IMG/VR virus record: IMGVR_UViG_3300009433_001898
Coordinates: 1 to 45,995 of that record
From: a virus
Reading direction: 5' to 3' (one strand)
Length of the DNA: 45,995 nucleotides
The notes below the pieces were generated by a model. That model searched no databases, had not been told where the DNA came from, and saw only the letters and a program-made list of their open reading frames with translations. Positions within the stretch are counted from its first letter, which is position 1. Each line of letters opens with the position of its first letter. Below, one piece after another: positions 1 through 45,995 of the stretch. The translations under genes and the position numbers were made by a program.

Positions 1-301
1 AATCACCATTACCATCAGGTATCATCTTAACACTCGCGATGCCTAGAGTTTCTCTCCAAGCATCCATAACGAATCCATCGTTAACTGAGATGCAATATAC
101 CTCATCAATATTATTCTCCAGCAACTCAGGATACATCCTTTCATATGCTGGAAGTTGAAAGTTACTACAGATGGGAGTGAATGCTCCAGGGACAGAAAAT
201 ACAACTACCCTCTTGTCCGCAAAAAATTCTGCAGTGCATGATTTAATAAAAGTTTTCTTCGACCAATCGTAATAGGTAAAGATAACGTCAGGAATTCGCA
301 T
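1..301 (-). CDS. Peroxiredoxin (Prx5-like), partial
   Basis: The gene starts at 301 and runs off the left edge, so only about 100 N-terminal residues are visible. They contain PGAFTPICS at about residues 38-46, the peroxidatic-cysteine motif of the Prx5/AhpC-TSA family (the TxxC signature is intact), followed by a typical thioredoxin-fold segment (VYCISVNDGFVMDAW). The family reduces hydrogen peroxide and alkyl hydroperoxides using thiol donors. In an infected cyanobacterium this would relieve light-driven oxidative stress. The start overlaps the end of the upstream gene by 14 nt. The family call is firm; the resolving cysteine, if any, cannot be judged from this fragment. Confidence 0.85.
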   Translation of the reverse strand, partial: MRIPDVIFTYYDWSKKTFIKSCTAEFFADKRVVVFSVPGAFTPICSNFQLPAYERMYPELLENNIDEVYCISVNDGFVMDAWRETLGIASVKMIPDGNGD

Positions 302-554
302 GATGTGGTTTGTGCTCTCGGTTTAGTGGTTGGGATGGCTCAAATGGTGAACGGGAAAGGTTCTTAATTACAACGAATGCATCCTTATTATATTTACGCA
401 CACCGTATGGTGTTGCCCATTTTTTGTTGTAATCCTCACCTTGGTGGATACCAGAAACAACTGTGCCACCAACTTCAATTACAATGTTGTCATGTCTGAC
501 ATCCCATCCAAGATCATGGATGGTATTCCAGAGATCCTCTTGTGAAAAATCCAT
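288..554 (-). CDS. Hypothetical protein, 88 aa
   Basis: I do not recognise this family. It is a small soluble protein with an acidic N-terminal helix (DFSQEDLWNTIHDLGW), a beta-rich middle (NIVIEVGGTVVSGIHQG) and a basic His-containing tail. The ATG at 554 is preferred over an in-frame TTG 21 nt upstream that would overlap the hli gene. It lies between hli and the peroxiredoxin and overlaps the latter by 14 nt, so all three are probably co-transcribed from the promoter at 796-824. Confidence 0.7.
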   Translation of the reverse strand: MDFSQEDLWNTIHDLGWDVRHDNIVIEVGGTVVSGIHQGEDYNKKWATPYGVRKYNKDAFVVIKNLSRSPFEPSQPLNREHKPHHANS

Positions 555-561
555 ACAAGTT

Positions 562-771
562 TCAAATAATACCAAAGAATAGTTTACCAGTAAATGCGTA
601 TGAAATCAATGCTGCAACGAATCCCATCATAGCAGTGCGACCGTTTAACTTCTCTGCCCTCTCTGCGTATGATTCATAACCATAACGCTCTGCATCAGTT
701 TGAGAAATATACATTTGAGGTTCCTTAGCAAACAGGTTTTGTTGTCCTTGCTCGTTTGTTGTAACAGTCAT
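562..771 (-). CDS. hli: High-light-inducible protein
   Basis: This 69-residue protein carries the chlorophyll-binding signature of the Hli/CAB/ELIP family, AEKLNGRTAMMGF at about residues 38-50 (ExxNGRxAMxGF), followed by one transmembrane helix (VAALISYAFTGKLFFGI). Cyanobacterial Hlips bind chlorophyll and carotenoid near photosystem II and dissipate excess energy. Phage copies are thought to protect photosynthesis during infection. The roughly 30 residues before the motif are polar and stromal-like. It is the first gene after a consensus sigma70 promoter (796-824), which indicates early expression. The gene is of host origin and common in marine cyanophages. Confidence 0.95.
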   Translation of the reverse strand: MTVTTNEQGQQNLFAKEPQMYISQTDAERYGYESYAERAEKLNGRTAMMGFVAALISYAFTGKLFFGII

Positions 772-795
772 TTGTAAAGTTTCGTAACGGTCATA

Positions 796-824
796 ATTAT
801 ATATAAAAGATTAAGTTTTGTCAA
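796..824 (-). promoter_or_regulatory. Sigma70-type early promoter upstream of hli
   Basis: Reading on the minus strand, a perfect TTGACA (819-824) is separated by exactly 17 nt from a perfect TATAAT (796-801). The predicted start is near 789, about 18 nt before the hli ATG. Host RNA polymerase should use it without any phage factor. Confidence 0.88.
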
Positions 825-827
825 CCA

Positions 828-1133
828 TCAAGTGTAGTTGTCAAATGAGATCACGTCAGCACCCTCTGACCCAAACGAGACTGACTGTGCTGCCCCCTGA
901 GAGTATCCTCCAAAACCAGGGTCAACATACTCACTACTAAGATTAAAATTGTAATCGCTAGGGAAGTTTGCTGTAAGATCTGGATCCTCAGGACATGCTT
1001 CATAGATGTGAAGCATCCCATTGTAGTGCCTCCACATCTCAGAGAGATGCTGAGGAGGAAAGTTTGTATCATCAATAGCACTATGAAGAGCAACCTTCAG
1101 AGCATTAACTGCGATCTTCAATTCAGATTTCAT
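828..1133 (-). CDS. Hypothetical protein, 101 aa
   Basis: I do not recognise this protein. The N-terminal half is helical (MKSELKIAVNALKVALHSAI, then a WRHYNGMLHIY segment). The C-terminal half is Gly/Ser/aromatic-rich (DPGFGGYSQGAAQSVSFG) and looks disordered. The ATG at 1133 overlaps the end of the preceding gene by 11 nt, consistent with an operon. Its end at 828 lies just upstream of the hli promoter, so transcription of this group may stop or pass through there. No catalytic motif is visible. Confidence 0.7.
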   Translation of the reverse strand: MKSELKIAVNALKVALHSAIDDTNFPPQHLSEMWRHYNGMLHIYEACPEDPDLTANFPSDYNFNLSSEYVDPGFGGYSQGAAQSVSFGSEGADVISFDNYT

Positions 1134-1380
1134 TTCTAATTACCTCATTTTTTACATAGCATGGCACACCAGCAGGATCTAACCATTTGGTATACTCAAA
1201 GTCAGTCATAGCAGTATCTAACTGCATTGCATTATCACACAGATACATATCCCTATACTTTCCAGTATACGAATCAATCTTCTGGATACGATAGTCTGGT
1301 TTACCATTGATCTCAAGGATACCAGACTGGACATAGCGATAGGGGAATCGCTCTAGGAAGACAATAGGCTTGTGCATCAT
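1123..1380 (-). CDS. Hypothetical protein, 85 aa
   Basis: I do not recognise this protein. It is rich in aromatic residues (FLERFPYRYVQSG, YTGKYRDMYLC) with beta-strand character and no membrane segment. The start overlaps the preceding small gene in an ATGATG arrangement, so either ATG (1380 or 1377) could be used; the second has a GGAA upstream. The end overlaps the next gene by 11 nt. Tight packing on the same strand supports a real gene. Confidence 0.65.
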   Translation of the reverse strand: MMHKPIVFLERFPYRYVQSGILEINGKPDYRIQKIDSYTGKYRDMYLCDNAMQLDTAMTDFEYTKWLDPAGVPCYVKNEVIRNEI

Positions 1381-1541
1381 TTCCGAAGTGTCTGTAGATA
1401 TGATAGCACAGTTTCTCGGACTGTCATCAGATCATCGAAACATTCTTGGTTGTGAGCACATGATCGTAGCTTAGGGTCAGGTTTGTGGACAGACTCCATA
1501 AAGAGATGCACTGCCCTATTCCATTTTTCATCTTGATCCAT
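1377..1541 (-). CDS. Small hypothetical protein, 54 aa
   Basis: This short reading frame starts at an ATG at 1541 (residues MDQDEKWNRAVHLFMESV) and ends in a TGA that overlaps the start of the next gene. The product is mostly helical and charged, with two cysteines in SCAHNQECFDDL. It exactly fills the space between a 2OG oxygenase gene and the next hypothetical gene, the usual pattern for genuine small phage genes. The function is unknown. Confidence 0.65.
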   Translation of the reverse strand: MDQDEKWNRAVHLFMESVHKPDPKLRSCAHNQECFDDLMTVRETVLSYLQTLRK

Positions 1542-1553
1542 TTAAATTTTTCC

Positions 1554-2162
1554 TCAGATAAACGAAAACCAACCAGTGATAATTGTTTTTTCAGACGTGG
1601 GTGATACTCTACCTCTATGGGTATGGGTCCAGTCTGCTGGCCAAATAACAGTATATCCCTTTTGGGCAGGGACATATTTATCTTGATGATACCATTCCGT
1701 GCCACCATCAGGCACATCATTTAGGTATGTCATAAAGACTAAATGCCTGAAAGTATTTCCAGGCAAAGCATTTGATCTCTCAGTATGCCACTTTTTAAAC
1801 CCACCATCAGGTGGGTAGCATTGCATACTGAGAGGCTCATCAACACGAAAACGAGAGGTCTCACAAAAAGGATACCTCTCAACATAATTATTTAAAACTC
1901 CCTGTAGGGCATTCATATAATTTTGAATCTCAGGAATAGCAAGTTGAAAAGGGATGTGTAAGTCTAATGACTCTTTGTAGTCTCGGTCAACTACAACATC
2001 ACCTTCTCGATATACTTGCCCCTCCTGAGGATTCAACAGGTTTTGATTGCGCCAGAAAAATATCAATCCATCAACGACAGACTCATCGATAAAGTCGCCC
2101 CAAATAAAATCGGATCTCTTTTCGCAAAATCTATTTTTGTAAAGTGTTATTTCTTCTGTCAT
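1554..2162 (-). CDS. 2OG-Fe(II) oxygenase (prolyl-4-hydroxylase-like)
   Basis: This 202-residue protein has the double-stranded beta-helix signature of 2-oxoglutarate/Fe(II) dioxygenases: metal ligands in KWHTER (H126, E128), then FMTYLNDVPDGGTEW (143-157), the P4H-type strand that precedes the second half of the fold, and ADWTHTHRG (distal His about 180/182, basic residue after it). The first acidic ligand is Glu rather than the usual Asp, an uncommon but known variant. The family couples 2OG decarboxylation to substrate hydroxylation. The substrate is not inferable. It is one of six such genes in this window. Confidence 0.85.
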   Translation of the reverse strand: MTEEITLYKNRFCEKRSDFIWGDFIDESVVDGLIFFWRNQNLLNPQEGQVYREGDVVVDRDYKESLDLHIPFQLAIPEIQNYMNALQGVLNNYVERYPFCETSRFRVDEPLSMQCYPPDGGFKKWHTERSNALPGNTFRHLVFMTYLNDVPDGGTEWYHQDKYVPAQKGYTVIWPADWTHTHRGRVSPTSEKTIITGWFSFI

Positions 2163-2256
2163 AATCCATCCCGACCAGGGTGAGTTTTGTGCCGTCCCAA
2201 GGCAGGGTCAAAATGACTCCACCAGGGTAAGATTTACGTCGTTTCCAGGACGCCAT
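2131..2256 (-). CDS. Possible small basic protein, 41 aa
   Basis: A short frame starts at an ATG at 2256 (MASWKRRKSYPGG, then LTLPWDGTKLTLVGMDYD) and ends inside the start of the 2OG oxygenase gene, overlapping it by 32 nt and the upstream gene by 23 nt. It fills an otherwise empty 71-nt gap, and its composition (basic N-terminus, beta-like middle) looks protein-like. The overlaps and short length make it tentative. No function can be assigned. Confidence 0.45.
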   Translation of the reverse strand: MASWKRRKSYPGGVILTLPWDGTKLTLVGMDYDRRNNTLQK

Positions 2257-2458
2257 CTGCAATCAAATTATCAATTAGAATCGTGTAATCTTCTTCAACA
2301 TTAATCCCCCAGAAGTGGACATGTCTATTGCAGTTATCGCTATAAAAACGACATAGTGCAGCGAAGAGAAAAGGATACTCAGTGTCAAGGGCAATATTAC
2401 CATTAACAGTATCTTTTAGTAGTTGAAGACTTTCTCCAAATCGATCTCTAACAGTCAT
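2234..2458 (-). CDS. Hypothetical protein, 74 aa
   Basis: I do not recognise this protein. It is a mostly helical small protein (MTVRDRFGESLQLLKDTV; YPFLFAALCRFYSDNC; EEDYTILIDNLIADGV). The start at 2458 has a good ribosome site (AGGAG about 8 nt upstream), lying in the spacer between it and the tRNA gene. It is probably transcribed together with the tRNA. Confidence 0.7.
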   Translation of the reverse strand: MTVRDRFGESLQLLKDTVNGNIALDTEYPFLFAALCRFYSDNCNRHVHFWGINVEEDYTILIDNLIADGVLETT

Positions 2459-2499
2459 GACTGCTCTCCTTTTTTGGTTTGACCAACGCCCGAAGGCGA

Positions 2500-2573
2500 C
2501 GATTCAGGTAGGATTCGAACCTACGACCGAGGCATTAGAAGTGCCTTGCTCTATTCCACTGAGCTACTGAACC
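2500..2573 (-). tRNA. tRNA-Arg (anticodon UCU)
   Basis: The minus strand folds as a 74-nt cloverleaf. The acceptor stem is GGTTCAG/CTGAATC, the D arm is GCTC/GAGC, the anticodon stem is AGGCA/TGCCT with loop CTTCTAA, and the T arm is GTAGG/CCTAC around TTCGAAT. The anticodon is TCT (UCU in RNA), reading AGA and, by wobble, AGG. CCA is not encoded. A stable GCC-TTCG-GGC hairpin follows immediately at 2488-2497 and may mark the 3' end. Phage tRNAs of this type support AGA codons that AT-rich phage genes use more than their hosts. Confidence 0.95.
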
Positions 2574-2581
2574 AAAGATGG

Positions 2582-3187
2582 TCAGTCCTCAGGGTGAGCA
2601 GCATAAACTTTAACAATAGGATCGCCTTGCCACATACTACGTTTTACTCTATCCACTTTACCTCTCAAATTGAATGATACAATGGTGCGTCGTTTGTCTG
2701 TGTTGTTTGCCAATGCTTCATGTGCAATAGTTGATGGGAAAATAATTAGTTGACCCTCATTTACAGGTGGCTCAAACACTTCAAGTCTACCATTCCAAGG
2801 ATTTAACCATGGTGAATAGAATTGAGTTGCCGAATGAAATCTAGGATCAAACTCAACATACATTATAGCAGACCATCCACTATGCCCATGGTTATGAATG
2901 CCATGGTTGTGTCCTTGATATGCCTGCTGAAACCACATGTCAGTAAACTCTACCTTACGTTGATCTGTAAAGTCTTTCAGGTATGGAGTAATGATGTCAA
3001 TGATAGTGTCTCCATAAGAAGGGACATCTTCATCTTCCATATTCAAAAAGAAATCCGTATAGACATTGCCATCAAGCATGGCATCTGTCAACTCAGGGAG
3101 AGCATCAAGGATTCTTTTTTTATTTGTGGGCCAGTTGTTGATCTCATAATGAATCAACGGCACCGAAAACATACTGTGTACTGTCAT
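2582..3187 (-). CDS. Putative 2OG-Fe(II) oxygenase (HxH type)
   Basis: This 201-residue protein resembles the phage family usually annotated as putative 2OG-Fe(II) oxygenase (Pfam 2OG-FeII_Oxy_5). It has a histidine-rich metal region (GHNHGIHNHGHSGWSAIMYV), then EGQLIIFPSTIAHEAL with the distal His, and finally RRTIVSFNLRG, where an Arg would bind the 2OG carboxylate. The acidic ligand of the classic HxD motif is replaced by His, as in other members of this family. It lies directly downstream of a small gene with which it shares an ATGA start/stop. The substrate is unknown. Confidence 0.75.
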   Translation of the reverse strand: MTVHSMFSVPLIHYEINNWPTNKKRILDALPELTDAMLDGNVYTDFFLNMEDEDVPSYGDTIIDIITPYLKDFTDQRKVEFTDMWFQQAYQGHNHGIHNHGHSGWSAIMYVEFDPRFHSATQFYSPWLNPWNGRLEVFEPPVNEGQLIIFPSTIAHEALANNTDKRRTIVSFNLRGKVDRVKRSMWQGDPIVKVYAAHPED

Positions 3188-3315
3188 GAAATTTCTTGTA
3201 ACTCTCGAATACGAATTGCTAATGCTTCTGCGTTAGCTTGATTACCTTCTTCAATTTCCAAATGGAGTTGATCAACTAAAAACTCCACAATCTCTTCTAG
3301 AAATTGAGTGTCCAT
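3184..3315 (-). CDS. Small acidic helical protein, 43 aa
   Basis: A short frame starts at an ATG at 3315 (MDTQFLEEIVEFLVDQLHLE) and ends in TGA overlapping the ATG of the 2OG oxygenase (ATGA junction at 3184-3187). The whole product is predicted as one or two amphipathic helices with acidic character. A consensus sigma70 promoter at 3338-3366 places the start only about 15 nt into the transcript, which strongly supports it as the first gene of an early unit. The function is unknown. Confidence 0.7.
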   Translation of the reverse strand: MDTQFLEEIVEFLVDQLHLEIEEGNQANAEALAIRIRELQEIS

Positions 3316-3337
3316 GCTTCCCCTGCGTAACTCTTCA

Positions 3338-3366
3338 ATTATATATGAAGAATAAGATCAGGTCAA
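3338..3366 (-). promoter_or_regulatory. Sigma70-type early promoter
   Basis: On the minus strand TTGACC (3361-3366) is followed after exactly 17 nt by TATAAT (3338-3343). The -35 box overlaps the stop codon of the upstream nuclease gene. It should drive the 43-aa gene, the 2OG oxygenase at 2582 and the tRNA-Arg. Confidence 0.85.
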
Positions 3367-3695
3367 CCCTTAAAATTTTTAATAAACCATTCGGCATCCA
3401 CTACAACCAGAGCCTTCTTACGATTCTTTTTCATAAAAAGAATGGGCTCATAGTCTCCTGAGTTGGCAGTTGCCTGATCGTATGCATCGTATACATTGAG
3501 TTTCTCTACATTCTTACACTCAATACTGAATGGAAATTTCTTTCTGGCATCTCTTGCCATGATTAGATCTTCTCCACCTGCACCCATAGATCTAGATTCT
3601 ATGTCTTCTGGGTGGACATCCCTGTGCTCTATCAACATGTCCCTAACCCATTTCTGGAAATTCCTTCCTTTAGCTTTCGCACTTTGAGGTTTCAT
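3363..3695 (-). CDS. PD-(D/E)XK endonuclease, Holliday-resolvase-like
   Basis: This 110-residue protein shows the core of the PD-(D/E)XK nuclease fold: a basic N-terminal helix (KGRNFQKWVRDML), an acidic site in SMGAGGEDLIMA (Glu42/Asp43), the catalytic strand FSIECKN (ExK, Glu59 and Lys61), and a final segment ALVVVDAEWFIKNF. The length and order match small archaeal Hjc/VRR-type nucleases. It likely cleaves branched or damaged DNA. The upstream terminator at 3712-3734 separates it from the preceding gene, and a late-type CTAAATAG sits at 3737-3744. Substrate specificity is inferred only. Confidence 0.75.
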   Translation of the reverse strand: MKPQSAKAKGRNFQKWVRDMLIEHRDVHPEDIESRSMGAGGEDLIMARDARKKFPFSIECKNVEKLNVYDAYDQATANSGDYEPILFMKKNRKKALVVVDAEWFIKNFKG

Positions 3696-3711
3696 TTACA
3701 CATACTCTATT

Positions 3712-3734
3712 AAAAAAGACCCCTTGTGGGGTCT
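3712..3734 (-). terminator. Rho-independent terminator after the DUF4278-like gene
   Basis: On the minus strand AGACCCC-ACAA-GGGGTCT forms a 7-bp stem with a tetraloop followed by six T. It ends transcription of the gene at 3761-3907. It belongs to a recurring stem family in this genome (see findings). Confidence 0.88.
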
Positions 3735-3736
3735 CT

Positions 3737-3744
3737 CTATTTAG
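3737..3744 (-). promoter_or_regulatory. Possible late promoter CTAAATAG
   Basis: The octamer CTAAATAG, the form found upstream of other late-type genes here, lies just before the terminator stem and 42 nt before the nuclease start. A start site about 10 nt downstream would fall inside the hairpin, so a late transcript would lack one arm. Spacing is longer than at the better cases, so this is tentative. Confidence 0.4.
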
Positions 3745-3760
3745 TCACTACGTGGATCGC

Positions 3761-3907
3761 TTATCGCGATGCAACTGCATACTTACGCTCGACCTTAACA
3801 CCACGATACATAAGATCGTGATTGCGAGTTTGGGTTTGCTCTGACAGTACCTTTGCCTTGTAAGTTTCAGCGTTGTACTGTTGTCCTCGGTATGTGATCT
3901 GTGTCAT
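3761..3907 (-). CDS. DUF4278-like small protein, 48 aa
   Basis: The protein begins MTQITYRGQQYN and contains a second, related element LMYRGVKVERKYA. The (L/I)-x-YRG motif near the N-terminus and a second YRG near the C-terminus are the hallmark of DUF4278, a family found mainly in cyanobacteria. This suggests acquisition from the host. The ATG at 3907 is used in preference to a longer reading upstream that would overlap the next gene and lacks support. The product is followed by a strong terminator. No biochemical function is known for the family. Confidence 0.7.
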   Translation of the reverse strand: MTQITYRGQQYNAETYKAKVLSEQTQTRNHDLMYRGVKVERKYAVASR

Positions 3908-3948
3908 GTTATGTACTCCTGAAAGTGAGGTGGTTAAACCCCGTTCCT

Positions 3949-4113
3949 TCAGTCGTGTGCGTCCCAAGGGTAGCAATCAGGTGTTGATTCCTTCATGACC
4001 TCAATCAATTCTACCTTCATTTCTGGAGGAAGATTCTCATTTGTTCTCATCCGAAGCATAACTGCATCAGCTTGAGCACATGTGAGTGATGAATAGAATA
4101 ATAATTCTAGCAT
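3949..4113 (-). CDS. Small conserved-looking phage protein, 54 aa
   Basis: The frame starts at an ATG at 4113 and encodes MLELLFYSSLTCAQADAVML, then an acidic helical middle (LPPEMKVELIEVMKES) and a C-terminal PDCYPWDAHD. The hydrophobic N-terminus followed by CAQA resembles a short signal or membrane-insertion segment, and the tail has a second cysteine. I believe similar small proteins occur in other cyanomyoviruses, but cannot verify this here. The function is unknown. Confidence 0.7.
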   Translation of the reverse strand: MLELLFYSSLTCAQADAVMLRMRTNENLPPEMKVELIEVMKESTPDCYPWDAHD

Positions 4114-4233
4114 GGGATGAACGGCTCCGTTCCGCGACTTACTTGCGTCCTGTGGCGTCTTTCTATGCTATGTGCATAACGAATACCACCATGGATGAAC
4201 GTATGGATAGTATACACCATCCAATACTATTTA

Positions 4234-4383
4234 TCAAGTTTTCCTTTTTTTCGACTTCGTGCTCTTCTTTTTAGTGGTCTTACCCTCTTCAACTCTTGCT
4301 TCAGACTGCACAAAAACTTCAAGTGGTCCCGTATACCACTGGTCGGGTCCTGGCCAGGTGATCCTGGCACTTTCTTTTCCCAA
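4234..4383 (-). CDS. Possible small basic-tailed protein, 49 aa, TTG start
   Basis: Directly downstream of nrdB a frame starting at TTG (4383), preceded by a strong GGGGAGG ribosome site at about 8 nt, encodes KESARITWPGPDQWYTGPLE followed by EVFVQSEARVEEG and a Lys/Thr/Ser-rich tail. No ATG gives this frame without overlapping nrdB. A competing ATG frame on the same strand (start about 4399) gives a very basic, less protein-like product. It is not a glutaredoxin, which often follows nrdB in relatives. The function is unknown. Confidence 0.5.
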   Translation of the reverse strand: MGKESARITWPGPDQWYTGPLEVFVQSEARVEEGKTTKKKSTKSKKRKT

Positions 4384-4414
4384 CTTCTTTTCCTCCCCAT
4401 TATTAAAGCACTTC

Positions 4415-5551
4415 TTATAATTTAAAATCCGAGAAAGTAGTTGCTTCCACATCTTGTTTGATGCCCCCAACAATATAGGACTCAATCTCAGTTTCCTGAG
4501 GAGCATTCTGTTGACCTTTACTATTCAACCAATGCTCAGTCCATGGTAGGGGATTATTTTTAGCAGGGATATCATAAACTGGATCAATACCAATCGCTTT
4601 CATACGACGGTTAGCAACCCACTCAACATATTGTGCTAGTAGTCTTTCATTAAGACCAATCATAGATCCCTCAGCAAACAAATAATTTGCCCACTCTTTC
4701 TCTTGCTCCACTGCATCTATAAACATCTTACGGACATTCTCTTTCTCCTCTCCTGCAATCACTTGCATGTCGGGATCATCACCCTCTATCCACTTCTTCA
4801 TAATCTTTTGAGTCAATACAAGATGTTGAGATTCGTCTCTTGCAATGAGAGAAATGATCTTGGCAGATCCTTCCATAAGTTTGAGCTCACCAAATGCAAA
4901 ACTGCAAGCGAAAGAAACATAAAAACGAATACCTTCCAAGATATTGACATTGGCAATAGCAAGGTAAAGTTTACGCTTTACTTCCTTAAGTGTGATGTCA
5001 CGAGTTGGTGAACCAATCCAATCTTCACTCCACATATCACCTGCTGCCCACTCAGTAGCAGCATCTATGAATTCATTGTATGCTTTACATACAGACTTAG
5101 CACGAGAGAGGATCTTATCATTATCCAAGACAGAATCAAATACTTCTGAAGGATCAGGATAAATGTTTTTGATAATATGAGTATATGATCTGGAGTGAAT
5201 CTGCTCCATGAATTCCCATACACCCATAGCACCTTCCAACTCAGGCAATGAGCAGTATGGAGAGAATGCCATTCCAGGACCACGACCTTGCACTGAGTCT
5301 AGAAGGATTTGGTATTTAAGATTTGATGTATAGATATGCTTCTGTTGATCTGAAAGAGTTTTATAGTCTGCCCTATCTTTCTGCAAAGAAACTTCTTCAG
5401 GTCTCCAGAAATATCCAAGTTGAGTTTGTGTCAACTTATCAAAATCTGGATACTTGTATTCATCGTATCTTTGCATTCCAAGAGGAGCACCAAAAAACAT
5501 AGGTTGCTTTTTAGTGTTGACCTTCTTGTCGTTAAATACCGTTACTCCCAT
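4415..5551 (-). CDS. nrdB: Class Ia ribonucleotide reductase, beta subunit
   Basis: This 378-residue protein is the radical-generating small subunit that, with NrdA, reduces ribonucleoside diphosphates to deoxynucleotides. The di-iron ligand motifs are visible: EFMEQIHSRSYTHI (Glu/His of the first ExxH) and RDESQHLVLTQKI (second ExxH), with an additional Glu in NILEGIRFYVSF. The length is close to T4 NrdB (388). The C-terminal tail that docks to NrdA is present (DVEATTFSDFKL). It starts 10 nt inside the end of a 58-aa gene that separates it from nrdA, so all three are probably co-translated. Confidence 0.97.
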   Translation of the reverse strand: MGVTVFNDKKVNTKKQPMFFGAPLGMQRYDEYKYPDFDKLTQTQLGYFWRPEEVSLQKDRADYKTLSDQQKHIYTSNLKYQILLDSVQGRGPGMAFSPYCSLPELEGAMGVWEFMEQIHSRSYTHIIKNIYPDPSEVFDSVLDNDKILSRAKSVCKAYNEFIDAATEWAAGDMWSEDWIGSPTRDITLKEVKRKLYLAIANVNILEGIRFYVSFACSFAFGELKLMEGSAKIISLIARDESQHLVLTQKIMKKWIEGDDPDMQVIAGEEKENVRKMFIDAVEQEKEWANYLFAEGSMIGLNERLLAQYVEWVANRRMKAIGIDPVYDIPAKNNPLPWTEHWLNSKGQQNAPQETEIESYIVGGIKQDVEATTFSDFKL

Positions 5552-5718
5552 GTAGTCTCCTTTGGTTGTGCGTTGGTGCCAAAATTATTGACGTAATTTA
5601 AAAAACTATTGATTCGTGGATTAATACCAAATGAGTCACACACTGCAAGCCAGGACTCGAAGTCCTCTTGCAGATCTTTTGTTAATTCAAGTGTTACTAT
5701 TCTTGGAGCATCAGACAT
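5542..5718 (-). CDS. Small protein between nrdA and nrdB, 58 aa
   Basis: The start at 5718 overlaps the nrdA stop by 8 nt and the end overlaps the nrdB start by 10 nt, so it is translationally coupled to both. The product (APRIVTLELTKDLQEDFESW, then DSFGINPRINSFLNYVNNFG) looks like a short beta strand followed by two helices, similar in layout to ribbon-helix-helix or small adaptor proteins. I do not recognise a family. Its fixed position suggests a role linked to ribonucleotide reductase or use as a spacer in expression control. Confidence 0.75.
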   Translation of the reverse strand: MSDAPRIVTLELTKDLQEDFESWLAVCDSFGINPRINSFLNYVNNFGTNAQPKETTWE

Positions 5719-8017
5719 TGCAGGCATCACATTCAGATTCTTCTCCCATAGATTCAATCTCAGAAAGAATACTGTTAGTATCAGATGTTACTACAGGTTC
5801 TTCTTCCCCGTCTTTTTTATTATCATAAGTATTCTGATAATAAGAGGTCTTCCAACCATACTTATATGTAGTTAAAAGATCATTTGCCATTACAGTCAGT
5901 GGGACTTCATTGTTTGGATAATTTTCAGGATTGTAACTCCAGTTTCCACTGATTGCCTGATCGAAGAACTTCTGCATAATTGCAACGATCTTAATATACC
6001 CTTCATTAGATTTCATATCCCATAGAAGAGTATAGTTATTCTTCAATGTGGTGAAAGACGGAACAATCTGCTTAAGAGGTCCCTTCTTTGATTTTTTAAC
6101 GGACAGGTATGCTCTAGGTGGTTCAATTCCATTGGTTGCATTTGACACAACGGAGCTGCTCTCCGAAGGCATCTGTGCGGACAGTGTGCTGTGTCGCAGT
6201 CCGTACTCATTGATAGATGCGCGAAGACTCTCCCAATCATAATTTAATTCTGGCGATACAATTTCATCTACTTCCTTTTTATAAGTATCAATTGGAAGAA
6301 TTCCATCACAATACTTAGTCCTATGGAATGCTTCACATGGACCCTTCTCTCTAGCAATCTGGTTAGAAGACTTCAGAAGATGGTATTGGAATGATTCAGT
6401 AAGATCATAAACTAATTTATGAGCCTTAGGATCATCATAATGCTCACCATTCTTTGCTAGGTAGTGTGCTAGACCGATAAATCCAATGCCTAGAGAGCGT
6501 CGTGCAAGGGTGCTACGACGTGCTGCAGAGACAGGGTAGTCTTGGTAATCAATCAACTCTTCTAGACCCCTCACAGCGAGATCACAAAGGTTTTCCAACT
6601 CATCCAGTTTAGAAATCTTACCTACATTAATAGCAGAAAGAATACAAAGAGCAATCTCACCATCAGAATCATCAATATGACGGATAGGATCTGTAGGTAA
6701 AGTGATCTCCTGGCAGAGGTTACTCATATTCACCTTATCTTTAAAGGAGGAGTGACTGTTGCAGTGATCAATATTCATGATGTAAATACGACCTGTCTCT
6801 GCTCTTTCTTTCAAGAGACTTAAGAAGAGCTCTTGAGCTCCGATTGTGGTGCGAGGGATTCCAGCATCTGATTCGTAAGCACAGTAGAGACTGTCAAAGT
6901 CATCAGTCCCGAAAGTATCATAAAGACCAGGGACATCATGAGGACTGAAAAGTGAAATCTCTTTGTTGTCGATGAAACGTGCATAGAATAGTTTTGAAAT
7001 TTGGATTGAGTAGTCAAGTTTCCTCACGCGATTATCTTCAGTGCCCTTATTATTCTTAAGGACTAGGATGTCTTCTATTTCTTGGTGCCAGATAGGAAAG
7101 TGAACTGTAGCAGAACCACCTCTGATGCCGTTTTGAGTGCAGCATCGTACAGTTGATTCAAACTTTTTAAGGAAGGGGACCACGCCTGTGTGCTGTACCT
7201 CTCCGCCTCTGATTTTAGAGTTGATGCCACGGACTCTACCTGCGTTGATACCGATTCCTGCGCGTTGTGCAACGTAGTAACCAATAGCCATATCACTGCT
7301 AAAGATACTATCGAGGGTGTCATCAACATCAACGAGAACACAACTCGCAAACTGACGGAGAGGCGTTCGCACTCCTGCCATGACGGGGGTTGGAATGTTG
7401 ATTCTGTGTCTGGAGATGGCATCGTAATATTTCCTAATGTATTCTAGTCTCGTCTCTTGTGGATAGTCTCTGAAGAGAGTCAGAGCAATCATGATATACA
7501 TCTGTTGCGGTGTCTCAAAGACTTTACCATTACTACGATCTTGAACAAGATATTTATCAGAAACTTGTCTCAGTCCAGCATAAGTAAACAGGAAATCTCT
7601 ACTGTTATCGATCATAGAATCGATTTCAGTCCACTCATCATCAGTATACTTATCAAGAATACTGCTGTCATAGATTCCCTTGTCAACACAATCCATAACA
7701 TGGTCATGTAAGTATGGACGGAAGTCTGGATGATCTCCATACACAGACTTACGAAGACCAAACAAAAGCAAACGTGCTGCGACGAATTGATAGTTTGGTG
7801 CTTCTAATGATATCAAATCATTAGCAGATCGAATAAGAATCTCTTGAATATCTTCCGTCTTAATACCATCAAAGAATTGGAGATTGGCATTCATTTCAAC
7901 TTGTGATTCAGATACACCTGCAAGATCTTTACAAGCGTGCTCTACCATCACATGAATTTTTTCTAGATGGAGTGCTTCAACTCCACCACTACGCTTAACA
8001 ACACTGATCCCACTCAT
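5711..8017 (-). CDS. nrdA: Class Ia ribonucleotide reductase, alpha subunit
   Basis: This 768-residue large subunit holds the active and allosteric sites. It begins with an ATP-cone-like segment (VVKRSGGVEALHLEKIHVMV), giving overall activity control. ASCVLVDVDDT contains a redox-active Cys, NLCQEITLPT is the Asn-Cys-Glu catalytic motif, and the C-terminal CDACNV is the swinging-arm dithiol. The ATG at 8017 shares an ATGA with the primase stop and is preferred to one 12 nt upstream. The protein feeds dNTPs to the phage replisome and is comparable in length to T4 NrdA (754). Confidence 0.97.
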   Translation of the reverse strand: MSGISVVKRSGGVEALHLEKIHVMVEHACKDLAGVSESQVEMNANLQFFDGIKTEDIQEILIRSANDLISLEAPNYQFVAARLLLFGLRKSVYGDHPDFRPYLHDHVMDCVDKGIYDSSILDKYTDDEWTEIDSMIDNSRDFLFTYAGLRQVSDKYLVQDRSNGKVFETPQQMYIMIALTLFRDYPQETRLEYIRKYYDAISRHRINIPTPVMAGVRTPLRQFASCVLVDVDDTLDSIFSSDMAIGYYVAQRAGIGINAGRVRGINSKIRGGEVQHTGVVPFLKKFESTVRCCTQNGIRGGSATVHFPIWHQEIEDILVLKNNKGTEDNRVRKLDYSIQISKLFYARFIDNKEISLFSPHDVPGLYDTFGTDDFDSLYCAYESDAGIPRTTIGAQELFLSLLKERAETGRIYIMNIDHCNSHSSFKDKVNMSNLCQEITLPTDPIRHIDDSDGEIALCILSAINVGKISKLDELENLCDLAVRGLEELIDYQDYPVSAARRSTLARRSLGIGFIGLAHYLAKNGEHYDDPKAHKLVYDLTESFQYHLLKSSNQIAREKGPCEAFHRTKYCDGILPIDTYKKEVDEIVSPELNYDWESLRASINEYGLRHSTLSAQMPSESSSVVSNATNGIEPPRAYLSVKKSKKGPLKQIVPSFTTLKNNYTLLWDMKSNEGYIKIVAIMQKFFDQAISGNWSYNPENYPNNEVPLTVMANDLLTTYKYGWKTSYYQNTYDNKKDGEEEPVVTSDTNSILSEIESMGEESECDACNV

Positions 8018-9009
8018 ACTTTTTTCCACTGAATAAACTTAACTTGTGCTTCCATACCTGAATAGGTATTCGATTTTACTATACTTTGGACATCTAGTCC
8101 AGCTAACACCATGTCATTGATGTCCTTTTGTTTTATCTGACTTGGCCAGATTACCACCTGCTCTTTGTTTCTTATAGTAGTCTCGAGCCTCTGCACGATC
8201 TGCGTGTTTCTGGGTTCATTATCGTATACCCAGACCCTATATCGATAATCAAGAGAGCGGTGGTCAACATCGCTGCCACACATAGCAACAGAGTTGTCAA
8301 TGAAATGGGAGTCGAAGGGTCCTTCCGTGACATAAACAGTTTCCTCAGGATTAATTTGATCTTGTCCATATAGTTTGAGTCTATCGTCAAACATAATGGT
8401 TATGTATCGTAGCGTTGCATTTGGAGACAGAGATCTACCCTGAATACCAAACCAGTTGCCATCTGAATCTATGAAAGGGATAATAATTCTAGGTCTATCA
8501 TTCTGAAGATTGTCAAAAGAGTTTGGTTTTTGTGTATTGACCCAACGCTTAAACCTATCAGTATAATATAAAGACTGTAGTTTATTCTGAGGAATTTTCC
8601 TACCCTCTAGGTATGCCCTTGCTGGATGCTCACTATTTAGCTCTGTGATTGGTGTTAGGTTTGATACCTTATTAGCGAAGTGTGGTTTTGCAGACTTATA
8701 TTCTGGATTGGGAGTATACCTTCCACGCCCTGTGGTGCCATTCTTATACTTCTCCATGATGAATTGGTCATGGAGATCAGGAGCATGATCTTTTAAAAAA
8801 TTAGACAGAGATCTACCAGTGCTACAGTTATGGCACTTGAAAATATACTCTGATTTTTTTAAGAAAAAGTATCCCCTTGCTTTATTCTTGTGCTTCTGGG
8901 AATCTCCACAGTATGGGCACCTGAAATTGTAAAGACCATTCTTTACATGTTTAAATTTCTCTAGACGTGTGCTGAGAAACCTGACGTATTTGTCCTCAAC
9001 GTAGTCCAT
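8014..9009 (-). CDS. 61: DNA primase (gp61)
   Basis: This 331-residue protein makes RNA primers at the fork together with the gp41 helicase. It has an N-terminal zinc-binding domain, CPYC (31-34) and CHNC (59-62), then a linker and a TOPRIM-like catalytic domain with VYVTEGPFDSHFI (Glu) and VWVYDNEP (Asp). T4 gp61 is 342 residues. The gene overlaps the preceding gene by 49 nt and nrdA by 4 nt, so it is expressed with nucleotide-supply genes. Confidence 0.93.
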   Translation of the reverse strand: MDYVEDKYVRFLSTRLEKFKHVKNGLYNFRCPYCGDSQKHKNKARGYFFLKKSEYIFKCHNCSTGRSLSNFLKDHAPDLHDQFIMEKYKNGTTGRGRYTPNPEYKSAKPHFANKVSNLTPITELNSEHPARAYLEGRKIPQNKLQSLYYTDRFKRWVNTQKPNSFDNLQNDRPRIIIPFIDSDGNWFGIQGRSLSPNATLRYITIMFDDRLKLYGQDQINPEETVYVTEGPFDSHFIDNSVAMCGSDVDHRSLDYRYRVWVYDNEPRNTQIVQRLETTIRNKEQVVIWPSQIKQKDINDMVLAGLDVQSIVKSNTYSGMEAQVKFIQWKKV

Positions 9010-9392
9010 TTACTAGATCTCACTTCAGGTATCTTAACCGAAGTTTTATCATCTGTCAAGGTACGCAGCAATGCTTGACCTGGCGAACTGATTATGACTG
9101 AGATCACAGTCAATGCACCTGCAACTGTCCACATCTTTTTCTCCATTTCCCTGAGTCTATTATCTACAAGACGAATGTCTCTCTCACATCCTTTCTTGAT
9201 TATGTCTGTCTCCTTAGTGAGATCTGAATGAAGTCTATCTATTTTTTCAAATAGAATTCCATCAACTTCACTCTGTGTAGATAATTTTTCATTATGTACA
9301 GCAAGTAGTTGACCCATCTTTACAGAATTATCCTGCAACGAATCAACTACTCTTTCTAGTCTTTCTAAAATAGCAGAGTTTATATCTGACAT
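8961..9392 (-). CDS. Coiled-coil protein with one membrane segment, 143 aa
   Basis: Residues 1-90 form a long charged helical/coiled-coil region (AILERLERVVDSLQDNSVKM; IDRLHSDLTKETDIIKKG; RLREMEKKM), followed by a single hydrophobic helix WTVAGALTVISVIISSPG and a polar tail. The layout (cytoplasmic coiled coil, one TM, short tail) is seen in small phage proteins of unknown role in cyanomyoviruses. Its end overlaps the primase start by 49 nt, an unusually long overlap here. A lysis-accessory or scaffold role is possible but unsupported. Confidence 0.7.
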   Translation of the reverse strand: MSDINSAILERLERVVDSLQDNSVKMGQLLAVHNEKLSTQSEVDGILFEKIDRLHSDLTKETDIIKKGCERDIRLVDNRLREMEKKMWTVAGALTVISVIISSPGQALLRTLTDDKTSVKIPEVRSSKWTTLRTNTSGFSAHV

Positions 9393-9769
9393 TATTCTAT
9401 CCCTAGTGCCTTTTGTCTTTTATTCCAATAAAATTTAATAACATCATTAGGATATAGTCTTTTAACTTTTAACTTCTTAAAATTTTCTGGGCGATAAATC
9501 TTTCTCAGTTCAATCTTCAATGCAGATTCAGATTTATTGTATAGCACATATTGCTCCGCCCCATCATAAGAAATTAGAAACGGATAGTATGTGCTTGCCT
9601 CTTGACCCTCCGTCTTAACCATGTCCTTCTGAGACATAGCATACCTACGCCTTTTCTTCGGACCTTTCTTGGTTAGCATTGGATCAAATCCCGATACGGG
9701 ACCTTGGGGATCAGCGGATCCGCTGAAACCACCATCACCTGCAGACATAGTTGGCGCTTCTTCATTCAT
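9392..9769 (-). CDS. Probable virion protein with gp23-like N-terminal arm, 125 aa
   Basis: The N-terminus, NEEAPTMSAGDGGFSG followed by GPVSGFDPMLTKKG, closely parallels gp23 at 45.1 kb right at its predicted processing site (NEAAPTNSLGGTGFSG, then GPVAGFDPVL). After a basic linker (KKGPKKRRRYAMS) comes a beta-rich domain (YYPFLISYDGAEQYVLYN; NDVIKFYWNKRQ). I infer a head component that shares an assembly or docking arm with the major capsid protein. It shares an ATGA with the preceding gene and lies in the putative late region. Confidence 0.75.
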   Translation of the reverse strand: MNEEAPTMSAGDGGFSGSADPQGPVSGFDPMLTKKGPKKRRRYAMSQKDMVKTEGQEASTYYPFLISYDGAEQYVLYNKSESALKIELRKIYRPENFKKLKVKRLYPNDVIKFYWNKRQKALGIE

Positions 9770-10134
9770 ATGCTTCTAAGTTGCAGAGCAACTTCAGTGT
9801 CGATACTTACATTAGAAAGACACCCTGCAATCTCTGGATATCTCTCCAGATAAATTAAGAATGTCTTGATGATTGACCAATATTCTTCTTCTAATTTGTA
9901 CATTAATAATGGAATAGTCCCATCATTAAATACATTGAAAAGAATAATAAGGTGATTTAGTATTAAGTTAACACGGAGGACCCGAGTCTTAGTATATCGT
10001 TTAAGTAACCGTTTAAGATACTTAAACTTTTTCATGTCCTCCATGAAATCGTCAACTGTAACTGATTGTGGATTATCGTAATGCTTAATAGCAAACATTA
10101 AATAATTTTTTTCATCTAGATTTTCAAAATGCAT
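9766..10134 (-). CDS. Conserved helical phage protein, 122 aa
   Basis: This is an all-helical small protein (FEDMKKFKYLKRLLKRY-type basic helix, then RVLRVNLILNHLIILFNVF and EEEYWSIIKTFLIYLERY). I believe homologues sit at the same position in other T4-like phages of this group, but no function is known. The hydrophobic stretch is not long enough to be a clear membrane helix. It ends in an ATGA overlap with the gp23-arm protein, so the two are co-expressed. Confidence 0.75.
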   Translation of the reverse strand: MHFENLDEKNYLMFAIKHYDNPQSVTVDDFMEDMKKFKYLKRLLKRYTKTRVLRVNLILNHLIILFNVFNDGTIPLLMYKLEEEYWSIIKTFLIYLERYPEIAGCLSNVSIDTEVALQLRSI

Positions 10135-10150
10135 TACGAATCAGTTAATA

Positions 10151-10771
10151 TTATGTGCCGAATGTCAATGTCGCTGCACCATCGGTGATCACTTCTTCCG
10201 TGCCACCCGCTGAGGTAATCTTGACGCGATACTTATAGCCGTCCAGAGTGTCAGCAGCGAGACCACTGTAAGCAAGAGTTGCGGTCGTGAAGTCTGCATA
10301 AGTTACACCAGCGTCAAGAGATGCAGTAATGTTAACCCAACGGGTCGTTGCTGCTGCGGTCTGACGTTGCCAGACATAAGACAGAGCACCAGGTGTGCCT
10401 GTGGTAGTTGTGGTAAGGGTGAATGTACCAGCGCCAGAGGAAGAAGTAGAATTAGCAGGTTGTGCTGAAACTGTTACAGCAGATGCAACGTCTGCTGCGA
10501 TGGTGTCATCTGTTTGTGTCTCGGTGCCATCAGGATTAGAGATGAAGGCAAGTTGCTCTGCCTTATGGCGAGTGTCACCATTGGCAGTGGTGTAAGTGCT
10601 GTATGCCCACCAACCAGGACTACAAAGTCCCCGAGTCTTATTCTCGTTTAACTCTGCTTCTGCAGCATCAATAAACACAATTGTCTCGGAAACGGATCCG
10701 CTACCGTTACCACGGGCGAGTCCTGCTTGAGTTTTATTTGCGTTACTGTCAGTTCTCCCGTAAAGAGACAT
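10151..10771 (-). CDS. Ig-like domain virion protein, 206 aa
   Basis: The N-terminal part (MSLYGRTDSNANKTQAGLAR, then an aromatic SPGWWAYSTYTTANGDTRHK) is a domain that recurs in cyanophage virion proteins. Residues about 95-206 form an Ig-like domain: VTVSAQPANSTSSSGAGTFT, then LSYVWQRQTAA with the buried Trp, and YKYRVKITSAGGTEEVI. The analogy is to surface-exposed capsid decoration proteins such as T4 Hoc, whose Ig domains may aid weak adhesion. A TATAAATA late promoter lies 27 nt upstream of the ATG, supporting late expression. Confidence 0.85.
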   Translation of the reverse strand: MSLYGRTDSNANKTQAGLARGNGSGSVSETIVFIDAAEAELNENKTRGLCSPGWWAYSTYTTANGDTRHKAEQLAFISNPDGTETQTDDTIAADVASAVTVSAQPANSTSSSGAGTFTLTTTTTGTPGALSYVWQRQTAAATTRWVNITASLDAGVTYADFTTATLAYSGLAADTLDGYKYRVKITSAGGTEEVITDGAATLTFGT

Positions 10772-10798
10772 GGTTTACTCCGTTAATTCCAGTATATT

Positions 10799-10806
10799 TA
10801 TTTATA
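10799..10806 (-). promoter_or_regulatory. Late promoter TATAAATA
   Basis: An exact copy of the T4 late -10 box (TATAAATA) lies 27 nt before the ATG of the Ig-like protein, immediately downstream of a terminator. This is the spacing expected for a gp55/gp45-dependent late promoter, which needs no -35 element. Confidence 0.82.
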
Positions 10807-10808
10807 AT

Positions 10809-10828
10809 AAAAGGGGCTTCCGCCCCCT
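10809..10828 (-). terminator. Rho-independent terminator
   Basis: On the minus strand GGGGC-GGAA-GCCCC followed by TTTTATT forms a GC-rich stem directly after the stop of the 66-aa gene. It insulates that gene from the late promoter just downstream. Confidence 0.85.
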
Positions 10829-10833
10829 AAGTA

Positions 10834-11034
10834 TCACGCCTTGCGACTGTTGATTGATTGCTCAACAACGGCAAGAAGTTTGTCATCCATATCAGTCTTG
10901 GTCAGAGTAACTGCTTTCTTGAGGATGATCAAACAAATCTCGACTAGTTTCTCGCCAAGTTCTTCATTATCAGGGACTTTTGCAACAGCATCAGAAATGA
11001 TTTTCGATGCCAGTGGTAGTAGAAAAGATAGCAT
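10834..11034 (-). CDS. Small helical protein, 66 aa
   Basis: The N-terminus is amphipathic to hydrophobic (MLSFLLPLASKIISDAVAKV) and the remainder is helical (EKLVEICLIILKKAVTLTKT). It could associate with membranes but lacks a clear long TM helix. It sits between a late structural group and a terminator. I do not recognise a family. No strong ribosome site is visible before the ATG at 11034. Confidence 0.65.
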   Translation of the reverse strand: MLSFLLPLASKIISDAVAKVPDNEELGEKLVEICLIILKKAVTLTKTDMDDKLLAVVEQSINSRKA

Positions 11035-11066
11035 GGTCAGACAATAGATACTCTGATCTATATATC

Positions 11067-11468
11067 TTACTTCATGCCCTTAGCTTTACGATCATGATCG
11101 ACCGTTGCCTGAATCATCTTCTGCTTCATGCGATCTTTCGATTTTGTTTTTGCTTCTGAGTCATCAGACTTAGGTGCCTTCATATCTTCAGGAGTAGCAT
11201 CACACTCTTCCTTTTTGACATCCTGACCAGGCTCATACCATTTGCCATCGCCGTCAGAGTCTTGCCAACGCTTACCTGCTTTAGCAGCAGCGATGTGCTT
11301 CTCTTTTGATTTCTTCTTTGCTGCTTCTTTCAAGTCAGCAACGCTTCCCTGTAGGCGCTTTCTTAAATTTTCAGACATGAGATCTTCTTTCTTAGGATTG
11401 ATAATTACGTTTCCTTTCTTAGAGGTTTTTAGATATGAATCTTCACTACTCTTGCCGTTGGGTTTCAT
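11067..11468 (-). CDS. Lys/Asp-rich protein with Ca-binding-like loop, 133 aa
   Basis: This very charged, probably disordered protein contains KRWQDSDGDGKWYEPGQDV at residues 67-85. The DSDGDGKWYE loop matches the calcium-binding DxDxDG pattern of EF-hand and Excalibur-type loops. Flanking regions are Lys/Glu-rich. It shares ATGA with the preceding gene and belongs to the presumed late structural group. A role in the virion (metal-stabilised, or bound to DNA) is plausible but only inferred. Confidence 0.75.
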   Translation of the reverse strand: MKPNGKSSEDSYLKTSKKGNVIINPKKEDLMSENLRKRLQGSVADLKEAAKKKSKEKHIAAAKAGKRWQDSDGDGKWYEPGQDVKKEECDATPEDMKAPKSDDSEAKTKSKDRMKQKMIQATVDHDRKAKGMK

Positions 11469-12346
11469 TGCATACCCTCCACCATGCTCAACAATTCTGC
11501 TTCAGTAAACAGTCCAGAATCAGACAGTTTAGTCAGAAAATCCTGCTCTTCTTTCTTCAGTGCTGCTTTACGGAACTGAAGATCAATGCGTGATCCTCTG
11601 TCCATCTTACCCTGACTTGCAGGTTTCTTAGAACCACCAGCAGGTTGAGGACCAGCATCGCTACCAGTTCTTCTACCCTGAGCATACTTAGATCCACTGG
11701 ACTTAGAGTCACCAGAGATCATCTTACCAGCATCAGAGCGACCATCTTGATACTGCTTCTCAGTCTGACCGTGCTTACCTTTGTAGAGTTCACCCAACTC
11801 TTCTTCTTTGACACAATTGTTAACTTCTTTACCACCCTTTTTCTTGGTGCCTTGCTTCTTGTATCCTTTCCAGCAGGAGGTAAACCCATTATCATCTTTG
11901 CCATCCATCTTAACTTCAAGCATTTGCTGATGAAGATCTTCGATATCAATACCAATTGCTTCACGCTGCATGTTGAGACCAATATCACCAGGATCTTTAG
12001 CAGACTTCTCGCCTTTCTTACCTACAACAATATAACGACCATCTGATTTCTTACCAGTAATGACAAAGGAGGATCCACCAGACTGGACAACACGACCTAC
12101 ATTACGGTCATCAGAAAACTTTTCTTTCTTTTTCTGAATTTGATCCTTGTCAACAGGGAATCCAGCATACCCTTCAATGGTAGGCTCCCAGTCATCAAAG
12201 ATCTCTGTTACTTTCTCAGCACCCTCTTTCAATCTCTTGGACGGGAGATCAGATTCTGTGCCAGCTTCAATTGAAGCAAGGATTTTGGTCTGCTCTTCCA
12301 TCGTGTAAGACATCAAGGCAGAAGATACAAGAATTTCTAAGGTCAT
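11465..12346 (-). CDS. Probable virion/internal protein, 293 aa
   Basis: I do not recognise a defined family. The N-terminal third is helical and acidic, the middle is basic (KKQGTKKKGGKEVNNC) and the region 190-260 is low complexity with repeated GRSDAG/GRRTGSDAG-like elements and Gly/Ser/Lys. It has sites of the form L-x-E followed by Gly/Ala (RLKEGAEK), compatible with the T4 prohead protease. A late promoter CTAAATAG lies 29 nt upstream of the ATG at 12346. An alternative ATG at 12313 is possible. I infer a late head-associated protein. Confidence 0.75.
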   Translation of the reverse strand: MTLEILVSSALMSYTMEEQTKILASIEAGTESDLPSKRLKEGAEKVTEIFDDWEPTIEGYAGFPVDKDQIQKKKEKFSDDRNVGRVVQSGGSSFVITGKKSDGRYIVVGKKGEKSAKDPGDIGLNMQREAIGIDIEDLHQQMLEVKMDGKDDNGFTSCWKGYKKQGTKKKGGKEVNNCVKEEELGELYKGKHGQTEKQYQDGRSDAGKMISGDSKSSGSKYAQGRRTGSDAGPQPAGGSKKPASQGKMDRGSRIDLQFRKAALKKEEQDFLTKLSDSGLFTEAELLSMVEGMQ

Positions 12347-12375
12347 TGTTTTTGGTCGAATGGTTTTCGATATTA

Positions 12376-12383
12376 CTATTTAG
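12376..12383 (-). promoter_or_regulatory. Late promoter CTAAATAG
   Basis: CTAAATAG overlaps the stop codon (TAG) of the upstream nucleotidyltransferase gene and lies 29 nt before the ATG at 12346. The core TAAATA matches the T4 late box. Confidence 0.7.
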
Positions 12384-13470
12384 ATACGGAGATATTTCTA
12401 ATCTCATGATTAAAATCACAAAACTTTTTGGTTGCTTGACCAGGAGTCATGTTTTGTAATGCCTCTCGGTAAGCATCAGTGCCAATCTTCCAAGTATTTC
12501 CACTGCCATCATCGGCAGATTTGTTTGATTGATTTCTGGCAATAGGATCTGAAGTAGCAACTTCTGTTATATGCTGCAACCATGCACGATGTTGTCCATC
12601 ATACTGATCTTTAAAAATAATATAATTTGGTCCCCGATGTATAACTTCACCACGGACACCACTATCATCATGCTCTACAATAGCCCCCACCTTAAAGATG
12701 TGATCGAGCATGTAGTGATCACGGAATGCCTCATAATCTAATATGGGAGCATACTCCCAAACAGATTGCTCATGAATTTCACTTTTCTTTTTACTCGCTT
12801 TCGGTGGTGGTGTCATACCTTTGATGACATCATCCATCATTGCTTTACTGTGCTTTGCGCTGAATCCTTTGGGCATACCAGCATGGTAGGAATCATGATC
12901 CCCAGATTGAGCATGGTCTCGCATCTTGCTGGCAGAAAGATTTTCAATAGGATCATCGGAGTCATCAGACCTAGCGCCAGCAGACTTAATATTAATGGAC
13001 TTGAAAGCATAGTGCTTACCATTATATTTGGATGTAAGTTTTTCAAATTCCTTTACTCGATCATCACCAACCACCATAGTGACATGCTCATGACCTTCAT
13101 CATGCAAGTCTCTAAGAACATCAAAGATATTCTTGTGTGCTTCGTTGTTTTGAATCTTGTCTGCGTGATGCTTAAACATCTTACGCATATGATCTACTTT
13201 TTGATTAGGATGTAGAGGATTTTTCTTATGGTCCTGGCTTCGGCTGGGGTAGATACGGTAATTACCCGAGTCGCCCGAGTGCGCTTTGACCGCATCCAGT
13301 AACTTACCATGACCAGCGTGGGGAGGATTAAACCTACCAAAAGTAATGGCGACATGTTTGTCTTCTAATTGTTTACTTTGTGCGGAAGATGATTTAGCAC
13401 CCTTCGATGAAGTAGCAGGTTTCTTAGTAGCAGTTTTTGTTGCTTCTTTCAAAAATTGAATAAATTTCAT
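12376..13470 (-). CDS. HxGH nucleotidyltransferase with capsid-targeting-like N-terminus
   Basis: This 364-residue protein has a Rossmann-like nucleotidyltransferase domain at about residues 38-215. It contains TFGRFNPPHAGHGKLLDAV with the HxGH motif at 51-54, MVVGDDRVKEF, and the ISSTxIR-type motif as ENLSASKMRDHA. The family joins NMP groups to pyridine, phosphocholine or similar acceptors (NadM/NadR-like). The first residues MKFIQFLKEA resemble the T4 capsid-targeting peptide of internal proteins and fit the prohead protease rule (L-x-E, then Ala). A Lys/Ser linker follows. The C-terminal domain (WEYAPILDYEAFRDHYMLDH; VRGEVIHRGPNYIIFKDQYD) is of unknown role. The substrate is not identifiable. 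Confidence 0.85.
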   Translation of the reverse strand: MKFIQFLKEATKTATKKPATSSKGAKSSSAQSKQLEDKHVAITFGRFNPPHAGHGKLLDAVKAHSGDSGNYRIYPSRSQDHKKNPLHPNQKVDHMRKMFKHHADKIQNNEAHKNIFDVLRDLHDEGHEHVTMVVGDDRVKEFEKLTSKYNGKHYAFKSINIKSAGARSDDSDDPIENLSASKMRDHAQSGDHDSYHAGMPKGFSAKHSKAMMDDVIKGMTPPPKASKKKSEIHEQSVWEYAPILDYEAFRDHYMLDHIFKVGAIVEHDDSGVRGEVIHRGPNYIIFKDQYDGQHRAWLQHITEVATSDPIARNQSNKSADDGSGNTWKIGTDAYREALQNMTPGQATKKFCDFNHEIRNISVSK

Positions 13471-14666
13471 TTGCCCCAGTCTTTTGCTACGGTAAAGTTT
13501 GCTCTAGAAAATTCTAATCTATCGACGAGTTTGATAGCAGTGCCATCTTTGATGGCAACAAATCCCTCAGGACTCGTGACACGGTAACCATTCTCATCTT
13601 CTAGGAAGGTGCCAACACCCTCAATCTTATTAAGTTTATTAATCACCTGCTCCTTAGCAGAAATGAGTCCTTTGAATCCACTGAGTGCGTGGATCATTAC
13701 AGACTTATTACTATTTAGATAAGACAGAGCTTTAGTTTTACGATCATTCCATTCCTTCTGTGCTTTCTCAGTTTTTTTCTTCTTAATCTCCTCATCATAC
13801 TTTTTAATTACAAAGGCACCATACCCTGCAGCAATACCATTGGCATCAGGGACTGTATTACCACCACGAATAACTTGATTAAAATATACCTTGAATAATG
13901 CAGGGGGAGAGAATGACTGTGGACCTTCTGTTTTCTGTATGTCATCTAAGAATTTCCTACCCATCTTCAGAGATCTATCTGCAGCAGCAATGGATCGATT
14001 CAAATTATTAACCTCACCAGGGGTTAGATTTGCCATGCCGTTGACATTCTCAAAGGTAGATGAGAAGACAGCAACATCTTTGACTCCCTGCATACCACTG
14101 ACATTGACACCGAATCCAGCACTCATTTCACCAATAGTATCACCTGAATATGTGGTGTGAAATACGATACCCAGCTTACTAGAAGCAACCTTCTTACCCA
14201 ACTCAGAGTACTTAGGAATCACATAAGTGATGGTGTTGGGTTTGAATCTGTAGCATGGTTGTCCCCTCATCGCAATGACATCAGGACGTTTAGTATAGAG
14301 CAGATCTCCCTGCACAACTCCCTTAATGGGCACCTTCTTCAACTGGTCTAGACACTGCTTCATGATCGGATTAAGACTACCACTATACCAGTGGTCAATG
14401 TCAGCATGAGAATAACAAATCTTAGGGGTTGTCTTGTTGAAGACAGACTTGTTACCTACAAAGAAGAGACCAGTCTCAGGGTCAGTGCCACAGATAATAG
14501 CAGGAGCACCGTCCCACTTGACAGTCACCTTAGTGTTGTTACCACCCTTTCCAGAAGACAGCATGTCCCTGAGGGACTGCAGAAAGTTGAGAGCGTTGGT
14601 AGCACCAGCGTATCCTTGGTTAAAGATGTCGTCTTCTAGGTGCTCTAGGTGTGTGTTTTTTGCCAT
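13467..14666 (-). CDS. DUF6267-like protein with ligase-type KxDG motif, 399 aa
   Basis: This looks like a phage family usually left as a domain of unknown function (I recall DUF6267). I note motifs of the covalent nucleotidyltransferase (DNA/RNA ligase, capping enzyme) superfamily in the right order: TVKWDGAPAIICG (KxDG, Lys50 as candidate for adenylation), GVVQGDLLYTK (117-126, motif III position), IVFHTTYSG (167-175, IIIa-like), and near the C-terminus EGFVAI (367-372, motif IV) and IKLVD (378-382, motif V). About 190 residues separate IIIa and IV, more than usual. It shares ATGA with the HxGH nucleotidyltransferase gene. A ligase or RNA-modifying activity is my inference. Confidence 0.75.
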   Translation of the reverse strand: MAKNTHLEHLEDDIFNQGYAGATNALNFLQSLRDMLSSGKGGNNTKVTVKWDGAPAIICGTDPETGLFFVGNKSVFNKTTPKICYSHADIDHWYSGSLNPIMKQCLDQLKKVPIKGVVQGDLLYTKRPDVIAMRGQPCYRFKPNTITYVIPKYSELGKKVASSKLGIVFHTTYSGDTIGEMSAGFGVNVSGMQGVKDVAVFSSTFENVNGMANLTPGEVNNLNRSIAAADRSLKMGRKFLDDIQKTEGPQSFSPPALFKVYFNQVIRGGNTVPDANGIAAGYGAFVIKKYDEEIKKKKTEKAQKEWNDRKTKALSYLNSNKSVMIHALSGFKGLISAKEQVINKLNKIEGVGTFLEDENGYRVTSPEGFVAIKDGTAIKLVDRLEFSRANFTVAKDWGK

Positions 14667-14673
14667 GACCTTA

Positions 14674-15684
14674 TTATATCTCCTCTGCGCCGCTGCGGTT
14701 ACTTACGAGTGCCACTGGGTAGATTGCCACACGGGCTCCACTGAAACGTTTGCCATCGATATCAAATCCTCTGCCTGCCCTGTATGTAGCAGCGAATGCT
14801 GCACGGTATCCACCAGTAGAAAAGTACTGTGTGTCACCATTCCAAGAGACATGATCAGAGAAGTTTAAGTTGAAACATGCTTCCTCTCCCCTCTTGGGTT
14901 TGAGTATGGGGTTACCTTGAGCAATCATATTCACATTATCAATACCATACTTGCCACCATATGAAGGTCCGTAAACAGACTTATTGATTAGGTCTTTATT
15001 TGACACATAGGAATACACTGGATTGCTTAGTTTGCCTTCAACGATATACCCAGCAACTTTTCTCAGGAAGTTTTTAACTTCAGGATCATCATAGATAAGA
15101 GTTGGATTACTAGCACTACCAGACTTAGGAGAGACACCACCATATTGCTGATATGCTGCAGGACCACCTGCCTTCTTATGTGAGATGAAGATTACATCCT
15201 CTCCTTTGGAATTAACAATGGCAAAGTCTGCCTTCGCTTCTCTACCCAAGACCTTCTCAGTAATGTTTTTGACACCTACACAGTTTGGGAAATCCCCACT
15301 AGGTGTACATATTTTAATAGGACCCAGTTGTTTAACTAGGTCCTTAATGAGTTTATCTAAGTCCTTGATAGCAGCTTCTTCTGCTGCCATGACATTTGTT
15401 TTTGTAGGTTTCCTGATTTTATTGAGGGCAACATACCCTGTCTTGGATCCTACTTTTACTTTGGCAACTTTCAACCTACCAACAGTGTCTTCGGAATTGC
15501 CTGCCAACTTAAACTCAGTGCCTGCTTCCAGCACACCATGAGTATCTTTCTTGTTTGTTTTGAAGAAAGTAGCATTCATTTTGTCTTCGACTTTCAGCGT
15601 GAGGTCTTTCCACATGCTGTTGTTTTTGACATACTTATCGAATGCACTTTCTCCAGATGTTGACTTGCCTGATAGGGTTGCCAT
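14674..15684 (-). CDS. Probable late protein with SH3-like and possible nuclease domains, 336 aa
   Basis: I see an SH3b-like beta region at about residues 28-92 (ending GYVALNKIRKP). From about 145 comes a segment KADFAIVNSKGEDVIFISHK, where Asp153 and Lys170 could be the D and K of a degenerate PD-(D/E)XK nuclease core, followed by a Gly-rich loop (AGGPAAYQQYGG). The C-terminus is beta/aromatic rich (WNGDTQYFSTGGYRAAFAAT). An ATAAATAA late box lies 22 nt upstream. It is the first gene of the late run that continues with the ligase-like and HxGH proteins. Domain calls are tentative. Confidence 0.7.
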   Translation of the reverse strand: MATLSGKSTSGESAFDKYVKNNSMWKDLTLKVEDKMNATFFKTNKKDTHGVLEAGTEFKLAGNSEDTVGRLKVAKVKVGSKTGYVALNKIRKPTKTNVMAAEEAAIKDLDKLIKDLVKQLGPIKICTPSGDFPNCVGVKNITEKVLGREAKADFAIVNSKGEDVIFISHKKAGGPAAYQQYGGVSPKSGSASNPTLIYDDPEVKNFLRKVAGYIVEGKLSNPVYSYVSNKDLINKSVYGPSYGGKYGIDNVNMIAQGNPILKPKRGEEACFNLNFSDHVSWNGDTQYFSTGGYRAAFAATYRAGRGFDIDGKRFSGARVAIYPVALVSNRSGAEEI

Positions 15685-15706
15685 CTATTAGAGAAATTCT
15701 ACCTAA

Positions 15707-15714
15707 TTATTTAT
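15707..15714 (-). promoter_or_regulatory. Late promoter ATAAATAA
   Basis: ATAAATAA, a near-exact T4 late box, overlaps the stop codon of the upstream small gene and precedes the ATG at 15684 by 22 nt. It likely starts the late unit that covers 15.7 to about 12.4 kb. Confidence 0.7.
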
Positions 15715-15904
15715 CAATACTTTTTAGATAGTCTTTTTCATCTTGATATGGTTTTGTTTTACCAGACCAAATTTCATATCCAGATATCAAGTCTGGAAGT
15801 AACCACTGATCCACCCTAATACATTGATTCCAGTTAGTAGGATGAGCACAACTCACAACTACTACTGTAAAAAATGTCCTCAGATGGATCCAGAGGGAGA
15901 GCAT
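15707..15904 (-). CDS. Small protein coupled to mazG, 65 aa
   Basis: The ATG at 15904 overlaps the mazG stop in a TGATG junction. The N-terminus is hydrophobic (LRTFFTVVVVSCAHPTNW), possibly a short membrane or buried segment. The C-terminal half (QWLLPDLISGYEIWSGKTKP, then DEKDYLKSID) looks like a conserved globular motif. A run of six T at codons 11-13 makes a frameshift imaginable, but the frame is open throughout. I do not recognise a family. Confidence 0.65.
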   Translation of the reverse strand: MLSLWIHLRTFFTVVVVSCAHPTNWNQCIRVDQWLLPDLISGYEIWSGKTKPYQDEKDYLKSIDK

Positions 15905-16566
15905 CAGATATCACCAGGGACACGATTCTCAGAGTATCCAACATCAAACATACCTTGAGGGTAGCGAGCAGCCAACTTCAAAGTATTAATATAAAGGACT
16001 TCATCCAGACGCACATCCAAAGCAAGACATGCTTGAGCAACATACCACATGATATCACCCAACTCCTTTGTCAGATGCTCTTTGTTTGCATCATCATAGG
16101 GTTTGCCTTGAAACTTAATCTTCTTAACAATCTCTGCAAATTCACCACCTTCAGCAGAGATACCAGAAGCAGCAGTATCTAGACGTGCAATATTACACTT
16201 TGCTTTATCCAACTCCCGATACCTTTCAATCAGAGTATTCAGATCTTTGCTGGGATCTGAAGTAACACGATCAACAAACGAAGCATACTTATCCAAATCG
16301 ACAGTAAACTTTTGTGGGACCTTAGAATCTGCTTTATCATCACGATCCTTAAGACGCTCTTTCAAACGCTTCTTAGACCTAGGAGCACCTTGAAGATAAT
16401 CATCACCCAACAATTCTTCTGCACTTTGAGGAACGTCGTCAGAAACTTCCTTAGCACCTTCTACTGCTGCTTCAACCTTGTCCCGTGCTCGACTATTAAT
16501 TTCTTCAGCGGCGGCGTCTGCTGCACCACTATCGTTAGCATCATTAGTGTAATTAATCTCGGTCAT
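15904..16566 (-). CDS. mazG: MazG-type nucleotide pyrophosphohydrolase
   Basis: The C-terminal 110 residues hold the MazG helical-bundle motifs: EGGEFAEIVKKIKFQGK (ExxE) and HLTKELGDIMWYVAQACLAL (ExxD, Mg binding). MazG enzymes hydrolyse (d)NTPs to monophosphates. Cyanophage copies have been proposed to alter ppGpp or to recycle host nucleotides. This one has an extra, highly charged N-terminal region of about 90 residues (SKKRLKERLKDRDDKADSK), longer than typical cyanophage MazG of about 130-150 aa. It follows the gp41 helicase closely. Confidence 0.92.
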   Translation of the reverse strand: MTEINYTNDANDSGAADAAAEEINSRARDKVEAAVEGAKEVSDDVPQSAEELLGDDYLQGAPRSKKRLKERLKDRDDKADSKVPQKFTVDLDKYASFVDRVTSDPSKDLNTLIERYRELDKAKCNIARLDTAASGISAEGGEFAEIVKKIKFQGKPYDDANKEHLTKELGDIMWYVAQACLALDVRLDEVLYINTLKLAARYPQGMFDVGYSENRVPGDI

Positions 16567-16568
16567 AA

Positions 16569-17951
16569 TTAAATCTTGAATCCTGTGAATTTTTCTTTGG
16601 TCTCGGTAAAGGTTGATCCTGCACTACCGATGTTACCAGCATCGATAATATCGTCTTGCTCAGACTGATCACAATCATACAACCTCATCTTCGCCCTGTC
16701 AATACCAACAACAAAACGTTTGAATACTGTAGGGTCATTATATCTATTCTTCAATTGCTTGACCATAATCTGACCCATCTGCTCCATGTCTTCTGTAGAA
16801 ATAAGAGCAATCATAAGGTCAGCAGTGGCTGGAAGTCCGAAGGATTCCGATGTGTCTGTAATATCCACATCACTATTACCATAACCACTACGAGTGGTTT
16901 GGGTAGCAGAAACGATAGGGACATTATGCTCACCAGCAAGTCCCCTCAACTCCTCAGCAATTGCTTTCACATAGGTATATGAGTTAACAATAGTGCCTTT
17001 ATATCGAGATGAAGCACAAATGTTTAGATAGTCAATGAAAATAATATCAGGTTGAAATCCTTTCTTCAAAGACAACTCATTTAAGAGTGCCTTGAAGTGT
17101 CCAACATGAGCAGAAGCAGTGGGGTATTCTTTAATAACAAGTTTACCCTGAGTCTTTTTCTTCAACCTATCCATTCTAGCCGTATAGTGATCCTTAGTGA
17201 AGATAGGGTCACTCAGTTGTTGGATCGGGAGGTCCAAAAGGTTGGCGTCAATTCTTTCAGCAATGCGCTCTTCTGCCATCTCCATTGTAATATAGAGAAC
17301 GTTTCTCCCTTGGAGCAGCACGGAGCTAGCGACATGGCACATGAATAAAGACTTGCCGACACCTGTACCAGCAAGCGCGATATTAAGAGTTTTGTTAGGT
17401 AAACCACCTTTTGTGATTTTGTTGAGATATTCGATATCGAAGGGGATCTTCTCTTCGGTTCTATGATAGAAGTCATATCGGTCATTGGCATCTTGAATGT
17501 AATCGTGTCCTACATGGTCATCAAAACACACCCCAAGTGCCTCACTCATGATGTGAGGAATGGCGTCTTTACTACGAGTCTGGTCTTGACCGTCTGCGAT
17601 CTTAACCGACTCCATTAGTGCCAAGTATATAGCACGTTCTTTACACCACTTTTCTGTGGTGGCAACTAACCAATCTTCATTGTATTGATCGTGATCTAGG
17701 TTATCTAAAAATTTTTCAATGTCATGGAAAACTTCTTCACTAATATCACGACGTTTTTCAACTTCGATCTTTAATGCATTGGGCTCTGGTGTAGTATCAT
17801 ACTCACTAATATACTCACTCAAGGTGTTGAATAGTATACGATTAGTAAGCATGTCAAAGTACTCATCCTTAAGGAAGGGTAGCACTTTACGACAGTAATC
17901 TTCTTGGAGAATTAACTTACTTAGTGCAACTTCTTCGATCTTTAAGCTCAT
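16569..17951 (-). CDS. 41: Replicative DNA helicase (gp41, DnaB-like)
   Basis: This 460-residue protein is a hexameric 5'-3' helicase that unwinds the fork and recruits the gp61 primase. The RecA-type core has Walker A AGTGVGKS (194-201), the segment NVLYITMEMAEERIAERID, Walker B IIFIDYLN (Asp307) and an arginine-finger region near KQLKNRYND. Residues 1-150 form the N-terminal helical domain typical of the DnaB/gp41 family. T4 gp41 is 475 residues. It shares ATGA with the upstream 2OG oxygenase and is followed by mazG. Confidence 0.96.
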   Translation of the reverse strand: MSLKIEEVALSKLILQEDYCRKVLPFLKDEYFDMLTNRILFNTLSEYISEYDTTPEPNALKIEVEKRRDISEEVFHDIEKFLDNLDHDQYNEDWLVATTEKWCKERAIYLALMESVKIADGQDQTRSKDAIPHIMSEALGVCFDDHVGHDYIQDANDRYDFYHRTEEKIPFDIEYLNKITKGGLPNKTLNIALAGTGVGKSLFMCHVASSVLLQGRNVLYITMEMAEERIAERIDANLLDLPIQQLSDPIFTKDHYTARMDRLKKKTQGKLVIKEYPTASAHVGHFKALLNELSLKKGFQPDIIFIDYLNICASSRYKGTIVNSYTYVKAIAEELRGLAGEHNVPIVSATQTTRSGYGNSDVDITDTSESFGLPATADLMIALISTEDMEQMGQIMVKQLKNRYNDPTVFKRFVVGIDRAKMRLYDCDQSEQDDIIDAGNIGSAGSTFTETKEKFTGFKI

Positions 17952-18508
17952 TGATAATGTAGATAAGTGGTGAGAATGTACTTGTCATCACTCTTAGGAG
18001 TGATTCCTGCATGTGGGTATTGCCATGTTGGTGGAAACATGACTATCCTACCACGTTTTGCTTTGACTGCATAGTCACAGTATTTGAAATATGTTTCTCC
18101 CCCATCTTCAACATCATTCAGATAGCAGAAATATGTGAGAAACCTACGAGCAGATGGATAGTCACCCACATCAATATGCTCGTCAAACTTACCATCATTA
18201 GCAGAGTATTTTACAACTTTGATTTGCTCTAAACCATTCTTCTGCGGCATATATTTCTCACAGTCAACATCAATGATGTATTGCTGACCACATGCTTTCA
18301 ATGCAGTAACGATCTGATTCTGCATGATACCCCACTCATGATCATTAGCATTTTCTGCTAAGTCTGTCATATTCAATGCTGCAAATTTAATTGCAGGCTC
18401 ATCCATTAAAACTTTATTACTATCTTTATCGAAATTATAAATGATATTCCTACAAAGATTTTCATCAAGAACGTCATCGTAGACTTTAATAAAATTCTTA
18501 AGATCCAT
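17948..18508 (-). CDS. 2OG-Fe(II) oxygenase (P4H-like)
   Basis: This 186-residue protein has a complete prolyl-4-hydroxylase-type active site: DEHIDVGDY (His111, Asp113), [37 protein letters not shown] (distal His166), and Lys176 in place to bind the 2OG C5 carboxylate. It sits between uvsX and gp41 in the core replication operon and overlaps both (11 nt and 4 nt), so it is expressed with the replication genes. The substrate is unknown; candidates are host proteins, ribosomal proteins, or nucleic acid. Confidence 0.9.
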
Positions 18509-19511
18509 AACAAAACTCCTGCTCAGCTGCCTTATCTAGTTGTGCCATAATTTCAGGTGTGAAGTATTTCTCAGGGTCGGCAAGAATAGTTTTAGGATAG
18601 ACAGAGGATCCATCAATCTTGATACGATTACCAACACGATCAAATACTCCATACTTTTCACCCAACTCCAAGAGTCCATAGTATCGATCAAGTCCTCTAT
18701 CATCATAGAATAATCTAGTTTCAACTGTAGTATTCTCTTTTGTCAGTCTAGACTTTGCTGTCTTTGCTTTGATGATATTACCTACAATATCGGTGCCATC
18801 TTTTTCTTTCTTCTTACCCAGATAGATGATAGTAGAAGCAGCATATTTCAGACCACTACCACCACCCATCTCTTTGGTAGGGACATATGCACCAACAACA
18901 TCATAAGTATGATTAGTAACAATCATAGGCACGTTTGCTTTACCTAGTTTTAGGGTTAGCACACGGAAAATAGACTTGACCACCTGAGCACGGGTCATAT
19001 CTCTGGTCTCTTTACCTGCTTCAGAGTCTTCAATCTCCTTAGTAGTTGATAGCATACCTAAGGAGTCAAGCACAAACAACAAAGGTTTGCGTTTATCTGC
19101 AGGTTGCTCAAGATACTTATCAAGTATACGAATTGCTTGCAATCTAAACTCTTGTACCGTAGTGACAGGCACAACAACCATACGCTTACTGTCAATGTTT
19201 CTCGTTTCAATCATCTCACGAGAGATGGCAGACTCAGATTCAAAATAAATTACACCTGCATCAGGATCAGTCTCAAGAAAATGCTTAACAATACCAAGAC
19301 AATAAAAAGTTTTACCAGTCGAGGACTCGCCAGCAATTGCTGTAATTTTATTCGATGGAATACCACCGTATATAGATCCAGATACTAGAGCATTAAAGAT
19401 GTAGGATCCAGTATCAATGTAAGCAGTTGTATCACCTGCCGATACGCCGTCAGAAACTAAACCAGCATATTCATTATCAATTTCTTTTACAATGTCCGAT
19501 AAAAAATTCAT
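18498..19511 (-). CDS. uvsX: Recombinase UvsX (RecA-like)
   Basis: This 337-residue RecA/Rad51-family protein forms filaments on ssDNA for strand exchange and recombination-dependent replication. Walker A is GESSTGKT (61-68), Walker [12 protein letters not shown], and the DNA-binding loop region follows ([20 protein letters not shown]). T4 UvsX is 391 residues; the difference is mostly at the ends. The ATG at 19511 shares ATGA with the gp43 stop and is preferred to an upstream start that would extend into gp43. It works with UvsY (42.1-42.6 kb). Confidence 0.96.
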
Positions 19512-22015
19512 GACCAAAGTGCCTCTAATGTGTTTACTTGTTCTGCTTTCCACCCGATATTATCGAGAATTTTCTTGAGAGGATCTAGGAAACTCTTTGT
19601 AAACTGTTGGTCATAATCAACTGAGTTGTCAAGACCAAACTCCCTAGGGAGTGTTTGAAAGAAAGATACTACATTCTCATTAATTTTGTTAGGTGTCCTC
19701 AAGTGCAGATACTTGATCTTTTCACCCTCTTGAATCAAAGGATATTTGTGGGACAACTTCTTTTTCTTGATCCAAAAATTATATAGAAGTGCTCCCCGCA
19801 CATGTATAGGGCATGCCTTACCGTAGATAGTAACAGGAGAAGAATTCTTTGCGATATTATTACATCCCCTAGGGAAAGCAATATCTTCTGGTGCCATAGA
19901 TTCAAATTCCTTACGGAAGTTTTTAATAAATTTTTGAGTTGCTTCCTCACTTCCTGTCATAATAACATTAAGTGCTTCCTTAATTGCTGTGCGGCAGGGT
20001 GCAGGAGTAGAAGACTTAACTGCTTCGATGCCCATCATCTTGAGTTTCGGCTCAGCATACTGGACACCTTCACTATTCCACACGTTAAGAATGTATCGCT
20101 TCTTAGCAGTCCAGATGCCCTTGTTAGCGATATTCTCACGCTTCATAAACATCTTCTGATCATAAGCACTTACATAGGTTGCCAACGTTTCATAAGAATT
20201 TCGTATATACTTCTCAAATTCCACTTCACACACCTTGTCAAGGAACCTAACAATACTCTCATCGCTCGCCTCTCTGCCCTTGAATACCTCGTGTACAAAA
20301 GGACCCAGATTGAGATAAATGGAATCAGTATCAGAAGCAATAACATAGTCAACATCCTCAGTTTTCAATAGTTTATTTAAGTATTCATTCATTCGGTCTT
20401 CGATCCACCGAATCGAGACCTGACCCGAGAGGGTAATCGCTTCAGCATTTGCCAAAGAGTAGTATCTGAAGTATTGGTTTCCAATGGCACCATAGGCAGA
20501 GTTGAGTTGGATCTTTCTTGCCATTTGGATGTTGTTGAATTTTGACACATCCTTTTGTAGTGCCAAGGTCTCTGCAGGTGTGGTGGCATTTTCGAGATTC
20601 TGCTTAGAGACCAGCATTCGTTTCTTGTAAATGGTCCTTTCATCATAAATCCTCTGCATCATTTGGGGAAGAAATCCGTGAATGTCTTTACGATATTGAG
20701 CACCATTAGCACACACGGCATATTCACTATCAAAAGTTGACTCTTGATTTAGAATTTTATCGACAGTTATCGTAGGGTGTCTCCTCTCAACCAACGTCTC
20801 TGGCGAGATGTTGTATTGCATAATGAGGTGAGGGTATAGTGAGTTGAGGTCAAAAGAAACAACCCAGTCATACAATCCTGGAATAGGGTCTTTAACATAC
20901 GCACCTTCATACTTTTCATCCTTCTTAGAAGTTAGTTTAGGAGGGACAACAATGTTGCGTTTAGTAAGATCATTATAGATCAAAGTATCCCACATACGTA
21001 CTTGCGAGTATACATCTTCAAAGTTAACCTTAGCATCAAATGCCATGGCAACTGCCAACTCAATGAGTTTCATCTTGTCTTCTAGTTTATCAACTAGATT
21101 CACATCATGGATGTTGTATTCAACAAAACGTTGCCAATCAGATGTATAGAAGTCCTTGAAGTTTTCAAACTCCGAGTGGTCCAACTTATTATCATCCAAC
21201 TCAACCATAGCAATATGATCGAGACGATATGATTCCTGATTGGTGTAGGTAAACTTCTTGTAGAGATCCATGTAATCAAGAATATTGATACCTGTCAACT
21301 CATATGCAAGGTTAGTCCTACCTTTAACCTTAATCTCCCGATCAATCACCCTATTCCAAGGCGAGAGACTCTTCTTCCACTTCTCTCCCAATACCCTTTC
21401 AATACGGCGGCAAATGTATGGAATATCATAGAAATTACAATTCCAACCTGTCACAATATCAGGGGTATTATGGACCCACCATGCATGGAAATCTGCTAGC
21501 ATCTCATGCTCTGTCCAGAAGACACGATACTCAACATCCTTAGGAGTAACAAACTCTCTAGTGCCCCAAGTAATAGTTTCCTTAGTATTAAAATTCTTGA
21601 TAGTAATACAAAGCATTTCCTCTGCCGATGCTTGCACATCAGGGAAACCATTCTCACATGCAACCTCAATGTCAATCGTATAGATCTTCATCTTAGACAT
21701 GTCATAATCAATTTCACCAGGAAACTTCTGACCGATATGCTGATAGACATACCTTTCATATCCATGGACTTCCATGCCCACAGCATCCATGTACTGATTA
21801 ACAAACTCTCGTGCTTCACGAGCACCATCAAAACGCTTAGGATAAGCACGTCGTCCATCTAGAGTATGGAAGTCTGATGGTTTAGTTTGTGCAGATGGCA
21901 CCATAAACATAATGGGAGATGACTTCTCGCGATACTTAACGGGCTGTCCGTTTTCATATCCACGGTAAAGAATGTCATCTCCCAAGAGCACGAGACTAGT
22001 ATAAAAATTACTCAT
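19508..22015 (-). CDS. 43: DNA polymerase, family B (gp43)
   Basis: This 835-residue replicative polymerase has an intact proofreading exonuclease: Exo [10 protein letters not shown] (Asp115, Glu117), Exo [13 protein letters not shown], Exo III YNIHDV. The polymerase motifs are [25 protein letters not shown] and [12 protein letters not shown]4 gp43 is 898 residues. The C-terminus ends in a short hydrophobic/acidic tail as expected for clamp interaction. It is transcribed after two Sm-like genes and overlaps the nearer one by 8 nt. In T4 its translation is repressed by gp43 itself; I did not identify the operator hairpin here. Confidence 0.97.
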
Positions 22016-22253
22016 TCACCTCTTTGTACTTTACCACGATAGTGGGGGATGGATCCAGTATAGTCATAACATCAGAGGTTGTCAAGAAAAGAAACCTCTG
22101 ATCCGTATGCAATGGGTACTGTATCAATTCGTTTTCAGGTGAGATTGCATAACAATCCTCCAACAGGAGACCTGGCTCATCATCCATCTCCGTTAGTTTC
22201 CCCAACAAGTAGGTCTGTGGGTGGTGTTTGAGAATAATCAATTTCAGCATCAT
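22008..22253 (-). CDS. Sm-like fold protein, 81 aa
   Basis: The pattern LIILKHHPQTYLLGKLTEMD, EPGLLLEDCYAISPE and a final FLTTSDVMTILDPSPTIVVKY resembles the five-stranded Sm/Hfq barrel (strands 1-3, then the Sm2-like region). Proteins of this fold bind U-rich RNA as rings. I recall a published structure of an Sm-like protein of putative cyanophage origin. Its first 74 nt overlap the end of the next upstream gene in another frame. Two ATGs (22253, 22250) are possible. RNA binding is inferred. Confidence 0.65.
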   Translation of the reverse strand: MMLKLIILKHHPQTYLLGKLTEMDDEPGLLLEDCYAISPENELIQYPLHTDQRFLFLTTSDVMTILDPSPTIVVKYKEVNE

Positions 22254-22608
22254 TTTTAGGGCGGTTGAGTGTTTTGTATTGCTCTAGGACTTGTTGATAT
22301 CCTGTAAGCACATTAGCATGCGGTTCTGACATTGACACTACAGACAACAGTGTAACAATGTTACGACCTGTTGATAGAGGTGCCCAAGGAAAGAATTCTA
22401 GTTTCATATCTTTAAGAGATTCCAATGAAGAACTAGATTCCTCATTCTCTTCTACCAAAAACATATCTCCAACGGGTCTCTGAATCATAACACTGAATGA
22501 ATCTTCAAATTCATATGCAAGTGCAACTGAAGACTGAGCATTCTCCCGAATTTCTTTCACATTAGCAATTACGTCTTCCCCGTTTTGCATTCTTGCGATT
22601 TTGATCAT
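22180..22608 (-). CDS. Sm-like phage protein (paralogue of 40263-40685), 142 aa
   Basis: The N-terminal IKIARMQNGEDVIANVKEIR, followed by strands VALAYEFEDSFSVMIQ, then EFFPWAPLS and VVSMSEPHANVLTGY, follows the same order as the 140-residue protein at 40263-40685 (LVSGEEILGNLIATEEND; KWMMWSDE; IVTIAPMSMEAIIMY). Both look like Sm-type barrels with a C-terminal helix and tail. The start at 22608 has a GGAG ribosome site. The C-terminal tail overlaps the next Sm-like gene by 74 nt. A ring-forming RNA-binding or assembly role is inferred. Confidence 0.7.
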   Translation of the reverse strand: MIKIARMQNGEDVIANVKEIRENAQSSVALAYEFEDSFSVMIQRPVGDMFLVEENEESSSSLESLKDMKLEFFPWAPLSTGRNIVTLLSVVSMSEPHANVLTGYQQVLEQYKTLNRPKNDAEIDYSQTPPTDLLVGETNGDG

Positions 22609-22801
22609 AACTTTTCTCCATTAAATTTTCAAAAGTAAACTTCACCATGTCCACAAAGGCACGGCGGGATGTAACATTTCTTTCATCCGCAATGACATTA
22701 ACCATCCTCATAAACTCATCCATATATTCAGGAGGAAGATCTACGGTAAGAGTCTCAGGTTTATCTGTATATGGTGGACACAAATTCACGTAATGATTCA
22801 T
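22562..22801 (-). CDS. Hypothetical protein, 79 aa (helical, DNA-binding-like)
   Basis: The order is a beta strand (ETLTVDLPPEYMDEFMRMV) then helices (NVIADERNVTSRRAFVDMVK), resembling small ribbon-helix-helix regulators. The ATG at 22801 with GGAG 8 nt upstream is chosen over one 12 nt earlier that lies in the ribosome site. A perfect palindromic terminator stands directly upstream, so it starts a new unit with the Sm-like and gp43 genes. The end overlaps the next gene by 47 nt. Function is unknown; a regulatory role would fit. Confidence 0.7.
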   Translation of the reverse strand: MNHYVNLCPPYTDKPETLTVDLPPEYMDEFMRMVNVIADERNVTSRRAFVDMVKFTFENLMEKSYDQNRKNAKRGRRNC

Positions 22802-22814
22802 AGTATTCTCCAAA

Positions 22815-22839
22815 TAAAAAGAGACCCTAGGGTCTCTTT
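22815..22839 (-). terminator. Rho-independent terminator (palindromic)
   Basis: AAAGAGACCC-TA-GGGTCTCTTT is a perfect inverted repeat followed on the minus strand by TTTTTATTT. It ends the hsp20 unit. A TATAAT-like -10 lies just upstream at about 22848-22853. Confidence 0.88.
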
Positions 22840-22861
22840 AGTTGTACATTATATAGGTTGA

Positions 22862-23050
22862 TTAGTAGTCCATGTTTCCACCATAACTGATACAGGTCTT
22901 TTTGTTTTCTGCTGATGATCTACACCACTGTCTAACATAAGAATTTGCATCCATATTCATTGAATAGTGAGCATAGTTATGTAATCCTCCGATTACAATC
23001 AGCGTTCCAATCGTGATCAGATTATAGTGTGTCGCTGGATGGCACACCAT
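22862..23050 (-). CDS. Small single-TM protein, 62 aa
   Basis: After MVCHPATHYN there is one membrane segment (LITIGTLIVIGGLHNYAHYS), then a polar tail with two cysteines (QWCRSSAENKKTCISYGG) that could form a disulfide outside the membrane. The start at 23050 overlaps the end of hsp20 by 29 nt; a longer form starting at 23083 is possible. It is followed by a strong terminator. The location after hsp20 is all the context available. Confidence 0.6.
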   Translation of the reverse strand: MVCHPATHYNLITIGTLIVIGGLHNYAHYSMNMDANSYVRQWCRSSAENKKTCISYGGNMDY

Positions 23051-23516
23051 CACTTTCAGGTAGTTGAGAATTTTGGATTTCATAAACCTTTAACTGCTGG
23101 TGCTCAGGGATGATCTTCCGTAATTCTACCACAAGTAATCCATTATTAAAACTGACTGTGCCAATTTCTACATCATCTGAAAGGTTAAACCCTCTAGCAA
23201 AAGTGCGAGTGGAGATACCTCTGTGTACATATTCCTCCTCACCTTTATTCTTTGGTGCAATCGATCTGATTAAAAGAACATTACTCTCTGTAGTAACTTC
23301 AATTTGATCCTGTGCCCACCCTGCCAGTGCTAATTCAATTCTCCATTTAACATTAGATTCTTGAACAATATTATATGGAGGGTATGCTTCATTAACACTT
23401 CCCATCCCGTAGGAATGTAGTCTGTAAAACAGATCATCAAATCCTACTGAGTATTTTTCTGCAGCATCTACCACTGCATTAAGATCTTTCGTCGTGAACT
23501 TTCTAAGTCCCGTCAT
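23022..23516 (-). CDS. hsp20: Small heat-shock protein (Hsp20)
   Basis: This 164-residue protein has an alpha-crystallin domain. The core contains PPYNIVQESNVKWRIELALAG, IEVTTESNVLLIRSIAP, the loop YVHRGISTRTFARGFNLSDD and VSFNNGLLVVELRKIIPE, whose GLLVVELRK matches the conserved GVLxVxxxK motif. Such ATP-independent chaperones hold unfolded proteins. Cyanophage copies are thought to assist capsid or host-protein folding. It starts next to a divergent intergenic region with late-type boxes on both strands. Confidence 0.95.
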   Translation of the reverse strand: MTGLRKFTTKDLNAVVDAAEKYSVGFDDLFYRLHSYGMGSVNEAYPPYNIVQESNVKWRIELALAGWAQDQIEVTTESNVLLIRSIAPKNKGEEEYVHRGISTRTFARGFNLSDDVEIGTVSFNNGLLVVELRKIIPEHQQLKVYEIQNSQLPESDGVPSSDTL

Positions 23517-23574
23517 TTATTATGCTCCTAATTAAAGCGAGTTTGTTTGTGTGGTCCCCGAAGGCAACCGAAAA

Positions 23575-23581
23575 TATTTAG
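23575..23581 (-). promoter_or_regulatory. Late-type promoter CTAAATA for hsp20
   Basis: CTAAATA on the minus strand, 59 nt before the hsp20 ATG, in the only divergent intergenic region of the window (23517-23664). It faces away from the plus-strand copy at 23632. Confidence 0.5.
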
Positions 23582-23631
23582 CAAGTTTGTATCACATTGG
23601 ACGTTCGGTTATCCCCAAATGAGGACCATGC

Positions 23632-23639
23632 CTAAATAG
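23632..23639 (+). promoter_or_regulatory. Late promoter CTAAATAG for the exported plus-strand genes
   Basis: CTAAATAG on the plus strand lies 26 nt before the ATG at 23665, the same motif and spacing as minus-strand late promoters at 12376 and 15707. It implies that the exported-protein cluster is expressed late. Confidence 0.72.
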
Positions 23640-23664
23640 GAACAGACACCCTCACAAGACAAGA

Positions 23665-24159
23665 ATGAAAAAATTCATCCCTGTCGTTATGCTACTGATG
23701 ACCGCCTCTGCTGCTCAAGCAGGTGGACTTGTATCAAAACAATCTTCTAGTGTTCAACTGACTGTTGATGCTGCTAGATCAACTGCCGTAAGAGTGGGCA
23801 ATTCTTATAGTATTTCAGGCAGTGGTATCAATACTACGGATGGCAGCACATCAGGAGCTATCTCTGCTGGCACTATTACTAGTGGCATCTATTCTCCTGG
23901 AACTATCTCAGCAACACAGGCAACAGACGGAAATGCTTTTACATATAGCACCTCCTTTACTCAAGGTGATGCGATCCCAACTGCTGCTGCCACTACAGGT
24001 GATATTCCTAACTTCAGTAATGTAACTTCTTACACTGCTGGTGTTGCTGGATCATTAGCAGGAACTGTAGCAACTTCGGGTGCTCTTACTGTGACGGCTG
24101 GTGGTGCTGGCACTACAGCAACAGGACAATTTGTAAGTGAGATCACTGTAATTGACTGA
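23665..24159 (+). CDS. Exported Ser/Thr/Gly-rich protein, 164 aa
   Basis: A clear Sec signal peptide begins the protein (MKKFIPVVMLLMTASAAQAG, cleavage after AQA near residue 19). The mature part is rich in Ser, Thr, Gly and Ala (GSGINTTDGSTSGAISAGTI; SGALTVTAGGAGTTATG) with alternating beta pattern, no cysteine and no known catalytic motif. I do not recognise a family. It is the first of three plus-strand genes behind a late promoter. It would act in the periplasm, outer membrane or outside the cell. A structural or surface-coating role is inferred. Confidence 0.8.
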   Translation: MKKFIPVVMLLMTASAAQAGGLVSKQSSSVQLTVDAARSTAVRVGNSYSISGSGINTTDGSTSGAISAGTITSGIYSPGTISATQATDGNAFTYSTSFTQGDAIPTAAATTGDIPNFSNVTSYTAGVAGSLAGTVATSGALTVTAGGAGTTATGQFVSEITVID

Positions 24160-24170
24160 GGATAATAACG

Positions 24171-24605
24171 ATGAATATCATTCGTTGGTCTGTCCTAAGT
24201 GTGGTGGGTGCAAGTGTCACACTTGCTCCTGCCCTGGCGGTCCCTGTGGTCCCAAATTTCACCCAGGGATCAATGACCTCCAGAACAGAGACGACACAAA
24301 AGATAACTGAGACAATAAATAGCATGGACTATAACACTGGATACCAGTATTCTGCTACTGGCACTGGTGTAACAGCATCTGGCAACCTCTCACCAGGAAC
24401 AGGTGCTACTAATGTAACTATTAATGGAGTGACTTCATCATGGACTGGAGTAACAAGCAAACCTCAATTCACACAAACAGTGCCAGGAGCAGCGTTTCAG
24501 TTCACAGAAACTTATCGAGGACCTGGTTTAAGCAACCAAACGATTATCCAAAGAGTGACCGAGGTGGAAAGCGCCACAGACACCACAAGTATCTTCTCCC
24601 AATAA
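24171..24605 (+). CDS. Exported Thr/Ser/Gln-rich protein, 144 aa
   Basis: A signal peptide is evident (MNIIRWSVLSVVGASVTLAP, cleavage after ALA near residue 23). The mature part has Thr-rich repeats (MTSRTETTQKITETINSMDY; SATGTGVTASGNLSPGTGAT) and ends in FTETYRGPGLSNQTIIQRVT plus a polar tail. The start has a good ribosome site (GAGGAT, 7 nt). It lies 11 nt after the first exported gene. I do not recognise a family. It probably works with its neighbours outside the inner membrane. Confidence 0.8.
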   Translation: MNIIRWSVLSVVGASVTLAPALAVPVVPNFTQGSMTSRTETTQKITETINSMDYNTGYQYSATGTGVTASGNLSPGTGATNVTINGVTSSWTGVTSKPQFTQTVPGAAFQFTETYRGPGLSNQTIIQRVTEVESATDTTSIFSQ

Positions 24606-25366
24606 CTCTATGTCTAACATCAATTGCGACTGCCCCTGCCACTCTGGCGGAGACTGTAGGGGGTGTAAGTGCAACAGCAAATCCAGTAGCTAATAGCTCA
24701 GGCTCAGTTACGAACCAAGCCATTCAGGTTTTACAAGGACCATACATCACCAACACATATGGTGGAGGGATCCAATGTCAAGGTCCCACTCGCAATTTCA
24801 CACCCTATGTAACAGGTAGTGTCTCTGCTTCTAAACCATATGAACCTTACTATATGGATCCTGTTTACGATGTCACCGATAACTTTGGTGCCTTTGATGG
24901 TGATGGAGAGCCCGTAGGCGATGGCATCTTAGATAATCCTGGTGATGTAAGTTTCTTTAAACGAACTAGGACAGGACAGAAGGATAACTATAGTTTAGGT
25001 GTAGGTTTCTCTATGACGTGGAGCACACCTACAGATAAAAACTTACAAGATCTATGTAAGAGAGCAGCAACAACACAGATTGAATTGAACAGTCAAATTG
25101 TTGCCAATAAAAGATTGGACTTTGAAATTGCTCGTCTTAAAAATTGTGGTGAGTTAAAATTAAAAGGAATTCAATTCCACCCCAAGAGTCCTTACTATAA
25201 AGTGTGTGCTGATGTTGTGGTAAACAATCCACCAGGACATAAGCATCCACACTACCATGAGATTCCTAGCGTTTCTTCTTCCGTCTCGGAAACACAGAAC
25301 GCAATGCCTTCACTGCATGATTCATCTGACGCTGCTCTGCTCGGCGCTCCCCTGACGACAAGATAG
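24440..25366 (+). CDS. Exported protein with unusual start, up to 308 aa
   Basis: Residues 42-70 form a signal peptide (basic GGKRHRHHK, then YLLPITLCLTSIATAPATLA), followed by mature ETVGGVSATANPVANSSGSV. No ATG, GTG or TTG lies near it; the only in-frame start is the ATG at 24440, inside the previous gene, with GGAG 10 nt before it. The mature protein has a Tyr/Gly-rich segment (GPYITNTYGGGIQCQG), an acidic stretch (DGDGEPVGDGILDNPGD), a beta-like region (DNYSLGVGFSMTWS), a helical part with cysteines (QDLCKRAATTQIELNSQI) and a His-rich end (PPGHKHPHYHEI). Its last 101 nt overlap the opposite-strand gene. The function is unknown; the C-terminal extent is uncertain too. Confidence 0.72.
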   Translation: MDWSNKQTSIHTNSARSSVSVHRNLSRTWFKQPNDYPKSDRGGKRHRHHKYLLPITLCLTSIATAPATLAETVGGVSATANPVANSSGSVTNQAIQVLQGPYITNTYGGGIQCQGPTRNFTPYVTGSVSASKPYEPYYMDPVYDVTDNFGAFDGDGEPVGDGILDNPGDVSFFKRTRTGQKDNYSLGVGFSMTWSTPTDKNLQDLCKRAATTQIELNSQIVANKRLDFEIARLKNCGELKLKGIQFHPKSPYYKVCADVVVNNPPGHKHPHYHEIPSVSSSVSETQNAMPSLHDSSDAALLGAPLTTR

Positions 25367-26072
25367 GAGGTTTCTTACCACGTAAGGTAGCAATCTTTTT
25401 CATAACTTTCTTAACCGCTGGTTTGACTGCTTTCAATAGTAGATCTGCCAGCGGTTTTGCTAGTAGTGCTGATGATGTAGCGATGACAGCAATACCACCC
25501 ACTTGTACTATCTGACCACCACTAGGTAGACCAGCAAGTATTTGTGTCGGAAGTCCTACTGATTCTGTTATCTGAACACATGTCTTATCAATGAGTTCGT
25601 AATCAATAACTCTCTTTCTAAAACCTTCTACTAATGTTCCTACAGGTTCTTGTGCTTCTTGCACTGGTGTAGGACATTCTACGACAGCACTAACAACAGG
25701 TTGTTTTGTTTGTGGTGGTTTAACTTCAGGTGGTGTTGGTGTATCTGGTGATCTAGTATCCACTTTTGGTGGACCAGTCATAATCATCTGGTTTGGTTCA
25801 AAAGAAAGAGGATTAAAATTGGGAACACCAGAATCGCAGTACGTAACCAAACCATTAGAATCATCCTCTCTCAATTGATTATTTTTAGCACTATTAGTTT
25901 CAGTTGCCTCAACACATCCTGGTATATTAACCACAGGCACACCAATGTTTACAACTACTGGAGCTGCTAATGGTAAAGAGGTTGAAGTGTTATTAAAGTC
26001 ATAGGTGGGTATAGTATTGATTTGAATATCATTAATACTAATATCACCACCTGTAATCAAAGGTATGTCCAT
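25266..26072 (-). CDS. Pro-rich protein with hydrophobic segment and basic tail, 268 aa
   Basis: The N-terminal part is beta-like (ISINDIQINTIPTYDF; APVVVNIGVPVVNIPG). The centre is proline-rich (DTPTPPEVKPPQTKQPVV), then a hydrophobic segment (GGQIVQVGGIAVIATSSALL), an amphipathic helix and a strongly basic end (SVFPRRKKKR). The Pro-rich linker resembles periplasm-spanning proteins. No obvious signal peptide. The ATG at 26072 sits in a TGATG junction with the preceding gene; a TTG 6 nt upstream is less likely. The last 101 nt overlap the plus-strand gene tail to tail. I do not recognise a family. Confidence 0.7.
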   Translation of the reverse strand: MDIPLITGGDISINDIQINTIPTYDFNNTSTSLPLAAPVVVNIGVPVVNIPGCVEATETNSAKNNQLREDDSNGLVTYCDSGVPNFNPLSFEPNQMIMTGPPKVDTRSPDTPTPPEVKPPQTKQPVVSAVVECPTPVQEAQEPVGTLVEGFRKRVIDYELIDKTCVQITESVGLPTQILAGLPSGGQIVQVGGIAVIATSSALLAKPLADLLLKAVKPAVKKVMKKIATLRGKKPPILSSGERRAEQRQMNHAVKALRSVFPRRKKKR

Positions 26073-26644
26073 CAGCAATCATTAAATACACTTCCGACTG
26101 TAGATCCAAGACTGGACCCTGCTTTTTGTCCTAGCAACAATGCCCATCCACCTGCCAACCAACCCACGTAGGGGATGCCAACAACAGCAGGGACAGCAAC
26201 TCCAGCAGCAATAGCACTACCTGCCATCGCACCTTGTGACCGTGCTCCAGCGTCCGCCACGAGACACTCTGCTTCTTTTGCAGTTAACTTTCCCTCATCA
26301 TCTGTTGCACCTCCCAGATTTCTGGTGCCTTCACGGGTGAATTGATCACGACGCCATTCGTTTCTGATTTCAGATCCACCACCAAAGAATCCACGCTTCT
26401 CTTTATCAACATCTAGAGTCCTTTCGGACTCCAAAATCTTAGGATCGTCAGCACGGAATTCAATTTCATAACCATCCTTACCTGCCTTAATCCTATAAGA
26501 AGAATAAGGACCACGAGGAAGATTGAATGTAGGAGGTTGAATCACAGGTTCAGGTTCCTGCCTGAAAACATATCCAAGCAAACCTATATGTGCTACAACA
26601 ATTACCCCACCAACTGAAGCGGCGGCGATCTTAAGTTTATTCAT
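26072..26644 (-). CDS. Membrane protein with glycine-rich C-terminal hairpin, 190 aa
   Basis: An N-terminal membrane anchor (MNKLKIAAASVGGVIVVAHI) is followed by a polar domain (SYRIKAGKDGYEIEFRADDP) and a C-terminal Ala/Gly-rich hydrophobic pair (GSAIAAGVAVPAVVGIPYVG; GWLAGGWALLLGQKAGSSLG) of glycine-zipper type, as found in membrane-inserting or pore-forming proteins. Two cysteines occur (ECLVADAG and the terminal NDC). It is coupled to the genes on either side. Role unknown; an envelope-destabilising or spanin-like part is possible. Confidence 0.7.
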   Translation of the reverse strand: MNKLKIAAASVGGVIVVAHIGLLGYVFRQEPEPVIQPPTFNLPRGPYSSYRIKAGKDGYEIEFRADDPKILESERTLDVDKEKRGFFGGGSEIRNEWRRDQFTREGTRNLGGATDDEGKLTAKEAECLVADAGARSQGAMAGSAIAAGVAVPAVVGIPYVGWLAGGWALLLGQKAGSSLGSTVGSVFNDC

Positions 26645-26646
26645 GG

Positions 26647-26886
26647 TTAGAATGGCATGACAGGACTAGATACGGCAGGACCAGTTACCTCAGGGACTCC
26701 TGGAATAGCAGCATCTACCATTCCTGGTAGTGCTTCTGTAATTGCTTCTGTGATAGCAGCAGTTACTCTCTCCCTTGATTGCTCAATTAATGTATCCTTT
26801 TGAACGTAAAGATAAGCACCACCCCCTAAGACAGCTAAAGAAACTAGACCAGACAATAACGCGACACCATTAATCAATTTTTGCAT
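26647..26886 (-). CDS. Small single-TM protein, 79 aa
   Basis: An N-terminal hydrophobic segment (LINGVALLSGLVSLAVLGGG) is followed by an amphipathic helix (KDTLIEQSRERVTAAITEAI) and a Pro/Val-rich tail (VPEVTGPAVSSPVMPF). The layout is a signal-anchor with a short exposed domain. The start overlaps the preceding gene by 17 nt and the stop lies 3 nt before the next start. Function is unknown; with its neighbours it forms a run of membrane proteins. Confidence 0.7.
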   Translation of the reverse strand: MQKLINGVALLSGLVSLAVLGGGAYLYVQKDTLIEQSRERVTAAITEAITEALPGMVDAAIPGVPEVTGPAVSSPVMPF

Positions 26887-27166
26887 CTTTCTTCTCCAGT
26901 GTAGGTGCTTGCTTTGATTCGTCCTTCTTCTTAGAAGGCATGACCCCGAACGTAGCTAGCGTTCCTGTGAAGACGCTGGCAATAAAAGTTGGATCGATAT
27001 TTTTCTGAGGAATACCAGGAACAGTTACATAGTTAAGAGTCAGAATTGCTGCTGACCAACCAAGAATAACAACTCGGACGAGAGTCGATACACCCTCATC
27101 CGCCCACTCAAATTTATTTTCCTTTTTTGATTCCTGCTTCTCTTGAGACTCAGGAGTTTGTGCCAT
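26870..27166 (-). CDS. Two-TM membrane protein, holin candidate, 98 aa
   Basis: A charged N-terminus (SQEKQESKKENKFEWADEG), two hydrophobic helices (VRVVILGWSAAILTLNYVTV and TFIASVFTGTLATFGVM, with a short PGIPQKNID turn) and a strongly charged C-terminus (SKKKDESKQAPTLEKKD) form the classical layout of a class II-like holin. Holins form holes in the inner membrane to time lysis. No endolysin is visible nearby. It is the first gene of the membrane run and follows regA by 1 nt. The assignment is topological only. Confidence 0.7.
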   Translation of the reverse strand: MAQTPESQEKQESKKENKFEWADEGVSTLVRVVILGWSAAILTLNYVTVPGIPQKNIDPTFIASVFTGTLATFGVMPSKKKDESKQAPTLEKKDAKID

Positions 27167-27167
27167 T

Positions 27168-27590
27168 TCAGACCTCTACAGATTGTTTCTTCTTCCCAAT
27201 ATTATACTTAGACTCAAGTGTCCATTCACTTTTGTCTTTAAAAGACAAAACTTTAATTTGGTTAAGAGGTGCTAGGTCTTCGGCTTGCTCTTCAACAACA
27301 ATGTCCACTAGACCCCAATCGGAAAGTAGTTTTGCAATACGATTACGACGTTGTAAATCATTCTGCACAATATTAGTTGGCTTGCCATCTAAAGCAAACA
27401 ACTCTTTAAAGTGGACAATGTAATACTTACCGCGTTTATGCAAAATATGGCAAGACTGATACAATTTACGCTCTTTGCGTGAAGCAACGCCAATTCTAGT
27501 TAGAGTTTCTCTGACTTTCAAAAAATCATCAGGCTCTTTAAGGCTAACTTCTAGCATCATATCTTGAGACCAGTTGATCTCATCACTCAT
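27168..27590 (-). CDS. regA: Translational repressor RegA
   Basis: RegA binds AU-rich ribosome-binding regions of early mRNAs and blocks their translation. The sequence matches the family (MLEVSLKEPDDFLKVRETLT; RKERKLYQSCHILHKRGKYY; HFKELFALDGKP; NDLQRRNRIAKLL). It is 140 residues, slightly longer than T4 RegA (122) at the C-terminus. As in T4 it lies immediately beyond gp62, whose mRNA is one of its targets. It shares an ATGA junction with gp62. Confidence 0.93.
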   Translation of the reverse strand: MSDEINWSQDMMLEVSLKEPDDFLKVRETLTRIGVASRKERKLYQSCHILHKRGKYYIVHFKELFALDGKPTNIVQNDLQRRNRIAKLLSDWGLVDIVVEEQAEDLAPLNQIKVLSFKDKSEWTLESKYNIGKKKQSVEV

Positions 27591-27982
27591 CGCTTTCCTC
27601 CAGTATCTAACTTAGTTTTAATAACCTCAATCTGCTCCTTAGTCAAAATTCTCATTGCCTGACGAGCATGTTCTGTAGTGTATCCATAGTATTTCTTAAC
27701 TAAGTCAAGATCACTATCTTTGGACTTCTTATCCCAAGGAGAAAATCTTTTGGATTTCCTGATACTATATAGGTAAAACTGATATTGAAGATCATTGTCT
27801 AAATGAGACGCTGCATTCATTTGATTAGCATGCATAACAGTATCAAGATGCTGTGCAAGACACTTGTTAATAACGAATGCAGGGTATTTCTTCATCGCTC
27901 TCTCATCTTCGGTAAGATCACCTTGCTTCAGATTAATACTGTTAAGGTAATCCTTGAGAGGAATCTCATAATCTTTACTCAT
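27587..27982 (-). CDS. 62: Clamp loader small subunit (gp62)
   Basis: This 131-residue protein lies between dam and regA, the T4 position for gp62. It is helical, with features of cyanophage gp62 (EIPLKDYLNSINLKQGDLTE; MKKYPAFVINKCLAQHLDTV; RFSPWDKKSKDSDLDLVKKY). gp62 and gp44 together load the gp45 sliding clamp. It is shorter than T4 gp62 (187 residues), as in other cyanomyoviruses. The start overlaps the end of dam by 8 nt. Confidence 0.88.
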   Translation of the reverse strand: MSKDYEIPLKDYLNSINLKQGDLTEDERAMKKYPAFVINKCLAQHLDTVMHANQMNAASHLDNDLQYQFYLYSIRKSKRFSPWDKKSKDSDLDLVKKYYGYTTEHARQAMRILTKEQIEVIKTKLDTGGKR

Positions 27983-28811
27983 TGTACAATGACTCTAATG
28001 GTGAAATGTCTCTATAGTTAGTAACCAACAACTCAGTCTTGAGTTTATTATCAGGACGATGTTTCATACCATACGTGATACGAAACTCCTCTTGGTTAAA
28101 CTTAGAATATGATTTCTTCAATTCTTCATTTACATTATAAGTTACTAACCAGTTGTTAGGTGACTCATGGCACAATTCAATAAACCTGTCATGCTTAAAC
28201 TCTTTATGCATTTCTGCTTTGGCACCATACAAGTAACTACTAATCATATATGGTGGATCCAAGAAACAGAATGTCCCATCACCTTCATGCATTAATAGTT
28301 CTGAGTAATCATGGTTAGTAATTTCCCAGTGTTGAATAATTTCAGAGACTTCCTTTAATTTTTTAGCACCACGAGTAGAAAAGTTTTGGTTGGATGCAGA
28401 TGCAGAGAAAGAAGAGTTTTCCGTTAACCCACTATAACTGCACTTATTAAGAATCCAAAACAACACTGCTGAACGAAACGTGTCTGCTTCGGAAATCTCT
28501 TCTTTAGCAGAGAGAAATAACTCTTTTGCCTTTTCTTCTGTGCTGTTTTCTTCTTTGATTGCAACAAGGATATCAGATAATTCGTCACCATGATCTTGTA
28601 AGGTGATCCAGAAGTCATATAAATTGTCATACTTATCGTTTACCCATACAGGGATATCGGGATACTTCTGAGAAAACAGAAGTGCTACAGACGCGCCACC
28701 GAGAAAAGGTTCTCGGAATTCTTTGATATCCCTAGGAAATTTTTCGAGTAACATAGGTGCTACTCTTGATTTTCCACCAGGATATCTCAGAGGTGTTTTC
28801 AAGTATTTCAT
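27975..28811 (-). CDS. dam: DNA adenine methylase (D12 class, Dam)
   Basis: The N-terminus has LKTPLRYPGGKSRVAPMLLE, motif X/I of D12-class N6-adenine methyltransferases, with the SAM-binding FxGxG counterpart FREPFLGGASVALLF. The catalytic motif DPPYMISSYLYG lies at about residue 192. The family methylates adenine in GATC-type sites. The ATG at 28811 fits homologues best; an ATG at 28829 would add six residues and overlap the preceding 2OG gene. Phage Dam may protect DNA or mark strands. It lies in the clamp-loader region, between gp62 and a 2OG oxygenase. Confidence 0.92.
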   Translation of the reverse strand: MKYLKTPLRYPGGKSRVAPMLLEKFPRDIKEFREPFLGGASVALLFSQKYPDIPVWVNDKYDNLYDFWITLQDHGDELSDILVAIKEENSTEEKAKELFLSAKEEISEADTFRSAVLFWILNKCSYSGLTENSSFSASASNQNFSTRGAKKLKEVSEIIQHWEITNHDYSELLMHEGDGTFCFLDPPYMISSYLYGAKAEMHKEFKHDRFIELCHESPNNWLVTYNVNEELKKSYSKFNQEEFRITYGMKHRPDNKLKTELLVTNYRDISPLESLYNE

Positions 28812-28821
28812 AGTAAAGATT

Positions 28822-29493
28822 CTACCCATTCATATTACCACGGACCTTGGGATGTTGCAATATCACATTGAGTTGTGCCATATCCCATGGTCCTACATTG
28901 ACGGGACCTACGGGAAAAGCATTGAATGATACTGACCAACGATCAAAATTTTCAACTTGCCTTCCAGAATAATGCTTCAACCAAGATGGAAAAATAATTA
29001 ACTTACCTGGCTCAGCATCAATCTTTGCATTGATACCCCAATCATTATCTAAACTCTCATGATGAAAAATATCTAGAGTATCATTTGTCCTAGGTGTGCA
29101 TGGATCTTCAAAAAATGTAGGAGCACCATCAGTGAAATAATAGATAGCACTTAGATATGCCATTGGGTGCCTATGTAATGGATGCCCATAACCACTATTT
29201 GCTGGAGCATAATTATACCAGCACAATGACAATGCTAAGTCATCACAATATAGTTTATAAACTTCTCTCCATTCACCTAAACAATCTTCAAAAAATTCCA
29301 TGAGTAGTTGTGTCTCTGGATGATCCGTATAATGAAGATCTGGTGCTGATGTAAATACACCTTCAGGAAAGTTACTTTGCTGTGAAGGTAAAGTCTTAAA
29401 GTGCTCAATAATTTTTGAATGATTCTCAGCATCAGGATTATGATATTCTCTAACAACTACTGGAAATAAATTAATCTCTTTACCAAATGTCAT
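28822..29493 (-). CDS. Putative 2OG-Fe(II) oxygenase (HxH type)
   Basis: This 223-residue protein has the metal segment GHPLHRHPMAYLSAIYYF (His107, His109), FFEDP, then GKLIIFPSWLKHYSG (distal His) and RWSVSFNAFPVG (Arg for 2OG). It shares the same motif order and many residues with its upstream neighbour at 29490-30146, so the two are tandem paralogues. It overlaps that gene by an ATGA. The substrate is unknown. Confidence 0.82.
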   Translation of the reverse strand: MTFGKEINLFPVVVREYHNPDAENHSKIIEHFKTLPSQQSNFPEGVFTSAPDLHYTDHPETQLLMEFFEDCLGEWREVYKLYCDDLALSLCWYNYAPANSGYGHPLHRHPMAYLSAIYYFTDGAPTFFEDPCTPRTNDTLDIFHHESLDNDWGINAKIDAEPGKLIIFPSWLKHYSGRQVENFDRWSVSFNAFPVGPVNVGPWDMAQLNVILQHPKVRGNMNG

Positions 29494-30146
29494 ACAATAT
29501 CACCAAGATTTAAAGCACCCAAAGTAGTCCAACCATTTACTGAAACTTCAGCCATGGGACGATCATAACCACCTTTGTTAATAATTCCCGATGGAAAGGT
29601 ATTGAAAGCAATAGTATATCTATCAATGTCAGAAGTATTCTCAACACTAGAGTGGACAACGTAACTAGGAAAAATTACAAGACCACCTGCACCTGGATGC
29701 ACAAACGCTCTAGACTCAGATGCAGGTCCACCATCAAGATGCATCTGACCCCACTCACGATCGCGAAGTGGATCTAAGAATACTGTAGGTGGTCCTTCAG
29801 TGAGGTAGAAAATTGCACTGAGATATGACATAGGATGTCTATGTGGAGAATGACAATCTCCACTCTTAGCATCACTTCGATTGACCCAAGACTTATTGAC
29901 TATCAAACGATCGCAGTGCCAACCATTATCGGCATGTAACTGATCAACACATCGTTGAAACCATTTATGTAGATCATAAAAATTAGGATCCGAATGAATT
30001 TGATCACTGGTGCCTACACCAGAAGGCTCATTATATCTACGGTATTCTAAAAGTTTAGCTTTCTCTAAAGTTTCTTTTGTTAGTTTTTCTGGTGCTCTAA
30101 AAGTAAAAAATCTAACTGGGAAAAGAAAATCATTACTATACTTCAT
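29490..30146 (-). CDS. Putative 2OG-Fe(II) oxygenase (HxH type), tandem paralogue
   Basis: This 218-residue protein has CHSPHRHPMSYLSAIFYLTE (HxH metal site), TVFLDPLRD, AGGLVIFPSYVVHSSV (distal His) and RYTIAFNTFPSG (Arg). The N-terminal region binds in the manner of the Oxy_5-type family. It is the upstream copy of a tandem pair inserted between gp44 and dam, and shares ATGA junctions with both neighbours, so it is expressed with the replication genes. The substrate is unknown. Confidence 0.82.
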   Translation of the reverse strand: MKYSNDFLFPVRFFTFRAPEKLTKETLEKAKLLEYRRYNEPSGVGTSDQIHSDPNFYDLHKWFQRCVDQLHADNGWHCDRLIVNKSWVNRSDAKSGDCHSPHRHPMSYLSAIFYLTEGPPTVFLDPLRDREWGQMHLDGGPASESRAFVHPGAGGLVIFPSYVVHSSVENTSDIDRYTIAFNTFPSGIINKGGYDRPMAEVSVNGWTTLGALNLGDIV

Positions 30147-31090
30147 TTATATTCACACCTCACCATCAACTCTGTTAAAAATGCAACCATGTTGATCTCT
30201 TGATCAACAACAAAACTAGACTTATACTGATACTCACTAATAATTAGGACTGCTTCAGGAATAGTCTCTGGTTTAAAATAGGTGTAGAGATGATCATAGA
30301 TTTTCCTCATAATAACAGTAGGCTCATTATCAAGATTCTGAGTAACCCACTTCTTCATATTGGTAAACTCTTTCTGCTTGAGATATCCCACTACTGAGGA
30401 AATATTAATGTCATTACTAATACCTAGTATACCAGTATCTATACTTCCAGATGATGCATACCTCTGCAACTCATTAAGAGTGCGACGGAAATCAGGGAAG
30501 TACTTCTGGACTACTTCAGCAACTACCTTCTTATCATATTCAACATTTTCTTTAGAGAGGATATCAGTAACTCTACCAAAGAATGCAGCTGCTTGATGCT
30601 GCTTCTCCTTACCCTGCTGAGAAAACTCAACTACTGAGCATCGAGAATGTAGAGGGGAGATGATCTTATTCTTATAGTTGCAAGTAAAGATGAATCTACA
30701 ATTCCCAGAAAACTCCTCCATGCAAGCACGTAGGAGCAGTTGCACATCAGGTGTAGTGTTGTCTGCCTCATCAATGATGATGACCTTGTGACGTGCCTTA
30801 GAGGTCAGAGAGACCGTCGATGCATAAACCTTGGCACGATTGCGTACCGTATCCAGAAAACGACCTTCATCAGATCCGTTAATAACCATACAATCGGTCC
30901 CCAACTCGCTGCAAAGGGCTTTTGCAATCGTCGTCTTTCCAACACCAGCAGGGCCAGCGAGCAAGAGATTGGGAATTTCACCTTTCTGTAGAAATCCCTC
31001 AAAGATTTTCTTAGTGGAATCTGGAAGGATGCAGTCATCGATAGTTTTCGGACGATACTTTTCAACCCAAAGGAAGAGTTTATCAGACAT
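30143..31090 (-). CDS. 44: Clamp loader ATPase (gp44)
   Basis: This 315-residue AAA+ protein has Walker A GPAGVGKT (46-53), Walker B IIIDEADNT, sensor 1 FIFTCNYKNKI and the SRC motif LHSRCSVVEF (arginine finger), all as in RFC/gp44. Four gp44 subunits and one gp62 open and load the gp45 clamp. T4 gp44 is 319 residues. In T4 gp44 is directly next to gp62; here dam and two 2OG genes lie between them. Confidence 0.97.
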   Translation of the reverse strand: MSDKLFLWVEKYRPKTIDDCILPDSTKKIFEGFLQKGEIPNLLLAGPAGVGKTTIAKALCSELGTDCMVINGSDEGRFLDTVRNRAKVYASTVSLTSKARHKVIIIDEADNTTPDVQLLLRACMEEFSGNCRFIFTCNYKNKIISPLHSRCSVVEFSQQGKEKQHQAAAFFGRVTDILSKENVEYDKKVVAEVVQKYFPDFRRTLNELQRYASSGSIDTGILGISNDINISSVVGYLKQKEFTNMKKWVTQNLDNEPTVIMRKIYDHLYTYFKPETIPEAVLIISEYQYKSSFVVDQEINMVAFLTELMVRCEYK

Positions 31091-31613
31091 AGTTTGAATT
31101 AAGAATCACGCGGGTTTGATGGTTGACAGGAGAGTGTCCTGTATGAATTATATCCCCATCAAAGATAATAACACGGTTTGGTTTGGGCTCGATCACTTGA
31201 GAGACAGTTAGAGTATCGGGATACTTACTATCCCATCTCTCATTATACATGACAGTTTCCCCATCACTCTCATTGACATAAAAGACAGAAGAGTAATGAG
31301 GAAACTGAAAATCAACATGAGGTGGATGTTTGATCTTGTCAGGGTGGACTACAGTCATGTCTGCTCTACACCTGAGCAACTCTTTAGCACCACAGATATC
31401 TTTTACCTGATACATGAAAGGTAAGATCAAAGCACAATGAGGACTTCTAACCTCTTCCATGTAGAAGTTATGACTGAAGTTTACCCGTGGTGGTCCTGGA
31501 AGACCAGGAGCAAGATTGGGTTGACAATACCAGTCAAAGTCCCAACTGATGAGGAGACGATGAATCTCCTCAAAGTAAGAAGGGGTCAGAAAGTCGTCAA
31601 TAACTTTGATCAA
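31083..31613 (-). CDS. 2OG-Fe(II) oxygenase (P4H-like)
   Basis: This 176-residue protein has HPPHVDFQFPHYSSVFYVNE (His99, Asp101), GETVMYNERWDSK, PNRVIIFDGDIIHTGHSPV (distal His157 or His160) and RVILNSNYV (Arg168 for 2OG). It is a classical HxD...H active site. It sits between gp45 and gp44, sharing an ATGA with the former and overlapping the latter by 8 nt. Because it breaks an otherwise conserved clamp/clamp-loader pair, it must be expressed with the replisome. The substrate is unknown. Confidence 0.87.
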   Translation of the reverse strand: MIKVIDDFLTPSYFEEIHRLLISWDFDWYCQPNLAPGLPGPPRVNFSHNFYMEEVRSPHCALILPFMYQVKDICGAKELLRCRADMTVVHPDKIKHPPHVDFQFPHYSSVFYVNESDGETVMYNERWDSKYPDTLTVSQVIEPKPNRVIIFDGDIIHTGHSPVNHQTRVILNSNYV

Positions 31614-32317
31614 TTAGTCTCAAGTGCAATAAAGTAATCCAGATTTGAATGCGTCAAGGAGTTGAAGTTAGCAATATTCTTATTGCTAATACAGACATGA
31701 TAACTACCATCCAAAAGTCTGAGGTTTTCAACCTTGAAACAATAGCAGAAGTTTTGAGAATCACCCTGTGCTTCCTTATCAAAGGTAACTTTCTTCAAGG
31801 GGAGAGAGAAGACATTAGATGTCTCATTCTTTTTATCCTTGACACAAACACTATACTCACCCTCATACCCATAGATACAAAGATCCTCTACACCATAAAC
31901 CTTTGCTGCTTGATTAAGTTGGAGCAGATCTTGCTGGGGGAGATCAAAGTGAATCTCTTTGCCAGGAAGATTGTAATCAAAATCAGGAGGAGTTAGAATG
32001 AAATCAGGATCACTGTAATAGAAGGTGGTTTTCCCCTTAGTATCTTCATCAAAGATGATGACTCGCTTACTATCAGGGAAGAAAAGTGTAGGACTCTTGA
32101 ATAGAGAAAGAGCACCTAGGAAAAGAGGAAGATCATAGATCGCCATCTGCTCAGGAATTCCTTCACGAATTTCAGTTGAAGCAATAATATTCTTATTGAC
32201 CGAAATTGTCCGTAGCAATTTGCCTGGCTCGATCAAGATAGACTTATTGATTGTGCTGAAATTACGCAGAAAGTCGATGGTCTGCTTGCTGAGTTTGATC
32301 GTCTGTTGGTCTTGCAT
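31610..32317 (-). CDS. 45: Sliding clamp (gp45)
   Basis: This 235-residue protein matches gp45 of the T4 group (LSKQTIDFLRNFSTINKSIL; EPGKLLRTISVNKNIIAST; IPEQMAIYDLPLFLGALSLF). The trimeric ring tethers gp43 to DNA and is also the mobile enhancer that activates gp55-dependent late promoters. T4 gp45 is 228 residues. It starts the run gp45, 2OG, gp44, two 2OGs, dam, gp62, regA, all translationally coupled. Confidence 0.96.
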   Translation of the reverse strand: MQDQQTIKLSKQTIDFLRNFSTINKSILIEPGKLLRTISVNKNIIASTEIREGIPEQMAIYDLPLFLGALSLFKSPTLFFPDSKRVIIFDEDTKGKTTFYYSDPDFILTPPDFDYNLPGKEIHFDLPQQDLLQLNQAAKVYGVEDLCIYGYEGEYSVCVKDKKNETSNVFSLPLKKVTFDKEAQGDSQNFCYCFKVENLRLLDGSYHVCISNKNIANFNSLTHSNLDYFIALETN

Positions 32318-32320
32318 AAT

Positions 32321-32608
32321 TTACTGAGGGTAGATTTCGGTGTTGGCGTTAACGTCGTTGAAGTGCATGAGCAACACAGCATAGTGTAACACCTTCATGA
32401 TGTCACGTCTAGATGTGCCTTTCTTATCGTATCGAGATGCATACTTAAGAATGTTGGATCTACAAAATGCCTCACCGTCTCCAACTGCTTGGATAAGATC
32501 AAGTGTTTGAATACCGTCCATCCCTCCAGAGGAGTAGTGCTGATTGTATGTGGCAGTGATATAATCCTTCAACTCTTGAAGGATCTTTTCTTCATTGTAG
32601 CGATTCAT
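32321..32608 (-). CDS. DUF3310 family (nucleotide-kinase-annotated) protein, 95 aa
   Basis: The motif IQTLDLIQAVGDGEAFCRSN followed by ILKYASRYDKKGTSRRDIMK and VLHYAVLLMH is the core of DUF3310 (SaV-like), widespread in phages, with the pattern GxxxCxxNxxKYxxRxxxK. Some members are labelled nucleotide kinases without solid proof. The ATG at 32608 (MNRYNEEKILQELKDYI) is chosen because any longer reading runs into the CobS-like gene. It precedes gp45 by 3 nt. Confidence 0.85.
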   Translation of the reverse strand: MNRYNEEKILQELKDYITATYNQHYSSGGMDGIQTLDLIQAVGDGEAFCRSNILKYASRYDKKGTSRRDIMKVLHYAVLLMHFNDVNANTEIYPQ

Positions 32609-32636
32609 AATGTACGTGGTTTGTATAGGAATAATA

Positions 32637-33725
32637 TCATGATGACAGCAATGTGTCAACAGTTTCAATATCAACTTCGCCATCAATCTTGTCATACAAC
32701 TCCAAGAAAGATTGCTTAGTCTCATCATCAAATCGATTGAGACACATCTTGATTGCCTTCACTCGATCAGAAAAGATACTGTAAGCACGGATGATATGGA
32801 CTAGACGACGAGTAGAGATCACTTCATCAACACCACCATCATCAAAAGTCTTACGGATGATGTCTGCCCAATTAACTAAATTGGCAATGAATTTATCATC
32901 ACAGCAATCTAGATCGGAGCAGTAGTTATTGAGCATTTTAGATTCGATCTTTGGAGTAGGATACTCTTGCTCAAAGGTTAAAGGGAAACGCTCAAGGAAT
33001 GCTTCATTGAGCACATTGGTGCCAATGAAACGACCATCTTCACTACCCTTACCCTTAGTATTTGCAGTTGCAATAACAGTAAATCCATCAGCAGGTTCTA
33101 CATAACGACCAATCTTTTTCAGAAAGATTCCCTTACCCTCAAGAATAGATTGAAGACAGAGAATTTTATTGGACGCCAGATCAATCTCATCCAGAAGGAG
33201 GACACATCCTCTCTCAAGAGCCTCAATGACAGGACCATTGTGCCAGACAGTATTACCATCAACCAAACGGAAACCGCCAATAAGATCATCTTCATCAGTC
33301 TCAATAGTAATGTTGACACGAATCATCTCACGTTGAGTGCGAGCACATGCTTGCTCAACGCCAAGAGTCTTACCATTACCAGACATACCAGTAATGAAGA
33401 TTGGATAAAAAAGATTACTAGATACTACCTTTTTAAGGTCAGCAAAGTTGCCGAAGGGAACAAAGTTTTTATCGTTAGATGGGATCAAGTTATCGCTAGA
33501 TGTGAGAGTTACAGTTTCTTCAAGAGTCTCACGCATTTCTTCAATGGTAAGAGTCCACATGCCCCTACCAGATTTATACGACTCAAGACGTTTGGTGATG
33601 AATGGATATGAAACTTTAAAGTGGTCAGCAGCATTTAGAAGTTTAGGGACAGTTACCTTTTCGCCGTAGTTTGAAAACAGATAGTCAACAATGAGGTCAG
33701 TGGTGATATCAGACTTGGCAGGCAT
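32637..33725 (-). CDS. cobS: MoxR/CobS-like AAA+ ATPase
   Basis: This 362-residue protein has an N-terminal helical region (about 1-90), then a MoxR/CobS-type AAA+ module: Walker A GMSGNGKT at about 115-122, IETDEDDLIGGFRLVDGNT, Walker B VLLLDEIDLA, sensor 1 VIATANTKGKG and the arginine-finger region LERFPLTFEQEYP. Cyanophages carry this gene widely as cobS (cobaltochelatase subunit), but MoxR-type ATPases also act as chaperones for metalloproteins with a VWA partner. A CobT-like VWA protein is two genes upstream (34282), so they likely form a pair. Confidence 0.87.
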   Translation of the reverse strand: MPAKSDITTDLIVDYLFSNYGEKVTVPKLLNAADHFKVSYPFITKRLESYKSGRGMWTLTIEEMRETLEETVTLTSSDNLIPSNDKNFVPFGNFADLKKVVSSNLFYPIFITGMSGNGKTLGVEQACARTQREMIRVNITIETDEDDLIGGFRLVDGNTVWHNGPVIEALERGCVLLLDEIDLASNKILCLQSILEGKGIFLKKIGRYVEPADGFTVIATANTKGKGSEDGRFIGTNVLNEAFLERFPLTFEQEYPTPKIESKMLNNYCSDLDCCDDKFIANLVNWADIIRKTFDDGGVDEVISTRRLVHIIRAYSIFSDRVKAIKMCLNRFDDETKQSFLELYDKIDGEVDIETVDTLLSS

Positions 33726-33748
33726 GGTGTTTCTCGATTACCTTGTAA

Positions 33749-34285
33749 TTATAGAGCAGGTTGCAAGGCATATTGGTCAACCCAGGACGGTTTGTGATGT
33801 GGCACCCTTAGATAGTTTGATGCAACCCAAGGTTTGCTAGCAATGTATCGTTGATATGCTTCTTGAGTAGAGATAGAATCATCCAGTTTCCATTCATCAG
33901 GCATTGCCCTGGCAAAAGGTGTATGCTTTTCAGTGCATCCATGCTGATAAATTAGTCCAGCCATGGATAAACTTCTCTTACATGCATGGACTTTATCATA
34001 TCGAAACTGATATTCATCACATAATGAAATACCATGTTGAAGTAGCCACGCTATATTATGATCACTTTCTGCTACCCACTTAGTGCATGGATGATTACGG
34101 AAAGCACCTTTCTCAGTGGCATAAGGACTACCATTTGCTTTAATGATAGGTCCGATATTCTTATACCAAGTACTGTATACAACCGCCAACATTTGACAGC
34201 ACTCTAGTGGCATTTTAACTATGTGCTTGTCTGGTAATTGGTGTGCTGATAAGGTTGGATCATCATCAACAGCAAAAATATTCAT
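33749..34285 (-). CDS. Conserved phage protein of unknown function, 178 aa
   Basis: It begins MNIFAVDDDPTLSAHQLPDK, HIVKMPLECCQMLAVVY, then FRNHPCTKWVAESDHNIAWL and CDEYQFRYDKVHACKRSL. This order is shared by a widespread phage family. The N-terminal H-x-x-D-K-H-x-V-K-M-x-x-E pattern recalls pyrimidine-dimer glycosylases such as DenV, but the catalytic N-terminal Thr of DenV is absent, so I leave the function open. It is bracketed by the CobS-like ATPase and the CobT-like VWA protein and shares ATGA with the latter. Confidence 0.75.
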   Translation of the reverse strand: MNIFAVDDDPTLSAHQLPDKHIVKMPLECCQMLAVVYSTWYKNIGPIIKANGSPYATEKGAFRNHPCTKWVAESDHNIAWLLQHGISLCDEYQFRYDKVHACKRSLSMAGLIYQHGCTEKHTPFARAMPDEWKLDDSISTQEAYQRYIASKPWVASNYLRVPHHKPSWVDQYALQPAL

Positions 34286-36438
34286 GCAATTTGACCAATA
34301 AATGAAGAGAGAATCTTTTTGTTGCCTGCCTTTGATTTCAAAGACTTTTTAAAAGCACTTCGGATCTGAGATTTAGTTGCATCTTCAGCAACATCAAACT
34401 CAGCATCCATATTTATATGACTTGCGGATAAGAAATACAATTCCTGAAACCCGCCCATATTAACACAAGCACTTTTGTTTTTACTAAATTCCCGTGATGC
34501 TTTTTCTCTCAACGGAGACTTTATCCCAGAGGAATTTAGTTTGGTTGAAAACTCACGAGGAGTGCAAACACGGAAACCAAGGAAGTTACATTGTGGGAAA
34601 CGTCCTTTCATATACCTTAGCAGTTGCTCAGTCAAGTAACCATAAGAAGGAGCATAAGTGTAACCTTTCTTACGATCACGAATAATAGTGCCATCACCAT
34701 AAAATCCAAGTGAAGATCGAAGATGCACATCTTCACCTCTGTGATCAACAACAACCCACTTACTAGATGCCTGTGCTTCACCATCAGTAAGAATAGTCAC
34801 ATGGACTTTCTCGGCACCACATTGCTTTTGAAAATTTGGAATGATAGATTGCAACGTAACAATTGCCTCATTCAACGGAGTGCCTGAAAGACCTAATACG
34901 GGGGGCAATTCCCTAGGCGTCTTAGATACTAACTCCCAATGGTTTTCTCTATTCCTAGATGCCTGACCATAATAGATGTGGTAGTTGTAAGTAACACGCC
35001 ACAAATATTTTGCCATCAGATCAAAAGTAGAATTATTGAGTTTACTGCTCAACAAATTCATAAGGAAGAAGTGCTCTGGTATAGAAAATGATTCTGGTTT
35101 ACCTTTAGCATAGAATTTTTCGCGATCATAACCTTCTGGCATTAGTGCTGCATCACACACAAAACTATACACGTCAAAAGGTATATCACTTTTGCGACAG
35201 AAATAGCAGAGAGATAGCAATTGACTATAGGTATCGTGAATGGTGGTTGCCATAGATCCAGACCAGTCTAACAGAAATATCATACCGTGATTTTTACCAT
35301 CAACAGTTGAAGTAACTTTTCGGAATAGATCTTCGTTAAATTTATAAGTATGCAATTTTCTAGTATCTAAAACGCCAGTGCGAGAAGTAGATTGCCTTGA
35401 ATATGCAGTCGCTGCTTTCTTCATCTCAAACTCTTTCGCGAGATAGTTTACTTCACGACTACATTCACGTTTGAATTTAGAAAATTCAGAATCAACAAAA
35501 CTCCAATCTAATCCTCTATACATTTCTTCCTTAGGGTCAGTAAAGATTGGTCTATTCCAGTACTCTTCAATCTGATACATAACTTTTTCAGTTGAAACAA
35601 CATGGTAGTCCAGATCAGTATCTAAGATGTCTACATATTTTGGATTGCCATACTGTCTAGTAATATCTTTTAGATTTTCTTGGAGAGCAGTATCAGTATC
35701 TGATTCTAAGTCGCTATCAGACTCACCACCAGAATCAGAATAACTAGGAGTATCAAGATCAGATTGATCATCTCCTTCCGAGTCTGCATCTCCTGGTTGA
35801 GAAACCTCTTCCTCAGATTCCCCTTCAGTTTTATCCATGGGAGTATCTCCAGTGCTTCCCGTTGGACTAGTCATTGCAGGGATTTTATTTTGCTCCTGGA
35901 TATCCTTCTGATAATTGAATATAGCAACAGCAGCGTCGATCGCATCAGAAAAGGTTTCAGCAATCCCTACAGCGTCTCTCAGGGCAGTCTCAGCAGCATC
36001 AAAAGGTAAGAGTAGATATGCTCCTACTTTATAGTAAAGATTAATTTTATCTACAAGTTTCAGAGTATTAAGATCTGTGTCTTCAACACTAAAGAAATCT
36101 TCATCATTAAGGTGACGGTATCCAGCATAGAAATCCTTACTAAGACCTGGAAACTTACGCTTCATTAATTTTTCAATACGAGCATCTTCAGTAACATTGA
36201 CGTATGATTTGGGACATGGAAGATTATCAAGAGAGTCGTCGTCAGGGGTATACAGTGCGTGACCAACTTCATGCCCTACAAGCATGGTGTAAACTTGATC
36301 TGTCGTATCCCATATAGGCAACGTCAGTACGCGAGTGCTAACGTTAAAGGATGCTGTTGAGCAGTTTTTGTGCTCGATCAGAAGATTCTCAGTCGCCAGT
36401 AGTTTGGCAAGTTGCCCTTTGACTTCGTTGAATTCCAT
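34282..36438 (-). CDS. CobT-like VWA protein with HExxH metallopeptidase motif, 718 aa
   Basis: The N-terminal domain has VYTMLVGHEVGHALYTPDDD with HExGH at residues 56-60, and ARIEKLMKRKFPG downstream, a gluzincin-like pattern. Residues 190-250 are acidic/Ser-rich and disordered (QPGDADSEGDDQSDLDTPSY). The C-terminal half has a VWA domain with MIDAS motif FLLDWSGSMATTIHDTYSQL and later TILTDGEAQASSK. CobT/YehL-type VWA partners work with MoxR/CobS ATPases. The ATG at 36438 is used because the earlier ATG lies in a terminator hairpin (36467-36496). The true substrate is unknown. Confidence 0.82.
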   Translation of the reverse strand: MEFNEVKGQLAKLLATENLLIEHKNCSTASFNVSTRVLTLPIWDTTDQVYTMLVGHEVGHALYTPDDDSLDNLPCPKSYVNVTEDARIEKLMKRKFPGLSKDFYAGYRHLNDEDFFSVEDTDLNTLKLVDKINLYYKVGAYLLLPFDAAETALRDAVGIAETFSDAIDAAVAIFNYQKDIQEQNKIPAMTSPTGSTGDTPMDKTEGESEEEVSQPGDADSEGDDQSDLDTPSYSDSGGESDSDLESDTDTALQENLKDITRQYGNPKYVDILDTDLDYHVVSTEKVMYQIEEYWNRPIFTDPKEEMYRGLDWSFVDSEFSKFKRECSREVNYLAKEFEMKKAATAYSRQSTSRTGVLDTRKLHTYKFNEDLFRKVTSTVDGKNHGMIFLLDWSGSMATTIHDTYSQLLSLCYFCRKSDIPFDVYSFVCDAALMPEGYDREKFYAKGKPESFSIPEHFFLMNLLSSKLNNSTFDLMAKYLWRVTYNYHIYYGQASRNRENHWELVSKTPRELPPVLGLSGTPLNEAIVTLQSIIPNFQKQCGAEKVHVTILTDGEAQASSKWVVVDHRGEDVHLRSSLGFYGDGTIIRDRKKGYTYAPSYGYLTEQLLRYMKGRFPQCNFLGFRVCTPREFSTKLNSSGIKSPLREKASREFSKNKSACVNMGGFQELYFLSASHINMDAEFDVAEDATKSQIRSAFKKSLKSKAGNKKILSSFIGQIA

Positions 36439-36466
36439 ACGCTTTGCGGTCGATGCATATACTATA

Positions 36467-36496
36467 AGACCCCATGGAGGAATTTCCATGGGGTCT
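36467..36496 (-). terminator. Terminator-like hairpin after gp46
   Basis: On the minus strand AGACCCCATGG and CCATGGGGTCT form an 11-bp stem with an 8-nt loop, directly after the gp46 stop and before the CobT-like gene. The downstream tract (TATAGTATATG) is not T-rich, so termination may be partial or the hairpin may have another role. Confidence 0.6.
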
Positions 36497-36506
36497 GTGA
36501 CGCTTC

Positions 36507-38216
36507 TTAGACTGTCTGGAGTTTTGAGAAATCATTAACTTTCTCAAACTGGAGGGTAGTTTCAAACTTATCTAAGAGGACCTCACCCTTGTGAGATATC
36601 ACAAATAGATTAGTATTCTTATCAAGACCCTTCAGGATCTTCATCAACTCATCTGTAGCAGTCGAGTCTAAAGATGAATCGAAAATTTCATCCAGAATCA
36701 AAAGATTTGTGGATGCTGAGTTTTTCATCTTAGCAATATCACGCCATGTAAACAACAGTGCTAGATCAATCTTTTGCTTCTCACCCTCTGAGAAAGAGGC
36801 ATAAGAAAACTCATCACGAAACCGAGACCTAATGATCTCATTGAATCCTTCATCCAGAGTGAAGTTTACGAAGAAGTCCATACTCTGAAGATATTTATTA
36901 ATCTGCAGATTAATAACAGGAATAAACTTACTAATGATCTTAGATTTAATACCAGTATCTTTTAGAAGATTTGATACTAATGAAAAATTTGCAAAGTCGG
37001 TATTAACATTTGCACATTTTTGCATGGTGCTATTCAACTCATCTTCATAAGATTTGAGTTTTGATTCTTCAACATCAATACCAGGAGTATCTTGATTGAC
37101 CATCTCCATGATGCTAGCATTTTCTTTAAGAAGTTTAGTATTCTCCTTCTGTCGTGATGTAGTATCAAACTGCAATTCATTAATGAGTTTCATTTTTTCC
37201 TGATACTCATTAATAATTTTAGATACTGTAGATATCTTATCACTAATTTGAGATACTCCTGCAGTAAACTTTTCTTTTTTATCTTGTGATGCTGTGATTT
37301 TATTTTTTTTAATTTCTAAAGATATATCCTGAGAGCATGTTGGACATGCATCATGATTCTCATAGAAAGCAATTTCTTTAGTTGCTTTATTTAAATTTTG
37401 ATTGATCTTAGATCGCATGTCATTAAGTTGATCTTTCTCAGTATTAAACTTAGAGAGATCTGCAACCTCAGAAATAAACTGTGCTGAGTTTTTTTCATTT
37501 GCATTGACTGCATTATTATTGACAATCATACGCCGCTCATTGTCATCAAAACTTGTTTGAAGTTTAGTGATGTAATTTGAATTCATCTTCTTCAAACTAT
37601 CACACGATGAACGTTGCATGTTTACCTTAGATTCACACAAAGAAACTTCATGCTCACATGATTTAACCGATTCCTTTACATCTTTAATACGATCCTTAAG
37701 GATCATATTCATCCTAGAAAAGATTTGAATGTCAAGCAGATCTTCGATAACTTCTCTTCTATGTGCAGCAGGGAGTTGCATAAAAGGAACAAAAGTGCTA
37801 CTTCCAAGAATAACAACTTGAGTGAAAGACTTGAAATTAAATTTAAGAATTGATTGCTCCAGATATTTCTGGTAGTCTCGGTTTGCAGCATCTTGATCGA
37901 TTAAAGAATCGTTACGGTAGATTTCAAAGATACCAGGTTTGATACCCCGAATAATTTTATACCCCACACTACCAACAGAGAATTCAATTTCAACTACACA
38001 TTCTCTTTCGTTTATACTGTTAACAAGTTGCGGTTTATTAATTTTACGAAATGGTTTATTGAAAAGACCAAAGCACAATGCATCTAACATTGTAGATTTA
38101 CCAGCACCATTAGATCCTACAATCAGATGTGTTGGAGAATCCTTTATAGCAACTTCAGTAAATTCATTACCAGTGGAAAGAAAATTCTTCCAACGAATCT
38201 TTTCAAATAGGATCAT
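36507..38216 (-). CDS. 46: Recombination endonuclease subunit gp46 (Rad50/SbcC-like)
   Basis: This 569-residue SMC-like ATPase has Walker A GSNGAGKS (34-41), two long coiled-coil arms, a zinc-hook motif CPTCSQD near residue 300, and C-terminal Walker B LLILDEIFDSSLD with the signature YASFSEGEKQK (ABC signature). With gp47 it resects DNA ends for recombination-dependent replication and host DNA use. T4 gp46 is 560 residues. A small DUF3110-like gene is wedged between it and gp47. Confidence 0.95.
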   Translation of the reverse strand: MILFEKIRWKNFLSTGNEFTEVAIKDSPTHLIVGSNGAGKSTMLDALCFGLFNKPFRKINKPQLVNSINERECVVEIEFSVGSVGYKIIRGIKPGIFEIYRNDSLIDQDAANRDYQKYLEQSILKFNFKSFTQVVILGSSTFVPFMQLPAAHRREVIEDLLDIQIFSRMNMILKDRIKDVKESVKSCEHEVSLCESKVNMQRSSCDSLKKMNSNYITKLQTSFDDNERRMIVNNNAVNANEKNSAQFISEVADLSKFNTEKDQLNDMRSKINQNLNKATKEIAFYENHDACPTCSQDISLEIKKNKITASQDKKEKFTAGVSQISDKISTVSKIINEYQEKMKLINELQFDTTSRQKENTKLLKENASIMEMVNQDTPGIDVEESKLKSYEDELNSTMQKCANVNTDFANFSLVSNLLKDTGIKSKIISKFIPVINLQINKYLQSMDFFVNFTLDEGFNEIIRSRFRDEFSYASFSEGEKQKIDLALLFTWRDIAKMKNSASTNLLILDEIFDSSLDSTATDELMKILKGLDKNTNLFVISHKGEVLLDKFETTLQFEKVNDFSKLQTV

Positions 38217-38479
38217 TTAGAATTGGGTGGTGGAATAACAAAATCATCTGTAGAAATAATTGTGTACTTATAACCGTATGTTTTACAGTTTTGCTTTACA
38301 CTATCTTCTTCTACCTCAGTGACAACTAACTCTTTTCTATAGTTAGCCGACACTAGCATATCATAATAGCGGGTTGCATCATCTTTGTCAACGAAGATCT
38401 GGACAACACGATCGATAGTGTCATCATCTCTGACAGCATAGACGCCCCCACTACTTTCGTCAACTAAGACAAACATCAT
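38213..38479 (-). CDS. DUF3110-like protein between gp46 and gp47, 88 aa
   Basis: The sequence MFVLVDESSGGVYAVRDDD, IFVDKDDATRYYDMLVSANY, then EEDSVKQNCKTYGYKYTIIS follows the pattern of DUF3110, a small family of cyanobacteria and plastids (FVLLF..., EDEDDATRYALLLEAQ..., C..AGY). It shares ATGA with the gp47 stop and overlaps gp46 by 4 nt, so all three are co-translated. Acquisition from the host is likely. No function is established for the family. Confidence 0.7.
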   Translation of the reverse strand: MMFVLVDESSGGVYAVRDDDTIDRVVQIFVDKDDATRYYDMLVSANYRKELVVTEVEEDSVKQNCKTYGYKYTIISTDDFVIPPPNSK

Positions 38480-39507
38480 ACCTCCAATGCTTCGACATAT
38501 AATGACTTGAGAATTCCATATATTTGATCTTTATTATCAAATTCAGAAACACAAGTTTCAAGAATAGACAAAGTATCTTCAATTTCAATATCACTGTTGA
38601 CTTCTTCTAGATCATATGAAAGATCTTCAATGATCTTAAGATCTGCAAGGTTGGCAGATTGTAATAGTCTAACAACTTTATCAAACTTAACTTGATCTTC
38701 TTTAGATTCTACTACTAGTTTGACAAAAGATCCTTCAAGTTTTTGAAGGTCAGTGTCTGACAAATAGATTGAATCATTATAATAAACTTTATTAAAAATA
38801 TTATATGTGTTTTGAAAAAATTTCAAATCAACAGTATCAGTATTTAGTATATGAAACCCCCTTCTCTGCTTATAGTCATTCCAGAAGAGTTGGTAGGGAT
38901 TACCCAAATAATTGATATGGTTTTTACGACTCTTCATATGGAAGTGTCCAGAGCATACCAGATCAAATTTCTCAAAGGGTGATGGATCGTCACCATGCTC
39001 CATCAGATGACCAGGCACTGCTTCAAATCCATTCAATTCCAGATGCCCCATACAAATCTTAGCATCAGTATCTTGCAAGAGATTAGTTGCTTGCTCACGA
39101 TTGCCATCACAGATCCAAGGAAGCAATAGCATCTTTGTGCCATCAAAATCTTTTTCAACTGGAGATTCAATGATATCGATGTTGTCATACCCACCTAAGA
39201 GGAGACTTGGAGCATTGACCTTTAATGTATTACGATAGTAAATATCATGATTACCACAGAGCATGGTCATCTGAATACCACGATCTGCTAATGGTTGAAA
39301 CCACATCTCCTTAGCAGCATCTAGAGAATTAAAATTAATACTCTTACGTTTATCAAAAGTATCACCCAAACATAAAATGTGAGTAATACCTTGCTTATCG
39401 ATTTGTGGTAAAACTATCTCGGAATAAAATTGCTGATACTTTTTGATGAAGTGTTGGTTATCATTACGGACACCAAAGTGCTGATCAGTTATCAATAAAA
39501 GTTTCAT
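38476..39507 (-). CDS. 47: Recombination endonuclease subunit gp47 (Mre11/SbcD-like)
   Basis: This 343-residue calcineurin-type phosphoesterase has the motifs ITDQHFGVRND, LCLGDTFDKRKS, LCGNHDIYYRN, GHLELNG and SGHFHMKSR, which bind two metal ions. It is the nuclease partner of gp46. T4 gp47 is 339 residues. The ATG overlaps the end of the upstream small gene by 23 nt. Confidence 0.95.
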   Translation of the reverse strand: MKLLLITDQHFGVRNDNQHFIKKYQQFYSEIVLPQIDKQGITHILCLGDTFDKRKSINFNSLDAAKEMWFQPLADRGIQMTMLCGNHDIYYRNTLKVNAPSLLLGGYDNIDIIESPVEKDFDGTKMLLLPWICDGNREQATNLLQDTDAKICMGHLELNGFEAVPGHLMEHGDDPSPFEKFDLVCSGHFHMKSRKNHINYLGNPYQLFWNDYKQRRGFHILNTDTVDLKFFQNTYNIFNKVYYNDSIYLSDTDLQKLEGSFVKLVVESKEDQVKFDKVVRLLQSANLADLKIIEDLSYDLEEVNSDIEIEDTLSILETCVSEFDNKDQIYGILKSLYVEALEV

Positions 39508-39670
39508 ACTGAATTACGAAGCGTTTGTATTGTGTAATACCTTTGTCATTGACCACTGTATGTGTAACGACTTTACTTTTTAGTAGCGATGCTGCCTGAT
39601 TAAGTAGTTGCACTGCTTTATCTTCTGTGGAAGATGTTGGTTTAGACCAGTAATCTTGAATAGAATCCAT
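39485..39670 (-). CDS. Hypothetical protein between gp55 and gp47, 61 aa
   Basis: A small protein with an amphipathic helix (EDKAVQLLNQAASLLKSKVV) and a beta-like end (GITQYKRFVIQYETFI). The start overlaps the gp55 stop in a TGATG arrangement and the end overlaps gp47 by 23 nt, which supports real translation. I do not recognise a family. It lies between the late sigma factor and a recombination nuclease. Confidence 0.7.
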   Translation of the reverse strand: MDSIQDYWSKPTSSTEDKAVQLLNQAASLLKSKVVTHTVVNDKGITQYKRFVIQYETFIDN

Positions 39671-40152
39671 CAGTACCTCATATTAGTTTCGATTCTATTC
39701 TTGATAGAATTCAAATCGGAATGGTTGTCATTGTCATCACTATGAAAGACTTGATCATAACCATTTTTCTCAATTAGTTTATCACGAATATCCATCTGTC
39801 GTTTTTCTTTTGCAATACGACGGAGGAATGCATAATAAATGATTTGTGTAAAATATGCAAATGGATTCTTTGACTTCTCAGGATCAAAGTTATCGATATA
39901 CTGCACACAGTTTTCAACACCATCACTAATCATGTCTTCTTTAAACATGTAGTTAATGAAGTTAGGGCGATAAGAAAGATGAGTAGCAATCTTCAGAAAG
40001 CATTCTGCTAGGTAATGTGTGATCAACGGTTTAGGTTTATCCAACATCTTTGCTTCTTTAACCTCCTGCCTATATGCAGTGATTGCTTTTAGAAACTCTT
40101 TATTATCAACATAGTGTTGTTTCTTTTTTGGAGACATTACTTTTGCTAGCAT
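39670..40152 (-). CDS. 55: Late-transcription sigma factor (gp55)
   Basis: This 160-residue sigma2-like factor directs host RNA polymerase to late promoters (TATAAATA-type), with gp45 as co-activator. It contains region-2-like sequence (YIDNFDPEKSKNPFAYFTQI, IYYAFLRRIAKEKRQMDIRD) that recognises the -10 box. T4 gp55 is 185 residues. The ATG at 40152 is used; a start at 40137 (MSPKKKQHYVDNKEF) fits homologues as well. It is preceded by a consensus sigma70 promoter, so host polymerase makes it early. Confidence 0.92.
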   Translation of the reverse strand: MLAKVMSPKKKQHYVDNKEFLKAITAYRQEVKEAKMLDKPKPLITHYLAECFLKIATHLSYRPNFINYMFKEDMISDGVENCVQYIDNFDPEKSKNPFAYFTQIIYYAFLRRIAKEKRQMDIRDKLIEKNGYDQVFHSDDNDNHSDLNSIKNRIETNMRY

Positions 40153-40174
40153 ATCTTTTACATATCATGAAACC

Positions 40175-40203
40175 ATAATACTAACTAATCAATCATATGT
40201 CAA
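40175..40203 (-). promoter_or_regulatory. Sigma70-type promoter for gp55
   Basis: On the minus strand TTGACA (40198-40203) is followed after exactly 17 nt by TATTAT (40175-40180), with the gp55 ATG 23 nt downstream of the -10 box. It lies in a 110-nt gap between gp55 and the Sm-like gene. Confidence 0.82.
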
Positions 40204-40262
40204 GCTTGACTATTCTAGTAATTATTATTATAATCAACCATGTAAGGGTTGAAAAGGAACTC

Positions 40263-40685
40263 TTAAAGGTTCTTCCATTGGTCTTCTAGTTTCTTTCTCA
40301 TCTCTGAAACTTTACCGACTAGACCCATATTTTCATTGATGGGTGTTTCAAACTCAGCAGTATCTTCACCTGATTCTTTTCTCAACCAAAATTTATACAT
40401 AATAATTGCTTCCATTGACATGGGTGCAATAGTCACAATATCAGATTCTCTTACAATATAAAAGTCTTCATCCGACCACATCATCCATTTAGATAATCCC
40501 ATTGCCATAACAATTTGACCATCCTTTTCAATAGGATTCATTGATGGTGTTGCTGGATCTGAAATGAAAAGTATACTCTCATCATTTTCTTCTGTAGCAA
40601 TTAGATTGCCCAAGATCTCTTCTCCAGATACTAACTTAATAGTCCCGTAGAATTCGTTGTCGTGGCGGATATAATTAATTGTCAT
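40263..40685 (-). CDS. Sm-like phage protein, 140 aa
   Basis: The N-terminal FYGTIKLVSGEEILGNLIAT, followed by strands SILFISDPATPSMNPIEK and a central SKWMMWSDEDFYIVRESDIV, then TIAPMSMEAIIMYKFWLRKE, matches the order of an Sm-type barrel plus C-terminal helix and the paralogue at 22180-22608. It shares ATGA with uvsW. Ring-forming RNA-binding function is inferred from fold only. Confidence 0.7.
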   Translation of the reverse strand: MTINYIRHDNEFYGTIKLVSGEEILGNLIATEENDESILFISDPATPSMNPIEKDGQIVMAMGLSKWMMWSDEDFYIVRESDIVTIAPMSMEAIIMYKFWLRKESGEDTAEFETPINENMGLVGKVSEMRKKLEDQWKNL

Positions 40686-42145
40686 TTCCTAAAATTTATT
40701 TTAGTAACTTCATAGTTAAATTTTTCTTCATCATATATTTTCATTCTTTCGACAAGATGTCTTAAAGTATAATTATGATGATTACCTTTGGAGCAATCAT
40801 CTGCAATGTCATACAGCACTGCTTGTGCTTTGTTATCCCCTTTACGCAAGACACGTCCAATAGACTGGAGGTTTCTTACTCGTGATTTGGATGGACTTGC
40901 AAAGATTACATTATGTAGATTACGAATGTTAATGCCTGTAGAGAATGTGCCATAGGATGCAAGAATGATTGCATCTTTTTCCTGCTCACATATCCTGCGA
41001 GCCTCTTCTCTTTCAACAGCATCTACACCACCATGAATAAAGAAGATCTTTCGATTTTCATTCACCTTAGTATTTAGTAACTCCCAAAGAGGGTCTCCGT
41101 GCTTTTCAATGTAGTTGAATAGAATCAAAGTGTTACCATCCAAATCATTCGCTAAGTTACAAATTAACTTATTTCTCTTTGGATGTGATATTATATAATC
41201 CATCTCCTGTTGATAGTGATCAAATGGCACATGACCATGTTTTAGTAGAAGGATCTTTACCTGAAGGGGAGTCAGTTGACCTTTTGCCATCAACTCTGCC
41301 GTTGAGGTCACCTTGTCGCAGCGCCCAAATAAACCCTCAAGAACCAGTTGATGAGTGTGCATCCCATCCAACGTGCCTGTCAGCCCAACTCTATACTTTG
41401 CGTCATAACATTTCGTCAAAATGCCAGTAAGACTTTTTGCTTTGTATAGGTGTGCTTCGTCTCCAATAACTACATCAAATTTTGCAAAAAATTTACGAGA
41501 TTCTTTATAGATGCTTTGCCATGTAGAAATTACAACAGGGGCATCAGTATACTTCTCACGTCCTCCCATAATTTGATGCACATAAGAGTCTGCTGACCAC
41601 CCATAATCTTTAAAGTCATTTGTTAGTTGAGACACCAAAGATGTAGTAGGCACAATGATAAGTATTTGTCTATCCTGTTTCAGATGCCAACGAACTAATG
41701 CGTAAATAATTAATGATTTGCCTGATCCCGTGGGGGATAGTAAAAGTTTGCGACGATATTTAAGTGCTGAGAAAACTGCCTTGAGTTGGTAATCTCGGAT
41801 CTTGAAAGGTAATCCCAGAGTCCTAATAAAAAACGCTGTGCTTTCAGGTGTGACATAATCTTCCTCTACATCAGGTAATCCATAGTAGTTGTTATCTTTT
41901 ATGATATATTCATACCCTTTATCTTCTAGGTATTCACACAGATAATCGTAAAGACCCACATATATTTCCCCAGTGCCAGGAGAATATAAGCGGATCTTTC
42001 CATCCCATACTCGATTTTTATATTGGGGCATAAACTTTGCACCAGGAACATCAAATGAAAAGTGCTCACTTAATTCCTTATGCAGATGCTGCTCCCCTTC
42101 AACTTTTAGGTAAACTTCATTCTTCTTACTGATAGTAACAGTCAT
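40682..42145 (-). CDS. uvsW: DNA/RNA helicase UvsW
   Basis: This 487-residue superfamily 2 helicase has motif I LLSPTGSGKSLI, II VIGDEAHLYK (DEAH), III GLTGTLDG, V FSTGINIRN and VI QSIGRVLRKG. It branch-migrates recombination intermediates, unwinds R-loops and shifts replication from origin-dependent to recombination-dependent mode. T4 UvsW is 503 residues. The N-terminal region (about 1-110) holds the UvsW-specific DNA-binding part. It shares ATGA with uvsY. Confidence 0.95.
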   Translation of the reverse strand: MTVTISKKNEVYLKVEGEQHLHKELSEHFSFDVPGAKFMPQYKNRVWDGKIRLYSPGTGEIYVGLYDYLCEYLEDKGYEYIIKDNNYYGLPDVEEDYVTPESTAFFIRTLGLPFKIRDYQLKAVFSALKYRRKLLLSPTGSGKSLIIYALVRWHLKQDRQILIIVPTTSLVSQLTNDFKDYGWSADSYVHQIMGGREKYTDAPVVISTWQSIYKESRKFFAKFDVVIGDEAHLYKAKSLTGILTKCYDAKYRVGLTGTLDGMHTHQLVLEGLFGRCDKVTSTAELMAKGQLTPLQVKILLLKHGHVPFDHYQQEMDYIISHPKRNKLICNLANDLDGNTLILFNYIEKHGDPLWELLNTKVNENRKIFFIHGGVDAVEREEARRICEQEKDAIILASYGTFSTGINIRNLHNVIFASPSKSRVRNLQSIGRVLRKGDNKAQAVLYDIADDCSKGNHHNYTLRHLVERMKIYDEEKFNYEVTKINFRK

Positions 42146-42585
42146 CTAATACCATAATACTTCACAATATCAATAGTATTCTTAATAGCAAATCCACGAC
42201 TGTCGATCTGTTTAAGTATCCTATCAATACAATTTATACAAGTTTCAAGGTAGTCAATTTTCTGTTGTGCTTTAGTTAAGTCTGGATCGCTATCAATGTA
42301 AATACTCAGATCACCTTTCAATACTTTCAATAGGAAGGGTTTCTCTTTATATACCGAGGCAGGTGCTTTACCTGAATAGTATTCAAACTTCTCACGCAGT
42401 AATACCTTGCGCTTTACGTCTGCTTCTGATAGCATCAGTTTGAATTGATTATAAAATTGGATATATTTTGCATGTAGTCTAGGTGTTTCCATGCTATCAT
42501 TTGCCAATAGTTCAGGCAACTCTCTATGATCAAAGAATGATTCTGAATCCTTTGCCCACATCTCCTCAATTTTTTCTAGATTCAT
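42142..42585 (-). CDS. uvsY: Recombination mediator UvsY
   Basis: The sequence pattern matches T4 UvsY: helical N-terminus (HAKYIQFYNQFKLMLSEADV), KVLLREKFEYYSGKAPASVY, a middle VLKGDLSIYIDSDPDL and the end CINCIDRILKQIDSRGFAIK. UvsY loads UvsX onto gp32-coated ssDNA. At 147 residues it is close to T4 (137). The ATG overlaps the stop of the tail-tube-fold gene (TAATG). Confidence 0.92.
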   Translation of the reverse strand: MNLEKIEEMWAKDSESFFDHRELPELLANDSMETPRLHAKYIQFYNQFKLMLSEADVKRKVLLREKFEYYSGKAPASVYKEKPFLLKVLKGDLSIYIDSDPDLTKAQQKIDYLETCINCIDRILKQIDSRGFAIKNTIDIVKYYGIR

Positions 42586-43139
42586 TAACTAAGTCTCTTA
42601 TCGCGAGTATTCAATTCACCTTGTCGGATTTCATATCCAAGATATCTAAATTGGACTGATGCCATGGCATACTCTGTGCCATCAATTGTAGCATTAAATT
42701 CGAGTGCTGACAAACTTATAGGGAATAAGTCTTTAAACACCACGTTAAAATTCATGTTGAAGTTACTGTTGAGCACAGTCAACGTGCCATCAGCATATAG
42801 ATCATTGTTTCCAAATAGTGCTTGCATCTTTGTGCGATACTCGGATCTTTCAAAGACCGTATCTGGAGTACCTAGACCACGCAACCAGTTGTGGAGAATC
42901 ATAAAATTTTCAAGATCCTCATCAATAATAAATTGAAGTTGGAAAGGATCATATTCTGCAAACCCTTCTATTGGCAATCCACGCAGCGGTGTAGATTGAT
43001 TTGCTACGTTGACGTTAATAGAAGGGATGTTTGCTGACTGAGCAAAGTAGGCAATCTTTGGGAAACGAGCTAAACTAAACTTAAATCCAATTGGAGATAA
43101 GAAGTTTTGATTCTCAATCTGTTTATTCCAGGTTGCCAT
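42585..43139 (-). CDS. Tail-tube-fold virion/baseplate protein, 184 aa
   Basis: The sequence FKFSLARFPKIAYFAQSANI, then PLRGLPIEGFAEYDPFQLQF, IIDEDLENFMILHNWLRGLG and a C-terminal QFRYLGYEIRQ follow the pattern of the gp19/gp54 tail-tube family (a beta-sandwich with a long loop and the YDPFxLxFxIDEDLENF strand). It could be a baseplate component or tube initiator. It is placed before uvsY in a recombination operon. The exact T4 counterpart is not clear. Confidence 0.75.
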   Translation of the reverse strand: MATWNKQIENQNFLSPIGFKFSLARFPKIAYFAQSANIPSINVNVANQSTPLRGLPIEGFAEYDPFQLQFIIDEDLENFMILHNWLRGLGTPDTVFERSEYRTKMQALFGNNDLYADGTLTVLNSNFNMNFNVVFKDLFPISLSALEFNATIDGTEYAMASVQFRYLGYEIRQGELNTRDKRLS

Positions 43140-43159
43140 AAGACATACTATGCTACATC

Positions 43160-43318
43160 TTATTTATCTTCATTATGCCAGAAGTCTTCCCAGTCTTCTT
43201 TAGTTACTTCTACTTCCTTCCAACTTCCACCAACACCACCATCCATGTTGACGACAATATCTTTATCTGGTTTGATACCTTCTGGAAGTAGATCATCAAT
43301 AAAATCTAAGTCTCTCAT
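43160..43318 (-). CDS. Small acidic protein, 52 aa
   Basis: A short frame starting at 43318 (MRDLDFIDDLLPEGIKPDKD) ends in DWEDFWHNEDK. It is acidic with a Gly-rich turn (NMDGGVGGSWKEV). The start shares ATGA with the preceding 54-aa gene. It is one of three tiny genes in the 43.1-43.9 kb gap that would otherwise be gene-free. Function unknown. Confidence 0.65.
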   Translation of the reverse strand: MRDLDFIDDLLPEGIKPDKDIVVNMDGGVGGSWKEVEVTKEDWEDFWHNEDK

Positions 43319-43479
43319 GTGCGCCATTCTTGTAGGATGTTTAAGACTTCATTATAGGCATTATGAGCACCTTTGTGGAATTCTTCATTTTTATTTTCAG
43401 ATTCCCGATCATACAATGATGTCTTCAACTTATGTATCCTACATTCTAATTCATTTTTATTCATAGGATTTCTAGGCAT
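43315..43479 (-). CDS. Small helical protein, 54 aa
   Basis: The frame from 43479 reads MPRNPMNKNELECRIHKLKT then SLYDRESENKNEEFHKGAHN and AYNEVLNILQEWRT: one long helix-turn-helix of coiled-coil type. I have an impression that similar proteins recur in cyanomyoviruses, not verified. A TATAAT box lies just upstream of the start (about 43490-43495). Function unknown. Confidence 0.7.
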   Translation of the reverse strand: MPRNPMNKNELECRIHKLKTSLYDRESENKNEEFHKGAHNAYNEVLNILQEWRT

Positions 43480-43506
43480 ACTGTCCTCACATTATACAGT
43501 ATTTAA

Positions 43507-43530
43507 CAAAAAAGCACCCACTAGGGGTGC
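43507..43530 (-). terminator. Rho-independent terminator
   Basis: On the minus strand GCACCC and GGGTGC form a 6-bp stem with a short loop, followed by TTTTTTGTT. It ends the 52-aa gene at 43559-43717. Confidence 0.85.
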
Positions 43531-43558
43531 TGTCACAGGGTTTACTGTTAGGACATTC

Positions 43559-43717
43559 TCATATAAGTAACTCCTTACAGATTTTTTTACATGATGTATG
43601 ATTTTGAATATCGCACTCAATTAGGCATTCATAATAATCATTTAAGTTTGCCTCTTCAACAGTTTCCTCAAAATGTCTCCACTCGTTGAGTTGATTTCTT
43701 GATGTTAAATTGTGCAT
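43559..43717 (-). CDS. Small protein with paired cysteines, 52 aa
   Basis: The frame from 43717 reads MHNLTSRNQLNEWRHFEETV, then ANLNDYYECLIECDIQNHTS and CKKICKELL. Four cysteines in CLIEC and CKKIC pattern could bind metal or form disulfides. A GGTGGAAG ribosome site precedes the ATG. It stands between the terminator of gp23 and its own terminator. Unknown function. Confidence 0.65.
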   Translation of the reverse strand: MHNLTSRNQLNEWRHFEETVEEANLNDYYECLIECDIQNHTSCKKICKELLI

Positions 43718-43785
43718 TTCTTCCACCTTAAGTTTAAAATATAATGTAAAGGATTTTCAGATCATGGTAGTCTCTAATTCTGTTA

Positions 43786-43793
43786 CTATTTAG
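43786..43793 (-). promoter_or_regulatory. Late-type promoter CTAAATAG
   Basis: CTAAATAG lies after the gp23 terminator and 69 nt before the 52-aa gene. It matches the other late-type octamers, though the distance to the ATG is longer than typical. Confidence 0.5.
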
Positions 43794-43823
43794 TCAGCGT
43801 ATGCTAACTTAATGAAGAAAAGG

Positions 43824-43851
43824 CACAAAAAAAGAGACCCCGTAGGGTCTC
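43824..43851 (-). terminator. Rho-independent terminator of gp23
   Basis: On the minus strand GAGACCC-TACG-GGGTCTC followed by seven T is a strong terminator just after the gp23 stop at 43873. It should separate the abundant capsid message from what follows. Confidence 0.92.
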
Positions 43852-43872
43852 TGTGAAGATTGTGATCTCTGA

Positions 43873-45240
43873 TCACATGAGGTTGGTAACCTTAACGCGA
43901 CGGTAGTAGCGGTTGAGGTTAGCATTGAGAGCGCCTTGACCCTGTGTGAGACCTTCAGCGAAGGGATTTGCGACCATGCCGTAGCGGGTCTTAAATCCGA
44001 TCTTGGGTTGGAAGGTGTCCTGACCCACTGCACGGACCATCTGGAGAGGCACGTAAGGGCAGTAGAAGAGACCTGCGTCATAAGCACTGCTGCCTTTGTA
44101 ACCAGACACGTAGAAGTGGTTATCGGAAACGTTAGCAGAGTAAGGATCGACATACACCTTGATGCGACCGTTGAGGGTGCCCACCAGAGTGGAGGAGTTG
44201 TCGTCAACTTGACCCAATCCACCAACAGCACCAGAGATGCCACTGGAGTAGTCGAGCACGCCAGCCATGGAGAGAGCAGATGCCACATCAGCAGAGCAGA
44301 TGAGGATGTTGCCTTTCCCGCGACGAGTCTCATGACCGATTGCATTCATGTCTCTCTCAATTTGGAAGAGAAGACCTTTGAATTTCTCAACAGACCAGCG
44401 ACCGTTGGAGTCAACGTCGAGGTCAAACGTGCCTGCAGTTGCAGTGTTGTTCTGAGCACCAGGACGAGCAATCTTGTAAACAGTACGGACAACCTCACGG
44501 TTGATCTCTGCCAGCACTTCAGTGCTGAGGATGTTTGCAAGCTCGCTTTCGGCATCCAGACCATGGACTGCCTTAAGGTCCTGAGCAAGCTCAAGACTGT
44601 ATTCTGCTTTCAGAGCGCGTGACTTCGCAGTAACGGTGACCTTCTCGATCGAGAAGCCCATTTCGTTGAAGTGGTTGGAAGCGCCATCACCCAGTGCTTC
44701 AGACTGAGCGGTTGTCATGCCCTGACCACCAATGGTGTAGTTACCAGCAGCGTCAGCAAGCAGACCAGGATTAGATCCAGTCTGAGTGTTGGATGCAAGA
44801 CCGTTTGCACTATTCTCGGAAGAATGCTCAGAGTTAGCTTCGTTGAAGAATGCCTCAACAGCACTGTTGTTGATGTCTCTGTTGGTGCCCTGTGTGGAGC
44901 GCATCGCGAAGATGAGTCCAGTAGGACCTGTCATAGGCTGGACGCCACAGATGTCATAAGCAATAAGCTTAGGCATCGAGCGACGGATGAGACTGATCAG
45001 CACAGGGTCGAAACCTGCAACAGGACCAGTTGCGGTGCTACCGCCACTGAAACCAGTACCGCCCAAGCTGTTGGTAGGTGCTGCTTCGTTGATCATCCCA
45101 CGCTCTTCGCGGAGGAAATTTTCTTGGTTTTCCAGGAGGACCGAGGTAACCGCCTTTCTGTATGAATCCTTAATAGGATCGAGCTCCGAATGCTCAAGAA
45201 TGGGGTTCCACTTTTCCTGGAGATGTTCTGCGTTAAACAT
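43873..45240 (-). CDS. 23: Major capsid protein (gp23)
   Basis: This 455-residue protein is the hexamer-forming capsid subunit with HK97 fold (MPKLIAYDICGVQPMTGPTG; YGMVANPFAEG; RRVKVTNLM). T4 gp23 is 521 residues. The N-terminus MFNAEHLQEKWNPILEHSEL acts as a scaffold-like delta domain. A prohead-protease site is evident at GMINE-AAPT (I-x-E then Ala), so the mature form should begin at Ala53. The following GGTGFSGG...GPVAGFDP arm is shared with the 9392-9769 protein. A strong terminator follows. Confidence 0.97.
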   Translation of the reverse strand: MFNAEHLQEKWNPILEHSELDPIKDSYRKAVTSVLLENQENFLREERGMINEAAPTNSLGGTGFSGGSTATGPVAGFDPVLISLIRRSMPKLIAYDICGVQPMTGPTGLIFAMRSTQGTNRDINNSAVEAFFNEANSEHSSENSANGLASNTQTGSNPGLLADAAGNYTIGGQGMTTAQSEALGDGASNHFNEMGFSIEKVTVTAKSRALKAEYSLELAQDLKAVHGLDAESELANILSTEVLAEINREVVRTVYKIARPGAQNNTATAGTFDLDVDSNGRWSVEKFKGLLFQIERDMNAIGHETRRGKGNILICSADVASALSMAGVLDYSSGISGAVGGLGQVDDNSSTLVGTLNGRIKVYVDPYSANVSDNHFYVSGYKGSSAYDAGLFYCPYVPLQMVRAVGQDTFQPKIGFKTRYGMVANPFAEGLTQGQGALNANLNRYYRRVKVTNLM

Positions 45241-45278
45241 TGGATCTCCTAGTTATTCTTTGGAATTTGGATTAGTAA

Positions 45279-45995
45279 TTACTTGCCCCAACGGGACAGT
45301 GCCTGGACATAGACAGACATTGACTCATTGATAGGACCATTCTCAACTTGCACATCCTCAGTTACGGTAGTAACTTCTGGTTTTGTTGAGAAATATGATT
45401 CACGGAGGGTAGAAACTTTCTCACGGAATGCTTCTTCATTTTCAAACTCAACAGCTTCTGCCAAGGATCCGAGTTTCTCACGCTGAGTGAGACTCAAACC
45501 TTCGGAGATTTCTGTCACAATCCCATTCTTGATATAGTTGCCGACGCTCTTATTGAGACCGACGTTTTCTTCAATAGACTCGTTGAGTTTTGTTTCCATG
45601 GTCTGAAGTTGCTCTTGCATTTCGTCTACAAGATCAACTTTCTCGTCGGGAAGATCGATGAAATTCTCGACGAAAACTTGCTTGATTCCGCTCAATACAG
45701 ACTCAGCCATCTCAGACTTAATGCCGTGCTCGACCGCGAGCTCGTTATTCTTCATCCAATTGGATACGGCATAAGTGAGATACTCATCAACTGATTCAGC
45801 CAGTTGAGTCTTGACGGTATCAATTTCTTCTTCAAGGACCTTTGCATAGTCCTCGTGCATACGCTCCAGTTCTTCATTGATTCTGGAAACGACCGCTGCT
45901 TCAAAGATAGTCTTTGCTTTCTCTTTGAATTCTTCGGTAAGGTCTTCACCTTCTGTGAGTGCAGCAACATCAGCAGACAGATCCACCTCAATGAC
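45279..45995 (-). CDS. 22: Prohead core scaffold protein (gp22), partial
   Basis: The reading frame continues through the right edge, so the N-terminus is missing. It is an acidic, almost all-helical protein (EEFKEKAKTIFEAAVVSRIN; NEELERMHEDYAKVLEEEID) as expected for the core scaffold that shapes the prohead and is degraded later. Many L/I-x-E plus Ala/Gly/Ser sites occur (LTEG, LAES, LNES, ISEG, LAEA, INES), the pattern cut by the gp21 protease. It directly precedes gp23. Confidence 0.92.
   Translation of the reverse strand, partial: VIEVDLSADVAALTEGEDLTEEFKEKAKTIFEAAVVSRINEELERMHEDYAKVLEEEIDTVKTQLAESVDEYLTYAVSNWMKNNELAVEHGIKSEMAESVLSGIKQVFVENFIDLPDEKVDLVDEMQEQLQTMETKLNESIEENVGLNKSVGNYIKNGIVTEISEGLSLTQREKLGSLAEAVEFENEEAFREKVSTLRESYFSTKPEVTTVTEDVQVENGPINESMSVYVQALSRWGK

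Follow-up and report, generated by a model that had tools for sequence, protein, structure and literature searches.

How does a phage-encoded nucleotidyltransferase come to be part of the phage particle, and could its first ten residues be the address that sends it there? The question is raised by a stretch of DNA of 45,995 nucleotides, in the following called the window, whose source is an IMG/VR virus record with T4-like genes. At positions 12376..13470 lies the gene of an HxGH nucleotidyltransferase of 364 residues (P0001; phrog_395, T4-GC190 family); these coordinates had been given exactly in a preliminary description of this DNA, which left the strand unstated; it is the minus strand. 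The assignment is based on the ORF and on profile matches: the profile of phrog_395 (cyanophage cytidyltransferase) covers residues 34-352 with an E-value of 5.7e-90, and PF01467 (CTP_transf_like) matches with an E-value of 2.9e-7. Among named phages, the closest enzymes belong to S-WAM1 and P-TIM40 (73%) and to S-SZBM1 (70%); all three phages are Kyanoviridae.

Architecture of the enzyme

The translation of the ORF begins with MKFIQFLKEATKTATKKPATSSKGAKSSSAQSK... and contains GRFNPPHAGH and SASKMRD further on; the start MKFIQFLKEA and both motifs, which had been reported before, are all present. Residues 1-10 (13441..13470, minus strand, as are all features of this gene) constitute a capsid-targeting-like leader, which is recognised by its invariant positions and by a helix in the AlphaFold model; a cut is predicted between codon 9 (Glu, 13444-13446) and codon 10 (Ala, 13441-13443). 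A Lys/Ser/Thr linker (residues 10-36, 13363..13443) follows, which is disordered according to AlphaFold and variable in sequence and length in the clade alignment. The model has a helix at residues 3-14 and low confidence at residues 16-31, in agreement with the leader helix and the disordered Lys/Ser linker proposed previously. Invariant columns and a fold match delimit the catalytic domain (residues 37-220, 12811..13362) with GRFNPPHAGH, NPL...K...M, GDDRV, and SASKMR. A five-strand barrel in the AlphaFold model, a C-terminal SH3/KOW-like module (residues 245-303, 12562..12738), is encoded by a stand-alone gene in P-HM2 and Syn1.

The leader and the T4 rules of targeting and cleavage

For the internal protein IPIII of T4, ten residues suffice for packaging; according to mutations, targeting depends on residues 4 and 7 and processing on residues 8 and 10, and the prohead protease gp21 cuts after L/I-x-E (PMC9026906). 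In the T4 record, IpII and IpIII start with MKTYQEFIAEA and IpI starts with MKTFKEFTSTT; the earlier statement that internal proteins begin with the former peptide holds for the first two, but not for IpI. The conserved positions of the enzyme leader coincide with the aromatic pair, I/L, and Glu in the IPIII map: the aromatics F3 and F6 correspond to IPIII positions 4 and 7, and FLKE|A at the leader end is an L/I-x-E followed by a small residue, as in a gp21 site. It also fits the cut rule as previously worded (L/I-x-E, then A, G, or S), and a site of the same class exists in the major capsid protein of this phage. The latter, gp23 (43873..45240, minus strand), contains the predicted gp21 site MINE|A (E52), which aligns with FLTE|A of T4; the local prohead protease should therefore accept such sites. 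A gp22-like ORF, recognised by reading only, lies at the contig edge (45279-45986), and the position of the gp21 gene would fall past the contig end; in S-SZBM1, both gp21 and gp22 are annotated. The window phage shares with T4 IPII and IPIII the leader logic M-K-x-[FY]-x-x-F-[IL]-x-E-A, the cut rule, and a T4-type gp23. In contrast to T4, where the cargo is a small internal protein, the cargo is here a folded, two-domain enzyme, and the leader of the window clade has one residue fewer ahead of the first Phe.

Conservation of the leader and comparison with chance

A first collection, drawn from 80 viral contigs plus nine additional sequences, yielded 55 distinct N-terminal regions, and the leader occurs in all 55 distinct enzymes of the same architecture. 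A leader-derived peptide pattern was one of six patterns in the first homologue search and one such pattern was used in the Syn9 search; the rest were independent of the leader, and the search for P-SSM2 homologues used none derived from it. Among the 50 sequences of the window clade, F3, F6, E9, and A10 are 100% invariant in the protein, and the codons at invariant leader positions swap synonymously (TTT/TTC, GAA/GAG, GCA/GCT); positions 2, 4, 5, and 8 vary, and position 7 is occupied by I or L alone. The alignment of the wider two-domain family contains the leader in slightly relaxed form in 64 of 65 rows. In these 64 rows, the first position is F (63) or L (1), the second is always F or Y, and L/I/V and then Glu follow in all cases, in register with the aromatics; this Glu is followed by A (32), E (11), S (9), or T (9). 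The homologue alignment proposed in the preliminary description has thus confirmed that the leader is kept. Relaxed forms are also present in a distant set, which was found with the leaderless P-HM2 query. As E, T, D, or N often follows the Glu in distant relatives, targeting may persist there without cleavage, or cleavage may be less strict than targeting. In HTVC008M, the leader looks decayed in both proteins.

The motif [FY]xx[FY][IL]xE[AGS] has a single match in the window (six-frame ORFs of at least 60 residues), which is located at residue 3 of the enzyme. The S-SZBM1 proteome contains five matches in 49,507 residues, three of them at residue 3-4 of a protein; shuffling the S-SZBM1 N-termini 2000 times gave a mean of 0.0065 matches and a maximum of 1. 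Across 12 genomes, two leader DNA patterns matched 14 times and the reversed control not once. Nine of these 14 matches are the nucleotidyltransferase, in nine of the nine genomes possessing the two-domain enzyme. The leader motif is more than a chance occurrence.

Presence of homologues in virions

The cyanophage virion protein annotated as cytidylyltransferase/NMNAT (T4-GC190, phrog_395) is orthologous to the window enzyme. It was detected by mass spectrometry in S-SM1 (PMC3037559), in S-SZBM1 at a low level (S-SZBM1_140; 2 peptides, 13.5% coverage, emPAI 0.26; PMC9146016), in S-SCSM1 (S-SCSM1_91; PMC9602691), and in S-CREM2 (S-CREM2_154; three peptides; PMC10665884); PMC9602691 cites S-CBWM1 virions as containing it, too. 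The N-termini are MKKFSAFLNEA (S-SM1), MRFRQFIIEA (S-SZBM1_140, the enzyme 70% identical to that of the window), MKSFLQFLKEA (S-SCSM1_91), and MKNFSSFLTEA (S-CREM2_154). Hence, all four virion-detected homologues carry the leader, in proteomes which are those of relatives of the window phage and which report co-purification, with inside and outside of the particle being indistinguishable. S-CREM1, whose enzyme has the leader, is represented by a shallow proteome of 14 proteins, in which the enzyme is not mentioned. The proposal that the enzyme is packaged, for which a virion proteome had been named as one check, is supported by these four proteomes and by the leaders of the homologues.

For S-CREM2, a regular expression was used that had been fixed before this phage was examined, V and L starts also being allowed. 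It matches three of the 218 proteins, namely gp6 (SAM lyase), gp14 (kinase), and gp154 (nucleotidyltransferase). All three are non-structural and were detected by mass spectrometry (Fisher p 0.012 overall, 0.0022 among non-structural proteins). With a looser expression, six of nine matches were detected, which is weaker evidence, because this expression was chosen after some of the proteins had been seen.

The leader could instead be an N-terminal helix that folds against the enzyme or regulates it and is unrelated to packaging, the virion enzyme being carried over from lysates. Carry-over is conceded by proteome authors themselves (PMC9602691), and in distant relatives the leader directly precedes the first strand. 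Among cyanophages, however, a spacer of about 18 to more than 100 residues (18-31 in the window clade) lies between leader and catalytic domain, and the low AlphaFold confidence of the linker also argues against a helix packed onto the enzyme. Moreover, the same leader is found on unrelated folds, and detection, repeated in four independent proteomes, goes along with the leader. We regard this alternative as improbable.

The virion presence of the enzyme was already known. The available text of the proteome papers noting virion presence names no targeting signal and reports neither a cleaved N-terminus of the cyanophage enzyme nor its injection, and a search of the open-access literature gave no previous account of a leader that would explain this presence.

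Genomic context

The enzyme gene is situated between gp41/mazG and nrdA, and replication genes adjoin it. This location would suit a leader by which the enzyme docks to some other late complex (e.g. the sliding clamp or the replisome), with virion presence as a by-product. We consider such a function very unlikely, since residue pattern and N-terminal position are those of the T4 internal protein leader, and a docking peptide would not need the P3 and P1 residues of the cut. In addition, head genes belong to the same cluster, and the proteins S-SCSM1_89 to _93, which flank the enzyme in that phage, are annotated as virion proteins. The downstream neighbour in the window (11465..12346, minus strand) is a homologue of S-SZBM1_139, a basic protein detected in virions.

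The upstream neighbour (13467..14666, minus strand) encodes a DUF6267 protein of 399 residues. Its stop overlaps the enzyme start by four nucleotides (ATGA), and the two genes are therefore probably translated together. In S-PM2, DUF6267 is fused to the enzyme, and this fusion, together with the pairing of the genes, suggests a joint task. In S-SCSM1, no DUF6267 occurs among the proteins adjoining the enzyme, which can thus work without an adjacent partner gene. Residues K50, D52, G53, E367, G368, V370, K379, and V381 of DUF6267 are invariant in 68 sequences; the ligase-like motifs KxDG, EGxV, and KxV appear in this order (KWDG, EGFV, and KLV in the window copy), and a helical insert comprises residues 216-346. 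Foldseek gave a best E-value of 0.57 with no ligase among the 50 matches listed, Pfam gave no ligase match, and hhalign against T4 RnlB gave a probability of 0.2%. We therefore do not classify DUF6267 as a confirmed RNA/DNA ligase-like enzyme; a ligase-like covalent nucleotidyltransferase is a lead provided by its motifs. Co-packaging of DUF6267 in the window clade was likewise discarded: the protein is leaderless (MAKNTHLEHLED), and the virion proteins listed for S-SZBM1 do not include S-SZBM1_141.

Predicted activity

The invariant motifs of the enzyme are G-R-x-N-P-P-x-x-G-H and S-x-S-x-x-R, which we take to be of adenylyltransferase type. The HxGH fold and the signature S-x-[ST]-x-x-R of NMN/NaMN adenylyltransferases are both found, and S-x-S-x-x-R together with NPL...K...M is presumably of the NadR/NadM type. 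The signature of CTP-type enzymes is RTxGIS, which is absent from the enzyme; given the SASKMR motif, a true CTP-type cytidylyltransferase is unlikely despite the widespread use of this word in annotations. The enzyme thus resembles NadR, NadM, and NadD in its Rossmann-like HxGH domain, in S-x-S-x-x-R, and in the fold match, and differs from them in scoring below all curated cut-offs and in possessing leader, linker, and C-terminal barrel.

The sole sequence match in the PDB is the archaeal NMN adenylyltransferase MJ0541 of M. jannaschii (E-value 0.097). With the AlphaFold catalytic domain, Foldseek matched NaMN adenylyltransferase and phosphopantetheine adenylyltransferase (PPAT) almost equally (E-values near 1e-5). 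The NCBIfam scores are far below the NMNAT cut-offs (TIGR00482: 27 bits versus 112; TIGR01526: 18 versus 341). On the basis of NCBIfam, PDB sequences, and Foldseek, NMN/NaMN is not separable from phosphopantetheine as substrate. Of the earlier suggestion of NAD- or nucleotide-related chemistry, the HxGH domain and the fold stand, whereas the NMNAT family cut-offs are not reached. The enzyme may well be packaged as proposed and still catalyze a different reaction, i.e. transfer a nucleotidyl group to phosphopantetheine, FAD, or a sugar or alcohol, possibly jointly with DUF6267. Besides the Foldseek and NCBIfam results, the adjacency of DUF6267, its fusion in one case, and its invariant motifs are in favour of this alternative; the NadR/NadM-type motifs, the match to MJ0541, and the missing RTxGIS speak against it. 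We deem it quite possible without preferring it. Judging from motifs and the structural model, NMN/NaMN adenylylation is the most likely activity, with about an even chance of being correct.

The leader on unrelated proteins

Proteins whose folds are unrelated carry the leader (SAM lyase, kinase, DUF6267, adenylate kinase-like), as do small unrelated proteins and two P-loop kinase-like proteins, indicating that the tag moves between unrelated proteins. The matches include 24 DUF6267 ORFs; DUF6267 starts with the leader in many non-cyanophage relatives, among them uncultured ones and a Methylophilales phage. It is absent from the S-PM2 enzyme-DUF6267 fusion and from forms consisting only of the catalytic domain (P-HM2, Syn1, jumbo phages). 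In the enzymes of P-SSM2 and S-SCSM1, a second N-terminal module, LGLxxDGHGxWxD...AKTxxGxL, follows the leader; in S-CREM2, the LGLxxDGHG module occurs only in gp12 and gp14, both of which are virion proteins. These two (positions 7704-10313 and 10579-12846 of our locus L353) combine a leader-like peptide with the DGHG module, as do nucleotidyltransferases of other clades. For the annotation of gp12 as Cas9(-like), no Pfam family was found.

We lean slightly towards reading F-x-x-[FY]-[IL]-x-E as a portable address tag in general use among marine T4-like phages, namely cyanophages, Methylophilales phages, and their uncultured relatives; it would mark a hidden set of enzymes delivered with the DNA. 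The tagged set would then comprise the NMNAT-like enzyme, SAM lyase, an APH-like kinase, an adenylate kinase-like protein, a zeta-kinase-like P-loop protein, DUF6267, and others.

Several further proteins are worth recording. A small conserved family (MKSFKSFLSESVNISGDFNGNLYINS...; L106, 1501-1827; L372, 9215-9535) has a perfect leader beside virion genes and does not appear in published mass spectrometry lists. S-SZBM1_191, which is of the MKSFKSFLSESVNISGDFNGNLYINS type, and S-SZBM1_192 (OL473597, 122311-123125; L085) adjoin virion genes; both have perfect leaders and are absent from the published virion list, which weighs against the targeting model. S-SZBM1_194 (OL473597, 123252-125375), a basic protein of 707 residues near head genes, contains at residue 542 the internal motif ITYREFIAEG, which is nearly identical to the T4 leader and possibly an internal site of the prohead protease. 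Members of the DUF5824 family (about 80 residues; L331, 4254-4502; L291, L310, L286) are encoded by a separate gene with a leader and share GLAxKAxKSG...RPGTTPQQWGxARVNSF; as DUF5824 also matches eight of 65 two-domain enzymes, some phages seem to have it fused to the enzyme.

A different kind of resemblance concerns the capsid protein. In the window, a protein of 125 residues (9392-9769, minus strand; phrog_696, major head protein) reproduces at its start the mature N-arm of gp23 from the same phage (MNEEAPTMSAGDGGFSGSADPQGPVSGFDPML; 19/32 identical, E-value 1e-5); a basic tail follows. The virion-detected gp160 of S-CREM2 likewise copies the N-arm of its own major capsid protein (18/24, E-value 2e-8), and a similar copy was noted by eye in the virion protein S-SCSM1_97. 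The hypothetical T4 protein gp61.1 (54 residues; AF158101, 18966-19130; L370, 967-1131) starts with the leader MKTFKEFIKE and matches residues 57-93 of T4 gp23, which span the gp21 cut site and the N-arm (17/37, E-value 6e-9); it is probably the T4 counterpart of these mimics. The leader motif is also matched by the propeptide end of T4 gp23 (FGSFLTE|A).

Discussion

We consider it likely that the leader is a T4-type capsid targeting sequence and that packaging, cleavage at FLKE|A, injection, and nucleotidyl transfer follow in turn. This model is derived from the conservation of the leader at positions mapped in T4, from the four virion homologues bearing it, and from its presence on unrelated virion enzymes. 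The first nine residues would act as the targeting sequence: the enzyme would be made during infection, and the helix F-x-x-F-[IL]-x-E would draw it into the scaffold core of the prohead, where gp21 would cut FLKE|A. The mature enzyme would start at Ala10, with its basic, flexible tail among the packaged DNA. In the next infection it probably enters the host with the DNA, and nucleotidyl transfer could start at once; NMN or NaMN would most likely be adenylylated, giving NAD or a related product.

Proteome papers have reported a cytidylyltransferase or NMNAT in cyanophage particles and left its entry route unstated; a tag of ten residues would explain it. From the tag a rule could be deduced, according to which N-terminal residues alone would tell which proteins enter the host from a marine phage as infection begins; if the tag is indeed portable, the injected proteome would be readable from sequence. 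If the chemistry of the enzyme is NAD synthesis, the phage would arrive able to rebuild or redirect the NAD of its host before any gene is expressed.
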